Shown piece after piece: positions 1-64,000 of a stretch of 64,000 nucleotides of DNA. Below the pieces are notes generated by a model. The model worked only from the letters and a program-made list of their open reading frames with translations, made no database searches and had not been told where the DNA came from. Numbering within the stretch: the first letter of the stretch is position 1; each line of letters begins with the position of its first letter. The DNA is from Thermaerobacter subterraneus DSM 13965 (GTDB lineage: Bacteria; Bacillota; Sulfobacillia; Thermaerobacterales; Thermaerobacteraceae). The position numbers were made by a program, and so were the translations under genes. The stretch is from NCBI RefSeq assembly GCF_000183545.2, contig NZ_JH976535.1, forward strand, positions 1,169,890 through 1,233,889. Direction: 5' to 3'.

Positions 1-1
1 C

Positions 2-409
2 ATCATCCGGCAGCGGCGGGCCCGCTTGCGGGCCCACGCGGGGATGGTCGTCGGCGATGAGGTCGCTGCCAGACTCGGGGCCGAAGGTGCCGGTACGGCA
101 GCGGGCGCCGCGGAGAGAGCCGCCGAGCAACCCGCGGCTTCCACGACCCACACGGCCTCCCGGCCCGTCTCGACCGGCGCTGCAACGCAGGTGGCTGCTG
201 CAGCATCCGGGTCAAGGGCGGCGTCAGACGGGGCGGCAAGGGAGGCCGAACTTCCCGCCGTCGCTCGCGATCCGGTGTGCGGCATGGAGGTCGTGCCCGG
301 GGAAACCCGCCACGTGGCCGAATACGAGGGGCGGCAGTATTACTTCTGTTGCCCCCATTGCAAGGCCACCTTCCTCAAGGATCCGGAGCGCTACGTCGAA
401 AGCGCCTGA
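2..409 (+). CDS. YHS-domain protein, C-terminal part (5' end outside window)
   Basis: The frame is open to the left edge, so this is the C-terminus of a longer protein. The last ~47 residues form a YHS domain (RDPVCGMEV, then YYFCCPHC and FLKDPERY), a small metal-associated module with conserved Cys found in copper ATPases, hydroxylases and, fused at the C-terminus, in some XdhC/CoxI-type molybdenum hydroxylase accessory proteins. An Ala/Gly/Arg-rich linker of about 80 residues precedes it. Because a molybdenum hydroxylase lies further along, an XdhC-YHS fusion is a reasonable guess, but the diagnostic part is off the window. A separate short YHS protein starting at the TTG at 26 or the ATG at 44 is the alternative. 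Confidence 0.7.
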   Translation: MIRQRRARLRAHAGMVVGDEVAARLGAEGAGTAAGAAERAAEQPAASTTHTASRPVSTGAATQVAAAASGSRAASDGAAREAELPAVARDPVCGMEVVPGETRHVAEYEGRQYYFCCPHCKATFLKDPERYVESA

Positions 410-447
410 TGGCAACCGCACGTGACGGCACAATCCCCAACCGCCAC

Positions 448-486
448 GCCGGGACCTGTCGGCCGCCAAGGCCGACAGGTCCCGGC
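448..486. terminator. Bidirectional intrinsic terminator
   Basis: A perfect 17-bp inverted repeat (GCCGGGACCTGTCGGCC, loop GCCAA) is followed by ATTCTTGTTT. It sits between the ends of two convergent genes and can end transcription from both. Confidence 0.75.
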
Positions 487-510
487 ATTCTTGTTTGACT
501 GGCAGGCCGC

Positions 511-942
511 TCAGGCGCTGTCCCACCAGTCCCGGATCTCAGGAGGGAGGGCGGCTCGCACGGCCTGCTGGGTGCCCGCATCGAGCCGCTCCTTGAGGGT
601 GGCGAAGACCGCCTGCATCCGGGTGGCGGCGTCGTCGTCCATGTACGCGGCCACCAGATCCAGGCCGCCCACCGTCTGGTCGTAGCCGTACTCGGTGTCC
701 ATGTGGTTGACCAGCGGCCCTACGAAGACCTGGCGGTCGATCAGCGGGTCCGGCCGGTCCGGTGCCCGTGCCAGTTCGGCCGCCAGCTCGGCCGGCAGGG
801 CGGCCGCCAGGGCGCCCGCGGCTTGCCGCCCCAGCACTTGGGCCATGCTCTGCAGGGTCATGCGGGTGGCGGCCGCCGCCTCCTCAGACGATCCCATCCG
901 CCCGCGCCGCTGTACCGCCTGGTAGATCTCCCGCGCATCCAC
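511..942 (-). CDS. DUF2267 family protein
   Basis: A 143-residue soluble protein that matches the DUF2267 pattern: helical, with a paired-repeat look (MTLQSMAQVLGRQAAGALAAAL... and VFATLKERLDAG...AVRAALPPEI) and a conserved central stretch ending in HMDTEYGY. The molecular function of the family is unknown. The GTG start at 942 is preceded by GGAGGAGG about 10 nt upstream. It lies 25 bp after korB on the same strand, so it is probably the last gene of the korA-korB transcript. No signal peptide or membrane segment is visible. Confidence 0.7.
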   Translation of the reverse strand: MDAREIYQAVQRRGRMGSSEEAAAATRMTLQSMAQVLGRQAAGALAAALPAELAAELARAPDRPDPLIDRQVFVGPLVNHMDTEYGYDQTVGGLDLVAAYMDDDAATRMQAVFATLKERLDAGTQQAVRAALPPEIRDWWDSA

Positions 943-967
943 GCCAAGGACGCCTCCTCCGAAGGAC

Positions 968-2482
968 TCAGAAGAACTCGGCCTTGAGCCGCTCCAGCCC
1001 CTCCTCGCCCAGCTCGTCCAGCGGGCGTTCCACGATGGGTGGGTCTACGGGGAGCCCGGGGACCCGCTCCTCGTAGGCCGGGACGGTGTCATTGCGCCAC
1101 AGGATGCCGATGGGGATCCGCTCCCCCCACTCGTTGCACTTCGCCCAGGCCGCCTCGGGGTCCGTGGGGTCGTGCCCCTCCTCCTCCACGGAATAGGCCC
1201 GCTCGGCGTACCAGTCGTAGGTGTTCAGCTTGTTGAAGGTCACGCAGGGCTGGAGCACGTCGATCAGGGCGTAGCCGCGGTGCCGGATGGCGGCGGCGAT
1301 GATGTCCGCCAGCTGGTTGGGCTGGCCGGCGAACCCCCGGGCGATGAAGCTCGCCCCGGCGGCGAAGGCGACCCGCGTCGGCAGCACGGGGTCCTCGGGC
1401 GCGCCGGTGGGCGAGGTGGTGGTCTTGAACCCCCGCTCGCTGGTGGGCGAGTACTGGCCCTTGGTCAGGGCGTAGATCTGGTTGTTCTCCACGATGTCCA
1501 CCAGGTCCACGTTCCGGCGCATGGTGTGCAGCCAGTGGTTGCCGCCGATGCCGTAGCCGTCGCCGTCGCCGTGGACCACGATGACGTGGAGCTTCGGATT
1601 GGCCAGCTTGATGCCCGTGGCCACCGCCAGAGGCCGGCCGTGGATGGTCATGAAGCCGTTGGCGTTGATGTAGTCGGGCAGCTTGCTGCCGCAGCCGATG
1701 CCGGAGACGATCATCACCTCGTGGGGCCAGATCTCGAGGTCCACCAGCGCCTTCTTCAGGGCGGTGAGGATGCCGAAGTCGCCGCAGCCCGGGCACCAGG
1801 TGGGCCGGTGGTCGCTGGCGTAGGCCTTGACAGTGAGCCGCTCCGCCCGGTCGGCCACGGCCGCGCGGGCGCCCGTGCGGGCTCCCCCCGCGGCAGCCCG
1901 CGCCCCGCCCAACCCGGTGCCGGTGCCCCCCGCCTCGCCGCCGCGGAACGCGGCGGGCGGGACCTGGGCCGCGGGCCCGTCGCCCTCCCCTCCCTCACCG
2001 GACGAACCGGCCCGCGCGAGGCCGTCGCCCCCGGTCCCGCCTCGGGCCGGCCGGCCGCCGAAGGCCGCGACCGCACCGGATCCCGGGTGGTCGGCGTCCG
2101 CCCTCCCTGCGTCGGCCCGGCCCGCGCCGCCGGCCTCTGCACCGTCCGCCCCCATGGGCGGAGCCTCCCCCTCGCGACCGGCACCGCGGTCCGGGTCGAC
2201 CCGCTGCGCCCTGCCCCAGCCGCCGCCGTGGGGCGAGGCCGGCCGCTTGACCGCCCCGTGGAAATCGTTAGCGGCCCCGGTGGCCGCGTTCGTCCCACCG
2301 GGCGTCCCAGGCCGGGCAGCGGGGCTTGTGCCGGCGGCCTTCCCAGCGCCGGGGGCTGCGCCGGTGACGCTCGTCCCCTCGGCGTGGGGGCCCGTGGGCT
2401 GGCCACCCTGTCCGGCCGAGACAGCCGGGGGCACGCCGGGGGCCATCCCGTTGCCCGTACCCCGTTCCTGGTCTTCAGGCAT
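968..2482 (-). CDS. korB: 2-oxoacid:ferredoxin oxidoreductase, beta (TPP-binding) subunit with long N-terminal extension
   Basis: Beta subunit of a two-subunit 2-oxoacid:ferredoxin oxidoreductase, which decarboxylates a 2-oxoacid such as 2-oxoglutarate to the acyl-CoA and reduces ferredoxin in the cytoplasm. The conserved domain covers residues ~210-504: CPGCGDFG near the domain start, the TPP/Mg motif GDGDGYGIGGNH and ENNQIYALTKGQ. Residues 1 to ~210 are a Gly/Ala/Arg/Pro-rich low-complexity extension that the family lacks. The start at 2482 has a strong GGGGAGGTG upstream and overlaps the end of korA, so the extension is probably translated. An internal GTG at 1858 would give a normal-length protein but has no ribosome binding site. 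Substrate (2-oxoglutarate, pyruvate or branched-chain) is not determined by these motifs. Confidence 0.9.
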   Translation of the reverse strand: MPEDQERGTGNGMAPGVPPAVSAGQGGQPTGPHAEGTSVTGAAPGAGKAAGTSPAARPGTPGGTNAATGAANDFHGAVKRPASPHGGGWGRAQRVDPDRGAGREGEAPPMGADGAEAGGAGRADAGRADADHPGSGAVAAFGGRPARGGTGGDGLARAGSSGEGGEGDGPAAQVPPAAFRGGEAGGTGTGLGGARAAAGGARTGARAAVADRAERLTVKAYASDHRPTWCPGCGDFGILTALKKALVDLEIWPHEVMIVSGIGCGSKLPDYINANGFMTIHGRPLAVATGIKLANPKLHVIVVHGDGDGYGIGGNHWLHTMRRNVDLVDIVENNQIYALTKGQYSPTSERGFKTTTSPTGAPEDPVLPTRVAFAAGASFIARGFAGQPNQLADIIAAAIRHRGYALIDVLQPCVTFNKLNTYDWYAERAYSVEEEGHDPTDPEAAWAKCNEWGERIPIGILWRNDTVPAYEERVPGLPVDPPIVERPLDELGEEGLERLKAEFF

Positions 2483-4388
2483 GGACCGGCACCTCCCCTT
2501 CGATCTGGGTCAGGATCTCCTGGGGCGCGATGGGCCGTCCGTCGAACTTGTTCACCGTGGCGTGGACCTCGAACCCCGTCATCATGCGCAGCAGTCGGGC
2601 GAACTGGCTGGTGTAGTTCTGCTCAACGGCCACGGCCCGGCGGATCTTGGGCAGCTCGGCCAGGGTCCGCTCCACCGGGAAGGGCCAGATGTCGGTGAAG
2701 TGCAAGAGGTTCAGGCGGGCCCCCTCGCCCTTGTCACGGTTGAACAGGTCGACCGCCTCCCGGCAGGGCCCGTAGGTGGAACCCCAGCAGATCAAGGTCA
2801 GGTCCGCGTCTTTCGGCCCGTACCAGGTGGGCCCGCGCATCTCCGCCTGGGCGGTGTCCAGCTTGCGCATGCGCTTTTCCATCTGCTGCCGGCGGTTGCG
2901 GATTTCCTCGCTGATGTGGCCTTCCTCGTCGTGCTCGTCGGTGGTGATGGCGTAGACCGCCAGGGGGTGACCGGGGATGGCCCGGGGCGAGATGCCGTCG
3001 TCGGTGTCCTTGTAGCGCAGGTAGGGCCCGTCCAGCCGGTCCAGCTGCTCGTGGGTCAGGGTGGTGGCCCGGTCGTGGCGGACGTCCTCCCAGCGGAAGG
3101 TGTCCGGGTCCACCGAGCGCAGGTGGTTCGACAGGAACTGGTCCAGCAGGACGATGACGGGCGTCTGGTAGTGCTCGGCGAAGTTGAAGGCCCGCACCGC
3201 CGCCTCGAAGCACTGGTCCACGGTGCCCGGGGCCAGGACGATGCGGGGGAACTCGCCCTGGGAGGCGTGGATCGCGAAGAGCAGGTCGCCCTGCTCCGTC
3301 CGGGTGGGCAGGCCCGTGGAGGGGCCGCCGCGCTGGGAGACGACCAGCACCACGGGGACCTCGACCATCCCGGCCATGCCCAGGGCCTCGACCATCAAGG
3401 AGAAGCCGCCGCCCGAGGTGGTGATCATGCTGCGGGCACCCGCGTGGCCGGCGCCGATGGCCATGCAGATGGCGGCGATCTCATCCTCGGCGTGCTTGGT
3501 GACGATGCCGAGCTCGTCCGCGTGGGCCACCATCCACTCGAACAGGCTGGTCCCGGGGGTCATGGGATAGGCGGCGACGAACCGGCAGCCGGCCGCCACG
3601 GCGCCCAGGGCGAAGGCGTGGTTGCCGTGCAGCACCATGCGGCGCGTCCGGCCTCCCGGGTCGGGCAAGGTGTAGGGGAAGTCGCCCGCCGCGTCCCGGG
3701 CCAGCTTCCACCCTTCCCGCACCACCTTGAGGTTGGCCTCGACCACCCGGTCGCCCTTGCTGGCGAAGTTCTCCTTGATGACCGATTCCAGGTACTCGAT
3801 GTTGTAGTTCATCAGCCCCGCCGCCGCGCCCAGGGCCGCGGTGTTCATCATCACCTTGCTGCCGTGCTTTTTGGCCACCTCGCCCAGGGGCAGGGGCACG
3901 GGCTGGACGTGGTGCCGCCGCAGCGCATCGGCGTCCACGTGGCGGAATTCCTCGTCGTAGATCACGGCGGCGCGGGGTGCCAGGTTGTCCAGGTGGATCT
4001 TGATGGTCTCCTCGGTCAGGCCGATGAGCACGTGAACCGGATCCGCGTGGGAGTACAGCGGCCGGTCCGCCACCCGGACCTGGTAGAAGTTGTGGCCGCC
4101 GCGGATCCGTGAGCGGTAGTCCGTGACGCTGAAGACGTGCAGGCCGCTGCGGGCCAGGGCCTTGGTGAAGCCGGCGCCGCTGGACTCCACGCCCTGGCCG
4201 GCATCGCCCCCGATGGTGATGCTCAGGTCCAGGGTGCCGGCCCCCGGGGTGCCGGCCCGGCGCGCCCCGGGCGCCACGGCCAGGGCCGCGCCGGCTCCGC
4301 GGGGTCCGGGCTCTGGTGCCAGGGACCCGACGGCCGCAAGGCGGGGCGTGGATCCGTGACGCTGGGTCCGGCCGTGATCGGCGGACAT
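2475..4388 (-). CDS. korA: 2-oxoacid:ferredoxin oxidoreductase, fused gamma-alpha subunit
   Basis: Partner of the downstream beta subunit. The gamma domain comes first (residues ~45-225, with GGDAGQGVESSG), then the alpha (pyrimidine-binding) domain (~235-620, with PGTSLFEWM, TSGGGFSLM and QRGGPSTGLPTR). This gamma-alpha order is typical of KorA/PorA-type two-subunit enzymes. The ATG at 4388 is chosen because GGGGAGGG lies a few bases upstream; a GTG at 4415 would add nine residues without that support. About 40 N-terminal residues are Ala/Gly/Pro-rich and outside the conserved fold. Its last 8 bases overlap korB, so the two are translationally coupled. Confidence 0.9.
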   Translation of the reverse strand: MSADHGRTQRHGSTPRLAAVGSLAPEPGPRGAGAALAVAPGARRAGTPGAGTLDLSITIGGDAGQGVESSGAGFTKALARSGLHVFSVTDYRSRIRGGHNFYQVRVADRPLYSHADPVHVLIGLTEETIKIHLDNLAPRAAVIYDEEFRHVDADALRRHHVQPVPLPLGEVAKKHGSKVMMNTAALGAAAGLMNYNIEYLESVIKENFASKGDRVVEANLKVVREGWKLARDAAGDFPYTLPDPGGRTRRMVLHGNHAFALGAVAAGCRFVAAYPMTPGTSLFEWMVAHADELGIVTKHAEDEIAAICMAIGAGHAGARSMITTSGGGFSLMVEALGMAGMVEVPVVLVVSQRGGPSTGLPTRTEQGDLLFAIHASQGEFPRIVLAPGTVDQCFEAAVRAFNFAEHYQTPVIVLLDQFLSNHLRSVDPDTFRWEDVRHDRATTLTHEQLDRLDGPYLRYKDTDDGISPRAIPGHPLAVYAITTDEHDEEGHISEEIRNRRQQMEKRMRKLDTAQAEMRGPTWYGPKDADLTLICWGSTYGPCREAVDLFNRDKGEGARLNLLHFTDIWPFPVERTLAELPKIRRAVAVEQNYTSQFARLLRMMTGFEVHATVNKFDGRPIAPQEILTQIEGEVPVHA

Positions 4389-4651
4389 GGGCAACCCTCC
4401 CCAATGCGCTGGCACTGGTCAGGATGCCGAAACGGGGGGCGATTATACCCGCCGGCGGGCGGCGGCCGGGCGCGCGGCACTGCCGTTGCGGGGTGGGGGA
4501 ACGGGGCGCCGGAACGGGGCGCCGGCCGGCTGGGTGGGCCTTCCTGCCTGGATGGACCTTCCCATTGGTCCGGTGGGGCGGCTGGGCTACCATCAGTCGT
4601 AGACTGCCGGCGCGGCCGCCGCCGGCCGGCGGAGAGGAGACGGAGCGAAGG

Positions 4652-5935
4652 ATGACCCCGGCCTTCTGGGCCCTGGCCGCGGGGCGGTTCATCAGCGCCC
4701 TGGGCGACGGCTTCTTCTTCCCCTTCATCGCCGTGTTCCTCCAGCGGGTCCACGGCCTTCCCCCGGAGCAGGTGGGGTTGATCATGAGCACGGCCGGGCT
4801 GTTTTCCCTGGCCGCCCGCATGCCGGCGGGCTGGCTGGCCGACCGGTTCGGCTTCAAGCCGGTGGTGGTGGCGGGGCTGGCAGGGGCCGGCGTGGCGGTG
4901 ATGCTGGCCGGCTGGGCGCCCGGGCCCTGGGCCTTCGCCTTCTGCTACGCACTGATGAGGGCCATGGTCTGGGGGTCCTTCCCGGCCCTGCTGCACGGTG
5001 CGGGACTGCTGGTCCCGCCGCGGCGCCGGGAGGAGGCCTACAGCATCATGAACCTGCTGTCCAACGCGGGGATCGCCATCGGGCCGGTGCTGGGCGGCTA
5101 CGTGGTGAACCGGGACATCCGGCTGATCTTTCTGATGGATGGGCTGTCTTTCCTTGCCTTTTCCGTCATCGTGGCCCGCTGGGTCCCGGCGCTGCGCGAG
5201 GGGACGGCAGGAGGCGGAGCCCGGCCGCGTCCTGCCGGCGGCGGTCCCGGGGCCGCCTTGCGCCGGGCACTGCAAGGGTTCCTGGCGTTCTTCCCGCCCC
5301 TTTCGCACACGGCCTTCTGGCAGCTGGCGGCCGGCGCTTTGATGATGAACCTGATCTACAGCCAGATGGGGTCGAACCTGCCCCTGGACCTGAACCGGCG
5401 CTTCGGCCCCGTGGACTGGTACGGCTGGCTGTGGACCCTCAACGGCACCATGATCGCCCTGCTGCAGTACCCTGCCACCCGCTGGCTGCAGCGGTACAGC
5501 CCGCGGCCGCGGCGGGTCGTGGCGGCCTTGCTCTATGCGGTGGCGGCCCTGCTGATCCTGGTGGCCAAGCCGGTGGGGCCGTTCCTGGCGGCCTTTGCGG
5601 TGTTGACCGTGGGGGAGATCATGTTCACCCCGCTGCTGCAGGCGGGCGTGGCCGCCATGGCGCCACCCGGTCAGGGCGGCCGGTACCAGGCGGCGGCCAG
5701 CCTGCTTTTCGGCATGGGCTGGACCCTGGGGCCGCTGGTGGGCGGGGTGCTGCTGGGCTCCGGGGGCCCGGGGCTCCTCTGGCCGGCCATGGCCGCCCTG
5801 GGCGTGCTCGCGGCGGCGGTGTTCGGCCTGGGTGCCCTGGGAGCGGGAGGCGGCGCCCGGCGTCCCCGGAGCACCAGCGGCCCGGCGCCGGCAGGCCGGG
5901 CGGCGGGCGGAGCCGGAGCCCCCGCCGCCCGGTGA
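4652..5935 (+). CDS. MFS transporter, 12-TM drug/solute exporter type
   Basis: A 427-residue hydrophobic protein of the major facilitator superfamily. Motif A is present after TM2 (GWLADRFGFKP), and two six-helix halves are separated by an Arg/Gly/Ala-rich loop around residues 180-205. The style resembles the MdtH/YfcJ-like multidrug branch; the substrate cannot be told. The ATG start is preceded by GGAGAGGAGA. It is transcribed away from korA, leaving a 263-bp divergent gap that contains a 13-bp tandem repeat (GAACGGGGCGCCG twice). The C-terminal 30 residues are Ala/Gly/Pro-rich and probably disordered. Confidence 0.85.
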   Translation: MTPAFWALAAGRFISALGDGFFFPFIAVFLQRVHGLPPEQVGLIMSTAGLFSLAARMPAGWLADRFGFKPVVVAGLAGAGVAVMLAGWAPGPWAFAFCYALMRAMVWGSFPALLHGAGLLVPPRRREEAYSIMNLLSNAGIAIGPVLGGYVVNRDIRLIFLMDGLSFLAFSVIVARWVPALREGTAGGGARPRPAGGGPGAALRRALQGFLAFFPPLSHTAFWQLAAGALMMNLIYSQMGSNLPLDLNRRFGPVDWYGWLWTLNGTMIALLQYPATRWLQRYSPRPRRVVAALLYAVAALLILVAKPVGPFLAAFAVLTVGEIMFTPLLQAGVAAMAPPGQGGRYQAAASLLFGMGWTLGPLVGGVLLGSGGPGLLWPAMAALGVLAAAVFGLGALGAGGGARRPRSTSGPAPAGRAAGGAGAPAAR

Positions 5936-6093
5936 CGCGCCCGGCTCGGCCCGCAGCTCCGCGAGGCCTCGCCCGGAGCACCCCGGAACCGGCGCCCCAA
6001 GGGGCATTGGCCCGGCCCCGGGCCCGGAGGCTTCGGGCCTTCCCCGGGCCGGTGCCACCCCCGTGCCACGGCCGGAAGGGCCGGTTCGTCCCG

Positions 6094-7131
6094 TCAACTC
6101 CCGGCCGCGTCCGACTCCAGGCTGGCCCGCATGGCCTGCCACGCCTGGCGGGCCTGCTCCACCGCCCCTTCATCCTCGATGGTCGAGATGTCGCCGGGGT
6201 CGCGGTCCAGCACCACCGCCTTCAGGACCCGCCGCATGATCTTGCCGCTGCGGGTCTTGGGCAGCAGGGGCACGAAGTGGAGGTCGCCGATGACGGCCAC
6301 GGGGCCCAGGTGGTGCCGGACGGTGGCGATGAGCTCGTCCCGCAGGGCGGCGGACGGCTCGTAGCCCCTCTTGAGGACGATGAAGGCGACGATCACCTCG
6401 CCCCGCACCGGGTCCGGGCGGGCCGTCACCCCCGCTTCGGCCACGGCCGGGTGGCGCAGGAAGGCCGTCTCCACCTCGATGGTGCCGATGCGGTGGCCGG
6501 CGATCTTGATGAGCTCGTCGCTGCGCCCGCTGAACCAGACGTAGCCGTCCTCGTCCATGGCGGCCGCATCGCCGGTGAAATACACGCCGGGGATGCTGCC
6601 CCAGTAATCGGAGGCGTACCGCTCGGGATCGCCCCACAGCTCGGCCGTCAGGCCGGGGAAGGGCCGGGTGATGACCAGCACGCCCTTCTCGCCAGGGGCG
6701 CAGGGTGCCCCTTCCGGCGTCCGCACCTCCACCTGGCGCCCCGGCAGGGCGATGCCGGCCGAGCCCGGCTTGATGGGCAGCAGGCCGATGCCGTAGGGAT
6801 TGCCGATCACCGGCGCCCCCGTTTCCGTCTGCCACCAGTGGTCGATGACGGGCACCCGCCCGCCGAAGACCTGGTTCTGCAACCAATCCCAGGCCGGCGG
6901 GTTGAGCACCTCTCCCGCGCAGAACACCCGCTCCACCGAACGCAGGTCGAACCGGCAGGCCGGTTCGGTGCCGTAGGCCATCAGCATCCGCACGGCGGTG
7001 GGCGCGGTGAAGATTCCCGTCACCCGGTTCTCCTCCAGGATCCGGTAGAAGGTCTCGGGTCCGGGGTAGTCCAGGGCGCCCTCGTAGGCGATGGTCGTGC
7101 ACCCCACCAGCAGCGGCGCGTAGACGATGTA
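6094..7131 (-). pseudogene. acsA: Acetyl-CoA synthetase (AMP-forming), 3' half, separated by transposon
   Basis: C-terminal 345 residues of an AMP-forming acetyl/propionyl-CoA synthetase. It begins at YIVYAPLLVG, contains WWQTETG (A5-type motif), YFTGDAA, the hinge and C-domain GRSDELIKIAGHRIGT, and the catalytic Lys motif TRSGKIMRRVLK near the end. The matching N-terminal half is at 8921-9835; together they make ~650 residues, the normal family length, so the transposon landed inside one intact gene. The piece has no start codon of its own at the correct place and is not expected to work alone. Confidence 0.9.
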
Positions 7132-7144
7132 CCGCTCCTCAAAA

Positions 7145-7171
7145 CATAGGCGTTTATTGCATCCACCTATG
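7145..7171 (-). repeat. Subterminal hairpin at right end of the TnpB element
   Basis: CATAGG and CCTATG form an imperfectly spaced inverted repeat (6-bp arms, 15-base loop) just inside the element's right end, the position where IS200/IS605 elements carry the hairpin recognised by TnpA. Confidence 0.5.
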
Positions 7172-7299
7172 ACGCCGGGCGAACGGCGCTCCCGACGATT
7201 CGCGCCGGGGGATCGCACCCCGGCCCCCAAGCCAGACCATCCCACCCGGGGCCGTGCGGCGCGGAAGCCGCCGGTGCCCGGGTGGATCGGGGTTCCCCC

Positions 7300-8766
7300 C
7301 GACCTGGGGCGTCCTCGGAGGACCGCTCGTAAAGCCGGTGCGCCCGCTTGCCGCGCACCGACGGGGCGATGCGCCGCCAATCGCTCCAGACGTGCCGCCC
7401 TCGATTCCTCGCGGGTAGAGGGCGGGCGGTTCCGGAGCGCAAGCGCTCGCCCAAACCAAGGCCCCGGCGGGCAATCGCCACCGCCGCGGCGGCGTGGGGC
7501 GACAGTCCGTACCGGGCCATAAACTTGACCTTGCCAATCACGCTGGTGAAGGCCGGGTTGACCCGGATCACTTCCACGCCTTCCCGGGCGGCCCGGGAGA
7601 GCAGCAGGGTCATGAACGCGCCGTAGGCAAAGGCGGACAGCATCCGGGCGTACCGATCGCCCTCTTCTCGAAGACGAGCCTTCTTCTCCCGAAAATCCAG
7701 CCGCTCAACGACGATGGGCTTGCCGGCGCCCTTTGCCCATGCCACCAGGTCCGCCACCACCTCGCCCAGGATGGCCTTCACCTGCCTCCCGGCGTTTGCC
7801 TTGAATCTGAAACCGGATGTCGCGAGCCGCCACGGGGTTGCCGAAGCGGTCGACCTCCGCCACGGCCAGCCGGTCGGGATTCAGATCCGCGCCAAGGGCG
7901 CCAGCCCTCCGCGAGGTGGTGATCGGAGCCGCGGGCCGTTCGGTGGTGGCGAAGACATACCACGCGCCGTTTTGCCGGACGAACCGATAGCTGATGGCTT
8001 GCCCGGACGCAAGGGCCGCCAGGATGACATCCTGTCCATGGGGGAAGCGGATGCCGTGTAGCCAAACATGCCGCCCAAAGCGGCCGGCCAGGGCGTTGGG
8101 CACCCGAAGGCGCAAGCTGTCGCCAAAGAGCGAGCACGTTTGGTTGCCGCTCATCTCGTCTTTGGAGCCGATGCAGAAGAAGCCTTGGCTTCGGGCATCG
8201 CGCCATGCCTTGCGCCATTCGTCGTGGGAAGCCAAGCCGTTCTCTGCAAGGTGGAACTGCCGGTGAAACAAACGCCGTGAGCCAAAGCAAATCGGCGGCA
8301 ATCCCGTCCGGGCTTTTGCCGTTTCAAGGCGGGCGCGAAGCATCGCCAGCCGTCGCTTCTTCTGGTGCAGCCGAAAGCGGATCCGGCGCCGGCGCTCCGC
8401 CCGATCTTCGGGCGAAAGGGCAGCCCAGCGCCCCTTCCCCGCTGCCAAAGCTTTCTCCTGCTTGTGGAGCTTGGCAATCGCTCGTTCCGTGGCTTGAATC
8501 TGGCCGCGCAGGTTGGCCTGATGGTGCCGAAGACTTTCCTCCGCCGCCTTCACCTTGGCCTGGAGTTCGGTGGCCAGCGCGTTGAAGTGGCGGGCTGTGA
8601 TGCCGTAGCGGGCAATGTATTCCCGCTTGCATTCGACAAGGGAACGCTTCCGCACATAGACATCGACAAACAACCGGCGCAGCAGGCGACCGTACAGGGC
8701 GGCGATGGCGTCCAGCACGGGATAAACAGACGGGTCTTGAATCTTTGTCTGAAAGGTCGCCTGCAT
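7300..8766 (-). pseudogene. tnpB: TnpB-related RNA-guided nuclease / accessory protein, frameshifted
   Basis: The start at 8766 is placed on an ATG downstream of AAAGGAGG. The N-terminal half is Lys/Arg/Gln-rich and coiled. RuvC-I is GALGADLNPDRLAV. Near 7790 the frame changes (expected GKNAGRQVKAILGEVV; the first frame instead runs into Gly/Arg-rich sequence), and the second frame continues with RuvC-II (IVVERLDFREKK) and VNPAFTSVIGKVKF, ending similarity near 7300. The shift equals one extra or two missing bases. The C-terminal part lacks the Cys-x2-Cys zinc finger and the usual D-x2-N-A RuvC-III motif of classical TnpB, as in the group named TnpB-related accessory proteins. It could be inactive, or the indel could be a sequencing error. 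Confidence 0.8.
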
Positions 8767-8920
8767 CGGCCCGATCATCCTCCTTTCCCCAGGGTACCAA
8801 ACATGTGTTCCGTCCGCCAGCCGAAAGTGGGGGGATGTCGGAGGTGGGGGCACAGTGCTGCGAAAGATTCGCCTACGGCTGATAAGAGGTGACGATGGAA
8901 CGGTAAGCAGCTACGAGCCC

Positions 8921-9835
8921 GTGGCCCACGATCCAGCCGATGTCCGAGGTCGACCACCAGATGTCTCCCGGCCGGAGCCCGAAGCCCATGGTGGCGGCGT
9001 TGTAGACCCCCACCTGGTAGGCTCCCTGGCTGTGGACCACCAGCTTGGGCTGGGCCGTGGTGCCCGACGTGGCGAGGATGAAGGCGGGCTCGTTGGCCTC
9101 CATCCACTCCACCTCGGGCGAGCCGTCGGCGGCCAGGGAGAGGAACTGGTCCCAGGTCATGTCGCGGCCCGGGGTCAGGGCGAGGCGGCGGCCGCTGCGG
9201 GGCAGGACCACCACCCGCTCCACCGGGCAGCCCGGCGTGGCCAGGGCGTCCAGGACCAGCCCCCAGAGGTCGACTTCCCGGCCCTTGCGCCAGGTGACGT
9301 CGGCCGTGACCAGCACCCGGGCCCCGGCCAGCTGCATGCGCTGGGCCAGGGCGGCGCTGCCGAAGCCGGCGAACACCACCATGTGGATGGCGCCGATGCG
9401 GGCGCAGGCCAGCATGGTGCAGATGGCTTCAGGGATGGTGGGCATGTAGAGGGCCACCCGGTCGCCGCGCTGCACGCCCAGTCCCCGCAGGGCGGCCGCC
9501 ACCTGCCGGACCTGGTGCCAGAGCTGGGCATAGGTGTACACCCGCCGCTCGCCCCGCTCGTTCAGGGCGATGAGGGCCGCGTGGCCGCCCCAGTCCCGTT
9601 CCAGGTGGACGTCCAGGGCGTTGTGGGCCAGGTTGGTCAGGCCCCCGACGAACCAGCGGAAGGAAGGCGGCTCGGGCTGGAAGACCCGGTCCCACGGGCG
9701 GAACCAGGGCAGCTTGCGGGCTTCGCGGGCCCAGAATCCCTCCCAGTCCGCCAGGCCCTCTTCGACCCGCCGCCGCACCAGCGGGTTGAGTCCCGGCAGC
9801 GGGACCGGGGCGGCCTCGGAAGGCATGCCGTCCAT
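8921..9835 (-). pseudogene. acsA: Acetyl-CoA synthetase (AMP-forming), 5' half, separated by transposon
   Basis: N-terminal 305 residues of the acyl-CoA synthetase. Seen are the N-terminal ACAS domain (ALIALNERGERRVYTYAQL), the substrate-entry motif RIGAIHMVVFAGFG and the AMP-binding P-loop FILATSGTTAQPKLVVHS, ending at GWIVGH where the TnpB element begins. Translation runs 16 residues into the element and stops at 8873. The ATG at 9835 has GGGGGGAG upstream. The enzyme would activate acetate or propionate to the acyl-CoA using ATP; as it stands the adenylation domain is cut and the C-terminal lysine domain is missing. Confidence 0.9.
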
Positions 9836-10124
9836 GACGCTCTCCCCCCGGTGGGGGCGGGCCGGTACCCGCCCCCGCGTCATCCTGGGGCGGCCATTCG
9901 GGGTCCGGCCTGCCCGATCCTGCCAGGACCGGGCCGCCCGAAGGGGGTGCCGCCAGAGTTGTCAAGAGTTCACAAGGGTCTGCGGGGTCCCTGGTGGAAC
10001 CCTTTGGGAAGTCTCGCCGGACACCGGGCGCTGGACGGCCGGCGCCGAGGATGAAAGCGCCGGGAGTGAACATGGATGCGGCGCCGGCCGGACCGGCGCG
10101 GCGCTGCGGCGGGACGCCGGGGCC

Positions 10125-11012
10125 GTGGAAGGGGGCGAGGACTTGGGGTTTTTGCGGGTCGACGAGGACGGTGCCGTGGTGACCATCACCATCGACCGTC
10201 CCGAGCAGCACAACGCCATCAGTTTCGCCATGTGGCGCGACCTGGGGGGCATCCTGGACCGGCTGGCGGAGGAAGCCCGCCGGTACAGCGACCTGCGGGT
10301 GGTGATCCTGCGGGGTGAGGGCGGGCGGGCCCTTTCCGCCGGGTCGGACTTGAAGGAGTTCTCCACCATGACCATCGACGAGGTGCGCCGCTGCTTCTTG
10401 ACCATGGAGCAGACCATCAGCAAGGTGGAGCGCCTGCCGTATCCGGTGATCGCGGCCATCGGCGGCTACGCCCTGGGCTCGGCCTTCGAGCTGGCCTGTG
10501 CCTGCGACCTCCAGGTGGCCTCGGAGCGGGCCCAGGTAGGGATGCCGGTCGCCCGGCTGGGCATCATGCTCAGCCCCGAATTCACCCGGCGGCTGGTGGC
10601 CCTCATGGGGCCCAACCAGGCGAAGGACCTCCTCTTCACCGGCCGCCTGCTGAACGCCGCTGAGGCCCGGGCGGTGGGCCTGGTGACCCACGTGGTGCCC
10701 CACGAAGAGGTCGATCCCTTCGCACGCCGGCTGGCGGAGAACATGGCCCGCCTCTCGCCGTCGTCCATCCGGGCCGCCAAGCGCTCGGTGCTGTTGTCCC
10801 AGCCCGCTCCGCCGCCCGATCCGGCCGGTGAGCCGGTGCCCTATTACATCGACGAGGACGACTTCCGCGAGGGCGTGCGGGCCTTTCTCGAGAAGAGGGC
10901 GCCGCGCTTCGACCGGCCGGCCCGCCCGCTGCGCCCCGCGCTCTCCCCGGATTCGCCCTGCTCCACCGGCCCGGCCGAGGGCAACGGTCACCGGCCCGAA
11001 GCGCCGCGGTGA
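10125..11012 (+). CDS. Enoyl-CoA hydratase/isomerase family protein
   Basis: A crotonase-fold protein of about 295 residues. The oxyanion-hole segments are visible (RALSAGSDLKEF and IGGYALGSAFELACACD). The Glu in AFELACACD corresponds to the first catalytic Glu of enoyl-CoA hydratase; the second (normally PE-x2-LG) is Val in MPVARLG, so simple hydratase chemistry is doubtful and isomerase, hydrolase or other crotonase chemistry is possible. The start is uncertain: GTG at 10125 is chosen because similarity begins right after it, but no clear ribosome binding site is seen. The C-terminal ~35 residues are Arg/Pro-rich. It diverges from the broken acyl-CoA synthetase across a 289-bp gap and may share a fatty-acid or propionate role. 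Confidence 0.8.
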   Translation: MEGGEDLGFLRVDEDGAVVTITIDRPEQHNAISFAMWRDLGGILDRLAEEARRYSDLRVVILRGEGGRALSAGSDLKEFSTMTIDEVRRCFLTMEQTISKVERLPYPVIAAIGGYALGSAFELACACDLQVASERAQVGMPVARLGIMLSPEFTRRLVALMGPNQAKDLLFTGRLLNAAEARAVGLVTHVVPHEEVDPFARRLAENMARLSPSSIRAAKRSVLLSQPAPPPDPAGEPVPYYIDEDDFREGVRAFLEKRAPRFDRPARPLRPALSPDSPCSTGPAEGNGHRPEAPR

Positions 11013-11030
11013 CCCAAGGGGCCCGCCGGC

Positions 11031-13184
11031 TCACGGACCTTCCTGGCCGCTCCGTCCCAGGGAGGGCCGGCCGGGACCCGGGCCGCCGGCTGCGGCGTCG
11101 CGCGGTTCCCGGGGGGGCCCTTCCCATGCCGGCCCGCCATCCAGCAGCGGCAGGGCGCGAAGGGCCACCTGCAGGCTCAACAGCTGGTCGGGGTCCTTCA
11201 GGTCGAGACCGGTGATCTGCCGGATCCGGCCCAGCCGGTAGGCCACGGTGTTGTAGTGGGTGTAGAGGGCCTGCGCCATCCGCTTCATGTTGCCGCCGTA
11301 ACGGAAGTAGGCCTCCAGGGTCTCCAGCAGCTTGCCGTCGTGGCGGCGGTCGTAGGCCAGCAGGGCGCCCAGGTAGTCGGCCACGAAGCCGGCCAGTTCC
11401 TCCCGGGGCTGGTGGTGCAGCAGGCGCAGGATGCCCAGTTCGGCAAAGAACTGGACGGGCTCGGGGGTTCGCCCGCTGCCGCGCCCGGGGGAGCCGCCCG
11501 GGAGGCCGGCTGGGGCGCGGCGGGAGGAGCGTCCTGGGACGCCGGCGGCAGGGCGGCCGGTGATGCCGGCCTGCCCTGTGATGCCGGCCCGGCCGGTGAT
11601 GCCGGTTCCTTCGGCCCTGGTGTCCCGGTGGGCGGCCGTGGCCCGGACTGCCTGAAGGGCGGTGCGGGCCTCCCGGTAGCTGCGGGCCAGGGCAGCGGGG
11701 CCGGGCGCCACCCGCCCTACACCTGCGGCGGCCACCGCCGTCCCGTCCCCCCAACTGGCGGGCGATCCCCCGCCGAGCGCTCCTGCCGGCCCGCCGTCCC
11801 GGACCGGCCGCCGCCCGTCGGGTCCGGGCGCTGCGCTGGTGGCAGGAGGGATGCCGGCCGCGGGGCCATGGCCAGAAGGCAGCGGGCCGCGCGACCCCCG
11901 GGCTGTACCGGTGCTGGAGGCATAGGAACGCAGCACCGCCTTGGCCACCGTCAGGATGCGGTGACGCCCGGCCGGACCCGCCGGGTCGCCCGGGATCAGG
12001 GCCACCACCAGGCCGTCGCGGATGCCGGCCACCGGCTCGCCGCCCTCCATGGAGAGCACCATCTCCGCCGCCCGCAGCAGGGGCTGCAGCTCCCGGTCGG
12101 GGCCGGGTTCGTCCCGGGGCGAGGAACCGGCGCTCCCACGGGCCGGCTGCCCGGCGGCCGCGTCCTGCCGACCGGCCGCCGGTCCGGGGCCGGAGGGTGC
12201 CAGGGGGCCGAAGACCACCACGGTGTGGGGGCGGTTCAGGTCCCAGCCCAGGGCGCGGCACCGCTCCGCCAGTTCCGCCGGGTGGGGCAGATCACCCGAC
12301 AGCAGCCGGTCCAGGAACTCCGTCCGGAAGCGGCGCTGGACTTCCACCACCGCCGCCTGCTTGCCCCACTGCAGCGCCAGAATGGCGGCCCCCCTCTCCA
12401 GCAGGCCGGCTTCCACGGCCAGGGGAGGGCGGCCGGGTGAGGCCGCGCACAGGGTCCCGAAGAACCGGTCACCGGAGGCGACGGGGACCCGCCAGGCCGG
12501 GCCGCGCTGAAGTCCGGCCGCGGGGTCCGGGGTGACGGTCGCTGGGGTACCGCCTTCCTGCAGGGCCGGTGGCGGGCCCGGCAGCCCCGGCACGGCCTGG
12601 CTCACCAGGGCTCCTGCGGCGTCCTCGATCCACACCGGGCGGGCCAGGTGGCGGGCCACCACGGCACACAGGTCGTCCAGGCTCGCCCCCCGCAGGACCA
12701 GGTCGAGCAGTTCCCGCTGGAGGCCGTCGGCGGCCAGGGTGGCCGCGGCCTGGCGGTGGGCGATGGCCTGCATCACCGGGCCGATGACCTCGGAAAAGGA
12801 GAGATGGTAGGGGATCTCCAGCAGGGGAAGACCGCACTCCTCGGCCTGGCGGATGGCTTCACCCGGGACCTCGGCCATGTAGCGGCGGGGCTTGATGCCC
12901 AGGCCCGCCGCTCCTTTGGCTGCGAGGCCGGGAACGAGCGCCGCCAGGTGGCCCGGGTCGTCCCGGAAGGTGAAACCGGTGGTCAGAAGAAGCTCGCCTT
13001 CCAGCACCCAGTCGACGATGTCGGGCACCTCGATGACGTTCACCAGGCGCACCGGCCGGTGCAGCGATCCGTTCCCGGCCAGCACCCTGATCTCGCGCAG
13101 CGGCTCCAGGCGCAGCACCTCGGCCAGGGTCACGGCGTCGGCGGCCCCGCCGGGAGCCGGGCCGCCGCCGGCACACCCCGTCAT
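11031..13184 (-). CDS. pucR: PucR-family transcriptional regulator
   Basis: A 717-residue regulator. It has an N-terminal PucR purine-catabolism domain (residues ~15-150, with VNVIEVPDIVDWVLEGELLL), a middle effector/GGDEF-like region, and a C-terminal PucR-type helix-turn-helix (LLETLEAYFRYGGNMKRMAQ, then YTHYNTVAYRLGRI). Family members such as B. subtilis PucR control ureide and purine catabolism. The middle carries long Gly/Pro/Arg-rich inserts, including a GITG-type tandem repeat, making it longer than usual. The start at 13184 follows GGGGGAGGG; the ATG at 13190 is too close to that site. It is divergent from the molybdenum hydroxylase operon and is the natural candidate regulator of the 11-33 kb catabolic island. 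Confidence 0.88.
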   Translation of the reverse strand: MTGCAGGGPAPGGAADAVTLAEVLRLEPLREIRVLAGNGSLHRPVRLVNVIEVPDIVDWVLEGELLLTTGFTFRDDPGHLAALVPGLAAKGAAGLGIKPRRYMAEVPGEAIRQAEECGLPLLEIPYHLSFSEVIGPVMQAIAHRQAAATLAADGLQRELLDLVLRGASLDDLCAVVARHLARPVWIEDAAGALVSQAVPGLPGPPPALQEGGTPATVTPDPAAGLQRGPAWRVPVASGDRFFGTLCAASPGRPPLAVEAGLLERGAAILALQWGKQAAVVEVQRRFRTEFLDRLLSGDLPHPAELAERCRALGWDLNRPHTVVVFGPLAPSGPGPAAGRQDAAAGQPARGSAGSSPRDEPGPDRELQPLLRAAEMVLSMEGGEPVAGIRDGLVVALIPGDPAGPAGRHRILTVAKAVLRSYASSTGTARGSRGPLPSGHGPAAGIPPATSAAPGPDGRRPVRDGGPAGALGGGSPASWGDGTAVAAAGVGRVAPGPAALARSYREARTALQAVRATAAHRDTRAEGTGITGRAGITGQAGITGRPAAGVPGRSSRRAPAGLPGGSPGRGSGRTPEPVQFFAELGILRLLHHQPREELAGFVADYLGALLAYDRRHDGKLLETLEAYFRYGGNMKRMAQALYTHYNTVAYRLGRIRQITGLDLKDPDQLLSLQVALRALPLLDGGPAWEGPPREPRDAAAGGPGPGRPSLGRSGQEGP
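11560..11613. repeat. 18-bp tandem repeat inside the pucR gene
   Basis: GTGATGCCGG recurs at 11560, 11578 and 11596, giving three 18-bp units. They encode a repeating GITG motif on the minus strand within a disordered insert. Confidence 0.8.
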
Positions 13185-13352
13185 CCCCATCCCTCCCCCA
13201 GGCGTCTTGCCTCGTACGAACCGGCTTGCCCCCCTTGAGCGGGCTTCCCGCACCAAGAGGGTCTTTGGCCCGCCCCCCGGCGGTTTCCTGCCGTAGGTGC
13301 CCGTACCCTCGTAAAAAATCGCCAACCCGCCTTGATGGTCTTTAGGAAAACC

Positions 13353-13360
13353 CACCAAAG
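13353..13360 (-). promoter_or_regulatory. Possible PucR-box half site in the pucR / hydroxylase divergent region
   Basis: The minus strand reads CTTTGGTG here, the same eight bases found in the allF / permease divergent region at 24192. It matches the C-N-T-T-G-G-T core reported for B. subtilis PucR boxes but not the following TAA. The 263-bp divergent gap also holds A-rich segments near 13310 and 13344, unusual for this genome and likely promoter material. Confidence 0.35.
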
Positions 13361-13447
13361 GGTCGATCGCCCGGAGGGACGAACCCACCGGTACCCTGAA
13401 GGGCCGAGAACGCGCCCGGCCATGGGCGGGAGAAAGAGGGACGTGCC

Positions 13448-14344
13448 ATGAAGCCGCCGCGGTTCGCTTATCACGACCCCCGGTCGCTGGACGAAGCTGT
13501 GGAGCTGCTGGGCCGGTACGGGGGGGAGGCCAAGGTCCTGGCGGGGGGGCAGTCGCTGATCCCCCTCCTGAATTTCCGCCTCGCCCGGCCCGCGGCGCTG
13601 ATCGACATCAACCGCATCCCGGGACTCGACTCCCTGACCCTGGCCGGCGGCCGGCTGGAGGCCGGCGCCCTGGTTCGGCACCGGCAGGTGGAGCGGTCGG
13701 AGCTGGTGCGCCGCCACTGTCCCCTCCTGGCCGAGGCCATGGGCTGGGTCGGCCATCCGGCCATCCGCCAGCGGGGCACCCTGTGCGGCAGCCTGGCCCA
13801 CGCCGACCCGGCCGCCGAGATCCCCGCGGTCTGGGTGGCCCTGGACGGCGTGGTGCGAGCCCGAGGGCCGCAAGGTGAGCGGGAGGTGCCGGCGGCCGAG
13901 TTCTTCCTGACCTACTTCACCACCACCCTGGAGCCCACCGAGCTGGTCGTGGGCGCCGGGCTGCCCCTCCTGCCGCCGGGCGCCGGTTGGGCCTTCGTGG
14001 AGGTAGCCCGCCGCCACGGCGACTTTGCCCTGGCTGCGGTGGCGGCGGTGGTGGAACTCGACGCCCAGGGACGGATCGCCCGGGCCCGGCTCGGCCTGGC
14101 GGGCGTGGGGCCGGTCCCCTGCCGGGCCCGCGGGGCCGAGGCCTACCTGGCCGGCCGGGAACCCGGGGAGGCCACCTGGAAGGAGGCGGCCGCCCTGGTG
14201 GAAGACGAGGTCGAACCCGATTCGGACCTGCACGCCAGCTCCGCTTACCGGCGCCAGCTGGCGGGTGTGCTGGCTCGCCGGGCCCTGGACCAGGCGGCCC
14301 GGCGGGCCGTGGTGCCGGCGAGCGGCGGAGGTGAGGGCCGGTGA
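13448..14344 (+). CDS. Molybdenum hydroxylase, FAD-binding subunit (CoxM/XdhB-like)
   Basis: A 298-residue FAD subunit of a xanthine dehydrogenase / CO dehydrogenase-family enzyme, passing electrons from the iron-sulfur subunit to the acceptor. FAD-binding motifs are AGGQSLIPLLNFRLARP near residue 33 and RGTLCGSLAHADPAAE near residue 110, followed by the C-terminal CO_deh_flav_C domain. The length is normal. The ATG at 13448 follows GGGAGAAAGAGGG. It overlaps the next gene by 4 bases (GTGA), the first of three tightly coupled cistrons. Confidence 0.9.
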   Translation: MKPPRFAYHDPRSLDEAVELLGRYGGEAKVLAGGQSLIPLLNFRLARPAALIDINRIPGLDSLTLAGGRLEAGALVRHRQVERSELVRRHCPLLAEAMGWVGHPAIRQRGTLCGSLAHADPAAEIPAVWVALDGVVRARGPQGEREVPAAEFFLTYFTTTLEPTELVVGAGLPLLPPGAGWAFVEVARRHGDFALAAVAAVVELDAQGRIARARLGLAGVGPVPCRARGAEAYLAGREPGEATWKEAAALVEDEVEPDSDLHASSAYRRQLAGVLARRALDQAARRAVVPASGGGEGR

Positions 14345-15123
14345 CGGCAGAACGGTACGGTTTCGGGACCGGCGGACCGGCGCCGCATCACGAAGCGATG
14401 GACGCGGCGGGCTCCGCGCGGCAGCCGGCGGGCCCGGCGGAAGCCCGGCCGGACGCGGGGGGCCGGCCGGGGCAGGCCCGTGATGGGCTCGAACGGGCGG
14501 CGGGCGAAGGGGACGTCCGGGAGGTGCAACCCGGCTCGCCGGCGGCCGAGACCGGCATGGCCCGGCCGCCCGGGGCCCTAGAGGCTGCCGAACCCCGCAG
14601 GGAGATCACTGTCTGGGTCAACGGGATCCGCTACCGGCGGCAGGTGCCGGTGCGCATGCTCCTGGCCGACTTCCTCCGCCACGAGCTGGAACTGACCGGC
14701 ACCCACGTGGGCTGCGAGCACGGGGTTTGCGGTGCCTGCACCGTGCTCTGGGACGGGGAACCCGTGCGGTCGTGCCTGCTGCTGGCCGTCCAGGCCGACG
14801 GCGCCCACCTGACCACCGTGGAGGGCCTGGCCTCCCCCGACGAAAGGCTGCACCCCGTCCAGGAGGCGTTCCGCGAGGCGCACGGGCTGCAGTGCGGGTT
14901 CTGCACGCCGGGATTTTTATTGACGGTGGCCGCGTTCCTCCGCGACCACCCGGACCCCGACCCCGATGAGGCGGCCATCCGCGAGGCCTTGTCGGGCAAC
15001 CTGTGCCGGTGCACGGGCTACCAGCACATCGTGGCGGCCGTCAAGAGGGCGGCCCGCCTGCTGGCCGAGGCCGGGGTGCCCGCGGTGCCGCGGCACCAGC
15101 CCGCGGGAGGGGAGGGCGCCTGA
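14341..15123 (+). CDS. Molybdenum hydroxylase, [2Fe-2S] subunit with N-terminal extension (CoxS/XdhC-type small subunit)
   Basis: Small iron-sulfur subunit. The plant-type [2Fe-2S] motif CEHGVCGACTVLWDG and the C-terminal cluster motifs QCGFCTPGF and CRCTGYQHIV are intact. The usual subunit is ~160 residues, but here the first ~88 residues are a Gly/Ala/Pro/Arg-rich extension without similarity. The GTG start overlaps the previous stop (GTGA), so the extension is probably made. It electrically connects the Mo subunit to the FAD subunit. The stop is immediately followed by the ATG of the large subunit. Confidence 0.9.
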   Translation: MTAERYGFGTGGPAPHHEAMDAAGSARQPAGPAEARPDAGGRPGQARDGLERAAGEGDVREVQPGSPAAETGMARPPGALEAAEPRREITVWVNGIRYRRQVPVRMLLADFLRHELELTGTHVGCEHGVCGACTVLWDGEPVRSCLLLAVQADGAHLTTVEGLASPDERLHPVQEAFREAHGLQCGFCTPGFLLTVAAFLRDHPDPDPDEAAIREALSGNLCRCTGYQHIVAAVKRAARLLAEAGVPAVPRHQPAGGEGA

Positions 15124-17467
15124 GATGACCACCCGTTCCTTCGGCCTGCCGGTTCCGCGCAACGAGGACCCCCGCCTGCTGACCGGCCGGGGCCTGTTCG
15201 TCGATGACGTCCACCTGCCGGGCATGCTGCACGCGGCCGTCCTGCGCAGCCCCCACGCCCACGCCCGGATCCTCCGCATCGACACCTCCCGGGCCTGGGC
15301 CCTGCCCGGCGTCCATGCCGTGTGGACGAACCAGGACCTGGGGCCTTTGGCCGGGCCCCTGCCCCTGTTGATCCCTCATCCCACCCTGCGGGCCCGGACC
15401 CAGTACGCCCTGGCGCCGGGGGTGGTCCGCCACGTGGGGGAGCCGGTGGCCCTGGTGGTGGCGGAGAGCCGGTACCTGGCCGAGGATGCCCTTGATCTGA
15501 TCGAAGTCGAATACGAGCCCCTGCCGGCCGTGGTGGACCTGGAGGAGGCCACGCGGCCCGGTGCCCCGCTGATCTACCCGGAACTGGGGGACAACATCGC
15601 CGCCCACTACGTGCAGGAACGCGGCGACTTCGCCGCCGCCATCCGCCGGGCGCCCCACGTGATCCGGGCGCGCTTCTCCCTGGAGCGGGGGGCCGCCTCC
15701 CCCATGGAAACCCGGGGGGTGGTGGCCCACTTCGATCGCCAGGAAGGCAGCCTGACGGTGTGGGACTCCACCCAGGCCCCCATCCCCATCCGCAACGGGC
15801 TGGCGGAGATGCTGGGCCTGCCCCAGCAGCGGGTGCGGGTGGTGGCCCCCGACGTGGGGGGCGGCTTCGGCTGCAAGGTGATGATGTTCTACCCCGAAGA
15901 GGTGCTGATCCCCTGGGCGGCCATGCGCCTGGGCCGGCCCGTGAAGTGGATCGAGGACCGGCGGGAGCACTTCGTGGCCACCAACCACGAGCGGCTGCAG
16001 ATCCACGACGTGGAGGTGGGGTTCGACGACCAGGGCCGCATCCTGGCCCTCCAGACCGTGTTCCTCCACGACTGCGGCGCCTACACCGCCTACGGCCTGA
16101 TCATCCCCATCGTGGCCGAGTGCACCCTGCCGGGGCCGTACAAGATCCCCCACTACCGGGCCGAGTTCAAGGCGGTGTACACCAACAAGACCCAGACCAG
16201 CCCCTACCGCGGGGCGGGGCGGCCCCACGGGGTCTTCGTCATGGAGCGGGTGATCAAGCGCATCGCCGAGCACCTGGGCCTCGATCCCAACGAGGTGCGG
16301 CGGCGGAACTTCATCCAGCCCCACGAGTTCCCCTACGATGTGGGCCTGATCTACCAGGACAACGCGCCCCTGGTCTACGACAGCGGCAACTACCCCGCGG
16401 TGCTGGAGAAGTGCCTGGAGCTCATCGAGTACGACCAGTGGCCCGCCCGGAAGCGGCAGTTCCAGGCCGAGGGCCGCTACGTGGGCCTGGGCGTGGCCTT
16501 CTACGTGGAGGGGACGGGGATCGGCCCCTACGAGGGCGCCCGGGTGACGGTGGAACCCAGCGGCAAGGTCTTCGTGGCCACGGGCGTGGGCACCCAGGGC
16601 CAGAGCCACGCCACCACCTTTGCCCAGATCGTGGCCGACCAGTTGGGGGTCGACCCGTCGGACGTCACCGTGGTGACCGGCGATACGGCCCTGTTCGGCT
16701 GGGGCACGGGGACCTTCGCCAGCCGTGGGGCGGTGGTGGCGGGGAACGCCTGTTACAATGCGGCGGTCAAGGTTCGGGAGAAGGCCCTCCAGGTGGCGGC
16801 TGGGCTTCTGGAATGCCGGCCGGAAGACCTGGAGCTGGCGGAGGGGAAGGTGCGGGTCAAGGGGGCGCCCCAGCGGGCCGTGGCCCTGGGGGACGTGGCC
16901 CGGGCCGCCAACCCCCTGCGGGGGACCATCCCGGAGGAGTGGGAGGGGCCCGGTCTGGAAGCCTCCGGCTACTTCGCTCCACCCCGGGGTACTTTTGCCG
17001 CCGGTTGCCACGCGGCGCTGGTGGAGGTCGATCCGGAAACGGGCATGGCCCGCTTCCTGCGTTACGTGGTGGTCCACGACTGCGGGAAGGTGATCAACCC
17101 CCTTGTCCTGGACGGGCAGATCCACGGGGGCGTCGCCCAGGGCATCGGCGGCTGCTTCTACGAGCGGCTCGTGTACGACGAGCACGGCCAGCTGCTCAAC
17201 GCCTCCTTCATGGACTATCTCCTGCCCACGGCGGCCGAGATCCCGCCCATCGAGACGGCCCACGTCGAGACGCCCTCGCCCTTGAACCCCCTGGGCATCA
17301 AGGGCGCGGGGGAGGCGGGGGTGATCCCCGTGCCGGCCCTGTTCGCCGACGCCATTGAAGATGCTCTGAAGCCCTTCGGCATCCGGGTCGACCACATGCC
17401 CATCGACCCCAACTGGCTAGCGGAGCGGATCCGGGAGGCGCGGGTACGGGTGCAGGAGGCCGGTTGA
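15124..17467 (+). CDS. Molybdenum hydroxylase, molybdopterin-binding large subunit (CoxL form II / xanthine dehydrogenase-like)
   Basis: A 780-residue catalytic subunit. The two-part aldehyde oxidase/xanthine dehydrogenase fold is complete, with GGGFGCKVMMFYPEE, the active-site loop PYRGAGRPHG and the C-terminal GIKGAGEAGV bearing the base-catalytic Glu. The loop is of the YRGAGR type (so-called form II), not the AYxCSFR of true CO dehydrogenases, so a purine, aldehyde or other N-heterocycle is the likelier substrate. The position between a PucR regulator and nucleobase genes favours purine or ureide oxidation (inference). The ATG at 15124 has GGAGGGCGCC upstream. A substrate assay would be needed to name it. 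Confidence 0.88.
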
Positions 17468-17855
17468 ATCTCCGTAGGGCGGCACCTCTGCCCCGAAAGG
17501 CAGGTGACGAACGGCGGCGGGCTGTTGCGGGGCGAATCCCCGTAGGGGCCCGCCGCCGTTGGTTCGCCAGGGCACGGTTCTGGGCGGTGACTGGCGGCCT
17601 TGTCGGGACCTGGGTTCCTGGATGCCGACGGGGGCCGTTGCCGTGGTGACGCCGGAGTGGCAGGAGCTGCCGGTGGAGCCGCCCTATGCACAGAACACAA
17701 ATAGCCATGTCGATGTTTGGTCCGATTTTACGTAGGTAGTGCAGACGAATATACGGTAACCGTCCAGACAATCACGCCCTGTGTCGTATTTCGGAATGAG
17801 GTTTCAGTGTTGAAGCTGTGTGTTGCGGCGGAACTGGAATGGGAGGCGGGGGAAA
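17468..17855 (+). other. Intergenic region with nested hairpins and composition change
   Basis: A 388-bp gap without a credible gene. The first 100 bp hold two hairpins: CACCTCTGCC/GGCAGGTG (17483-17506) and a 13-bp stem AACGGCGGCGGGC/GCCCGCCGCCGTT (17510-17560) enclosing a GGGG-CCCC stem. They probably end or stabilise the hydroxylase mRNA, although no T-run follows. From about 17680 the base composition becomes clearly less GC-rich and stays so through codB; the promoter of codA should lie between 17700 and 17840. Confidence 0.55.
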
Positions 17856-19130
17856 GTGGACACCGTCATCAAGCATTGTAAGCTCCGGGACCGTTCCGAT
17901 CTCGTCGATATTGCCATCCGGGACGGGATCATCGCAGCCATCGAACCTCGGTACGAGGGCCCGGCGGGAAAGGAAATCGATGCTGCGGGCCGCCTGGTGA
18001 TACCGCCATTGGTCGATCCGCATCTGCATCTTGATGCTGTGCTCACCGTCGGGCAGCCGCGCTTCAACGAGAGCGGAACGTTACTAGAGGGCATCGCCAT
18101 CTGGGCCGAGCGCAAGGCCATGTTGACCGAAGAGGATATCATTCGCCGGGCCACGGAGGCCGTGCGTTGGGAGGTGGCCCAGGGCGTCGGGTTCATCCGT
18201 ACCCACGTCGACGTGTGCGACCCGAACCTTACCGCCCTAAAGGCTCTGCTGCAAGTGAAGGAACGGGTGCGTCACCTTTGTGCGATTCAGATCGTGGCGT
18301 TCCCCCAAGAGGGTATCCTTGCATATCCGGGCGGTCTCGACCTCATGAGGGAAGCCTTACGCATGGGTGCCGACGTGGTCGGCGGGATTCCTCATTACGA
18401 GTATACCCGCGAAGACGGGGTGGCCAGCGTCCATGCCGCCTTTGACCTGGCGCTTGAGTTTGATCGTCTTATCGATATTCATTGTGACGAAACAGATGAT
18501 CCACACTCGCGCTTTGTTGAGACAATGGTTGCACGGACCATACGGGACGGTTTGGAAGGGCGGGTGACGGCGAGCCATACCACAGCCATGGGATCCTATA
18601 ACGACGCATACGCCTTTAAATTGATGCGTCTCATGGCGAAGGCCGAACTCCACGTGATCACCAATCCGCTAGACAACATCATCCTCCAGGGCCGATTCGA
18701 TTCCTATCCGAAGCGACGTGGTTTGACTCGTGTTAAGGAACTTCTCGAGATGGGTGTCAACGTGGCCACAGGTCATGATTCCATCATGGATCCGTGGTAC
18801 CCCCTTGGCATGGGAAACATGCTACAGGCTGCATGGTTGCTGTTGCATGTAGCGCATATGAGTGGTCGTACGGAGATGAAGAAGGTATTCGACACCATCA
18901 CGGACAATGCCGCTCGGTGCCTAGGAATTGCGCACGAGTACGGCATTGGGGTTGGTAATCCTGCCAATCTCGTCATCCTTGACGCCGTCGACGAGATCGA
19001 TGCTTTACGGCGCCAGGCGGTGGCACGCTATGTACTGCGCCGCGGACGCGTTGTGGCCGAGACGGTACCATCGCAGAGCCGCGTATACGAAGCGAGCGGC
19101 GACGTACGAGACGTTACCTTTCGGATGTAG
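17856..19130 (+). CDS. codA: Cytosine deaminase (amidohydrolase superfamily)
   Basis: A 424-residue metal-dependent amidohydrolase close to E. coli CodA in length and motifs: metal ligands DPHLHLD (residues 54-60), catalytic HCDETDD, ASHTTAM, LQGRFDSYPKRRG and TGHDSIMDPWYPLG. It hydrolyses cytosine to uracil and ammonia in the cytoplasm; relatives also act on isoguanine or other ring amines. The GTG at 17856 follows GGGAGGCGGGGG. It is paired with a cytosine permease 38 bp downstream. Codon and base use are less GC-rich than in neighbours, pointing to lateral acquisition of the pair. Confidence 0.88.
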   Translation: MDTVIKHCKLRDRSDLVDIAIRDGIIAAIEPRYEGPAGKEIDAAGRLVIPPLVDPHLHLDAVLTVGQPRFNESGTLLEGIAIWAERKAMLTEEDIIRRATEAVRWEVAQGVGFIRTHVDVCDPNLTALKALLQVKERVRHLCAIQIVAFPQEGILAYPGGLDLMREALRMGADVVGGIPHYEYTREDGVASVHAAFDLALEFDRLIDIHCDETDDPHSRFVETMVARTIRDGLEGRVTASHTTAMGSYNDAYAFKLMRLMAKAELHVITNPLDNIILQGRFDSYPKRRGLTRVKELLEMGVNVATGHDSIMDPWYPLGMGNMLQAAWLLLHVAHMSGRTEMKKVFDTITDNAARCLGIAHEYGIGVGNPANLVILDAVDEIDALRRQAVARYVLRRGRVVAETVPSQSRVYEASGDVRDVTFRM

Positions 19131-19168
19131 CATTCGGATCAATCATCCCTGACTGGGGAGAGGGGTGC

Positions 19169-20530
19169 GTGGGTATGAACCGTGGAACGGGTGTGATGCA
19201 AGACGGGCGAAGCAACAAGGGTCGTGTGGACCCCGATTTCCCGCTCACTCACGTTCCTGCAACGGCACGGCAAGGACTATGGTCGGTAAGCATCATCCTC
19301 CTTGGCTTCACCTTCTTTACACCAACCATGCTCGCGGGAGCGCGCTTGGCCACGGCCTTCCCCTTCGCAGAACTCGTGCAAATCATCATCTTTGGCAGCC
19401 TTCTTCTCGCAGGGTATGTTGGCGTGCTCAGTGCGATCGGGGCGCGTACCGGCCTCACCACGGTGCTGATGAGTCGCTATACGCTCGGCCACTATGGGGC
19501 GAAATGGGCGGATCTGCTTCTAGGAGGCACCCAGGTAGGTTGGTATGGTGTGACGGCGGGCGTCATGGGGTCACTGCTGGCGGTGGCCTTGGGTGTGGGG
19601 TCGGTTATCGGCATAAAGATCCTGGTGGTTCTTGCAGGGGTGCTCATGGGCATCACAGCCTATTACGGCTACAAGGGTATGGAGCTTCTTAGTGCCGTAT
19701 CGGTTCCCCTCTTGCTCATCATGGCAGCATGGGTCACTCTCCGCTCCGTCGCCGAAGTAGGAGGGTGGACCGGACTGCTTGCCATGGAACCTCAGAACTC
19801 AATGTCGTTGGCTGCAGCGATTACCGTGATCGTCGGTACCTTCGCCAGTGGGGGTACTCAAGCGCCGAACTGGACGCGGTTTGCCCGTTCGGCTGGTGTT
19901 GCGTTCTGGGCTGCGCTGATCGCCTTTCTTTTAGGGAACGGCGCGATGTTGTTCTTTGGTGCCGTGGGAAGCACGGCTTACCCAGCCTCTCAGGGAGACT
20001 TCGTCAACATTTTGTATGAAATGGGACTTATCGTGTGGGGTGTGATTTTCCTTATTCTCAATCTGTGGACGACGAATGATAACGCCGCATATGCGTTTGG
20101 GGTAGCGGGCGCCGAATTCTTCAATATACCGAATAAGAAGCCTTTCGTTGTGGCCGGGGTGGCCACCGGCACGCTGTTGGCCGTTCTAGGCATCGATCAG
20201 GCCCTGATCCCATGGCTAGTTGCACTGGGTGTGCTGATTCCACCGTTGGGTGGGACGATTATAGGAGACTACTTCTTCGTGTGGAGGCAGCAACTTCCGA
20301 GGCTTGACTGCGTTCAATTTCGGGCAGTTCGCTGGGACGCCGTTCTGGCCTATCTGCTTGGGACGGCGGCCGCCCTGTGGAGCAGCAGTGCCGGTATTCT
20401 AGTGCCTCCCCTGGTGGGCATCGTAGTTGCTGCTCTGGCGGTGCCTGCACTTCGGGCCGTTTTCCTTGGTTTGGGGCGTGCACAGGAGCATCGGATTGCT
20501 GAAGAGCCCATCGCGCCGGAACCAGCGTGA
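19169..20530 (+). CDS. codB: Cytosine/purine permease (NCS1 family, CodB-like)
   Basis: A 453-residue membrane protein with about 12 hydrophobic segments and the NCS1 pattern: PLTHVPATARQGLWS near the N-terminus, FTFFTPTMLAGA in TM1, GTFASGGTQAPNWTRFAR and NLWTTNDNAAYAFGVAG. These resemble CodB, which imports cytosine with a cation. The GTG start at 19169 lies after GGGGAGAGGGG; an ATG two codons on is equally possible. It belongs with codA, sharing its lower GC, and ends at a strong convergent terminator. The C-terminal ~20 residues are charged and outside the membrane fold. Confidence 0.85.
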   Translation: MGMNRGTGVMQDGRSNKGRVDPDFPLTHVPATARQGLWSVSIILLGFTFFTPTMLAGARLATAFPFAELVQIIIFGSLLLAGYVGVLSAIGARTGLTTVLMSRYTLGHYGAKWADLLLGGTQVGWYGVTAGVMGSLLAVALGVGSVIGIKILVVLAGVLMGITAYYGYKGMELLSAVSVPLLLIMAAWVTLRSVAEVGGWTGLLAMEPQNSMSLAAAITVIVGTFASGGTQAPNWTRFARSAGVAFWAALIAFLLGNGAMLFFGAVGSTAYPASQGDFVNILYEMGLIVWGVIFLILNLWTTNDNAAYAFGVAGAEFFNIPNKKPFVVAGVATGTLLAVLGIDQALIPWLVALGVLIPPLGGTIIGDYFFVWRQQLPRLDCVQFRAVRWDAVLAYLLGTAAALWSSSAGILVPPLVGIVVAALAVPALRAVFLGLGRAQEHRIAEEPIAPEPA

Positions 20531-20559
20531 CACCAAGGCAAGGTCTACGAGAGAAAGGA

Positions 20560-20600
20560 CAGCGGGATGCGCAAGGGGACGACTCCGGCGCATCCCGCTG
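20560..20600. terminator. Bidirectional terminator between codB and allG
   Basis: A perfect 13-bp stem, CAGCGGGATGCGC with GCGCATCCCGCTG, 15-base loop, sits between two convergent genes. No strong T-run is present. Confidence 0.6.
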
Positions 20601-20653
20601 GTACTGCTCCCGTCCTGCTGGGGCGCGGTGGGGTCGCCTGCGCCTGTAACATG

Positions 20654-21940
20654 TCAAGTGGTCGTGGTGTCTTGTCCGGCAGGGCTGACTGCTTCGGCGA
20701 GTGCCACGATGGCCTCCTCGAAGCACTCCATGGGCGGTTCCACGAGCCCCGCGCCGATCTGGCCCACCCCGGCCTCCTTGTGGGCGATGCCGGTGTTGAC
20801 GCGGGGCAGGAGGCCCGTTTCCACCACCTTGCGGATGTCGATGCCCGTGGGAGTGCCCCGGAAGTCCAGCACGGGGATGCCGAAAGCCGGGTTTTCCCCA
20901 ACCGTGATGGCGTACATGTCCAGGGTCGCCTGCAGGGCATCGCGGGGGCTGCCGCCGACGAACTGGACGATGGCCGGCGCGGCGGCCATGGCGAAACCGC
21001 CCAGGCCGGCGGTCTCGGTGATGGTGCTGTCCCCGATGTCGGGATTGGCGTCCTCGGCCTTGAAGCCCGGGAAGTACAGGCCCCGGGGCACGCGGGAGGG
21101 AGCGGTGAACCACCGGTCCCCCAGGCCGCTTACCCGGATGCCGAAGTCCGTTCCGTTCCGGGCCATGGCGGTCACGAGGGAGCAAGCCGGGATGCCGTGG
21201 GCGGGGTCCATGGTGGCCTTGCAGGCGGCCATGACCAAGTTCAGGGCGAACATCTCGTTGGCAGCCAGAAAGTCGAAGACCTCCGCCAGCCGGTCCCCGA
21301 GCCCCGGCCGGCCGGCCCCGGCGCTCCGCGCCAGGGCGGGCGCCAGGGCCCGCAGCAGCAGGGCCGACCCCGCCTTGTTGCGGTTGTGGCCCTCGTCCCC
21401 CATGTGCAGGGCCTGCGCGATGAGCATCTTGAGGTCCAGCCCGCCGGGCAGGGACTCCAGGGCCGCCGCCAGGGCAGGGCCCAGCACGTCCCGCATCCAG
21501 GCCAGGCGCTGCAGCACTTCCTCGCCGTAGGCCCCGTAGCGCAGGACCTTGCCCAGCCCCTCGTTCAGGTTGCAAAAGGCCCGGTTGCCGAAGGTCCGGT
21601 TTTCCACCACCCACACCGGCATGGAGGGGGTGGTGACCCCGGCCATGGGCCCCACCGCCTGGTGATGGTGGCAGGGTTCGAAGCGGATCTGGCCGCGTTC
21701 GACCAGGGCGGCGGCCTCGGCCTCCGTCCGGGCCCAGCCTTCGAAGAGGATGCCGCCGATCACGGCGCCGCGCAGGGGGCCTGACATCCGGTCCCAGGTG
21801 ATGGGCGGGCCGGCGTGGAGGATTACGCCTTCCGTCAGGCCGGGCACCACCCGGCCGGCAGGGGCTACGCCCACCAGCACCGGGTGGGCCTCCAGGATGC
21901 GGCGCAGGGCCTCGGCATTGGCAGTATCGACCTGCGACAC
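20654..21940 (-). CDS. allG: DUF1116 protein, AllG-type oxamate carbamoyltransferase component
   Basis: A 428-residue protein of the DUF1116 (YlbE) family. Recognisable segments are GPPITWDRMSGPLRGA, CHHHQAVGPMAGV, GEGHNRN-like MGDEGHNRNKAGS and GGFAMAAAPAIVQFVGG. In E. coli YlbE was renamed AllG, one of three proteins (AllF, AllG, AllH) needed for oxamate carbamoyltransferase, which splits oxalurate with phosphate into oxamate and carbamoyl phosphate. The GTG at 21940 is favoured because GGAAGGTGA lies at proper distance; an in-frame GTG at 21949 is the alternative. It lies 127 bp downstream of allF on the same strand, with allH and carbamate kinase on the opposite strand nearby. Confidence 0.85.
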   Translation of the reverse strand: MSQVDTANAEALRRILEAHPVLVGVAPAGRVVPGLTEGVILHAGPPITWDRMSGPLRGAVIGGILFEGWARTEAEAAALVERGQIRFEPCHHHQAVGPMAGVTTPSMPVWVVENRTFGNRAFCNLNEGLGKVLRYGAYGEEVLQRLAWMRDVLGPALAAALESLPGGLDLKMLIAQALHMGDEGHNRNKAGSALLLRALAPALARSAGAGRPGLGDRLAEVFDFLAANEMFALNLVMAACKATMDPAHGIPACSLVTAMARNGTDFGIRVSGLGDRWFTAPSRVPRGLYFPGFKAEDANPDIGDSTITETAGLGGFAMAAAPAIVQFVGGSPRDALQATLDMYAITVGENPAFGIPVLDFRGTPTGIDIRKVVETGLLPRVNTGIAHKEAGVGQIGAGLVEPPMECFEEAIVALAEAVSPAGQDTTTT

Positions 21941-22067
21941 GGCGCTCACCTTCCCGTGGATTGTCCGTGCGGCTGCCCAGGGCGCCCGCGGCGGGGGGGT
22001 CCCGGCGGCCGCGGGCTCGCGGCGGAAACGGGGCCGGCAAGAACCGGCCCAAGGCCGGCCGGCTTTT

Positions 22068-24089
22068 TCAGCTGCGCAGCCGCCGCAGGGCTTCCAGCAG
22101 CCGCGGGTTGCCCCCGGCCGGCGGGCGCCAGTCCACGTGGACCACCGGCACCTGCTGCTGGGCCAGGCTCTCGGCGAAGAGGGGCACGCCGATGTTGACG
22201 GCCACCACGCCCTGCAGCAGGTTGCCGGGGAGGGCGTCCCCGCGCGCCGTTCTGGTGCCGGCGGTGGTCCCGGTGGGCGGGGTCTGATCGGGTCCGGCGG
22301 TGGCCGGCAGGACGGCATCCCCCCGGGGAGCCAGCCAGCGGTGCAAGCCGGCCGCATCGATGGTCCGGCCGGCGGCCAGAGCCGCCACACACCCCGCCAG
22401 CAGCGCGGCCTCGGCGTGGAAAGGCAGGACCACGGCCCCGGCCGCCTCCAGGCGCCGGGCCTGTTCCGCCAGGCCCTGGGGATCCGCGCTCGTGCCGCAG
22501 AGGGCGACGACCACCACCAGGTGGCGGCCCGAGGCTGCCGCCGTGGCCCGGGCGTCCACGATGGCCGGGGCCAGCTCGCCCGCGGGGTCGGGATGGGCGC
22601 CGTAGCCCAGGACCACATCCAGGAGGACCACGGCCACGGCCGGATCCCGGGCAGCCATGGCCAGGTAGCGCAGCCGGGTCTCGGCGTCCAGCATGGGGTG
22701 GAGCCGGCCGGTGGTGAACTCGTCGGCTCCCAGGTCCAGCAGCAGGTGGGTAGGGGGGACGGGCTCCCCGGGCCGGTAGGCGGCCCGGCCGGGGAGCGGG
22801 GCGTTGGAGGCCACGGGCCCGGCCAGGTGTTCCACCAGCCCTTGTCCCTCATAACAGAGGGTTCCGCCGCCGTACAGGCCCCAGACCCGGCGCTGGTCCG
22901 GGTGGAGCCGGGAGGCCAGCCGGCGGGCCCGGGCCAGCAGCTCCCCGGCTTCGATCTCCGCCTGCCGGCCGGCACCGGGCGATCCGGTCGACCCCGCCGG
23001 GCCGCCAGCGGCCTGGGGGGCCGCATCCCGCGTCCGGGCGTCGTCAGCCGCCACGGCCGCCGCGGCCCGGGCCGTAGCGGCCAGGGTGGGGCAGGGCTGG
23101 TCCGGCTCGCCGAGGAAGTGAACCACCACCGGCTTGCCGCAGGTGGCCAGGACCTCCAGCACCTGCTGCTTGACGGCCGGCGACGGCGGTTTCGACAACG
23201 CCACGATCAGCCGCGTGCCGGGGTCGCGGGCCAGGGCCGCCACGGCGGCCCGGAAGGTGGCACCGCCCACCGCCTCGTGCAGGTCGCGGCCGCCGGTGCC
23301 GATGGCGTGGCGCACGCCCACGCCCAGGCGATCCAGCTGGCAGGCCACCTCCTGCAGGCCGGTGCCCGAGGCGGCGACGATGCCGGCGGGTCCGGGCCGT
23401 ACGGCGTTGGCGAACCCCAATCCCGTCCCCGCGACCAGGGCGGTCCCGCAGTCGGGGCCCATGAAGAGCAGTCCCCGGCGGGCGGCCTGCGCCTTGAGGG
23501 CCACCTCGTCATCCAGGGGGACGTTGTCCGAGAAGCAAAAGACGTGCAGGCCCAGGTCCAGTGCCTCTTCCGCCACCCACCGGGCGAACCGGCCGGGCAC
23601 CGAGATCAGGGCCAGGTTGGCGCCGGGCAGCAGGGCCACGGCCTGGCGCAGGGTGCGGGGCGGCGGACCCGTAGATTCCCGGACGCCGGGTCCCGGGACC
23701 ATAACTTGAGGGGCCTCTCCCTCCGGCCCTGGGGGGACGAACCCGGCCGCCTCCGCCGGGCGGCCGGCGGTGCCCCAGGCACCCGGGCGCTGCCGCAGCA
23801 GGATGTCGACCTGGCCCAGCGCCGCCTCAAGCCGGTCCGGGTCGGCGCCGCGGACGGCGACCACCAGATCGCCGGGGCCTGCTGCGGCCCCCGCCTCGTC
23901 CAGCAGGCCGGCCATGGCGAGAAGCTGCTTGTTGGCCGCGGTGGCCATGACGGCCCCGGCTTCTTCGATACCCGGCATCTCCCGCAGGCGCCGCTGCAGC
24001 TGCATCAGGGTGATGGAGTCGAAATAGGCTCCCGGGCGGACCAGGCTGCGGACGAGCCCGGCCTGCCCGGGCGGTGGCAGGGTTGTCAT
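22068..24089 (-). CDS. allF: FdrA/AllF-type acyl-CoA synthetase-like subunit of oxamate carbamoyltransferase
   Basis: A 673-residue FdrA-family protein, built like the CoA-binding/ligase domains of succinyl-CoA synthetase. Seen are the N-terminal SVRPGAYFDS-type start (RSLVRPGAYFDSITLMQL), CFSDNVPLDDEVALK, the conserved FMGPDCGTALVAG, GIVAASGTGLQEV with the following RHAIGTGGRDL, and a C-terminal VVHVDWRPPAGG. FdrA was renamed AllF as a component of E. coli oxamate carbamoyltransferase. Ala/Gly-rich inserts occur near residues 120-150 and 350-380. The ATG at 24089 follows GGGAGGCG. It is transcribed away from the nucleobase permease across a 331-bp regulatory gap. Confidence 0.87.
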   Translation of the reverse strand: MTTLPPPGQAGLVRSLVRPGAYFDSITLMQLQRRLREMPGIEEAGAVMATAANKQLLAMAGLLDEAGAAAGPGDLVVAVRGADPDRLEAALGQVDILLRQRPGAWGTAGRPAEAAGFVPPGPEGEAPQVMVPGPGVRESTGPPPRTLRQAVALLPGANLALISVPGRFARWVAEEALDLGLHVFCFSDNVPLDDEVALKAQAARRGLLFMGPDCGTALVAGTGLGFANAVRPGPAGIVAASGTGLQEVACQLDRLGVGVRHAIGTGGRDLHEAVGGATFRAAVAALARDPGTRLIVALSKPPSPAVKQQVLEVLATCGKPVVVHFLGEPDQPCPTLAATARAAAAVAADDARTRDAAPQAAGGPAGSTGSPGAGRQAEIEAGELLARARRLASRLHPDQRRVWGLYGGGTLCYEGQGLVEHLAGPVASNAPLPGRAAYRPGEPVPPTHLLLDLGADEFTTGRLHPMLDAETRLRYLAMAARDPAVAVVLLDVVLGYGAHPDPAGELAPAIVDARATAAASGRHLVVVVALCGTSADPQGLAEQARRLEAAGAVVLPFHAEAALLAGCVAALAAGRTIDAAGLHRWLAPRGDAVLPATAGPDQTPPTGTTAGTRTARGDALPGNLLQGVVAVNIGVPLFAESLAQQQVPVVHVDWRPPAGGNPRLLEALRRLRS

Positions 24090-24188
24090 CGGGCCGCGCC
24101 TCCCGTGCCCCCCTGCGTGGGGCGGTGCGCCGCGGCGACCGCCCTCCGCAGGGGCTGGTGGGATCCCCTTTCCCCGGAGGAGCGGTCC

Positions 24189-24201
24189 GATCTTTGGTGA
24201 A
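24189..24201 (+). promoter_or_regulatory. Candidate PucR box in the allF / permease divergent region
   Basis: GATCTTTGGTGAA matches the WWWCNTTGGTTAA motif described for B. subtilis PucR except for the first W and one base of TTAA. It lies 100 bp upstream of allF and 220 bp upstream of the permease, in a local AT-richer stretch. Confidence 0.45.
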
Positions 24202-24322
24202 AGCCACACAAACTGTCCTGGAGGTGATTGCGGAACGGCAACAAAGGCGGCGAACCGTTCGGGGCGAACGCATGGTCGCCAAGAGGAAGTCTCCTCCCGG
24301 TGCCGAATGGCGCCGGAAGTGC

Positions 24323-24361
24323 GCCCCTGGGCCGCGCCCGCGGCGGGCGCGGCCCAGGGGC
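24323..24361 (+). promoter_or_regulatory. Strong hairpin in the 5' leader of the nucleobase permease
   Basis: A perfect 17-bp stem (GCCCCTGGGCCGCGCCC, loop GCGGC) ends 59 bp before the permease ATG. It could be a transcript-end signal, an attenuator or an RNA stabiliser. No ligand-binding RNA fold was recognised. The rest of the 331-bp gap holds the PucR-like box but no credible gene. Confidence 0.5.
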
Positions 24362-24420
24362 GGCGGGTTCTTCCATCATGTAGGGGAGGTGCCGGGCATC
24401 TCCCAGGGGGGCGTTGCGTA

Positions 24421-25764
24421 ATGGCGGCAGAGCGGGAACGGGTGGTGGGGTATCTCCCCCAGGACCGGCCGCCCTTCGGCGCACTGGTCAGCCTGGGCTT
24501 CCAGCACGTGCTGACCATGTTCCCGGCCACCGTACTGGTGGCCATCCTGACGGGGTTTGACGTGGGGGTCACGCTGTTTGCCTCGGGCCTGGCCACCATC
24601 GTGGCCGTGGTGGGTTCCCGGGGCCGGATCCCCCTCTACTACGGCGGCAGTTTCGCCTACATCGCCCCGGTGCAGTCGGTGGCCCAGACCTGGGGGCTCG
24701 CCGTGGCCCAGGTGGGCGTGGTGGCCACGGGCGTGCTGAACGCCATCTGCGGGTGGCTCATCCAGCGGGCCGGCAAGGCCCGGCTCGACCGGGTTCTGCC
24801 GCCGGCGGTGACGGGGGCGGTGGCCATCGTCATCGGCATCGCCCTGGCCAAGACGGCCATGGACATGGCCTCGAAGAACTGGGGCATCGCCCTGCTGACC
24901 CTGGTCCTGACCATCCTGTTCTCCGTGTACCTGCAGGGGCGGGGGCTCCTGGGCATGCTGCCCGTTCTGCTGGGTGCCGCCTGCGGCTACGTGGTGGCGG
25001 CTGCCACCGGCCACGTGGACTTCACCCCGGTGCTGGAGGCCCCGTGGTTCGCCCTGCCCAGGTTCCAGCTGCCGGCCTTCACGGCGCCCGGCGCCTGGCA
25101 GGCCATCCTGGCCATCGCACCCATCGCCATCGCCACCATTCCCGAGAGCACGGCCCACCTGTACCAGATCAGCCTCTACATCGACCGCCTGGCCGAGGAG
25201 AAGCGGCAGCGCCCGCTGCGCATCAAGAACCTGATCGGCCTGAACCTGATCCTTGACGGCCTGGCGGACATCGTGCACGGCATGCTGGGGGCGTCGTCGG
25301 GCACCAATTACGGCGAGAACAACAGCCTGATGGCCATCACCAGGAACTATTCCACGGCGGTGCTCATCGCTGCCGGCGCCATCGCCATGATCCTGGGCTT
25401 CTTCAGCAAGCTGTCGGCCCTGGTGGGCACGCTGCCCGAGTTCGTCACCGGCGGGCTGGCCATCTATCTCTTCGGCGTCATCGGCATGCAGGGCATCGCC
25501 CTGATGATGTCCGAGCGCGTGAACCTCTTTGACCCGCGGCAGCTGGCCATCGGTGCGGTGATCCTGGTGGTGGGCCTGGGCGGCAACGCCTTCGAGGGCG
25601 GCAACATTCCCATCTGGGGGATGAAGCTGCCGGCCATCGCCACCGCGGCCGTGGCGGGCATCCTGCTCAACCTGATCTTCGTCGCCTTCGACCGGAACCG
25701 CGCTGCGGGACAGGACGCGGGTGTAGCGGAACCCGCGCCCTCGCCCGCAGGGGGCGACGACTGA
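24421..25764 (+). CDS. Nucleobase permease, NCS2 family (uracil/xanthine type)
   Basis: A 447-residue membrane protein with ~14 hydrophobic segments. NCS2 hallmarks are FQHVLTMFPATVLVAILTGF near the N-terminus, the TM3 region YYGGSFAYIAP, the key Glu region IPESTAHLYQI and TNYGENNSLMAITRNYS. The last is closer to UraA-type uracil permeases (TTYGEN) than to xanthine permeases (QNxG), so uracil or a related pyrimidine/ureide is favoured. The ATG at 24421 has only a weak ribosome binding site. It is first in a plus-strand series with allH, the cyclase and carbamate kinase, and would supply substrate for the island. Confidence 0.85.
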   Translation: MAAERERVVGYLPQDRPPFGALVSLGFQHVLTMFPATVLVAILTGFDVGVTLFASGLATIVAVVGSRGRIPLYYGGSFAYIAPVQSVAQTWGLAVAQVGVVATGVLNAICGWLIQRAGKARLDRVLPPAVTGAVAIVIGIALAKTAMDMASKNWGIALLTLVLTILFSVYLQGRGLLGMLPVLLGAACGYVVAAATGHVDFTPVLEAPWFALPRFQLPAFTAPGAWQAILAIAPIAIATIPESTAHLYQISLYIDRLAEEKRQRPLRIKNLIGLNLILDGLADIVHGMLGASSGTNYGENNSLMAITRNYSTAVLIAAGAIAMILGFFSKLSALVGTLPEFVTGGLAIYLFGVIGMQGIALMMSERVNLFDPRQLAIGAVILVVGLGGNAFEGGNIPIWGMKLPAIATAAVAGILLNLIFVAFDRNRAAGQDAGVAEPAPSPAGGDD

Positions 25765-25844
25765 AGGCGGCGGGGCGGTGCCGGCCTTCGGGCCGGCGGC
25801 ACGCTGCGGCAATGAGGGCCGGCTGGTAAGGGGGTGCCCGGGCG

Positions 25845-26918
25845 GTGGACGGCAGGCAAGCCGAAGCCGGCGGCCGGGTGCCCCCTCGGTTCACGGGCAG
25901 GGTGGTCGCGGTGCACCGGCAGGGTGTGTACGCCGAGGGCGTCGCCGGATGGGACGAACCCGGCCCCGGCCCCTGGTCCCCGGCTCCCCCGGCCTTCCCG
26001 GCCCCCCTTGCCCCGGTGACGGTCATCGCCCTGGGCGACGGCTTCTTGCCACCCGGCCCGTGGCACCTGCGCCTGCCCGCGGGACCCGGCAGCGTGCCCG
26101 CGCCACCAGCCAGCAGGACCCCGGCGCCCCATGACGGCGGCTGGCGGCGGTGGCTGGCCGCAGGTGACCCGGTCCGGTGGGGGCCAGCGGGTGGGCAGGC
26201 GGGCAGGGGCGGCGGAGCCGTGGCCATTCCACCGCCTGGCCTGTGGCGGCGGTGGTTTCCTCCCGGAGGGGCGCGGGGTGCGGCCAGGGCCCGGCGCCGG
26301 GCCGCGGCCGTGCTGGGCCACCTGCTGGCGGTCGCACCGCCGCCGGGCTGGAAGCGCCTGGCCCAAGCGGTGGCACAGCTGGAGAGGGCGGTGGCAGCGG
26401 GACGCTGGGATGAGGCGGCCCAACCAGCCCTGGCCCTGCTGGGCGCCGGGCCGGGGCTCACCCCCTCGGGCGACGACTGGCTGGCGGGCTGGAGCGCCTA
26501 CTGGGCTTGGCGGGCCGGCGCCCGGCCGGGGAGGCCGGCCCCTCCGCCGGGGAGCCCGGCCTGGGAACCGGCCGCCGGCGGCGGGCCGGGCGGTGGTGGC
26601 GGGGGCGCCGCCTTTCACCGCTGGGCGGCCTGGCTCCGCAACGAGGCCGCCCGCCGGACGGGTCCCGTCAGCCGTGCCCTGCTGGATGCCGCGCTGGACG
26701 GCGAGCTGCCGGAACCGGCCGCCGGCCTGCTGGCCGCCCTCTGGTCCGGCGACGCTCCTGCCGTCCCCCGTGCAGCCCGCCGCCTGTTTCGCACCGGCCA
26801 CTCTTCGGGGGTCGACCTGGCCTGGGGGCTGTGGATGGCCGCCCGCCGGGATGCCGGCGGGGACCACGCCCGCCAGGAGGGTGCCGGTCCTGCCCATGGC
26901 GAGAACGGCAGATGGTGA
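25845..26918 (+). CDS. allH: DUF2877 protein, AllH-type oxamate carbamoyltransferase component
   Basis: A 357-residue protein whose core motif LLGAGPGLTPSGDDWLAGW is the signature of DUF2877 (YlbF of E. coli, renamed AllH). It works with AllF and AllG in the phosphorolysis of oxalurate. Other family-like segments are VYAEGVAGW near residue 25 and RTGPVSRALLDAALDGELPE in the C-terminal half. Several Pro/Gly/Ala-rich inserts (around residues 85-130 and 225-250) lengthen it relative to relatives of ~270-300 residues. The GTG at 25845 follows GGGGGTG; no ATG is available. It lies 80 bp after the permease and 102 bp before the cyclase gene. Confidence 0.8.
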   Translation: MDGRQAEAGGRVPPRFTGRVVAVHRQGVYAEGVAGWDEPGPGPWSPAPPAFPAPLAPVTVIALGDGFLPPGPWHLRLPAGPGSVPAPPASRTPAPHDGGWRRWLAAGDPVRWGPAGGQAGRGGGAVAIPPPGLWRRWFPPGGARGAARARRRAAAVLGHLLAVAPPPGWKRLAQAVAQLERAVAAGRWDEAAQPALALLGAGPGLTPSGDDWLAGWSAYWAWRAGARPGRPAPPPGSPAWEPAAGGGPGGGGGGAAFHRWAAWLRNEAARRTGPVSRALLDAALDGELPEPAAGLLAALWSGDAPAVPRAARRLFRTGHSSGVDLAWGLWMAARRDAGGDHARQEGAGPAHGENGRW

Positions 26919-27020
26919 GCTCGACCCATTCCCGCCGCTTGTCCCTTGTGAACACAGCACAAAGGGTTCGCCCCGCCGTCACCCTAACCCAGCTCCGAAC
27001 CGGGTAAAGGAGGCGCGCCG

Positions 27021-27818
27021 ATGAACCAGCCCATCGTGCCTGTGGATCTCCGTCACGTCGAGCTCATCGATCTGTCCCATCCCTGGGGCGTGAACACCCC
27101 GGCTTTCGCCGGGTACGACGGCCCGGTGGTCAAGTGGATCAAGCGCCCCGCCTTCGACCGGGTGGGTGGGCAGAAGATCGAGACCACCTTGCACGTGGGG
27201 ACCCACCTGGATGCGCCCATCCACTTCATCACAGGGGGCAAGGACATCGCCAGCCTTCCCCTGGACCGCCTTTTCGGCCCGGGGGTGGTGGTCGACATCA
27301 GCGACGAGGTAGGCGACTACGACATTTACACTCCCGAGCACATCACCCGCAAGGTGGAGGTCCGCAAGGGCGACATCCTGATCATCCACACCGGTTACCA
27401 CCACTACTACAACCACGGCGACCGGCCCGACGAGGAGCGGTACTTCTGCAAGCACCCCGGCCCGACCCGGGAGTTTGCCGAGTGGGCCCTGTCCATGGAG
27501 CTGCGCTGGATCGGCATCGACGCCGGTTCCGCCGACCACCCGATGAACACCGTGATCCGCAAGCTGCGCCCCGACCTGGCCCGGGAGGCGGAGCGGAAAC
27601 TGGGCCGGCCGCTGGACGAGATCTTCCCCGACCACGAGTTCCAGCTGATGCACAACTTCCTGTTCCCCCACGACCTGGTCCACGTGGAGAACGTGGGCGG
27701 GGACATCGACCGGGTGCTGAACCAGCGGGTCTGGATCGGCTGTTTCCCCTGGAAGTTCGAGGGCGGGGAGGCGGCCTTCTGCCGGGTGGTGGCCTTCGTC
27801 CAGAAGCAAGGGGCGTAG
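27021..27818 (+). CDS. Cyclase-family metal-dependent hydrolase (kynurenine formamidase / isatin hydrolase fold)
   Basis: A 265-residue member of the cyclase family (PF04199-type). The metal-binding motif HVGTHLDAPIH is at residues 58-68, preceded by LIDLSHPWGVNTPAF and followed by IGIDAGSADHPMNT and LMHNFLFPHDLVHVENVGG. Family members hydrolyse cyclic or N-acyl amides (N-formylkynurenine, isatin). The ATG at 27021 has AAAGGAGG upstream. Lying between allH and carbamate kinase, it probably opens or trims a ureide ring that feeds oxalurate or carbamate formation; the exact substrate is unknown. The sequence is free of the low-complexity inserts seen in its neighbours. Confidence 0.82.
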   Translation: MNQPIVPVDLRHVELIDLSHPWGVNTPAFAGYDGPVVKWIKRPAFDRVGGQKIETTLHVGTHLDAPIHFITGGKDIASLPLDRLFGPGVVVDISDEVGDYDIYTPEHITRKVEVRKGDILIIHTGYHHYYNHGDRPDEERYFCKHPGPTREFAEWALSMELRWIGIDAGSADHPMNTVIRKLRPDLAREAERKLGRPLDEIFPDHEFQLMHNFLFPHDLVHVENVGGDIDRVLNQRVWIGCFPWKFEGGEAAFCRVVAFVQKQGA

Positions 27819-27867
27819 GACCCGGCGGCCTCCGGCCGGCGGGCGGGGCGACGGAGGGGCAGGGCCG

Positions 27868-28953
27868 ATGAAGGGGCTTGGCGGGAGAAGGGGCGTGGCA
27901 GGTGTGAAGGGCAGGCAGGCCGCGGAAGCCGGACCCGTCTCCGGTACGGACGAGGGCAGGGAATCGCGGCAGCCGGGGGCTGACGGGGGGACCGGATGCG
28001 GGGCCGGTGGGCCCCTCTGGGTGGTGGCCCTGGGCGGCAACGCCATCCTGCGGCATGGACAGCGGGGCACCTACGAAGAACAGGCAGCCAACCTGGCGGC
28101 CACCGCCGGGCAGCTGGCCACGCTGATCGCCCGGGGGGACCGCCTGGTCATCACCCATGGCAACGGCCCCCAGGTAGGCAACCTGCTGATCCAGCAGGAA
28201 GAGGCCGCGTCCCGCGTCCCGCCCCTGCCCCTGCATGCCTGTGGCGCCATGACCCAGGGACTGCTGGGGTTCATGCTCCAGCAAGCGCTGGAGCGGGCCC
28301 TGGCGCGGCGGGGCATCCGGCGGCCCACGGCGGTGCTGGTGACCCGGGCCCTGGTGCATCGGGACGACCCGGCCTTTGCCCGTCCGGACAAGCCCATCGG
28401 TCCCTTCTACCCCGAGGACGTGGCGCGGGCCCTGGCCCGCGAGCGGGGCTGGGTGGTGGCGGAAGACGCCGGCCGGGGCTGGCGGCGCCGCGTGCCGTCG
28501 CCTGATCCCGTGGCCGTGGCCGAGGTGGCGGTGGTGGCCCAGCTGGTGGCGGCCGGTGTCACCGTGGTGGCCGCCGGCGGTGGCGGGGTGCCCGTGGCGG
28601 GCGACGAGCCGGTGGACGCCGTGGTCGACAAGGACCTGGCCGCGGCGCGGCTGGCGGTGGCGCTGGATGCGACGGGCCTGTTCGTCCTGACGGACGTGGA
28701 GCACGTCGCCCTTGATTGGGGCACCCCCCGGGCCCGGCCGCTCCAGCGGGTCACCGCTTCCGAGCTGGCTGCCTTCCGCGACGCAGGCCACTTTGCGGCG
28801 GGTAGCATGGGGCCCAAGGTGGAGGCGGTGCTCCGCTTCGTCGAGGCCACGGGCCGCCGGGCGGCCATCGGCCCGTTGGAGCGGGCGATGGACGTGGTGG
28901 ACGGGCGGGCCGGCACCCAGGTGGTGCCGGCCACGGCGGCCACCGTGGCCTGA
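27868..28953 (+). CDS. allK: Carbamate kinase
   Basis: A 361-residue carbamate kinase, which makes ATP, ammonia and CO2 from carbamoyl phosphate and ADP. Seen are the N-terminal VVALGGNAIL, THGNGPQVGNLL, the substrate loop DKPIGPFYPEDVA, AAGGGGVPV, DAVVDKDLAAARLA and TDVEHVALDWGTP. The first ~50 residues are a Gly/Arg-rich extension beyond the usual start; the ATG at 27868 follows GGAGGGGCAGG. Next to AllF, AllG and AllH, it most likely uses carbamoyl phosphate from oxalurate, as YbcF/AllK does in E. coli; arcC is the alternative name if arginine is the source, but no arginine deiminase gene is in view. Confidence 0.88.
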   Translation: MKGLGGRRGVAGVKGRQAAEAGPVSGTDEGRESRQPGADGGTGCGAGGPLWVVALGGNAILRHGQRGTYEEQAANLAATAGQLATLIARGDRLVITHGNGPQVGNLLIQQEEAASRVPPLPLHACGAMTQGLLGFMLQQALERALARRGIRRPTAVLVTRALVHRDDPAFARPDKPIGPFYPEDVARALARERGWVVAEDAGRGWRRRVPSPDPVAVAEVAVVAQLVAAGVTVVAAGGGGVPVAGDEPVDAVVDKDLAAARLAVALDATGLFVLTDVEHVALDWGTPRARPLQRVTASELAAFRDAGHFAAGSMGPKVEAVLRFVEATGRRAAIGPLERAMDVVDGRAGTQVVPATAATVA

Positions 28954-29043
28954 GGCGCGGGGCCGGTGGCGCGACGGCCGCCCGTCCCTGCAGGCGAAAG
29001 CTCACGGCGGTGGCAGGGCGGTGCTTTGGGGTAGGGCGGGGGC

Positions 29044-30087
29044 TTACCCGGCCGTCCGGCCGAGAGCCTCCTCGGCAAAGTGGCAGGCCACCCAGTGGCC
29101 GGGCCGGACGGCCCGCCAGGCCGGTTCTTCCAGCCGGCAACGCTCCCGGGCCAGCGGGCAGCGCGTGTGGAAGCGGCAGCCGCTGGGGGGCCTGGCCGGG
29201 CTGGGGACGTCGCCCTGCAGGACGATCCGCTCCCGCCGCCGCTCGGGATCGGGCTCGGGGATGGCCGACAGCAGGGCCTGGGTGTAGGGATGGGCCGGCC
29301 AGGCATACAGCTCGTCGGCGCCGGCCAGTTCCACCAGGCGCCCCAGGTACATCACGCCCACCCGGTCGCTGACGTGGCGCACCACGTTGAGGTCGTGGGC
29401 GATGAACAGATAGGTCAGCCCCAGCTCCCGCTGCAGTTCCATGAGCAGGTTGAGGATCTGGGACTGGATCGACACGTCCAGGGCGCTGACGGGCTCGTCG
29501 CACACGACCAGGCGCGGGTTGAGGGCCAGGGCCCGGGCGATGCCCAGCCGCTGGCGCTGGCCGCCCGAGAACTCGTGGGGCAGCCTGCGGGCGTCCTGCG
29601 GCGACAGGCCTACCCGTTCCAGGAGCTCGGCCACCCGCCGCTGGCGCTCGGCCCGGGGCACCCCGTGGACCACCAGGGGCTCGGCCACGATCTGCCCCGC
29701 CGTCATCCGCGGGTCCAGGGAGCCGAAGGGGTCCTGGAAGATGATCTGCATCTCCCGGCGCAAGCGGCGCAGGGACGCCGGTGGCACGCGGGTCAGGTCC
29801 TGGCCGCGGTAGACGATCTGCCCGGCCGTCGGTTCCTGCAGCCGCAGGATGGTCCGGCCCAGAGTGGTCTTGCCGCAACCGCTCTCGCCGACCAGTCCCA
29901 GGGTCTCCCCCTGGCGGAGGGTGAAGGAGACGCCGTCCACCGCCCGGATGAAGCCCTCGACCCGTCCGAAGAGCCCCCGCCGGATCGGATAGTACTTTTT
30001 CAGGTCGCGCACCTCGAGGAGCGGTTCGCCGCCGGCTAAGCCTTGCAAGCGTTGTTCCTGGGGCGCGCTGGCCAGCGCTGCGTTCAC
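29044..30087 (-). CDS. Peptide-type ABC transporter ATP-binding protein (OppF/DppF)
   Basis: A 347-residue ABC ATPase of the oligopeptide/nickel class. Walker A is GESGCGKTT, the signature is [15 protein letters not shown], Walker B is [12 protein letters not shown], and the family-specific C-terminal segment [15 protein letters not shown] is present. The GTG start at 30087 overlaps the oppD stop (GTGA) with GGGAGGTGACG upstream. With OppD it powers a permease made by the OppB and OppC proteins upstream. It is the last gene of the minus-strand operon, ending 90 bp from carbamate kinase on the other strand. Confidence 0.9.
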
Positions 30088-31223
30088 CGGGCCGTCACCT
30101 CCCGAGCCTCTTCGACATGAACCCAGCACCGCGCGCCGTGGCCGTCCCCCAGCTCCACCCAGGGCGCCGGTTGCTCCCGGCACACGCCGCGGGCTTCAGG
30201 GCAGCGCGGTGCGAAGGGGCAGCCCGGAGGCCTCCGGGACGGGTGGGGCACCACCCCTTCGATGGCCGGCAGGGGGGCCTTCCGCGGCGTATCCCGGCGG
30301 GGGATGGAGCGGAAAAGACCGGCGGTGTAGGGGTGCCCCGGGCGGCGGAAGATGGCCTGCACGGGACCTTGCTCGACCACCTCGCCGGCGTACATCACCA
30401 CCACCCGATCGGCCATCTCGGCCACCACGCCCAGGTCGTGGGTGATGAACAGGATGCTGGTCCCCAGCCGGGCCTGCAGGTCCCGGAGCAGGTCCAGGAT
30501 CTGGGCCTGGATGGTCACATCCAGGGCCGTGGTGGGTTCGTCGGCGATGATGAGCTGCGGCCGGCACGCGATGGCCATGGCGATCATCACCCGCTGCCGC
30601 AGCCCGCCCGAGAGCTCGTGGGGGAACTGGTCCAGGCGCCGCTCGGGATCGGTGATCCCCACCTGGCGAAACGCTTCCAGCGCCAGCTCCCGGGCTTCCT
30701 TCCGGCTGCAGCGCCGGTGGGTGCGGATGGCCTCCGCCACCTGCTCCCCGCAGGTGTACACGGGGTTGAGGCTGGTCATGGGTTCCTGGAAGATCATGGC
30801 GATGCGATTGCCCCGGATCTGGCGCATGGCCCGCTCGGAAGCCCGGGCCAGGTCCTGGCCCTCGAAGAGGATCCGGCCGCGCCGGATCTGCGCCTGCGGC
30901 TCGGGCAGGAGCCGCATGATGGACAGGGCCATCACGCTCTTGCCGCACCCGCTCTCACCCACCAGGGCCACCGTTTCCCCGGGGTTGACATCGAAGGTCA
31001 CGCCACGCACCGCATCAAAGGGCCCGTCCTCGGTCCGGAAGCGGACCCAGAGATCGTCCACCGCCAGCACCGGGGCGGTGGAACCGGCCCGCCGTTCCGC
31101 CGCCATCTCCCGGCCGGCCTCCCCCCGGCGCCCGGCCTCGCCTCCGGAGGCCGGTGTGTCCCGGCCCGGCCGGTCCGGTGGCGCCCCGCCCGGCGGCGGG
31201 GTGTGAGCCGCCTGCATCCTCAT
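30084..31223 (-). CDS. Peptide-type ABC transporter ATP-binding protein (OppD/DppD)
   Basis: A 379-residue ABC ATPase. Walker A is [12 protein letters not shown], the Q-loop region is [13 protein letters not shown], the signature is [15 protein letters not shown], Walker B is [12 protein letters not shown], and the C-terminal [15 protein letters not shown] motif (Cys typical of DppD/OppD proteins) is present. About 50 N-terminal residues are Gly/Arg/Pro-rich. The ATG at 31223 lies seven bases after GGGAGGAGGTG, so the extension is likely translated; an ATG at 31106 would give the usual length. It follows the gamma-glutamyltranspeptidase gene by 35 bp. Confidence 0.9.
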
Positions 31224-31258
31224 GCCGCCGCACCTCCTCCCGGTGCAGGTTCGTTCCG

Positions 31259-32989
31259 TCAGAAGCCCAGCGCCACGCCGCCGTCCCGCGGGTCCGCCGC
31301 GCCCTCGTAGACGCCGCCCTCCAGCACCCGGATCAGCATGGCCGAGCCGCCGGCCGCCCAGGGGCCGATCCCGCGCAGGACGTGGCCGCGCTGCAGCAGC
31401 TCCGCCGCCGTCTCGGCCGGGAAGCGGGACTCCAGGCGCAGCTCAAGGGGCGCCTTGAGGTTGATGGGATCGGTCCCGGGGAAGCTGGTCCAGCGGGGTG
31501 CCGCCACCGCCTGGTAGGCGTTGAGCCCGAAGTCCAGCACGTTGACCAGCACCTGGAGGTTCCACTGGGGCTGGCCGTCCCCGCCGGGGGTGTTGCCCAC
31601 CAGGACCAGCTCGCCGTCGCCCGAAGGCCGCCCTGCATCGTGCCGGGAGCTGCCGGCACCCTGCTCCGGGGCGGCGGGCTGCGGGTGACCGCCCTCCGGG
31701 CCTTCCGGATCGTGGGATTGCGGCCGGGTCACCAGGTAGGTGTTCAGGGTGTGCATGGTCCGCTTGCCGGGTGCGAGGCCGTTGGGGTGCTCCTCGCTGA
31801 GGACGAAGCCGCGCCCGGCCCGGTTGTTCATCAGAAAGCCGGTGCCCGGCACCATCACGCCCGCACCCCAGAGGGCGGAGATGCTGTGGATGAAGGAAAC
31901 GGCGTTCCCCTCCCCGTCGACGGCGACGAAGGACGTGGTGTCCCCGTCCAGGTCGCCCCCCGAGGGGGCGTTGTTGGCCCGCCGGAGGTCGAGATCCTGG
32001 CGGCGCCGGGCTGCGTAGGCCTTGCTGATCAGCTTCTCCACCGGCGCCTTCACGAAGCGGGGGTCGCCCAGGTAGGCGTTGCGGTCCGCAAAGGCCAGCT
32101 TCTTGATCTCGACCAGCAGGTGCACCACGTCGGGATCGGTGGGCGACCCGCCGGACAGGTCGAAGCCTTCCGCCAGGTTCAGCATTTCCAGGAGGATCAG
32201 GCCCTGGGACGGCGGTGCCGTTTCGAAGACCCGGTATCCCCGGTAGGTGGTGACCAGGGGCCGGTAGACCTCCACCTCGAAGGCCGCCATGTCCTCCGCG
32301 GTCAGCAGGCCGCCGGCGGCGCGGGACGCTTCGCCGATGCGGCGGGCCAGGGTTCCCTTGTAGAAGCCCTCGGCCCCTTCGGCCAGCACCTGCTCGAAGC
32401 TGCGGGCCAGGTCGGGGTTCTTCAGGATGGTACCCGGCCGGGGGCGGGAACCGGCGGCGAGGAACACGGCGGCTGCGGCGGGATCCTGCGCCAGCTTGTC
32501 CGCCCCGGCGGCGATGTTGGCTGCCAGCCGGGCGTCGATGGGGAATCCTTCCCGGGCGTAGCGGATGGCGGGCGCCCAGACCTCTTCCAGGGGCAGCGAG
32601 CCGTACCGGGCGTGCATCTCCAGGTAGACGCCCACCGCACCGGGAACGGCCACCGACCACCAGCCTTCGAAGGGCATCTCGGTGTAGCCGGCGGCCCGGT
32701 ACCGTTCCACGCTGGCGGCCAATGGAGCGGGGCCGCTCCCGTTGAAGGCCGTCACGGTGCGGGTGCGCGCGTCGTACACCAGGGCGAAGGCGTCACCGCC
32801 CAGCCCGCACATCTCGGGCATGGTCACGCTGGTGACGGCGGCCATGGCCAGGGCGGCGTCCACGGCATTGCCGCCCCGCAGCAGCATCTCCAGCCCGGCG
32901 GCGGTGGCCAGGGGCTGGCCGGACGCCACCATGCCGCGGGTCGCCCACACGGGCCGGCCGGGATCCGATGTGAGGGCGGGATCGATCAC
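31259..32989 (-). CDS. Gamma-glutamyltranspeptidase-family Ntn hydrolase, no signal peptide (possible oxamate amidohydrolase)
   Basis: A 576-residue GGT-family enzyme that should self-cleave before the Thr in GDTTSFVAVD (near residue 345), the nucleophile of the small subunit. Other family motifs are VASGQPLATAAGLEMLLRGG, GLGGDAFALVYD, FETAPPSQGLILLEML, GNTPGGDGQPQWNLQV and a C-terminal Gly-rich loop. There is no N-terminal secretion signal, so it acts in the cytoplasm, unlike exported glutathione-degrading GGT. HpxW, the oxamate amidohydrolase of Klebsiella purine catabolism, is a GGT-family protein of this kind. Next to allFGHK, oxamate hydrolysis is an attractive role; cleavage of gamma-glutamyl peptides imported by the surrounding ABC transporter is the alternative. 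The GTG at 32989 follows GAGGTGAGC. Confidence 0.85.
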   Translation of the reverse strand: MIDPALTSDPGRPVWATRGMVASGQPLATAAGLEMLLRGGNAVDAALAMAAVTSVTMPEMCGLGGDAFALVYDARTRTVTAFNGSGPAPLAASVERYRAAGYTEMPFEGWWSVAVPGAVGVYLEMHARYGSLPLEEVWAPAIRYAREGFPIDARLAANIAAGADKLAQDPAAAAVFLAAGSRPRPGTILKNPDLARSFEQVLAEGAEGFYKGTLARRIGEASRAAGGLLTAEDMAAFEVEVYRPLVTTYRGYRVFETAPPSQGLILLEMLNLAEGFDLSGGSPTDPDVVHLLVEIKKLAFADRNAYLGDPRFVKAPVEKLISKAYAARRRQDLDLRRANNAPSGGDLDGDTTSFVAVDGEGNAVSFIHSISALWGAGVMVPGTGFLMNNRAGRGFVLSEEHPNGLAPGKRTMHTLNTYLVTRPQSHDPEGPEGGHPQPAAPEQGAGSSRHDAGRPSGDGELVLVGNTPGGDGQPQWNLQVLVNVLDFGLNAYQAVAAPRWTSFPGTDPINLKAPLELRLESRFPAETAAELLQRGHVLRGIGPWAAGGSAMLIRVLEGGVYEGAADPRDGGVALGF

Positions 32990-33047
32990 GGGAGCTCACC
33001 TCACCGAGCCTGTTTTTTTGTGGAAGGCTTTTGCGGCGCAGGCGCCG

Positions 33048-33575
33048 CTAGATCCGGAACACGGCCCCGGCGACCAGGGCCAGGGCCACCACCAGGGCCG
33101 GGTTGACGCCGGCGAAGAGCAGCACGGTGCTGGCGACGCCGACCACCCATGTGGCCACACCCGGGAAGGAGCGGGTGCCCAGGTCCCATGCCACCTGCAA
33201 CATCAGGGCCACCGCCACCGGCTTGACCGCATTGAGGGCTCCCGCCACGGCGGGAGAGTGGCGGTAGGCCTGGAAGACGCCGACCAGGGCGATCATGGCG
33301 ATGGCCGTAGGGGCCACTGCCGCCGTGACGGCCACGAGAAGCCCCAGCAGCCCGGCGACCTTGAAACCGATGAAGGCGGCCAGCTTGGTGGCGATGGGGC
33401 CCGGCAGGGCGTTGCCCAGGGCCAGGGTCTCGGCGAAGCCCGCTTCATCCAGCCAGTGGTAGCGATCGACCACCTGCTCCTTGATGAACGGCACCACGCC
33501 CGGCCCGCCGCCGAATCCCAGAAGGCCGCTCTGCCCGAAGGCGACGGCCAGTTGCCATAATCGCTCCCACGACAC
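33048..33575 (-). CDS. chrA: Chromate transporter (ChrA), single-domain type
   Basis: A 175-residue membrane protein equal to one CHR domain: LLGFGGGPGVVPFIKEQVV, ALGNALPGPIATKLAAFIGF, then about six hydrophobic segments. Full-length ChrA has two such domains; short forms usually come as a pair of adjacent genes, but only one is present here. The GTG at 33575 follows AGGAGGAGGG; the ATG at 33596 would put that site inside the gene. It lies between oppC and the GGT gene on the same strand. It may export chromate or, as proposed for some members, take part in sulfate-like anion transport. Confidence 0.85.
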   Translation of the reverse strand: MSWERLWQLAVAFGQSGLLGFGGGPGVVPFIKEQVVDRYHWLDEAGFAETLALGNALPGPIATKLAAFIGFKVAGLLGLLVAVTAAVAPTAIAMIALVGVFQAYRHSPAVAGALNAVKPVAVALMLQVAWDLGTRSFPGVATWVVGVASTVLLFAGVNPALVVALALVAGAVFRI

Positions 33576-33705
33576 CGGGGTCCCTCCTCCTGCCATCCGT
33601 TGCGTGCGATCTTCCCGGCGCGGCCGGGCGGGCGTACCGCCCGGCGTGCCTCAAGGGCGCCGGCGCCTCAGGGGCGGGCCGCCCACAAGGTACGGGCACA
33701 CCGTC

Positions 33706-34632
33706 TCAGGACCGAAGGCGCGGATCCAGCAGGTCGCGCAGCCCGTCGCCCAGCAGGTTGAACGCCAGCACCGTGACGAAGATGGCCAGGCCGGGCCAGT
33801 ACGCCATCCACGGCGCCACGTGCAGGTATCCCTGGGCGGTCCTCAGGTCGTAGCCCCAGCTGGGATCGGGCGGCTGCGTACCCAGGCCGAGGTAGCTCAG
33901 GCTGGCCTCGCTGATCACGGCGGCGGCCAGGCTCAAGGTGGCCTGGACCAGCACCGGGCTCAGGATGTTCGGCAGGATGTGGCGCCCGATCTGCCACAGG
34001 TGGCCGGCGCCCACCGCCCTCCCCGCTTCCACGTATTCCAGTTCCCGCACGGCCAGCACCTGCCCGCGGACCAGCCGGATGAAGGTGGGCGAGAGGCTGA
34101 TGCCGATGGCGATCATGGCGTTGCCGAAGCTCGGACCCAGCACGGCGGCGATGGCCAGCGCCAGGACCAGGGACGGGAACGCCATCAAGGCATCCGTCAG
34201 GCGCATGATGCACCACTCGTCCCAGAAGCCGCGGAAGTAGCCCGCCACCACGCCGATGGGCAGGCCGATGGCCAGGGCCAGCCCGACGGAGATGAGCCCG
34301 GCCATTAGCGACACCCGGGCGCCGTAGATCAGCCTGGACAGAATGTCGCGGCCGAGCTCGTCGGTGCCCAGCGGGTGCCGGGCCGACGGCGGCTGGAGGA
34401 TGGCCCCGTAGTCGGGTTCAGCCGGGTCGTAAGGAGCCAGCAGCGGGGCCAGGACGGCCACCACCACCAGCAGGGCGACGACCACGGCCCCCAGGGCGGC
34501 CAGGCGATGGCGGACGAACCGGCGCAGCAGCCGCCGCCATCCGGCGGCCGGGCGGCCGGCGGGGGCCGCCGCTGCCGCCGGGGGGGCACCGCCGGGTTCC
34601 GGTACCGGCAGGGGCTCGGGGTGCAGGCTCAT
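33706..34632 (-). CDS. Peptide-type ABC transporter permease (OppC/DppC)
   Basis: A 308-residue inner-membrane permease. It has an N-terminal cytoplasmic stretch rich in Pro/Ala, TM1 (GAVVVALLVVVAVLAPLLAP), the family segment HPLGTDELGRDILSR, and the EAA-type coupling loop EAGRAVGAGHLWQIGRHILPN, then ASLSYLGLGTQPPDPSWG. The ATG at 34632 overlaps the oppB stop (TGATG). It forms the channel with OppB. The 130-bp gap before chrA holds no obvious gene. Confidence 0.9.
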   Translation of the reverse strand: MSLHPEPLPVPEPGGAPPAAAAAPAGRPAAGWRRLLRRFVRHRLAALGAVVVALLVVVAVLAPLLAPYDPAEPDYGAILQPPSARHPLGTDELGRDILSRLIYGARVSLMAGLISVGLALAIGLPIGVVAGYFRGFWDEWCIMRLTDALMAFPSLVLALAIAAVLGPSFGNAMIAIGISLSPTFIRLVRGQVLAVRELEYVEAGRAVGAGHLWQIGRHILPNILSPVLVQATLSLAAAVISEASLSYLGLGTQPPDPSWGYDLRTAQGYLHVAPWMAYWPGLAIFVTVLAFNLLGDGLRDLLDPRLRS

Positions 34633-35588
34633 CACCGGCTCCCTCCCGTGACCTTGATGCGCGGATCGAGCCATGCGTAGAGGATGTCGACCACCAGGTT
34701 GACCAGGACCACCAGCGTGGCGGCCACCAGGACGGCTCCCTTGAGGGTGATCAGGTCGCGGCTGTAGATGCTGTCGACGATCAGGCGGCCGAAGCCGGGG
34801 ATCACGAAGATCTGCTCGGTGATCACCAGCCCGCCCAGCAGCCCGGCCAGCTGCAGTCCGCTGACGGTGAGCACGGGGACCAGCGCGTTGCGGGCGGCAT
34901 GGCGGACGATCACGCCCCAACCGCCCAATCCCTTGGCCCGGGCGGTGCGGACGAAATCGAGCCGCAGCACCTCCAGCAGGCTTGAGCGCATCATGCGCAT
35001 GAGGACCGCCGACTCCCGCAGGCCGGTGACCACGATGGGAAGGATCATGGTCTTCAGGTTCTGCACCGGATCCACGGTGATGGGCACGTAACCGGACGCC
35101 GGCAGCCAGTTCATCCGCACGGCGAAGAAGATGATCAGCAGCAGCCCGAGCCAGAACTGGGGCATGGACAGGCCGGCCAGCGCCAGCACCGTGCCCGTGT
35201 GGTCCACCGCCGTACCCTGGCGGGTGGCGGCCAGGATCCCTGCCGGTATGGCGACCAGGGTGGCCACCAGCATGGCCCCCACGGCCAGCTCGACCGTGGC
35301 GGGAAGGCGCTGGGCGATCAGGGTGGTGACGGGCGTCCCGTCGACCAGGGACCGGCCCAGATCCCCGCGCAGGACCCCGGCCAGCCAGGTGAGGTACTGG
35401 ACGTGCAGGGGCCGGTCGAGGCCGTGGGCACGGTTGAAGGCTGCCACGGCTTCGGGCGAGGCTTCCGGACCCAGGATGGCCCGCCCCGGGTTGCCCGGCA
35501 CCACATGGATCAGGACGAAGACCAGCAAGGTGACCAGGATGAGTACGGGAAGGCTCAGCAGCAGCCGGCGAGCCACAAACTGAAGCAA
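34632..35588 (-). CDS. Peptide-type ABC transporter permease (OppB/DppB)
   Basis: A 318-residue permease with the N-terminal MLQFVARRLLLSLPVLILVT membrane start, HVVPGNPGRAILG, a periplasm-side domain, and the coupling loop RTARAKGLGGWGVIVRHAAR followed by GGLVITEQIFVIPGFGRL, all typical of DppB/OppB. The TTG start at 35588 sits 6 bases after GGGGAGGTGA. It is separated from the binding-protein gene by a gap containing two strong hairpins, and is coupled to oppC by a TGATG overlap. Confidence 0.9.
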   Translation of the reverse strand: MLQFVARRLLLSLPVLILVTLLVFVLIHVVPGNPGRAILGPEASPEAVAAFNRAHGLDRPLHVQYLTWLAGVLRGDLGRSLVDGTPVTTLIAQRLPATVELAVGAMLVATLVAIPAGILAATRQGTAVDHTGTVLALAGLSMPQFWLGLLLIIFFAVRMNWLPASGYVPITVDPVQNLKTMILPIVVTGLRESAVLMRMMRSSLLEVLRLDFVRTARAKGLGGWGVIVRHAARNALVPVLTVSGLQLAGLLGGLVITEQIFVIPGFGRLIVDSIYSRDLITLKGAVLVAATLVVLVNLVVDILYAWLDPRIKVTGGSR

Positions 35589-35603
35589 AGGTTCACCTCC
35601 CCT

Positions 35604-35638
35604 CGCCGGGGCGGGGCGAAGGTCGCCCCGCCCCGGCG
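35604..35638 (-). repeat. Intra-operon hairpin 1 between binding protein and permease genes
   Basis: A perfect 15-bp stem, CGCCGGGGCGGGGCG with a 5-base loop, lies just upstream of the oppB ribosome binding site. With the next hairpin it can hold back transcription or RNases so that the binding protein is made in excess. No T-run follows. Confidence 0.6.
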
Positions 35639-35657
35639 ACTCCGGGTGCTGGGAGTA

Positions 35658-35709
35658 CCGCCAGGGCCCGGGCAGCCGGGGCAGCCCAGCGGGACCCGGG
35701 CCCTGGCGG
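35658..35709 (-). repeat. Intra-operon hairpin 2 after the binding-protein gene
   Basis: A perfect 15-bp stem (CCGCCAGGGCCCGGG with its complement, 22-base loop) lies 28 bp after the binding-protein stop. It probably protects the 3' end of the upstream mRNA segment. Confidence 0.6.
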
Positions 35710-35736
35710 TTGGGACGGCGTCGGCGCCGGCCGGGG

Positions 35737-37383
35737 TCACCGCACCTTGGTCAGGTTCTCCGTGCGGATGATCCCGTCGGGATAGTTGACGAAGCCCTGG
35801 ATCTGGGCCGAGTACGCCTTGACGTTCTTCGGGTAGTACAGGTAGATGTACGGCGCGTCCTGATGAACCTGCTCCATGACCTGCCGGTACAGCTCCACCC
35901 GCTGGTTCATGTCCAGGACCTGCCGCGCCTCGTCGAGCAACCGGTCGACGCCGGGGTTGCTGTAGCGGGAGTCGTTCTGGCTGCCGCCGGTGTACAGCCA
36001 CGGGTAGATGTTCCCGTCAGGGTCCGGGCGGCCGCTCCAGCCGAGGGCGGCAGCCTGGAAGTTGCCGTTATCGGTGTCGTCCAGCAGGCTGCCGAACTCG
36101 ACCTGCTGGATCTCCATCTGGATCCCCGCGTCGGCCAGCATGTCCTTGATGACCTGGGCCACCTGCTGGGTCACGGGGCCGGTGGCCGTCTTGAGGGTGA
36201 ACTGGAAGCCCTCGGGGTGGCCGCCCTGGGCCAGGAGGGCCTTGACCTGGTCCAGATCGCGCTGGGGCGGTTCCCCGGAAGCGGCCGCGGCGGGACTGGA
36301 CGGCGGGAAGGGACCGTACCCGGGTTCCGCCGTCTCCTGGAAGACCACCTGCACCAGGGTGGACCGGTCGATGGCCAGGTCCACGGCGCGGCGCAGGTAG
36401 GGGTTGTTGAAGGGCTCCTTCTCGGTGTTGAGGTAGATGCCCTGGAAGCCCAGGCCGGGCCCGATCTCCACCTTGAGGTTGGGGACCGACCGGAGGTCGG
36501 CGATGGACTGGGCCGGGACGGTGTCGATGATGTCCAGCTGGCCGGCCTTCAGGTTGACCACCTTGATGTTGTCGTCGGTGACCACCTTCCACACGATCCG
36601 GTCGGCCTTGGGGAGGCCCTCCCGCCAGTAGTCCGGGTTCTTGACCAGGACGATCTGGTCGCCCTTGATCCGGTTTTCAAACTTGAAAGGGCCCGTCCCC
36701 ACGGGGTTCTGGCCGAACTGGTCGCCCGCCTCCTGGATGGCCGTGGGCGAGCCCATCATGCCGGCCCGGTCTGTCAGGGTGTAGAGCAGCGGGCTGTACG
36801 GCTGCTTCAGGACGATGCGGACGGTGTAGTCGTCCACCTTTTCCACCCGGTCGACGGCCGACAGCTCGCTGTAGCGGGCCGAATCCGGGTTCAGGTACCG
36901 CTGCAGATTGAACACCACGGCGTCGGCGTTGAAGGGCGTGCCGTCATGGAAGGTGATGCCCTGGCGCAGCTTGATGGTATAGACCGTGCCGTCCTCCGAC
37001 ACCTCGGGCAGGGACTCGGCCAGTTCGGGCACCACCTGCAGGTTTTCGTCCAGATCGTACAGCTTGTCGAAGATGCTGTTCTGCACGTAGCGATCGACCA
37101 GGGCGCTGGACATGGCGGGGTCCAGGTTGGGCGGGTCGGCGTTGATGCCGATGGTGATGGTCACCGGCCCGCCGGCGCCGCCCTGCGCCGGCGGCGCGGA
37201 AGTACCTTCGCCGCCACCGCCGGTGGCGCCGCCGCCGCATCCCGCCAGGATCAGTACGACGGCCGCTGCGAGGGCCAGCACCCGCTGCCGGGCGCGGGGA
37301 TGCGCGCCGGCCTGTGCCGCCGGGCGCCGGGTCCGGATCCGACGGCCCACCAGCCATGTCACCATCTGGGCGATCCGGGGCAT
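35737..37383 (-). CDS. Peptide-type ABC transporter substrate-binding lipoprotein (SBP_bac_5)
   Basis: A 548-residue extracytoplasmic binding protein of the family 5 type. It starts with a twin-Arg-like basic segment, a hydrophobic stretch and the lipobox LILAGC, followed by a Gly-rich linker. Family motifs are NLDPAMSSALVDRYV, ITFHDGTPFNADAVVFNLQR, GTGPFKF, VNLKAGQLDII and NPYLRRAVDLAIDRSTLV. The ligand may be a peptide, glutathione-like compound or ureide; it cannot be read from sequence. The ATG at 37383 follows AAAGGAGG. It is the first transporter gene after the IclR regulator, 129 bp downstream of it. Confidence 0.9.
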   Translation of the reverse strand: MPRIAQMVTWLVGRRIRTRRPAAQAGAHPRARQRVLALAAAVVLILAGCGGGATGGGGEGTSAPPAQGGAGGPVTITIGINADPPNLDPAMSSALVDRYVQNSIFDKLYDLDENLQVVPELAESLPEVSEDGTVYTIKLRQGITFHDGTPFNADAVVFNLQRYLNPDSARYSELSAVDRVEKVDDYTVRIVLKQPYSPLLYTLTDRAGMMGSPTAIQEAGDQFGQNPVGTGPFKFENRIKGDQIVLVKNPDYWREGLPKADRIVWKVVTDDNIKVVNLKAGQLDIIDTVPAQSIADLRSVPNLKVEIGPGLGFQGIYLNTEKEPFNNPYLRRAVDLAIDRSTLVQVVFQETAEPGYGPFPPSSPAAAASGEPPQRDLDQVKALLAQGGHPEGFQFTLKTATGPVTQQVAQVIKDMLADAGIQMEIQQVEFGSLLDDTDNGNFQAAALGWSGRPDPDGNIYPWLYTGGSQNDSRYSNPGVDRLLDEARQVLDMNQRVELYRQVMEQVHQDAPYIYLYYPKNVKAYSAQIQGFVNYPDGIIRTENLTKVR

Positions 37384-37512
37384 GATAGGGCCTCCTTTCC
37401 TCCAAGGGGAAGACATTGGGTTCGCCGGGTTCGCCGCACAGAGACCGCACAGAGACATAGGGGTTCACGCCGGCCGGCTTCAACGGGCCGCCGCCCGCCC
37501 GGGCGCAAGACG

Positions 37513-38355
37513 TCAGGGCAGGGATGGGTTCGACGCTCGTCTCCGCTGCCCGGGCCGGGCCGGTGGCCAGGGGGCCGGCCAGGTCCCCTGCCACCCCAGG
37601 AGGCGGCTCAGCTCCCGGGCGGCATCCTGAACGGCGGCCACCATGGCGGACGCGGGGCGGTGCGCCAGCCGCTGCCGGGGCCCGGCGATGCTGATGGCTC
37701 CGGTCACCCACCCGTACGCATCGAAGACGGCGGCTCCGAAAGCCTGGATGTCGACTTCCACCTCGGAATCGCTCTCGGAATAGCCGCGCCGGCGAATCTC
37801 GGCCAGGTTGGCCAGCAACTGCTCCCGGTCGGTGATGGTGCGGGGCCCCCGCCGCACGAAGTAGGGCGAGCGCAGGTAGGCGTCGATCGCCTCCTCGGGC
37901 AGATAGGCCAGGATGGGCTTGTTGGACGCCCCGGAGTGCAGGGACGCAAACCGGCCGACCTCCGCCGCCATTCGCACGGGATGAGGGCTGTCCACCTTCG
38001 CCAGGCAGATGCTGCGCCATCCGGCCTGGACCATCAGGATCGACGTTTCGCCGCTGGCTTCGGTGACCCGCCGCAGCAAGGGCAGGGCCAGCCGGGCGAT
38101 GTCGAGCCCGTTCTCCGCCATCCGCCCGGCCACCAGCAGGGCGGGGCCCAGCCGGTACCGGCGGGTGACCGGGTCCTGGATCAGGTAGCCATGCTCCTGA
38201 AAGGTGGCCAGGATCTTCGACACCGTGCCCTTGGGGAGCCCGGCGGCCGCCGCCAGCTCCCCGACGCTCCACTCGGGGTGCGAGGGGGAGAACTGCTGCA
38301 GCAGGCGCAGGGCACGCCCCAAGGACTGTATGGTCGAGCGTGGCGCGGCCCTCAC
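37513..38355 (-). CDS. IclR-family transcriptional regulator
   Basis: A 280-residue regulator. The N-terminal winged helix-turn-helix (SLGRALRLLQQFSPSHPEWS, then AAGLPKGTVSKILATFQEHG) is followed by the IclR effector domain (MVQAGWRSICLAKVDSPHPV, LHSGASNKPILAYLP, RRRGYSESDSEVEVDIQAFG). It sits at the head of the ABC transporter operon on the same strand and is the likely local regulator; a palindrome of IclR style lies 25 bp upstream of its start. The GTG start at 38355 is close to GGGGAG, so the exact start is uncertain. The C-terminus carries ~25 Pro/Arg-rich residues outside the domain. Confidence 0.88.
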   Translation of the reverse strand: MRAAPRSTIQSLGRALRLLQQFSPSHPEWSVGELAAAAGLPKGTVSKILATFQEHGYLIQDPVTRRYRLGPALLVAGRMAENGLDIARLALPLLRRVTEASGETSILMVQAGWRSICLAKVDSPHPVRMAAEVGRFASLHSGASNKPILAYLPEEAIDAYLRSPYFVRRGPRTITDREQLLANLAEIRRRGYSESDSEVEVDIQAFGAAVFDAYGWVTGAISIAGPRQRLAHRPASAMVAAVQDAARELSRLLGWQGTWPAPWPPARPGQRRRASNPSLP

Positions 38356-38380
38356 CTCCCCGCCACCGCCCGGTGGCGAT

Positions 38381-38400
38381 TTTCGTTTCCTAATACGAAA
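38381..38400. promoter_or_regulatory. Candidate IclR-type operator
   Basis: TTTCGT and ACGAAA flank an 8-base spacer (TTCCTAAT) in an AT-rich patch upstream of the IclR gene. Size and symmetry suit autoregulation. A separate 8-bp hairpin (CGCCACCG/CGGTGGCG, 38361-38378) lies between it and the start codon. Confidence 0.5.
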
Positions 38401-38481
38401 CGGTGTTTCTCTCCCGGGAGATTGGATTCGCCTATTCGCGCCTTTCGCTGCGATTCCTGCTCGGCCACCCGGTTTCTCGAC

Positions 38482-38512
38482 AAAAAAAAGACGGTTCCCA
38501 GCGCGGGAACCG
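38482..38512 (-). terminator. Intrinsic terminator of the quinone oxidoreductase gene
   Basis: On the minus strand, CGGTTCCC-GCGCT-GGGAACCG is followed by TCTTTTTTTT, a textbook Rho-independent terminator about 95 bp past the stop codon. Confidence 0.85.
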
Positions 38513-38607
38513 CTGGAACGCGGGGCCGCGGCCCGGGCCGGGACGGCCGCGGCGGAAAGGGGTGCGGGGGACCCTGCCTGGGGACGGGCCGCCCGCCGGC
38601 GGTGCCT

Positions 38608-39594
38608 TCACTCGACCCGCAGCACGATCTTGCCCGTGTTGCGGTTGCGCTCCATGTAGCGGTGGGCTTCGCGGACCTGATCCCAGGGGAAGATGCGGTC
38701 GATCACCGGCCGGATCGCTCCGGAAGCCAGCTTGGGCAGGTACCGCACGGCGAACTCCCGGGTCAGCTGCACCTTGTATTCTGCGCTGCGGGAGCGCAGC
38801 GTGGTGCCGGTGATCTGCAGGCGCTTGCCCATCAACCGGCGCAGGTCGAAGCGGTCGACGACCCCGCCGCCCATGGTGGCGATGAGCACCAGCCGCCCGT
38901 CCATGCCCAGGCAGTCCAGGTTCTGTTCCCAGTAGGGCGCGCCGACGAAGTCCAGGATGAGCTGGACCCCGGCCTGGCCCGTGGCTTCGCGTATGACGGG
39001 GGCGAAGGGCCCGAGCTTGTAGTTCACCGCCACCTCGGCGCCCAGCTGCCGGCAGGCCTCCAGCTTCGGCTCGGTGCCGGCCGTCACCGCCACCCGGGCG
39101 CCCGCATCGCGAGCCAGCTGGATGGCGGCCGTGCCCACGCCGCTGGCCCCCGCATGAATGAGGACCCATTCACCCGCCTGCAAGCCGCCGATCCAGAACA
39201 GGCACTGGTAGGCGGTGAGGAAGGCCTCCGGAATGGCCGCCGCCTCTTCAAAGCTGAGGTTGGGCGGGATGGGCAGGGCCATGGCCGCCGGAACGGTGAC
39301 GTACTGGGCGTAGCCGCCCCCGGGGAGCAGGGCGAACACCCGGTCCCCGGGGTGCCACCCCTCGCAACCCGTGCCCAGCGCCACCACCTCCCCGGCGGCC
39401 TCCAGGCCCAAAAGGGGGCTGGCCCCGGGGGGTGGCGGGTACATGCCCCGCCGCTGCAGGATGTCGGCCCGGTTCAGGGCCGTCGCCCGCACTCGCACCA
39501 GCAGCTCGCCGGGTCCGGGCTCGGGGTCGGGAACTTCTCCCATCACCAGGTTTTCTACCCCGCCCGGTTGTCGCACCAGGATGGCTTTCATCAC
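38608..39594 (-). CDS. qor: Zinc-free NAD(P)H:quinone oxidoreductase (QOR-type MDR)
   Basis: A 328-residue medium-chain dehydrogenase/reductase. Seen are the N-terminal MKAILVRQPGGVENLVMGEV, the family segment RATALNRADILQRRGMYPPP, GLEAAGEVVALG, the nucleotide-binding loop HAGASGVGTAAIQLARDAGA and the C-terminal NTGKIVLRV. Structural and catalytic zinc ligands are absent, as in the PIG3/QOR group that reduces quinones with NADPH. Start codons GTG (39594) and ATG (39591) adjoin. Its start overlaps the stop of a PaaI fragment, suggesting a former paaK-paaI-qor operon. Confidence 0.88.
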   Translation of the reverse strand: MMKAILVRQPGGVENLVMGEVPDPEPGPGELLVRVRATALNRADILQRRGMYPPPPGASPLLGLEAAGEVVALGTGCEGWHPGDRVFALLPGGGYAQYVTVPAAMALPIPPNLSFEEAAAIPEAFLTAYQCLFWIGGLQAGEWVLIHAGASGVGTAAIQLARDAGARVAVTAGTEPKLEACRQLGAEVAVNYKLGPFAPVIREATGQAGVQLILDFVGAPYWEQNLDCLGMDGRLVLIATMGGGVVDRFDLRRLMGKRLQITGTTLRSRSAEYKVQLTREFAVRYLPKLASGAIRPVIDRIFPWDQVREAHRYMERNRNTGKIVLRVE

Positions 39595-39800
39595 CGAACC
39601 TCCCCACGCGGACGGTCCTCTTGCGGGCGGGCCCCGTCGCCTTCCTCCCCTTGCCGGAAGACGCGGCCCTGTCCGGCCGTCACCAGTCGCCCGTCCGCCG
39701 CCCGGCGAACCTCCAGCCGGTAAAGGGCCGTCCGCCGGCCGCAGTGCTCCTCCCAGGCCTCGGTCACCAGGCGGTCTCGGCCGGGCCGGACTTCACCCGC
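39591..39800 (-). pseudogene. Remnant of a PaaI-type acyl-CoA thioesterase (C-terminal part only)
   Basis: Reading the minus strand just after phenylacetate-CoA ligase gives about 60 residues that look like the C-terminal strand region of a hotdog-fold PaaI thioesterase (RLVTEAWEEHCGRRTALYRL, then DGRLVTAGQGRVFR). The first two-thirds of the gene, including the catalytic region, are missing and there is no proper start. The stop overlaps the start of qor. This is most simply an internal deletion that removed the 5' part of paaI. Confidence 0.6.
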
Positions 39801-41118
39801 TCACCTGGCGGCGGTCGACCACCCGGACGGCCTTCCCTTCACTGCGGGGAACCGACCCCGGCGCCACCAGCCGGACCGCCACCTGCAGGCCCAGGGCTCC
39901 GCCCAGCACGTCTTCCACCTGCTCCTGCAACCGCCGGGCCGCCTCGGCCTCGGGGTCGAACCCGCCCCAGGCCGCCGTGACGGCGGGCGCCGGTTCGACC
40001 CACACCTCGATCCGGTCCAGGACGCGGCCCCGGTCGACGACCAGCTGGTAGTGGGGCGCCAGCTCGGGAATCCGCAGGAGCTGGTACTCCACCTCCGAGG
40101 GGAAGACGTTCACTCCCCGCACGACCAGCATGTCGTCAACCCGGCCCTTGACGCGGCTCATCCGCACCAGGGTGCGGCTGCAGCGGCAGGGTTCCGGGTA
40201 GAGGGCGGCGATGTCGCCCGTGCGGTAGCGGATCACCGGGAAGGCCTCCTTGGTCAGCGAGGTGAAGACCAGCTCCCCGTACTCGCCGGGGGGAAGGGGC
40301 TCGCCGGTGCTCGGGTCGACCACCTCGGGGAGGAAGTGGTCCTCGTTGATGTGCAGGCCGTCCTTCGCCTCCCGGCACTCGCAGGCGACCCCCGGCCCGA
40401 TCACCTCGCTCAGGCCGTAGATGTCCACGGCGTCGATGCCCAGGCGCTCTTCCAGGGCCTGGCGCAGCGACTCGGACCAGGGCTCGGCGCCCAGGATGCC
40501 GTACCGCAGGCTGGTGGACCGGGCGTCCAGGCCGTGTTCGTCCATGTAGTCGGCCAGGTTGAGCAGGTAGGAGGGGGTGCAGGCGATGCCGTGGGGTTGC
40601 AGGTCCTGGATCAGAAGAACCTGCCGGGCGGTGTTGCCGCCCGAGGCGGGAACCACCGTGGCGCCCGCCCGCTCGGCACCGGCGTGCAGGCCCAGGCCCC
40701 CGGTGAAGAGGCCGTAGCCGTAGGCATTGTGCAGGATGTGGCCCGGCTCGCCGCCGGCCATGCAGAAGCAGCGGGCGACGCACTCGGCCCAGACCTCCAG
40801 GTCGTGGCGGGTGTAGCCCACCACCGTGGGCTTGCCCCGGGTTCCCGAGGAGGCGTGGATCCGGGTGACCCGGTTCAGGGGCTCGGCGAAGAGGCCGAAG
40901 GGGTAGTGGTCCCGCAGGTCCTGCTTGGTCATGAAGGGCAGGCGGGCCAGGTCTTCCAGGTGGCGGATGCTGGCCGGCGTGAGGCCCCGCTCCTCCATGC
41001 GCCGGCGCACCAGCTCCACCCGCTGGTATGCCCGCTCCACCGTGGCCTGAAGCCGCTCCAGCTGCAGGCGCCGCAACGCCTCCCGGGACGCGGTCTCCCC
41101 ATCCCGGTCCCAGATCAT
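39793..41118 (-). CDS. paaK: Phenylacetate-CoA ligase
   Basis: A 441-residue AMP-forming ligase of the PaaK family, activating phenylacetate (or a related aryl acid) to the CoA thioester. Seen are RLPFMTKQDLRDHYPFGLFA, the P-loop HASSGTRGKPTVVGYT, YGYGLFTGGLGLHAGAE, IYGLSEVIGPGVACEC and the C-terminal domain start RVDDMLVVRGVNVFPSEVE. Length is normal. The ATG at 41118 follows GGGAGGGATCG. No other phenylacetate degradation genes except the PaaI remnant are in view, so it may act alone or feed an anaerobic-type pathway elsewhere. Confidence 0.92.
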   Translation of the reverse strand: MIWDRDGETASREALRRLQLERLQATVERAYQRVELVRRRMEERGLTPASIRHLEDLARLPFMTKQDLRDHYPFGLFAEPLNRVTRIHASSGTRGKPTVVGYTRHDLEVWAECVARCFCMAGGEPGHILHNAYGYGLFTGGLGLHAGAERAGATVVPASGGNTARQVLLIQDLQPHGIACTPSYLLNLADYMDEHGLDARSTSLRYGILGAEPWSESLRQALEERLGIDAVDIYGLSEVIGPGVACECREAKDGLHINEDHFLPEVVDPSTGEPLPPGEYGELVFTSLTKEAFPVIRYRTGDIAALYPEPCRCSRTLVRMSRVKGRVDDMLVVRGVNVFPSEVEYQLLRIPELAPHYQLVVDRGRVLDRIEVWVEPAPAVTAAWGGFDPEAEAARRLQEQVEDVLGGALGLQVAVRLVAPGSVPRSEGKAVRVVDRRQVSG

Positions 41119-41524
41119 GACGATCCCTCCCGTGACGCTGCCGCCCGCCGCCCCCAGGCCGGAGGGCGGCGATCCCCAGCGGGGACTTCACCGCCCGGGG
41201 CGGGAGCCCCTGCCCAGGGTGGTAGTCCCTACGCGTGGCGGGAGCCCCTGCCGGGGCGGGGCAGGGGGGGGAGGGGGGCGTTGCGGGGCGAGGGCCGGTG
41301 GGGAGGCGGTGGGGTGGACCGGCCGAGGGCTGGTGCGACCTCGGTCGGGGGTGCTCCCGTTACACACGGTGCAGGCCGCCGGGCGTTGTGAGGTGCTCCA
41401 GGTCCCGCTTCTCCGCTTGGTGGTCGCTGGTGGCGTGATGGCACTGCCGGTATCCGCTCCGGGATGCGTGAAAGGCCGTCACCACCCCAGGTCTGGCCCG
41501 CGGCGCCCCAGCTGCACCAGGCCG
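41119..41524. other. Intergenic region with direct repeats
   Basis: A 406-bp gap between paaK and mobA. It contains a 16-bp direct repeat GGCGGGAGCCCCTGCC at 41199-41214 and 41237-41252, and G-runs near 41262-41280 that could form G-quadruplexes. No coding similarity was recognised in any frame. Confidence 0.6.
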
Positions 41525-42241
41525 TTAGGGGGTGGGCGGGCCGGCGGGAGGGGACATCCGGCGGATCCAGGTGTCCCAGTCGTCTGGGGTGTTCAGGTTC
41601 GTCAGGGAGGAGAGGGCTGGGTCGATCTGGCGCAGACGGTCTTCGGTCACCCAGAGCACCCGCAGGTCGGGTTCGTCCAGCAGGGACCGGAGGGGCCCGC
41701 CCCCTTGCTCCAAACGGCGCCGGGCCCGGGGCGCCAGGCACCGGGAGTAGACGGCCAGGAGGGGTTCGGGGCGCCCATCCCGCAGGGGGACCACCGCGTC
41801 GGGCGGGTCGCCGGCGGCAGCGGCCGCCAGCGCCTCACCGAGTAGAAAACGGCCCACCGCAGGGGTCAGGCCGGGCATGTCGCAGGCGACGAACAGGCCG
41901 TAGGGGTAGGCCATGGCCTCCAGGCCCGCGTGGAGACCGGCCAGGGGCCCCCGGCCCGGGTAACGGTCCAGGACCAGGGGCAGGCCCAGGCCACCATAGC
42001 GGCCGGGGGGCCGGTCGACCACCAGGACCTGGGCGCAAAAGGAGGCCAGGATGCTTGCCAGGTGGACGATCAAGGGGCCGTCCGGCGTAGGGAGCAGGGC
42101 CTTGTCCCGGCCCATGCGCCGGCTGAGGCCGCCGGCCAGGATGACCCCGGCGGCGGGCAGCGGCCCCGCCTTCTTGACGCCGGTAGTAGGCAGAGGCCTC
42201 ACCTCTTGGTTTCCGGGATGCGGCGGGTGAAGCCGGTTCAT
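41525..42241 (-). CDS. mobA: Molybdenum cofactor guanylyltransferase
   Basis: A 238-residue MobA. The nucleotide-binding start is AAGVILAGGLSRRMGRDKALL, followed by VLDRYPGRGPLAGLHAGLEA, LFVACDMPGLTPAV and a C-terminal LTNLNTPDDWD. It attaches GMP to molybdopterin to make the bis-MGD form used by DMSO reductase-family enzymes such as the FdhF-like protein downstream. About 25 extra residues precede the conserved start. The ATG at 42241 follows GGGGGAGGG. It is transcribed away from fdhD. Confidence 0.88.
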   Translation of the reverse strand: MNRLHPPHPGNQEVRPLPTTGVKKAGPLPAAGVILAGGLSRRMGRDKALLPTPDGPLIVHLASILASFCAQVLVVDRPPGRYGGLGLPLVLDRYPGRGPLAGLHAGLEAMAYPYGLFVACDMPGLTPAVGRFLLGEALAAAAAGDPPDAVVPLRDGRPEPLLAVYSRCLAPRARRRLEQGGGPLRSLLDEPDLRVLWVTEDRLRQIDPALSSLTNLNTPDDWDTWIRRMSPPAGPPTP

Positions 42242-42441
42242 CCAGTTCCCTCCCCCTGGTCCGGGTTCCGCTCCCCTTCGACCCAGTTGCCCTGGGGATC
42301 CCAGGCCCCGGAACCGCTCTTCCCCTGCCCCCGGATGGGCGAATCCCCTTGCGCCCTCTGACCCTCTGGCAATTCTTTGCCGGCCGGAAGCCCGTCCCTC
42401 CGGCCGGGTTTGGACATCCGGCACCCTCGGGGGACAGGACC

Positions 42442-42469
42442 TTGCGCGCCTGGATCCTTCTGGTAAAAT
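42442..42469 (+). promoter_or_regulatory. Candidate promoter of the fdhD-moeA-molybdoenzyme operon
   Basis: TTGCGC and TAAAAT are separated by 16 bp, 180 bp upstream of fdhD, in the only AT-rich part of the 409-bp mobA-fdhD divergent gap. The remainder of the gap shows no credible gene. Confidence 0.45.
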
Positions 42470-42650
42470 GAAGATTAACGTATGCACCGTAGCGGGGCAG
42501 GCCCTCAAACCACAGGCCAGCAGCTCCCACCGCGGGGCGGCGCTTGCCGAGCGGAGGCGGCCCAGGGACCCCGGCCCGGCTTGGGGTGCCGGGGCCGGGT
42601 TGCATGAGGCCTGGCAACACCGCGTACACCTCTGGGGGAGGGGAACGGCG

Positions 42651-43544
42651 GTGGAGGCGGTGCGGACCAGCACGGTCCGCCGGCGGGTGCAGCGGTGGCA
42701 GCAGGGCCGCTGCCGGTGGGCGGACGACGTGCTGGTGACGGAAGAGCCACTGGAGATCCGCCTGCGCCCGGCCGGCCAGGCCGACCCGGTGCGGGTGGCC
42801 GTGACCATGCGGACGCCGGGGCACGATTTCGAGCTGGCGGGCGGGTTCCTCTTCACCGAAGGACTGCTGGACGATCCCCACCAGATCCAAGCCATCACCT
42901 ATTGCACCGACCCCGACGTGGACGGCGACCAGCAGTACAATATCGTCAACGTCTGGCTGCGGCCGGGCGTGACCGTCGAACCACGGGCGCTGCAACGGAA
43001 CTTCTACACCACCTCCAGCTGCGGCGTCTGCGGCAAGGCCTCGCTGGAGGCCATCCACAGCCGGGGGGCCTGCGTCCTGCCGCAGTCCCAGGAGGCCATG
43101 GTCCGGCCCGAGGTCCTGGCGACCCTGGGGGAGACCCTGCGCCGGCAGCAGGCGCTGTTCGACCGCACGGGCGGGCTGCATGCCGCAGCCCTCTTCGACC
43201 TGGACGGGCGGCTCCTGGCCCTGCGGGAAGACGTCGGCCGCCACAACGCCACCGACAAGCTCATCGGCCACTTCTTCCTGCAGGGGCGGACGCCCCTGGC
43301 CGGCACCATCCTCATGGTCAGCGGCCGGGCCAGCTTCGAGATCGTGCAGAAGGCGGTGGTGGCCGGCATCCCCGTGGTGGTGGCCGTCTCCGCCCCGTCC
43401 AGCCTGGCCTGCGACGCGGCCCGCGAGTTCGGCCTGACCCTGATCGGCTTTGCCCGGGGCGACCGGTTTAACGTCTATACAGGGGCTGCCCGGGTGGGCC
43501 AGCCCGCCTCGACCCCGGGCGAGGCCGGCGGTCGAACCGGCTGA
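42651..43544 (+). CDS. fdhD: Formate dehydrogenase accessory sulfurtransferase
   Basis: A 297-residue FdhD. It moves sulfur from a cysteine desulfurase to the bis-MGD cofactor, which is needed for formate dehydrogenase activity. Seen are EEPLEIRLRP, VAVTMRTPGHDFELAGGFLF, the active CxxC loop SSCGVCGKASLEA, EDVGRHNATDKLIG and MVSGRASFEIVQKA. The GTG at 42651 follows GGGGGAGGGGAAC; upstream sequence in frame is not conserved. It is first in an operon with moeA-mobB and the FdhF-like enzyme, which identifies that enzyme as its probable client. Confidence 0.93.
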   Translation: MEAVRTSTVRRRVQRWQQGRCRWADDVLVTEEPLEIRLRPAGQADPVRVAVTMRTPGHDFELAGGFLFTEGLLDDPHQIQAITYCTDPDVDGDQQYNIVNVWLRPGVTVEPRALQRNFYTTSSCGVCGKASLEAIHSRGACVLPQSQEAMVRPEVLATLGETLRRQQALFDRTGGLHAAALFDLDGRLLALREDVGRHNATDKLIGHFFLQGRTPLAGTILMVSGRASFEIVQKAVVAGIPVVVAVSAPSSLACDAAREFGLTLIGFARGDRFNVYTGAARVGQPASTPGEAGGRTG

Positions 43545-43707
43545 GCCAGCCGGGCTTGTGCGGTCTGCCGGCCGGGCATGCCGGCCGGGCAAGGTCTTCC
43601 GGGCGAAGCGGGAGGACCTCAGGGGCTACCGGCCCGGCCGGGTCTGCCGGGGGAGACTGGACAACCGGCTGCCGGAAGGTGCCCGCGGACCTGTAGGAGG
43701 CGCGACC

Positions 43708-46026
43708 GTGATCCCCCTGGACCAGGCCTTCGCCATCCTGCTGAAGGCCGCCGTGCCCGTGCCCGCCGAGCAGGTGCCGGTGGTGCGGGCGGCGGGCCGC
43801 ATCGCCGCCGGGCCCGTCAAGGCGCCCTGGCCGGTGCCGGTGGCGCCGCGGGTGATGATGGACGGCTTTGCCTGCCGGGCCACCGACCTGGCGGGTGCGG
43901 CACCCGGGCGGCCCACCCGGCTGCGGCTGGCCGGGCGCCGCTGGGCGGGGGTGGAGGCGGGGCGGGGACCCGGGACCGCCGGGCCTGGCGAAGGCGCTGG
44001 GGAGAAGCCCGGAGGGCCGGTGGCCGGGCAGGAGGTGGGGGCGGGCCAAGCCTGGCAGGTGTCCACCGGCGCCCTGCTGCCGCGGGGGGCGGACGTGGTG
44101 GTGCCCATCGAGCAGGCCCGCCGGGCGGGCGAATTCGTCGAAGTGGCGGCCCCCCTCCCGGCTGGACGCCACGTGGCCCCGCCAGGGGAAGACGTCCTGC
44201 CCGGCCAGCAGCTGGTCGCAGAGGGCGAGCGGATCACCCCGCGGAGGGCCGGCCTGCTGGCTGCCGCCGGTGTGGGCTGGGTGAAGGTCCGACGCCGGCT
44301 GCGGGTGGTGCTCTTCGCCACCGGGGACGAGCTAGTGCCGGCGGGCCGCTGGTCACCTCCGGCCCAGCCCGCCGCCGTACCTGACAGCAACCTCCTCACC
44401 CTGGCCGCCGCTCTGGAGGCCCTGGGCTTCCTGGTCGAGGCGGCCGGCATCCTTCCCGACGTACCGGCCGCCCTGCGGGCGGCCTTCCAACGGGCGGCCG
44501 CCGCGGGCGCCGACGTGGTGATCACCACCGGCGGCGTGTCGGTGGGCCCCCGGGACCGGGTGGCCCGCGCCTGGCTGGATCTGGGCTGCCGCCGGGTGCT
44601 GGGCCGGATCGACTTCAAGCCCGGCGGACCCTTCTTCGCCGGGCGCCTGGAGCCGGTGTGGGCGGTGGGATTACCGGGGAGCCCGCCGGCCTGCCTGGCC
44701 GTCTTCGAGGTGCTGGTGCGGCCCTTCTTGCTCCGCCTGGCCGGGCAGCGGGCCGTTGCCCGGCCGGTGGTGCGGGTGCCCCTGGCCGGTTCCTGGCCCC
44801 GGGGAAGCGACCGGACCCGGGTCCTGTGGGCCCGTCTGGACCGGTCGGCAGGGACCGTGGAGCCGCTGGTGCCCGCCAGGGGGCGGCTGGTGGGTGTGGG
44901 CCAGGCCAATGCCCTGCTGTTCCAATGGGCCGGGCAGCCGGTGCCGCAGCCGGGGGACCGGGTCGAGGCGCTGGATCTGGAGGCGGCCGAGGACCGGGAC
45001 TGGCCGGACTGGTTCCCAGCGGCCCGGGACCACCGGGCCGGGTCCACCGGTGCCAATGCCGGTGCCAGTGCCGGTGCCGGTGCCGGAGGCCGCGGCCATC
45101 GGGCCCGGCCCGGCGATGCTGGGAGCCCCGATGACCGGGACTTGACCGCCGTGAGCGGGGGCGGGGATCGCTCGCAAGCCCTCCCCGCTGCCGCTGGGCC
45201 CGTCACCGCTGGGCTACCGCCGGTGGTGGCCGTGACGGGCCGCTCGGGCAGCGGCAAGACCCAGGCGGCGGCCGGGCTCATCGCGCTGCTGGCGGCCCGG
45301 GGCCGGCGGGTCCTCGCGGTGAAGCATACGGCCCATGGTTTTGCGCTGGACGTTCCCGGCAGCGACAGCCAGCGGCTGGCGGAGGCGGGGGCTGCGGCCG
45401 TCGCCCTGGTGGGGCCGGGCGAAGCCGCCCTGCGCCTGCTGGGTCTTGAGGCCACAGGCCCGGGTTGCACCGTCATGGGCTCAGGCGCTGGGGCCGGACC
45501 GGCAGGCGCCGGCGTCCCGCCTTCCCCGGGGACGGCAACCCCGGATGGCCGCGCCAGCTCGGCCCCCGGCTGGACCCGCTGGATTGCCCGGCTGGTAGCG
45601 GCCTACCGGCAGCTGGCCGGCGAGTTGCCCGATCTGGTGCTGGTGGAAGGGGGCGCCGGAGCCGGCTGGCCCGAGATCGTCACCGGCCACCCCAAGACCG
45701 AACCGGCAGGGGAGGTGATCACCCGGCTGCCGCCGGGATTCGGCTCGGCGGAGCTGGTGGCGGCGGCCGAGGCTTTGGAACGGTGGCTCGCCGAGCAGGC
45801 CCACGTCCTGCCACCACGGGCGGCAGCCCCCGCCCTGCCGTTGAGGAGGGCGGCCCCCGCTCTACCGCCGGGGACGGCGGCCACTGCCTTGCCGCCGGGG
45901 GCCGGGGTCGCCGGGCCACGCAGCGGAGCGCAGGACGGGACGGAACGGGTTGGAACGGCTTCAGGCAATGGAACGGGGCCGGCGTGGCCCCGGGAAGGGA
46001 GGGACGGTCATGGCGGCGGAGCTTGA
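43708..46026 (+). CDS. moeA: MoeA-MobB fusion: molybdopterin molybdenumtransferase plus guanine dinucleotide biosynthesis protein
   Basis: A 772-residue fusion. Residues ~1-420 are MoeA, which inserts molybdate into adenylylated molybdopterin: PRVMMDGFACRATDL, VSTGALLPRGADVVVPIEQ, FATGDELV, VITTGGVSVGPRD and GLPGSPPACLAVFEVL. After an Ala/Gly-rich linker with short tandem repeats (near 45050-45090), residues ~505 onward are MobB, a GTP-binding protein that helps MobA: P-loop VTGRSGSGKTQAAAGL, VLAVKHTAHGF and LVLVEGGAGAGWPEI. The C-terminal ~60 residues are Ala/Pro-rich. The GTG at 43708 follows TAGGAGG. It overlaps the start of the next gene by 17 bases. Confidence 0.9.
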   Translation: MIPLDQAFAILLKAAVPVPAEQVPVVRAAGRIAAGPVKAPWPVPVAPRVMMDGFACRATDLAGAAPGRPTRLRLAGRRWAGVEAGRGPGTAGPGEGAGEKPGGPVAGQEVGAGQAWQVSTGALLPRGADVVVPIEQARRAGEFVEVAAPLPAGRHVAPPGEDVLPGQQLVAEGERITPRRAGLLAAAGVGWVKVRRRLRVVLFATGDELVPAGRWSPPAQPAAVPDSNLLTLAAALEALGFLVEAAGILPDVPAALRAAFQRAAAAGADVVITTGGVSVGPRDRVARAWLDLGCRRVLGRIDFKPGGPFFAGRLEPVWAVGLPGSPPACLAVFEVLVRPFLLRLAGQRAVARPVVRVPLAGSWPRGSDRTRVLWARLDRSAGTVEPLVPARGRLVGVGQANALLFQWAGQPVPQPGDRVEALDLEAAEDRDWPDWFPAARDHRAGSTGANAGASAGAGAGGRGHRARPGDAGSPDDRDLTAVSGGGDRSQALPAAAGPVTAGLPPVVAVTGRSGSGKTQAAAGLIALLAARGRRVLAVKHTAHGFALDVPGSDSQRLAEAGAAAVALVGPGEAALRLLGLEATGPGCTVMGSGAGAGPAGAGVPPSPGTATPDGRASSAPGWTRWIARLVAAYRQLAGELPDLVLVEGGAGAGWPEIVTGHPKTEPAGEVITRLPPGFGSAELVAAAEALERWLAEQAHVLPPRAAAPALPLRRAAPALPPGTAATALPPGAGVAGPRSGAQDGTERVGTASGNGTGPAWPREGRDGHGGGA

Positions 46027-48382
46027 GCCTGCCTCCGGTGCAGCCGGCCAGGAGCCCCAGCAGCGGCCGGGCGCCGGCAAGGGACGGCGCCGCCGGTTCG
46101 ACCGCAGGAACTGGGCCGGGCTTAACCGCAGGAACTGGGCCGGGCTTATGCCCTACGGCGTGGGCCAGCAGCGGCCCAATCACTACCTGGAGATCCTCAA
46201 GACCATCTGGGAGAACCGCGACCAGCTGGGCTACGCCTGGCGGATCCTGCGGGACGGCTGCTGCGACGGCTGCTCCCTGGGCACCAGCGGCATGCGGGAC
46301 TGGACCATCGACGGGATCCACCTGTGCACCATCCGGCTCAAGATGCTGCGCCTGAACACCATGCCGGCGGTAGACCCGCGGGTGCTGGAAGACCCGGCCG
46401 CCCTGCGCCGCTTGACCAGCCGCCAGCTGCGGCAACTGGGACGGCTGCCGTACCCCATGGTCTGGCGCAAGGGCGAGCCGGGGTACCGGCGGGTCTCCTG
46501 GGATGAGGCCCTGGATCTGATCGCCGGCCGCATCCGGCGCACCATCGAACGCGACCCCGACCGGCTCTACTTCTACATGACCTCCCGCGGCATGCCCAAC
46601 GAGGCCTATTTCGCGTTCCAGAAGGTGGCCCGGTTCCTCGGAACCAACAACATCGACAACGCCGCCCGCATCTGCCACGCGCCCAGCACCTCGGCCCTGG
46701 CCAAGACCATCGGCTACGGCGCCACCACCGTCTCGTACAAGGACTGGATCGGTTGCGACCTGATCGTGCTGGTGGGGACGAACCTGGCCAACAACCAGCC
46801 CGTGACCACCAAGTACCTCTACGAAGCCAAGAAGGCGGGGACCCGGGTGGCCGTGGTCAACCCCTACCGCGAGGAGGGGCTGGAGCGCTACTGGGTTCCC
46901 TCCAGCGTGGAGAGCGCCCTCTTCGGCACCCGCATCATGGACGAGTTCTTCCAGATCAACCAGGGCGGGGACGTGGCCTTCTTCAACGGGGCGCTCAAGC
47001 ACCTGGTCGAGACGGGCCGCCTCGATCATGCCTTCATCCGGGAGCACACCGCGGGCTTCGACGAGCTGGCGGCCTTCCTGCGGGAACTGTCCTGGGAGGA
47101 ACTGGAGCGGTCGGCAGGCACGACGGCGGCGGAGATGCGCCGCTTTGCCGAACTCTACGCAGGGGCCGGTACCTCCATCACCGTCTGGAGCATGGGCGTT
47201 ACCCAGCACCGCCACGGCACCCACAACGTGCTGGCCATCTCCAACCTGGCCCTGGCCCTGGGCCGGATCGGCAAGCCCCACTGCGGCCTGATGCCCATCC
47301 GCGGGCACTCTGGAGTCCAGGGCGGGGCGGAGATGGGTGCCGTGCCCAACAGCTACGGCATGGGCCGGCCCGTGGGCGATCCGGCCACCATGGAGGCGAT
47401 GAAGGCCATCTGGGGCTTCGATGTGCCGGCCCGGCCGGGGCTGACGGCCACGGCCGCCATCGACGCCATGTACCGCGGGGAGATCGACGTGCTCTACTCG
47501 GCGGGCGGCAACTTCCTCGAGACGCTGCCTGACCCCGCCTACGTCCGGGCGGCCCTGGAGCGGGTGCCGGTGCGGGTCTTCCAGGACATCGTGATCAACC
47601 CCATGATGCTCCTGGACCCGGCCCAGGTGAACGTGATCCTGCCCGGGGCGACCCGCTACGAGACGCCGGGGGGCGTCACCCAGACCACCACCGAGCGGCG
47701 GGTGATCTTCAGCCCGGAGATCCCCGGGCGCCGCATCGGCGAAGCCTGGCCCGAGTGGGAGATCCCCGTCCGCATCGCCGAGCGGGTCGATCCGGCGCGA
47801 GCGCACCTCATTCGTTACGAAAACCCCCAGCAGATCCGCGAGGACATCGCCCGCACGGTGCCCCTGTACGACGGCATCCAGCGCCTGCGGCAAAAGGGCG
47901 ACCAGTTCCAGTGGGGCGGACCCCTGCTCTGCGCGGGGAACCGGTTCAACACCCCGGACGGCAAGGCCCACTTCGTGCTGGCGCCGCTGCCCGAGCAGGA
48001 CGTACCCGAGGGCCGGTTCCGCGTCGGCACCCGCCGGGGCAAGCAGTTCAACAGCATGGTGTGGGACGAGGTGGACCCGCTCACGGGTGCCCGCCGCGAC
48101 CAGGTGTTCATGGCCCGGGAAGACGCTGAGCGCCTGGGGCTGAAGGACGGGGATCCGGTCCTGCTGCGTTCGGATCACGGCGAGTTCCGCGGGCGGGTGC
48201 GCATCAGCCGCATCCGGCCCGGCAACCTGCAGGTTCACTGGCCCGAGGGGAATGTGCTGATCCCCACGGGTGTCTGCGACCCGTACTGCGGGGAGCCGGA
48301 TTACAACGCCATCTGCGAGCTGGTGCCGCTGCGCCAGGGGGATGCGGCGGCACCGGCGGCAGGAACGCCGGCGGCACCATGA
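46010..48382 (+). CDS. FdhF/YdeP-family molybdopterin oxidoreductase
   Basis: A 790-residue DMSO reductase-superfamily enzyme of the FdhF/YdeP branch. The N-terminal Cys-rich segment (CCDGCSLGTSGMRDWTIDG, then HLC) probably binds a [4Fe-4S] cluster in the YdeP manner. The Mo-ligand position in NAARICHAPSTSAL is Cys, encoded by TGC, where FdhF has selenocysteine. The C-terminal molybdopterin-binding domain (FNSMVWDEVDPLTG, RLGLKDGDPVLLRSDHGEF) is intact. No export signal. With fdhD, moeA-mobB and mobA alongside and a formate/oxalate-type transporter after it, formate oxidation is plausible but YdeP-type enzymes are poorly characterised. The ATG at 46010 has GGAAGGGAGGGACGG upstream. Confidence 0.87.
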   Translation: MAAELEPASGAAGQEPQQRPGAGKGRRRRFDRRNWAGLNRRNWAGLMPYGVGQQRPNHYLEILKTIWENRDQLGYAWRILRDGCCDGCSLGTSGMRDWTIDGIHLCTIRLKMLRLNTMPAVDPRVLEDPAALRRLTSRQLRQLGRLPYPMVWRKGEPGYRRVSWDEALDLIAGRIRRTIERDPDRLYFYMTSRGMPNEAYFAFQKVARFLGTNNIDNAARICHAPSTSALAKTIGYGATTVSYKDWIGCDLIVLVGTNLANNQPVTTKYLYEAKKAGTRVAVVNPYREEGLERYWVPSSVESALFGTRIMDEFFQINQGGDVAFFNGALKHLVETGRLDHAFIREHTAGFDELAAFLRELSWEELERSAGTTAAEMRRFAELYAGAGTSITVWSMGVTQHRHGTHNVLAISNLALALGRIGKPHCGLMPIRGHSGVQGGAEMGAVPNSYGMGRPVGDPATMEAMKAIWGFDVPARPGLTATAAIDAMYRGEIDVLYSAGGNFLETLPDPAYVRAALERVPVRVFQDIVINPMMLLDPAQVNVILPGATRYETPGGVTQTTTERRVIFSPEIPGRRIGEAWPEWEIPVRIAERVDPARAHLIRYENPQQIREDIARTVPLYDGIQRLRQKGDQFQWGGPLLCAGNRFNTPDGKAHFVLAPLPEQDVPEGRFRVGTRRGKQFNSMVWDEVDPLTGARRDQVFMAREDAERLGLKDGDPVLLRSDHGEFRGRVRISRIRPGNLQVHWPEGNVLIPTGVCDPYCGEPDYNAICELVPLRQGDAAAPAAGTPAAP
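46102..46149 (+). repeat. 24-bp tandem duplication near the start of the molybdoenzyme gene
   Basis: Two adjacent 24-bp copies beginning CCGCAGGAACTGGGCCGGGC differ in one base and encode RRNWAGL twice, in frame, in the N-terminal tail. Confidence 0.85.
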
Positions 48383-48534
48383 CGGGGGCCGGGGCGCCCG
48401 GCTCCCGCGGCGGCCCCCTGGGCCGCATGTTCTGGGCTGCCCTGTCCGATTACATCGGCCGTAGGACCGTGTTCCTCACCATGTTCGGGCTGCAGGCGGT
48501 GCTCTTTGCCCTGCTGCCCTCCCTGCGCACCCGT

Positions 48535-49140
48535 TACCTGAAACATCGTCATCTGTTTCAGGCAGCCGATCCTTGCGGATCAGCGGTGCCGGTCTTACCC
48601 GGCCGTGCGCCGGTGCCGGCTTCCCGCTTCCTCCGGGATCGCCTGCCTTGCGGCAGGTCTTCCATCCCGTCCACGGGCGCTTTCCGTCTCCGGGCCACTC
48701 CCGGCGACGGCGGCCGCCAGGGCCGCGAGATTGCGGGCTGCGTTTTCGTCCCGGTCGAGCACGAGCCCGCATTCCTCACAGCGGAAAACGCGCTGCGAAA
48801 GCGGCAGCGACGGCTTGACCGCACCGCACCGCGAGCAACGCTTGCTGCTGGGATCGAAGGGCGGCGCTTCGACCAGGACCGCCCCGTGCCAGGGACACTT
48901 GTAGCTGAGCTGGCGGCGGATCTCCGCCAGGGCCGCATCGGCCAGCGCCCGCGCCAGCCGGCGGTTCTTCCCCATGCCCGCCACGTGCAGTTGTTCAACC
49001 ACCACCACGCCGTAGGTGCTCGCGAGGTGGTGTGTCAGCTTGTGAAGGGCATCCTGGCGGAGGTTCCGGGCTCGCGCATGGATCTGGGCCAGCCGGCGGC
49101 GGGCCTTTTGCCACCCCCGGCTGCCCTTCTGGCGCCGGGC
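48535..49140 (-). mobile_element. Relic of a second IS200/IS605-type TnpB element
   Basis: A ~600-bp insertion within the transporter gene. Its right end has a perfect hairpin CTGAAAC-10 bases-GTTTCAG at 48538-48561, as in IS200/IS605 right ends. The left end and most of tnpB are missing. Confidence 0.7.
48595..49140 (-). pseudogene. tnpB: TnpB C-terminal fragment (classical zinc-finger type)
   Basis: About 180 codons of a canonical TnpB: LARRQKGSRGWQKARRRLAQ, RuvC-II VVVVEQLHVAGM, zinc finger CSRCGAVKPSLPL...FRCEECG and RuvC-III LDRDENAARNLAAL. The N-terminal half with RuvC-I is absent, so it cannot cut DNA. It differs clearly from the zinc-finger-less tnpB at 7300-8766 and therefore comes from a different element. 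Confidence 0.85.
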
Positions 49141-49525
49141 CAGGGCGCGGCCCTGATCGCCCTGTGTTACGGCGGCGGGTTCGGGACCATGCCTTCCTGG
49201 AGCGCCGACTACTTTGGGCCCCGCTATGCGGGGAGCATCTACGGGATCATGCTGCTGGCCTGGGGGCTCCGTGCCATCCCGAGCCCGCTGATGATCGCCC
49301 GGGTGCGGGAGCTGACGGGCACTTACACCACCGCCCTGTATGTCATCGCCGTGGCGATGCTGGTGGCACTGGTGCTTCCGCTGGTGGCGCGGCCGCCGGT
49401 GGCAGGTGCGCGGAGGGCGGCGACGGGGACGGCGCAAGCGGCGGGATCCTGATCGGCGGCGGGAGCGGCTGCTCGGGCACGGATGGGAGCGGCCGAGAAA
49501 GTACGGGTCCGGATCAACAAGGAGA

Positions 49526-49558
49526 CGGTGGGCCCGGCGCCGAAAGCCGGGCCCACCG
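49526..49558 (+). terminator. Terminator hairpin serving as group II intron insertion site
   Basis: A perfect 13-bp stem (CGGTGGGCCCGGC, loop GCCGAAA) ends two bases before the intron. Joining the exons restores a CTTTCT tail after the stem, so the intron split a Rho-independent terminator of the transporter operon. Confidence 0.8.
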
Positions 49559-49560
49559 CT

Positions 49561-51445
49561 GTGCGCCCGGCATGGGCGAGTGCTAAGGGGTGAAAGTCCC
49601 CTGCGGAGGGTGGCCCCGTACAACCGCTAGCCGAAGGCAAGGGTGCCCGTGGCGACGCGGGATCCGAAGGAAGCCGGAGGCAAAGTTGCGACCCGACGAC
49701 CAGGAACCGCGGGTGAGGCAGCGCCGTTTGGGCGAGCTGGCAAGGCACGGCGAAGCCCGAGATGGGCCGAAGGGCGGCGCTGTAAACGCGGCGGGTGTGC
49801 GACGAAAGTACTCGTCCTTACCCGGGGAGGCCTGCCGGCAGGCCAGCATGGATGGCAACCCGCGACCGCAAGGCGCGGCTGAGCCGGCAGGAGTCAGCAG
49901 AGGCCATAGTACCGCTGGCAATGCCGGCGGGAAGGGCCGAACGTCGAGTCCGGGAGGGTGCGGGCGCGTTCGCGCCGGGTGCAAGGAGAGCAGCCAACCC
50001 GAGAGGGTCTCGCTCAGGAGGCGGTGGTGAATCCCTCCGGGGCCTGTGCGAGAGCGGAGCACCTGGCCGGGACAGACCGGCGACCCCCCCAGCGGAGGGC
50101 GTGGTAGTGTGGACCTGATGGAGCAGGTGGTGGCCCGGGAGAACATGTGGGCCGCCCTGCGACGGGTGGAGCAGAACCGGGGCGCACCGGGCGTCGACGG
50201 CATGACCGTCGAGCAGTTGCGCGGTTTTCTGCGGGAGCAGTGGTCGCAGGTGCGTGCCCAACTGCTGGCGGGAACCTACAAGCCGCAGCCGGTCCGCCGG
50301 GTGGAGATTCCCAAGCCCGGGGGCGGCACGCGCTTGTTGGGCATCCCGACCGTCCTGGACCGCCTGATCCAGCAGGCTTTGCTGCAAGTGCTGACGCCGA
50401 TCTTCGACCCCGATTTTTCGGAGCACAGCTACGGCTTTCGGCCGGGGCGCTCCGCCCATCAGGCGGTCGAAGCCGCGCGCCGGCACGTCGAGGAAGGCTA
50501 CACCTGGGTGGTGGACCTGGATATCGAGAAGTTCTTCGACCGGGTCCACCACGACGTCCTCATGGCCCGGGTGATGCGGAAGGTCGCGGACAAGCGCGTC
50601 CGGATGCTCATCCGCCGCTACCTGCAGGCCGGCGTGATGGTCGGCGGGGTGAAGGTGCGGACGGAGGAAGGTACGCCCCAAGGCGGCCCCCTGAGCCCGC
50701 TTTTGGCCAACATCCTGCTGGACGAGCTGGACAAGGAGCTGGAGCGGCGGGGACACCGCTTCGTCCGTTACGCGGACGACTGCAACATCTACGTTCGCTC
50801 GGAACGGGCGGGGCACCGGGTCATGGCGGGAGTGCGACGCTTCCTCGAAAAGCGGCTGAGGCTCAAGATCAACGAACAAAAGAGCGCGGTGGACCGGCCC
50901 TGGCGACGCAAGTTCCTCGGCTTCAGCATGTACCGCGGCCGGGAAGGCATCCGCCTGCGCGTGGCCCCGCAAACGGTGCAGCGGCTCAAAGACCGCATCC
51001 GCGGCCTGACGAGCCGGACCTGGCCGGTTTCCATGCCCGAGCGCATCCGCCGGATCAATGCCTATCTGCGGGGCTGGCTCGCTTACTTCCGCATCGCGGA
51101 CATGGCGGTCCTGCTCCGCAACGTGGAAGGTTGGCTCCGGCGACGCTTGCAGGCGTGCCTTTGGAAGCAGTGGAAACGGCCGCGTACCCGGTTGCGGGAA
51201 CTGCGAGCCCTGGGCCACCCCGAGTGGCGGGTCCGGCAGTGGGCCCTGTCACGACGCGGGTACTGGGCCATGGCCGGTGGCCCGCTCAACAGCGCCCTGG
51301 GCAAGCCGTACTGGCTCGCCCAGGGGCTGCTGAGCCTCACTCAATGCTACCACGAACTTCGCCGTGCTTGACGAACCGCCCGGTGCGGACCCGCATGCCG
51401 GGTGGTGTGAGGGGACGGGGCCTTCACCGGCCCCTCCTACTCGAT
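49561..51445 (+). mobile_element. Group II intron (bacterial class C-like)
   Basis: The 5' end is GTGCGCCCGGCATGGGCG, a typical intron start. Then follow ~540 bases of structured RNA domains, the maturase gene, and at 51373-51445 a domain V-like stem (GAACCGCCCGGTGCGGA and its partner GCATGCCGGGTGGTG) and domain VI ending CTACTCGAT. Insertion directly behind a terminator stem is the habit of class C introns. Total length ~1885 nt. Self-splicing should restore the terminator. Confidence 0.85.
50109..51371 (+). CDS. ltrA: Group II intron reverse transcriptase/maturase
   Basis: A 420-residue intron-encoded protein. Reverse transcriptase blocks are NRGAPGVDGMTVEQL (RT0/1), RLLGIPTVLDRLIQQAL, YGFRPGRSAHQAVEAAR, DLDIEKFFDRVHHD, GTPQGGPLSPLLANI and the catalytic FVRYADDCNIYV. 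The maturase (X) domain follows (RRINAYLRGWLAYFR). There is no C-terminal HNH endonuclease, as in class C introns. The GTG at 50109 follows GGAGGGCG; the ATG at 50118 is the alternative. The protein ends at the edge of domain V. All catalytic residues are present, so the intron may be mobile. Confidence 0.93.
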   Translation: MDLMEQVVARENMWAALRRVEQNRGAPGVDGMTVEQLRGFLREQWSQVRAQLLAGTYKPQPVRRVEIPKPGGGTRLLGIPTVLDRLIQQALLQVLTPIFDPDFSEHSYGFRPGRSAHQAVEAARRHVEEGYTWVVDLDIEKFFDRVHHDVLMARVMRKVADKRVRMLIRRYLQAGVMVGGVKVRTEEGTPQGGPLSPLLANILLDELDKELERRGHRFVRYADDCNIYVRSERAGHRVMAGVRRFLEKRLRLKINEQKSAVDRPWRRKFLGFSMYRGREGIRLRVAPQTVQRLKDRIRGLTSRTWPVSMPERIRRINAYLRGWLAYFRIADMAVLLRNVEGWLRRRLQACLWKQWKRPRTRLRELRALGHPEWRVRQWALSRRGYWAMAGGPLNSALGKPYWLAQGLLSLTQCYHELRRA

Positions 51446-51574
51446 TTCTATGCACCCGCCTGATAGACCGCCGCGTGGTGCCGGAGCGTATTCATGAGCA
51501 CACTCTGCTATTTCTATGCCCGTCACGGCAATGCGGCCGTTGCCGCCGGCCTGCTTTTCCACGAAGTCACCCCC

Positions 51575-51603
51575 TTGACACCTCTTGCAAGAGCAATTAA
51601 GCT
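51575..51603 (+). promoter_or_regulatory. mntH: Promoter with embedded palindrome upstream of the Nramp gene
   Basis: TTGACA is followed after exactly 17 bp by TAAGCT. The spacer contains a perfect 12-bp palindrome, CTCTTGCAAGAG (51582-51593), well placed for a repressor. Confidence 0.5.
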
Positions 51604-51614
51604 GGCTCCAACAA

Positions 51615-51664
51615 AGTTGCCATAGGGCAACTCTTTTCCGGTGACACAAAACACCGGTCTTTTT
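51615..51664 (+). promoter_or_regulatory. Structured leader with intrinsic terminator (attenuator) of the Nramp gene
   Basis: Hairpin AGTTGCC-ATAG-GGCAACT is followed by CCGGTG-ACACAAAA-CACCGG and TCTTTTT, a compact terminator only ~55 nt after the predicted transcription start and ~70 bp before the Nramp start. It implies premature termination control. It does not fit the Mn-sensing yybP-ykoY pattern. Confidence 0.6.
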
Positions 51665-51674
51665 CGGCCCGAGA

Positions 51675-51690
51675 TTTGCATCCATGCAAA
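51675..51690. promoter_or_regulatory. Palindromic operator candidate before mntH
   Basis: TTTGCAT-CC-ATGCAAA, a perfect 7-2-7 palindrome 45 bp upstream of the Nramp start, resembles in size and composition operators of MntR/DtxR-type metal regulators. Confidence 0.45.
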
Positions 51691-51735
51691 ATTCTTATCC
51701 GGGAACAAAATTAGGAATGAAGGAGCTGGGTCGCG

Positions 51736-53187
51736 GTGGCTAGCGACGGGGGAAGGGAACGAAACGACATGAAGGCCATGGCCGAAGGCCAGTGGCGCCC
51801 GCCGGCCGTAGCGGTGATGGTGGCGGGGGAAGCCGCCGGCACCAAGGTGCCCGGCGAGCGGAGCCTGCCCGAGGTCCACGGCAGTATTGCCATCCCCCGT
51901 GGGCACGGGCGATGGGCGGCGGTTCGCAAGTTCCTTGCCTACGCCGGCCCGGGCTTCCTGGTGGCGGTCGGCTACATGGACCCGGGAAACTGGGCGACGT
52001 CCCTTGCCGCCGGTTCGGCTTACGGTTACGCTCTCCTCTCCGTGGTGCTGATATCCAGCCTCATGGCCATGTTTCTCCAAGCCCTTTGCGCCCGCCTGGG
52101 CATCGCCACCGGCCTTGACCTCGCCCAGGCCTGCCGCGTGCGCTACCCGCGGCGAACCAGCTTCCTGCTCTGGGTGCTGGCCGAGCTGGCCATTGCCGCC
52201 ACGGACCTGGCCGAAGTAGTCGGCACGGCCATCGCCCTCAACCTGTTGTTCGGCCTCCCCCTGCTCCTCGGCGTGATCTTGACGGCTCTCGACGTGGTCC
52301 TGATCCTTTTCCTCCAACACCGCGGCTTCCGTTACGTGGAGGCGCTGGTGGTGTCGCTGATCGCCATCATCATGGGCAGTTTCTTCCTCAACCTGCTCTA
52401 TGCTTCCCCGGCCCTGGGGCCCATCGTGGCGGGCCTCATCCCGACGGGGCGGCTCGTGCTGGAGCCGGAGATGCTCTACCTGGCGCTGGGTATCCTCGGC
52501 GCCACGGTGATGCCGCACAACCTGTACCTGCACTCGAGCATCGTTCAGACGCGCGCTTACGGCTCCGACGAGCGGGACAAGCGGGAGGCCATTCGCTACG
52601 CTACCGCGGACTCCACCATCGCCCTCGGTATCGCCTTCTTCGTCAACGCCGCGATCCTCGTGCTGTCCGCCGCCACCTTCCACACCCGCGGCTTCACACA
52701 GGTAGCGGAGATCCAGGAAGCCTACCGGCTGCTGAGCCCGTTGCTCGGGGTCCAGGCGGCAAGCCTCCTGTTCGCCGTGGCGCTCCTGGCCGCCGGCCAG
52801 AATTCCACGCTCACCGGCACGCTGGCCGGCCAGGTCGTGATGGAGGGATTCCTCCGCCTGCGCCTGCCGGCCTGGCTGCGGCGGCTGATCACGCGGCTGG
52901 TAGCCATCGTGCCCGCGGTCCTGGTGACGGCCCTCGCCGGCCCGTCCGCAACCGCGCAGCTGCTGATCCTCTCCCAGGTGATCCTGTCCCTGCAGCTCCC
53001 CTTCGCCGTGATCCCGCTGATGCAGTTCACCGGCGACCCGCGGCTCATGGGCCCCTTCGTCAACACCGGTTGGATGAAGGTCCTGGGCTGGGCCATCGCC
53101 TTGACGATCACGGGACTGAACGCGTTCCTCCTTTACCAGACGGTGGCGGGGCTCCTGGGTGGGTCCGGGGCGCCCATGGCGGGGTGA
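51736..53187 (+). CDS. mntH: Nramp-family divalent metal transporter
   Basis: A 483-residue Nramp (MntH) proton-coupled importer of Mn(II)/Fe(II). The metal-binding motifs are intact: [13 protein letters not shown] in TM1 and [16 protein letters not shown] in TM6, with [20 protein letters not shown] later. About 11 hydrophobic segments. The first ~65 residues are a cytoplasmic tail longer than in E. coli MntH. The GTG at 51736 has AAGGAG upstream. It is a single gene with an elaborate control region, and is followed by the CadC/CadA metal-export genes. Confidence 0.92.
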
Positions 53188-53257
53188 AAGGGGCCTTCCC
53201 CGGGTACGCGCCCGGTCGCCGGTGGTCGAACCGGGAGGGCGGAACGAGCGCCGGCGG

Positions 53258-53286
53258 TTGACATCCCCAGCGCCGGTCGCTAGTAT
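53258..53286 (+). promoter_or_regulatory. Promoter of the cadC-cadA operon
   Basis: TTGACA, 17 bp, TAGTAT: near-consensus. Downstream, CGATTA occurs twice (53293 and 53301) across the likely transcription start, a possible ArsR/CadC operator. The site lies 50 bp before cadC. Confidence 0.8.
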
Positions 53287-53335
53287 GGACGTCGATTAAA
53301 CGATTATGGAAGAATCAAATGAGGAGGGGCCGCCC

Positions 53336-53704
53336 GTGACAGCATCACGGCAGAGAGCCCGGAATGACGTGTGCGCGAGCTTCGACCCCAACGGCGAGCG
53401 CGTCGCCGCCCTGCGCGAGCGCCTCGTGGAAGTGGCGGGACTGTCGGAGTTGTTCCAGGCCCTGGCCGACGAGACGCGCACCAAGATCCTCTACCTGCTG
53501 GCGTCCGAGGAACTCTGCGTCTGCGACCTGGCGGCCATCCTCGACCTCTCCCTACCCGCCGTGTCCCACCACCTGCGCCTGCTCAAGACGATGCGGCTGG
53601 TCAAGTACCGGCGGGAGGGCAAGAACGTCTACTACTCCCTGGCCGACGAGCACGTCCTGCGGCTGATCCAGGTGGCCCAGGAGCACTACGAAGAAGAGCG
53701 CTAG
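53336..53704 (+). CDS. cadC: ArsR/SmtB-family metal-responsive repressor, CadC-like
   Basis: A 122-residue winged-helix repressor. ELCVCDLAAILDLSLPAVSH contains the CVC metal-site motif of CadC on helix alpha-3, followed by HHLRLLKTMRLVKYRREGKN and YYSLADEHVLRLIQVAQEH. CadC has two N-terminal Cys; only one is present here (NDVCASFDP), so the cadmium site may be altered. The GTG at 53336 follows GAGGAGGGG; an ATG at 53306 would lack a binding site. It lies 36 bp before cadA and very likely represses the operon until Cd(II), Zn(II) or Pb(II) binds. Confidence 0.9.
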   Translation: MTASRQRARNDVCASFDPNGERVAALRERLVEVAGLSELFQALADETRTKILYLLASEELCVCDLAAILDLSLPAVSHHLRLLKTMRLVKYRREGKNVYYSLADEHVLRLIQVAQEHYEEER

Positions 53705-53740
53705 CCCCCAAGGCGGGAAGGCGCGCCGGAGGGATTGCCG

Positions 53741-56047
53741 ATGAGCACGGACACACGGCGGGAGCCTCTGCACAGCTATGTCCTGGAGGGCATCGACTGC
53801 GCCAGCTGCGCGCAGCGGATCGAGGATGCCCTGCGCCGCGAGCCGGGGCTGGAAGACGCCACCGTCAGCTTCGCCACGGGGTCCGTCCTGCTTCCCCCGG
53901 CCCAGGTCGAGCGCGCCCGGCAGATCATCGCCCGCGTCGAACCCGGCGTCCGGCTCGTCACGCCGCGCCAAGACACGGGGGCTGCCGCCCGGGACGGGAC
54001 TCGTCAGGAGGGCGTTTTTCCCCACGGGACGAACCCGGCGCCGGATGCGGCGGTACATCCCACGGGAGAAACCGTGGGAAGGGCCGCCGGGAAGGCGGTG
54101 GCGCCGCGTTCGTCCGGCGAGGAAAGGACGGGCACGACGGGCCAGGCAGAGCGGCCGGCTGAAGAAGAGGAACATCACTCCACCTACCGCCGCCTGGCGG
54201 CCATCGGCCTGGCCACTTTGGCGTTCCTGGCAGCCACCTTCCTCCACCCACGGGTGGATGGTACGCCCCTCGCCCTGGCGGTGGACGCCGCGCTACTGGC
54301 CGTTTACTTGTGGGTCGGGCACGGCGTGATCGGGGCCGCCCTTCGCAACGCCCGGCGCGGGCAGCTTTTCGACGAGAACTTCCTGATGACCGTGGCCACC
54401 GCGGGCGCCATCGCCATCCACGAGCTGCCCGAGGCAGTGGCGGTCATGCTGTTCTACACCGTCGGCGAGTTCTTCCAGGACCTGGCCGTGCAGCGCTCCC
54501 GGCGCTCCATCCGGGCACTCATGGACCTCCGGCCCGACTACGCCCACGTGCGGCGGAACGGTGAAATCCTCCGCGTATCGCCCGAGGCGGTGGCCGTGGG
54601 CGAGGAAATCGTGGTCCGGCCCGGGGAGCGCATCCCCCTGGACGGCCAAGTGGTCGAAGGATCGTCCTTCGTGGACACCTCCGCCCTCACGGGAGAATCG
54701 GTGCCCCGGCGGGTGGAACCCGGCGACGAAGTGATGGCGGGCATGGTCAACACCCGAGGCCTGCTCACCGTGCGGGTCACCCGGCCCTTCGGCGAGTCGT
54801 CGGTGGCCAAGATCCTGCGGCTGGTGGAGACGGCGGCCGCGCGCAAGGCACCTACGGAGCGTTTCATCACGACCTTCTCGCGTTACTACACGCCGGCAGT
54901 CGTTGTGGCCGCCGCGGCGATCGCGGTCATCCCCCCGCTGGTGGTGCCCGGGGCGGAGTTCGGCGAGTGGGTCCGGCGCGCGCTGGTCCTGCTGGTGATC
55001 TCGTGTCCCTGCGCGCTGGTGGTGTCGATCCCGCTGGGCTACTTCGGCGGCCTCGGCGGCGCCTCGCGGCGGGGCGTGCTAGTCAAGGGGGCCAACTACC
55101 TGGACGCCCTGACGCGCCTGGACACCGTCGTTTGGGACAAGACGGGCACGCTGACGCGGGGCGTCTTCAAGGTGGTAGAGGTCACCCCCTACAACGGGTT
55201 CTCCCGCGGCCGGGTCCTGGAGCTGGCCGCCCACGCCGAGGCCTTCTCCAGCCACCCCATCGCCGCCTCCATCGCCGAGGCGTACGGCCAGAGCGTGGAC
55301 GAAGCGCGCGTGTCGGGCTACGAAGAGGTCGCGGGCCATGGCGTGCGCGCCCGTGTGGACGGGCAACTAGTCGTTGCCGGTAACGACCGGCTCCTGCACC
55401 GCGAGGGCATCCCTCACGAGACCTGCGAGGCCGAGGGCACGGTGGTCTACGTGGGAGTGGATGGCGCGCTGGCGGGGCGCATCGTCATCGCGGACGAGAT
55501 CAAGCCCGAGGCGGCGGCGGCCGTGCGCGCGCTGCGCGAACTGGGCGTCCGGCGCCAGGTCATGCTGACGGGGGACGACCGGTCCGTCGCCGAGAAGGTG
55601 GCCGCAACGCTGGACCTGGACGATGTGCACGCCAACCTGCTCCCCGAGGATAAGGTGGCGGCCGTAGAGCGGCTGGACGCCGAGCGGCGCCAAGAGGGGC
55701 GGCCCGGCGCCCTCGCCTTCGTCGGGGACGGCATTAACGACGCACCGGTGCTGACCCGGGCGGACATCGGCGTCGCCATGGGCGGCCTCGGCTCGGACGC
55801 GGCCATCGAGGCGGCCGACGTAGTGATCATGGACGACAGCCCGGCCAGGCTGGCGACGGCCGTGTCCGTGGCCCGGGCCACGCGCCGCATCGTGAAGCAG
55901 AACATCGCCTTCGCCCTCGGGGTCAAGCTGATTTTCGTGCTCCTAGGGGCCGCGGGAGTGGCCTCCATGTGGGAAGCGGTATTTGCCGACGTCGGCGTCT
56001 CCCTGCTGGCCATCCTCAACGCCACCCGCGTTCTCCGCGCGGGATAG
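53741..56047 (+). CDS. cadA: Cd(II)/Zn(II)/Pb(II)-exporting P1B-type ATPase
   Basis: A 768-residue heavy-metal ATPase. It has an N-terminal HMA domain with EGIDCASCAQRIE, a long charged linker (residues ~90-145), an actuator motif DTSALTGESVPRRVEPGD, the transmembrane SCPCALVVS, the phosphorylation site DKTGTLTRG, the SSHPIAASIAEA HP motif, GDGINDAPVLTRAD, and C-terminal membrane residues DVGVSLLAILNATR typical of the Zn/Cd/Pb (P1B-2) group. The ATG at 53741 follows GGAGGG. It detoxifies the cytoplasm and is controlled with cadC. Confidence 0.94.
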   Translation: MSTDTRREPLHSYVLEGIDCASCAQRIEDALRREPGLEDATVSFATGSVLLPPAQVERARQIIARVEPGVRLVTPRQDTGAAARDGTRQEGVFPHGTNPAPDAAVHPTGETVGRAAGKAVAPRSSGEERTGTTGQAERPAEEEEHHSTYRRLAAIGLATLAFLAATFLHPRVDGTPLALAVDAALLAVYLWVGHGVIGAALRNARRGQLFDENFLMTVATAGAIAIHELPEAVAVMLFYTVGEFFQDLAVQRSRRSIRALMDLRPDYAHVRRNGEILRVSPEAVAVGEEIVVRPGERIPLDGQVVEGSSFVDTSALTGESVPRRVEPGDEVMAGMVNTRGLLTVRVTRPFGESSVAKILRLVETAAARKAPTERFITTFSRYYTPAVVVAAAAIAVIPPLVVPGAEFGEWVRRALVLLVISCPCALVVSIPLGYFGGLGGASRRGVLVKGANYLDALTRLDTVVWDKTGTLTRGVFKVVEVTPYNGFSRGRVLELAAHAEAFSSHPIAASIAEAYGQSVDEARVSGYEEVAGHGVRARVDGQLVVAGNDRLLHREGIPHETCEAEGTVVYVGVDGALAGRIVIADEIKPEAAAAVRALRELGVRRQVMLTGDDRSVAEKVAATLDLDDVHANLLPEDKVAAVERLDAERRQEGRPGALAFVGDGINDAPVLTRADIGVAMGGLGSDAAIEAADVVIMDDSPARLATAVSVARATRRIVKQNIAFALGVKLIFVLLGAAGVASMWEAVFADVGVSLLAILNATRVLRAG

Positions 56048-56185
56048 GCAGGAGCAGTGAGGCACCCGGAGCATCAGCGATGGCGGGGCGGCAGGCGACG
56101 ATCGCGACAGGCCGTCGCCTGCCGCCCCTTCCCTGACCGCCGTGGACATACCCGCCGTGTGGGCCTAGGAAAAGGAGGGCCGGAT

Positions 56186-56809
56186 TTGCCGGTCAACACA
56201 AATTTCTGGAATCGGATTCGCTACACTATTTACAGCCCCTTTTATGACCGGATTGCTTCGTTTCCCCAGTGCCGCCGCCGCTCGATAGAGATCCTACGCC
56301 CAGCCGAGGGAGAACGGGTGCTTATCATCGGAGCTGGAAGCGGCTTGGATATCCCGTACATTCCAAGCAGCGTGCATATTACCGCCGTTGATGTGACCCC
56401 TGCGATGGTGGATCGCCTGCGAAGGAGAGCGCAACACCTGGGCAGGTATGTGGACGCCAGGGTGATGGACGGGCAAGCGCTGGACTTTCCATCCGAGTGT
56501 TTTGATGCGGTGATCCTACACCTGATCCTGGCGGTGATTCCGGATCCGTTCGCCTGTATCCAAGAGGCTGCTCGCGTCTTGAAGCCAGGTGGGCGAGCCA
56601 TTGTTTGGGACAAGTTCTTGCCCGATCATGAAGAGCCCTCTATGGCCAGGCGGTTACTCAACATCTTCAGCCATGTGGCCTTCTCCGACATTAACCGGAA
56701 GCTCGGACCTCTGGTGAATAGTACGAACCTCGTCATTGAGCACCAAGAATTGATGCCGGTAGCCGGACTTCCCTACACGATCGCGCTCCTCAGAAAACCG
56801 CAATCCTGA
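56186..56809 (+). CDS. SAM-dependent methyltransferase (UbiE/PmtA-like class I)
   Basis: A 207-residue class I methyltransferase. The SAM-binding motif I is VLIIGAGSGLDIPYIP, followed by the acidic ITAVDVTPAMVDRLRRRA, the FDAVILHLILAVIPDP motif and RVLKPGGRAIVWDKF. The N-terminus (FWNRIRYTIYSPFYDRIASF) resembles phospholipid N-methyltransferases and UbiE relatives; the substrate is unknown. The TTG at 56186 follows AAAAGGAGGG. Base composition is clearly lower in GC than the cadA gene before it, suggesting separate acquisition. The following 280 bp hold no gene that I can support. Confidence 0.8.
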   Translation: MPVNTNFWNRIRYTIYSPFYDRIASFPQCRRRSIEILRPAEGERVLIIGAGSGLDIPYIPSSVHITAVDVTPAMVDRLRRRAQHLGRYVDARVMDGQALDFPSECFDAVILHLILAVIPDPFACIQEAARVLKPGGRAIVWDKFLPDHEEPSMARRLLNIFSHVAFSDINRKLGPLVNSTNLVIEHQELMPVAGLPYTIALLRKPQS

Positions 56810-57089
56810 CACGTTCGGCACCTGCCCCGAGCCCGTCCGGGCACGTGAGGAAGGCAAAACCGCGAGGAGGTCCCGGCGCGCACGCCTGGTTCCGTCACGC
56901 GGGCACTCTGTCGCTGGCCGGCGGCGCCCTCGCCGCCATTAGCACCGCCCTGCACCCGATCATGCCCGTACTGGAGCGCAGGCCACTCGCGCAGGTGAGC
57001 GCCACCTACTCTCCCTGCCCGTCGTCGACGTCCTGGCCGTCGACACCCTACCTTGGTACAGGTGGTGCGCAACATCGCCGGGAGGGGTT

Positions 57090-58541
57090 TCACATCATGG
57101 TGCCCCGCATGTCCATCGGTTGCTGCAGCAGCCAGAGTCCGGCGGTCATGAGGATCAGCAAGAGCGCTACCCACGGCAGGGCGGCCCGTGCCGCCGCCCG
57201 CCGGTCGCTCCACTGGTCCAGGGCGATGAAATAGACGGTGACCAGAGACAATGTGAAACCCGCGGTAAGTAACACGATTTCCAGCGGCAACAGCCATGGA
57301 CGTGGCAGGAGGGCGGCCAGCTGCCACGCGGGCGAGCCCAGGAGGGGCTTTCCCGTCACGTCGAGCACGAAAGACTGGGTCACCGGTACGATGGTCAGCG
57401 CGCCGCTCAAGAAGTGGAACAGGTAGTGGGCCAGCCACATGCCGAATCCCATGGGCGCCAGGGCGTAGGTGTACCGCGTCGCTACCCGTAGCAGTGGTTC
57501 CCGGGTTCCCGTGAGCCAGCGGGTCATCCCCGCCGCACCCCCCACCACGAGCACCGGTACCACCAGCATGCCCGTGACGAAGATGATGCCCCACGCCGGG
57601 CCATCCGCCCCAAGGCCGACGGTGCTCGCTAGCCACTCCTGCAGCGCGTACACGGGCGATACCATCCCGAAGGCGTTGACAAACGCGGCGGCCGTCAAGG
57701 CCAGGACCAGCCAGGCCAGGTCGGGGCGAAGGCTGAGCCGGCCGATCCCTGCCCGCCGGGTATCCATCCACAGTTCTGCCGCCGGCACCCGGGCCAACAC
57801 GCCCACGTTGCTATACGGGCACGCATGCACGCAGTCCAGGCAGAACGTGCAGTCCAGGTTGCCCGCTTTGGCCTGCTGGAACAGTCCCAACTCGCACCCC
57901 GGAATGCCGTCACGACCCTTGATGCAATCTTTCGTTCGGCACGCAGCACAAACATCAGGATCGCGGACCGCCACCTCAAAGGGCGAATGGATGGCGTTGA
58001 CAAAGTTGAACTGGCCGATGGGGCAGACGTACTTGCAAAAAGGGGCCCCCGCGAACACCGCGTCGATGACGAACGAGGCTACGAAATACCCCACGGCCAG
58101 CCAGGCGGTAAGCCACGGGCTGGCCCACAGGTCCCAAGCCTCGTAGGCCCAGAAGAAGGCCAACAGCAGCCCCGCCGCTAGCCACTTGTTCCTCAGCCAT
58201 CGCGGCCAGGTCCGCCCGTGGGGGAAGAACCTGCGCGCCAGGCGGCGTGTCAACATGAAGGGGCACGCCATGCAGAACACGTTGCCCGCGATCAGCAACG
58301 CCAGTACGACGAGGCCGCGCCAGTGCACCCACGGCAGTACCCCTGCCAGGTTCTTTGGCGACAACTGTGGGCCGGTCAAACCGTCAAAAATGACGAGCGC
58401 AGCTGTCAGAAGCAGGGGGATCTGAAGCGCGGTACGCGCATGACGCCAGCGCAAGAACCTGCCCACCCAGGGAAGGCGTGTCAAATCCACACCCTGGCCT
58501 TGCTTGGTCGGGAGCGGTTCCTGCAGCAGAACGCCCCGCAT
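57090..58541 (-). CDS. Membrane-bound polyferredoxin (NapH/CcoG-like 4Fe-4S protein)
   Basis: A 483-residue integral membrane iron-sulfur protein. There are four to five hydrophobic segments before a cytoplasmic Cys-rich domain: FCMACPFMLTRR, CKYVCPIGQFNFV, CAACRTKDCIKG and LDCTFCLDCVHACPY (two probable [4Fe-4S] clusters), then about five more hydrophobic segments. This architecture resembles NapH/NosR/CcoG-type quinol-to-cytoplasm electron carriers. The ATG at 58541 overlaps the previous stop (TGATG). It is the third gene of a minus-strand set with two small exported proteins. A link to copper or respiratory oxidase maturation is a guess from context with cydAB. Confidence 0.82.
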   Translation of the reverse strand: MRGVLLQEPLPTKQGQGVDLTRLPWVGRFLRWRHARTALQIPLLLTAALVIFDGLTGPQLSPKNLAGVLPWVHWRGLVVLALLIAGNVFCMACPFMLTRRLARRFFPHGRTWPRWLRNKWLAAGLLLAFFWAYEAWDLWASPWLTAWLAVGYFVASFVIDAVFAGAPFCKYVCPIGQFNFVNAIHSPFEVAVRDPDVCAACRTKDCIKGRDGIPGCELGLFQQAKAGNLDCTFCLDCVHACPYSNVGVLARVPAAELWMDTRRAGIGRLSLRPDLAWLVLALTAAAFVNAFGMVSPVYALQEWLASTVGLGADGPAWGIIFVTGMLVVPVLVVGGAAGMTRWLTGTREPLLRVATRYTYALAPMGFGMWLAHYLFHFLSGALTIVPVTQSFVLDVTGKPLLGSPAWQLAALLPRPWLLPLEIVLLTAGFTLSLVTVYFIALDQWSDRRAAARAALPWVALLLILMTAGLWLLQQPMDMRGTMM

Positions 58542-59113
58542 CACCCGTGCACTCCCTTCCGGCGCCCGGGCGGCCAGAAGGCCACCCCGGCCAGAATCGA
58601 GAGGATCGCGAGGCCCAACAGTGCCGGGAGCCATATCCACCAGGACCTCTGCTGGCCTTTGAAGGGAAACACCAATTCGAGCCGGCCAATCTTCCCTTCG
58701 CCAATGGCAAGCGGGGTCGTGTTCGAAGCCGTTTCGCCCTGATCGCGCAACACCACGTGTAACGTCCATGCGCCTCCCGGCGGAGCAGTCAGGCGACCGC
58801 GCCAGCGACCCGGCCCGTCGGCGGGCTCCAGGGAGATGTCGCGCGCTCTCTCATCCTCCGGACTGCCGGCGCCGGTGGTGTTCTGGGGAACGAGGCGCAG
58901 ATTCACCGTAGCCGGAACGGGCTGCCCGCTGTTGGCCCCGCTGACCGTAACCAGCACCTCCGCAGGTTGACCCGGCTTCAGCGGATCGGGTCGAAAGGTG
59001 ATGACTGCTTTCAAGTCCTCACTATGCGCCTCGACCGGAGCTGCGGTGGCCAGCACCAGGAGCCCTGCCAGCAACACCAGGGCCTGTCGGAAGCGCACAT
59101 ATGCATCATTCAC
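58541..59113 (-). CDS. Exported membrane-anchored protein with CopC/YtkA-like domain
   Basis: A 190-residue protein with an N-terminal signal (ALVLLAGLLVLATAAPVEAH), a beta-rich Ig-like domain (FRPDPLKPGQPAEVLVTVSG, PATVNLRLVP, GRWRGRLTAPPGGAWTLHV) and one C-terminal membrane helix (WWIWLPALLGLAILSILAGV) ending in basic residues. The outside domain resembles the FixH/YtkA/CopC style seen near copper and oxidase genes. The GTG start overlaps the previous gene by 8 bases. Function unknown; it is probably a partner of the polyferredoxin. Confidence 0.65.
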   Translation of the reverse strand: MNDAYVRFRQALVLLAGLLVLATAAPVEAHSEDLKAVITFRPDPLKPGQPAEVLVTVSGANSGQPVPATVNLRLVPQNTTGAGSPEDERARDISLEPADGPGRWRGRLTAPPGGAWTLHVVLRDQGETASNTTPLAIGEGKIGRLELVFPFKGQQRSWWIWLPALLGLAILSILAGVAFWPPGRRKGVHG

Positions 59114-59504
59114 CGACGGTCACCTCGAAAGTCCGTGTGAACGTCGAGCCCTCAGAGGAACGCAAGGTCACCGTCAGAACCCAGTCGCCGTTCATCGTGA
59201 ACCGGAAGTCCTGTGTGACATACCGGCCCGGATCTGTTTCAACGGCAGTGGCGAAAACGGGCTGCATGCCGGCATGAGTCATGTTCCCCTCCACCGACAC
59301 CTGCAGATTTGATACTGGTTGCCCGCGGTCGCTGACGATGAAGACAAGGCGTGCCTCGCCCACCACGGGCGGATCGGGCTCCAGGACCAGCCGGACGTCG
59401 GGACCGCCTTGGCGACCGGTGCCCTCCGTTTTGGAGCGACAACCAGCCAGGGTTACAATCATGACCACGAGGAGAAGCAATGCGATGGTGCGCTGGAGGC
59501 ACAT
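59106..59504 (-). CDS. YtkA-like lipoprotein
   Basis: A 132-residue exported lipoprotein: signal ending in the lipobox VTLAGC, then a single YtkA-type domain (RLVLEPDPPVVGEARLVFIV, VEGNMTHAGMQPVFATAVET, PGRYVTQDFRFTMNGDWVLT). The THAGMQP segment with His and Met is the conserved core of the family and may bind copper. The ATG at 59504 follows GGAGAGGTG. It is first of three overlapping genes. Confidence 0.75.
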   Translation of the reverse strand: MCLQRTIALLLLVVMIVTLAGCRSKTEGTGRQGGPDVRLVLEPDPPVVGEARLVFIVSDRGQPVSNLQVSVEGNMTHAGMQPVFATAVETDPGRYVTQDFRFTMNGDWVLTVTLRSSEGSTFTRTFEVTVGE

Positions 59505-59779
59505 GCGCGGGCACCTCTCCGTTGTCTTCTGCACGGATCTGTACGGACGGCCTGGGCTGCTTCTCAAAACGGACGCCATGTCAATTCGCGCCTATCCCCC
59601 GGGGGTATGGTCCTATGAACGTTCTTTGGATAGCCATCGGTGCCGTGCCCTACTGGACTTCGGATCTGGGCCCTATAGAGCGGGGAAAGCCACTAGCAAG
59701 TTGAAGGAAGCGCTGGCCGGCTAGCTGCGCCAGGTGTGAGTACCCACGGCCGGCACTGCACGCTGGAGGAGGACTATCC

Positions 59780-61117
59780 GTGCCTGAGGCCACCGCCCAT
59801 CGCGACGAATCGCGCGTCCCGGGGCACCAACGACCCGCGCGCCGGCTTCCCGTCGCCGTCTGGATCCTCTTGGTGGGGAGTTCCTGATCCAGGTCGGCAG
59901 TTACATGGTGGTTCCTTACCTGATGGTGCTGCTGCCCCAGAACCTGGCCGTCTCCACGCTCACCGCCGCGGCGCTCGTCTTTGTGGTCAAGTTCTCCGTT
60001 CAGGCCTCCAGTGTAATCGGCGGGCCGCTGGCCGACCGGCTCGGCACGCGCCGCATGCTGGTGCTGGGCCTGCTGCTGCGCGCCGCGGGCATGGCGGCCT
60101 TCGCCCTCACCCGTCATGTGGGCTGTCATTCGCGGCCAGCGCGGTGGCAGGCTTGGGCAGCGGGCTCTATGCACCCTCCACCCGCGGAGCCATCGGTTCC
60201 CTGACCCCTTCCCCGCTGCGCACCTATGCCGTTTCCCTGCGCGCGGTGGCCGCCAATCTGGGCATGGCCACCGCACCGTTGGCGTTCCTGGTGCTGGCCG
60301 CGGTGGACGTAGACCTCGTCTTCCTGGTATCGGCCGGCCTGTTCGCGGCCCTGGCCACCCACCGGGCCCTGCCGGAACTGCCGGCGCAGGCGTCGGTGTC
60401 GCTGCTCACCATCCTCAAGGAGGTGGCGCGGGACCGGCAGTGGCTGGCCTTCGGCGCACTGATCGCCCTGGCGTGGTCGCTGTACGGGCACCTGGACTCC
60501 AACGTGATGGTCTGGGCCAACGAGCGGGCCGGCCTGGGGGGCATGACCGCCGTGGCGGCGGGCTACGCGGTGCTGGTGGCCGTGCTGCAGATGCCTGTCA
60601 CCCGGTACGTGGCCACGCGCCTGCGGCACTGGGACGTGCTGACGGCGGGAACTGCCCTGACAGCAGCGGGGCTGCTGGCGGTCGGCATGGCCCGCAGCCC
60701 GGTGGGCGCTGCCGTGGCGGTGACCCTCTTCGCCCTGGGCGCGACGCTCCTCGTACCCGGGGCCGACCTGGTGACCAGCGACGTGGCTCCCCCGAAGCGG
60801 GTCAACACATACTTCGGCGCGGCCGGCTTGTTCTCCACCCTGGCGAGGCCAACAGCGCGCCCGTGGGCGCTGCCCTGCTGACCCGCTGGCCGGGAAGTCC
60901 CATGGCTTGGTTCCTCCTGGCCGGGATGGGGTTCGCCCTGGCGCTGGCGCTCCTGGGTGGTGGGCCGCAGTCTGGGGCAACAGGCGCCACGTTATTGACC
61001 TGCGAAGTCGAACCATGCCCATACCCCTTGAGGGGCAGGACGTGGCCGGGCAAGGCCAGCCCTTGCCCAAAGCGGGGCCATTGGGAGACAATACTCAAGG
61101 CCTGTCAGCGGTATTGA
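59780..61117 (+). pseudogene. MFS transporter with three single-base frameshifts
   Basis: A GTG with GGAGGAGGA upstream opens an MFS transporter whose 12-helix similarity runs through three frames. Shifts lie near 59882 (VWILLVGS to FLIQVGSYMVV), near 60118 (FALTRHVG to LSFAASAVAGLGSG) and near 60842 (GLFSTL to GEANSAPVGAALL). Each is explained by loss of one base. Motif A is GGPLADRLGTRRML. The style matches MdtH/YfcJ-like exporters. Either the gene is dead or the sequence has small errors; no large deletion is evident. Confidence 0.75.
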
Positions 61118-61210
61118 CGGCGTTGGACGCTCAGCGTTTAGCCCACACACTCAAGGGAACACGGGGGACGATGGCCGGCCGCAGAGGATGGGCGTGGGGA
61201 GGTAACCAGG

Positions 61211-61705
61211 ATGGCTAGCCTTGTAAGAGGCTACGTGAGAGGACCGTTCTCGCGGTACCATTGCTGCCTTGCACTCGCCCTCGTGCTCGCGGCAGCACTG
61301 CTTGCAGCGTGTTCGGACGCGACGACGCCCTCCACCAGCGGCCTTATCGCGCGACCGGCTGAGAATCAGTGGCCCGAGGCCTTCTGGCAGGCCTCGCCGG
61401 ACGTGCAGGAAGCGTACCGCTTCGCGGTGACAAACCCGCGCGTACTTGAGTACATGCCCTGTTATTGTGGTTGCGGAAACCAGGGCCACACCTCCAACAA
61501 GGACTGCTACATCGACGAGGTTCGCCCCGACGGCTCGGTGGTGCTCGACCCGATGGGCTTTGGCTGAGGGGTTTGCGTCGGCATCGCGCGTGACGCGATG
61601 AAGCTGCACGGTAAGGGGAAATCCCTTCGCGAGATTCGCTCCTATATCGATGAGAAATATGGCCAGTTCGGACCGGGGACCCGCACCCCCCTCCCGCCCC
61701 TGTAG
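61211..61705 (+). CDS. PCYCGC-motif lipoprotein, candidate selenoprotein (in-frame UGA at 61565)
   Basis: A secreted lipoprotein (lipobox LLAAC) with the family motif MPCYCGCGNQGHTSNKDC. Translation reaches DPMGFG and meets TGA at 61565-61567. Beyond it, the same frame continues GVCVGIARDAMKLHGKGKSL and REIRSYIDEKYGQFGPG to a TAG at 61703, which is the normal family C-terminus. In relatives the UGA position is the first Cys of CGVC. Hence UGA may encode selenocysteine in a U-G-V-C redox motif; a SECIS-like hairpin follows. Otherwise it is a nonsense mutation truncating the protein after 118 residues. The ATG at 61211 follows GGGAGGTAA. The family often occurs with YtkA-like proteins, as here. 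Confidence 0.75.
61582..61600 (+). promoter_or_regulatory. SECIS-like hairpin downstream of the in-frame UGA
   Basis: CATCGCG-CGTGA-CGCGATG is a perfect 7-bp stem with a five-base loop containing GU. The loop begins 22 bases after the UGA, within the 16-37 base window of bacterial SECIS elements. Confidence 0.5.
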
Positions 61706-61813
61706 GCAGCGGGGGTAAACTTCAGCCCGCTACGACAATGGGGTGTGACGGGATCGCTTGCCGAGGTGAACCCGGTTCCCAACCCCATATTTAACCGCCG
61801 GCTCCCTGCACGA

Positions 61814-61848
61814 GGCCCCGCGAAGACCCGGGGCCCTTTCCATTTTTG
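61814..61848 (+). terminator. Probable terminator before cydA
   Basis: GGCCCCG and CGGGGCC with an 8-base loop are followed by CTTTCCATTTTT. It lies in the 355-bp gap between the PCYCGC gene and cydA; the rest of that gap contains no supported gene, and the cydAB promoter should be between 61850 and 62040. Confidence 0.55.
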
Positions 61849-62060
61849 CCTCTGGCAGCGCTCCGGAGGAACCCGTGTCCTGCCCAGATCCCGGCAGCGA
61901 TTAGGGAGGACAACCGGGCTCAGGCCCGACGACCCGTACCGCACGCATCCAGTGTGTGCCTGACGGCCACCGGGACACTCGCGTGCCATTCCGGGGACAT
62001 GACCGATGGCATGAGAGAACGTGGAGCGCCCAAGATGGCAGGGGAAGGGGGCGACCGCGC

Positions 62061-63449
62061 GTGGACTCGCTGCTCGCAGCCCGGCTGCAGATGGCCATCT
62101 CGCTGGGTTTTCACATGGTCTTCGCCGCGCTGGCGGTGGGCATGCCCTTGCTCATGTTGCTAGCCGAGGGGCTGTACCTGCGCCGGCGAGACCCGCGCTA
62201 TCTGGAACTGGCCCGCACCTGGTCCAAGGTGACCGCCATTACCTTCGCCATCGGCGCGGTCAGCGGCACGGCCTTGTCGTTCGAGCTCGGGCTGCTGTGG
62301 CCGCGGTTCATGGAGGTGGCGGGGCCGGCCACGGGGCCCGCTTTCACCCTTGAGGGATTCGCGTTCTTCACAGAGGCGATCTTCCTGGGGCTGTACCTCT
62401 ACGGGTGGGAGCGTCTCTCACCCGTGGCCCACTGGCTGACGGGCATCCCCGTGGCCATCAGCAGCGCCGCTTCCAGCGTGCTGGTTACGGCGGCCGACGC
62501 TTGGATGCAGAATCCCGTCGGGGCGGAGACGCTTGTGGCCAACCCCGAGGCCTTCGACCCCATCGCCGCGCTGTTCCGAAATCCCGCCTGGCCGGTCATG
62601 GCCGTGCACTCCACGCTCGCCACGTATGCGGCCACCGCCTTCGCTGTGGCCGCCGTCTACGCCTGGGCGGCGCTGCGCGGCCACCGGGACGAGATGCGGC
62701 GCAGCGCCCTGCGCATGGCCGTGGCCATGGCCACCATCAGCGCGCTGCTGATGCCGGTGACGGGCCACACCAGCGCCCAGTTCGTGGCCGGCAACCAGCC
62801 GGTCAAGCTGGCGGCAATGGAGGCCCAGTTCAAGACCGAGCGTGCCGCCCCCCTGCGCCTGGGCGGCCTCCCCGATCCCGAGGCACAAACCGTCCGCTAT
62901 GCCATCGAGGTCCCGGGAATGTTAAGCTGGCTGGCCTTTGGCGACACATCGGCCGAGGTCCCGGGACTGGACCGGGTGCCCCGGGATCAATGGCCCAACG
63001 TGCCGGTGACTCACATCGCCTTTCAAATCATGGTCATCGCCGGCATCCTGATGGTGCTGGTCGTCGCCTGGTACTGGTCTGCCTCCTGGCGCCGGCGCGG
63101 CCGTGTGCTGTATGACCGCCGCCTGCTGTGGGGTCTTGTGGCCGCCGGTCCCCTCGGCTTTATCGCCCTCGAGGCCGGGTGGGTCGTCACCGAGGTCGGT
63201 CGGCAGCCGTGGATCATCCGAGGCGTCATGCGGACCAGCGAGGCGGTGACACCTGCGCCCGGCGTGGTAGGCACGCTAGTCGCCTTCACCCTTCTGTACG
63301 TGCTCCTCAGCGTGACGCTGATCTGGCTCTTGCGCCGCATCGGCCACGGTGCGGGGACGGCCCGGGGCGCGACCGCCGCAGCGCCGGGCAATGGCACGCC
63401 GGTGAGGAGCACTCCCGCAGGGGCCGGTCCCGCGGGCGGCTCCTCCTGA
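62061..63449 (+). CDS. cydA: Cytochrome bd-type quinol oxidase subunit I
   Basis: A 462-residue membrane subunit carrying the haems of a bd-type quinol oxidase. Seen are the N-terminal LLAARLQMAISLGFHMVFAA (haem-ligand His), AVHSTLATYAATAF, the quinol-loop start MPVTGHTSAQFVAGNQPVKL, and GWVVTEVGRQPWIIRGVMRT. The Q-loop is short, as in CIO/Firmicute enzymes. The GTG at 62061 lies after GGGGAAGGGGGCG. It reduces oxygen to water with quinol, giving protection at low oxygen. cydB follows 78 bp later. Confidence 0.93.
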   Translation: MDSLLAARLQMAISLGFHMVFAALAVGMPLLMLLAEGLYLRRRDPRYLELARTWSKVTAITFAIGAVSGTALSFELGLLWPRFMEVAGPATGPAFTLEGFAFFTEAIFLGLYLYGWERLSPVAHWLTGIPVAISSAASSVLVTAADAWMQNPVGAETLVANPEAFDPIAALFRNPAWPVMAVHSTLATYAATAFAVAAVYAWAALRGHRDEMRRSALRMAVAMATISALLMPVTGHTSAQFVAGNQPVKLAAMEAQFKTERAAPLRLGGLPDPEAQTVRYAIEVPGMLSWLAFGDTSAEVPGLDRVPRDQWPNVPVTHIAFQIMVIAGILMVLVVAWYWSASWRRRGRVLYDRRLLWGLVAAGPLGFIALEAGWVVTEVGRQPWIIRGVMRTSEAVTPAPGVVGTLVAFTLLYVLLSVTLIWLLRRIGHGAGTARGATAAAPGNGTPVRSTPAGAGPAGGSS

Positions 63450-63527
63450 CGGGGCAGACAGGACCTGGTCCCCGGCTGGCCGGGGGCTGGCGCCCCCCGC
63501 TCCGAGCCCGGTACGGAGGTGAGCCTC

Positions 63528-64000
63528 ATGAGTCCTGCCGCACCCGTCGACCCGGGTACCCCGGAAACGGTCATTGCCGTGGTAATGATGGCCGCGCTAA
63601 CCGCCTACGCCGTCCTCGGCGGGGCGGACTTCGGCGGCGGCGTCTGGGACCTGCTGGCGCGCGGGCCGCGGGCCGAGGCACAGCGGCTCGCCATCGCCCG
63701 CGCCATGGGACCGGTCTGGGAGGCCAACCATGTCTGGCTGATCTTCGTCATCGTGCTGCTGTTCACGGCCTTCCCGCAAGCCTTTAGCGCCCTCAGCATT
63801 GCCTTGTTCCTCCCCTTTCACCTGGTGCTGGCGGGCATCGTGCTGCGCGGGGCCGCCTTTGTCTTCCGCGCCCCGGGCGCCGCGGCGGCGGGGCCCCAGC
63901 GGGCCTGGACCAGCACGTTCGGAGCGGCGAGCACCATCACGCCCTTCTCCTCGGCACCAGCCTGGCGGCCATCTCTTCCGGCGGCATCCGCGTCACGGGT
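63528..64000 (+). pseudogene. cydB: Cytochrome bd-type oxidase subunit II, 5' part, frameshifted (runs off window)
   Basis: The ATG at 63528 follows ACGGAGGTGAG. The N-terminus is typical CydB: AYAVLGGADFGGGVWDLLA, ARAMGPVWEANHVWLIFVIV and LFTAFPQAFSALS. At about 63945, after FGAASTITPF, the frame breaks; shifting by one base restores LLGTSLAAISSGGIRVTG to the window edge. The pattern equals loss of one C in CCCTTCTCC. Gene decay or a sequencing error are both possible; the rest is outside the window. Confidence 0.85.

Follow-up and report, generated by a model that had tools for sequence, protein, structure and literature searches.

The PCYCGC motif-containing lipoproteins of Bacillales belong to the Pfam family PF13798, and their function is given as unknown (PMC13068155). 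The same family appears in a 2026 review as the predicted selenoprotein family 'CYCXC / OS_HP4' (hypothetical protein OS_HP4) with the motif UxxC (PMC13188914), and that review gives Zhang & Gladyshev 2007 as its source for the family. The NCBIfam collection also holds a model for the family, NF041379, named 'CYCXC family (seleno)protein'. A PF13798 gene interrupted by an in-frame UGA is present at positions 61211..61705 of the forward strand of a 64,000-nucleotide stretch of the Thermaerobacter subterraneus DSM 13965 genome, referred to here as the window. An earlier note on this DNA took such a selenoprotein to be undescribed for the family, a claim that does not stand in the face of the published prediction and the NCBIfam model. 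When compared with NF041379, the window protein scores 70.7-71.5 bits over positions 13-89 of 90, below the cut-off of 90 bits, and the UGA members from Bacillota and Thermomicrobium that were tested all fall below 90 bits as well (56-80 bits). By sequence, the window protein is a member of a homologous branch lying outside the curated NF041379 equivalog. What appears to be new is the existence of a broad lipoprotein branch in Bacillota and Thermomicrobiota that the NF041379 cut-off misses.

The gene and its frame across the UGA

The gene follows directly on a likely Shine-Dalgarno sequence (GGGGAGG) and, if the UGA is read as selenocysteine (Sec), encodes a protein of 164 residues, MASL...PCYCGC...MGFG-U-GVC...PLPPL, whose frame is closed by a TAG at 61703-61705. 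The TGA seen earlier at 61565 is indeed in the frame of the PCYCGC lipoprotein gene (61565..61567) and corresponds to U119 of a U-G-V-C motif. Inspection by eye suggests that a hydrophobic stretch leads into a lipobox (LLAAC) with the predicted end of the signal peptide at C34 (61310..61312); a lipobox-like end is also present in most aligned homologues, while that of genome G058 apparently has a plain transmembrane anchor in its place. The PCYCGC motif spans P83-C88 (61457..61474), with C84, C86 and C88 forming invariant alignment columns, and C122, the putative resolving cysteine of the U-x2-C pair (61574..61576), is invariant too. The UGA is followed by 45 sense codons (61568..61702) that had been said to match the normal C-terminus of the family, and the PF13798 match to the readthrough protein bears this out, as it covers residues 52-162 and runs across the UGA (108.4 bits against a gathering cut-off of 25, E 4e-31).

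Just 5' of the selenoprotein gene, an MFS transporter gene (59736-61018) is split over frames, with the N-terminal MFS match in 59905-60201 and the remainder in the 59736 frame. This gene is possibly a pseudogene, or its disruption possibly reflects sequencing errors.

Conservation of the UGA and its downstream sequence

The UGA was verified at the identical codon in 27 homologues, namely in 26 Bacillota genomes and on one Thermomicrobium roseum plasmid; together with the window gene, these make up the set of 28 UGA genes used below. In a sample across the phylum, the PCYCGC family was present in 7 of 398 genomes, three of which carry a TGA, and in all three, as in a metagenome-assembled genome (MAG) of Bacillaceae, the UGA occupies the same codon. 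A profile (A2) built from these three genes, that of the MAG and that of the T. roseum plasmid was then used to search the order to which genome G385 belongs, which returned many further UGA members; all 24 genomes read in that order, G385 included, have the UGA at the aligned site, and they represent the verified carriers among 397 genomes sampled. The 27 homologues thus consist of these 24 together with T. roseum, the Bacillaceae MAG and G058, whose class was sampled through one genome. The comparison of homologues suggested by the earlier note gives a clear pattern, since every aligned member that lacks the UGA has Cys at the site (48 genes), and Trp was found at the Sec site in none of the aligned homologues. 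A scan of viral contigs returned no PCYCGC homologue. On the tree, the UGA forms cluster and the state of the site changes twice, which would allow for a single origin.

Both forms occur together in single genomes (G447, loci L102 and L060; G682), so the UGA and Cys forms may differ in role. In addition, genome G669 (L120) carries two UGA-containing PCYCGC genes (5781-6259 and 15552-16040) that are 9.8 kb apart and lie near genes for a multicopper-oxidase-like protein and a ZIP-like transporter.

A hairpin with a GU-bearing loop had been placed 22 bases past the UGA, and it is present. The stem pairs AUCGCG (61583-61588) with CGCGAU (61594-61599) and is brought to 7 bp by one more C-G pair; it encloses the loop CGUGA (61589-61593), which starts 22 nt 3' of the UGA. 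This bacterial SECIS hairpin lies within the coding sequence at 61583..61599. A hairpin of at least 6 bp with a GU loop arises in that zone in 1.4% of codon shuffles and in 2.5% of synonymous recodings; the evidence from the single sequence is modest, and with the comparative evidence it becomes decisive. Indeed, in the alignment built for this study, the five core positions are fully paired in 28/28 UGA genes and in 0/48 Cys genes (Fisher p = 2e-21, a value that overstates independence as the genes compared are related), and most of the 28 share the loop CGUGA. Compensatory changes are found at three pairs (columns 21-33, AU/CG; 22-32, GC/AU; 24-30, CG/GC), among them a switch between C-G and G-C whose GAG (E) and GAC (D) codons track the opposite arm. 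The covariation score was reached by none of 500 shuffles, slid controls were near zero, and RNAalifold recovers the same helix unaided. The stem contains an Ile codon, which takes the form ATA in 24 of the 28 UGA genes versus 3 of the 48 Cys genes (p = 1e-12). An Rfam scan of the gene region gave nothing relevant.

These comparisons bear on two other readings of the UGA. A sequencing or assembly error that hides a true TGC or TGT would be in keeping with the frameshifted MFS gene next door, which allows for regional errors. However, independent genomes share both the UGA codon and the SECIS, the Cys forms lack the SECIS, and the presence of the UGA at the same site in homologues argues against an error at 61565; with 27 homologues, errors in the MFS region become irrelevant to the UGA, and this reading, whose probability is close to negligible, was rejected. 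That the UGA is decoded not as Sec but, for instance, as Trp or through near-cognate suppression is very improbable, and no support for this was found. Cys at the site in all the non-UGA homologues is what would be expected of a Cys/Sec pair, Trp never occurs there in the alignment, and the hairpin is confined to the UGA forms; on these grounds the Trp-type reading was rejected as well.

The codons beyond the UGA, read as coding for the C-terminus of a selenoprotein, show no sign of decay in pairs of homologues. Same-clade UGA pairs with unsaturated dS gave a dN/dS of 0.03-0.25 after the UGA and of 0.01-0.09 before it, some of the former ratios being inflated as the SECIS also restrains synonymous substitution in this short portion of the gene. 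When the window gene was compared with T. roseum and with G058, dN/dS was 0.22-0.32 on both sides of the UGA, with 0.28-0.32 for the part after it. By this measure, the 45 codons are under purifying selection of about the same strength as the part before the UGA. The earlier note had envisaged a comparison of sister strains for decayed sequence; the result comes instead from homologue pairs, as the gene is absent from the genus-mates.

Sec machinery and acquisition of the gene

A genuine UGA-encoded Sec requires the means to decode it, and the four components proposed for a search, selA, selB, selD and the Sec tRNA, are all present in the window genome (2.89 Mb, 99.96% complete). The tRNA-Sec with anticodon UCA scores 82.8 bits, selA 577 bits, selB 349.6 bits summed, above its cut-off, and selD 401 bits. 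The selD gene has its own in-frame UGA, in GKAGUGCK, and is thus an internal positive control for the decoding of UGA as Sec in this genome. Every one of the 11 UGA genomes tested for selD has that gene, all 4 tested for selA have selA, and selA was absent over the cut-off from 6 of the 10 genomes examined with the Cys form; selD was not found on the T. roseum plasmid, for which the plasmid sequence was searched.

One rival holds that the UGA truly terminates translation or arose recently as a nonsense mutation, leaving a pseudogene or a truncated protein of 118 residues. RefSeq does end the T. roseum homologue at the UGA, and in the window the adjacent MFS gene shows disruption. On the other hand, the UGA is kept at one codon in 28 genes from several Bacillota families and a Thermomicrobium, selection is purifying past it, the SECIS covaries and the Sec machinery is present. 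The pseudogene reading, for which there is only a slight chance, was rejected on account of the conserved UGA, SECIS, selection and machinery, and is refuted as far as sequence allows. Collectively, the machinery, the UGA at the same site in 27 homologues, the SECIS and the purifying selection strongly support the proposal that Sec replaces the first Cys of a C-x2-C motif, and 61211-61705 is almost certainly a genuine selenoprotein gene with UGA 61565 as its Sec codon.

In T. roseum, the RefSeq product WP_012642643.1, 'PCYCGC motif-containing (lipo)protein' (plasmid NC_011961.1; locus L085, 7908-8225), ends at the Sec UGA, and its frame, when read through, runs to a second stop at 8361-8363 of the locus. 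UGA genes of this branch are therefore liable to truncated annotation, as in this case.

The selenoprotein gene was probably acquired horizontally within the genus, since it is missing from three genus-mates that have selA and its GC content is lower than that of the window (63% versus 71%). This suggests that a thermophile genus which retained Sec decoding gained the gene with its UGA intact.

Possible functions and relation to known systems

According to the established bacterial pathway, SelA would form the Sec-tRNA(UCA), and SelB would bind the hairpin at 61583-61599 and deliver this tRNA to yield the full-length protein of 164 residues, which would be exported and held by a lipid anchor at C34. 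In the extracytoplasmic domain of the mature protein, the invariant cysteines C84, C86, C88 and C99 might come together with H93 and U119-x2-C122 as one thiol/selenol site, located perhaps where a long helix begins. The reacting nucleophile could then be the selenolate, which C122 would resolve as a selenenylsulfide. Such a lipoprotein may have a role in handling redox or soft metals of the Cd/Zn/Cu/Hg type.

The gene neighbourhood offers a first indication in this respect. In G385 and G814, genes for a heavy-metal P-type ATPase and for an ArsR regulator lie divergent from the UGA gene, which in G385 has Nramp on its opposite flank. In G621 the UGA gene stands beside genes for a CsoR-like regulator and a Cu-type ATPase, and the G593 locus includes a multicopper oxidase and an ATPase. 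In the window, Nramp, an ArsR-type regulator and a Cd-type P-type ATPase form a cluster at 52042-56047, 5-9 kb upstream of the selenoprotein gene, and these are the same kinds of gene that flank the G385 homologue. The metal context is a lead to function and not proof, as several other UGA loci (e.g., L124, L125 and L127) have no metal genes nearby and the related G385 and G814 do not provide independent contexts.

The AlphaFold model is confident (pLDDT 87) and predicts a mostly helical protein in which the U-x2-C pair starts a long helix; its two best Foldseek matches are the CcmH domains 2hl7 and 2kw0, at Z 5.0 and 4.9, the noise level for a helical bundle, and E 0.85. With hhalign, the helix 2-3 stretch GKSLREIRSYIDEKYG was aligned with CcmH GKSKKEIVDYMVARYG, with an E of 5e-4 for one pair at a probability of 32%. 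These matches, together with the cytochrome bd genes downstream in the window, would fit a CcmH-like thiol-disulfide oxidoreductase in place of a metal-handling protein, with extracytoplasmic substrates such as the thiols of apocytochrome or of copper sites. Against this, the hhalign match covers 31 columns of helix 2-3 only and leaves the CxxC motifs unaligned, Pfam CcmH has no match to the window protein, and the recurrent neighbours are metal genes and not ccm genes; a sequence search of solved structures gave chance-level matches only. As homology, the likeness to CcmH is not significant, and the oxidoreductase function is rather unlikely. An extracytoplasmic function in soft-metal or redox handling, a fair way from assured and yet quite conceivable, is ranked first, with the CcmH-like oxidoreductase as its chief rival. 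The more specific proposal that the UGA branch is an extracytoplasmic selenol-based soft-metal scavenger, or a metal-site redox factor, partnering P1B-type metal exporters is speculative and, taken as a whole, unlikely.

With its covarying SECIS, selection and machinery, this branch gives strong sequence-level support to a selenoprotein family that has so far been a prediction in the literature. It is common in one Bacillota order and occurs in heat-loving and soil bacteria. The recurrent pairing with metal exporters provides a testable first functional idea for PF13798; if partnership with P1B-type exporters were true, it would amount to a selenium-dependent arm of metal homeostasis.

Four known systems can be set beside the window protein. 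SelD of the same genome likewise has an in-frame UGA and a downstream hairpin, but it is an unrelated protein and its stem-loop has another sequence. The CcmH periplasmic domain (2hl7, 2kw0) shares the three-helix arrangement and, weakly, the GKS..EI..Y...RYG motif of helix 2-3, whereas it has a single LRCxxC, no PCYCGC and no Cys/His insert. The Cys PCYCGC lipoproteins of Bacillales (Sporosarcina; Parageobacillus AOT13_14730) are 32-45% identical to the window protein and share with it the predicted lipobox, PCYCGC, H93, C99 and C-x2-C spacing; they differ in that the Sec site is occupied by Cys and the hairpin is missing, and many of them read TRCxVC where the UGA forms have MGxGUGxC. Finally, CYCXC/OS_HP4 shares with the window protein the Pfam family, the UxxC motif and a Sec predicted from Cys/UGA pairing, while its original case, compared here through the model and the description available for it, comes from a delta-proteobacterial worm symbiont; we infer that the Sec of its UxxC and that of U119-G-V-C122 share one column.
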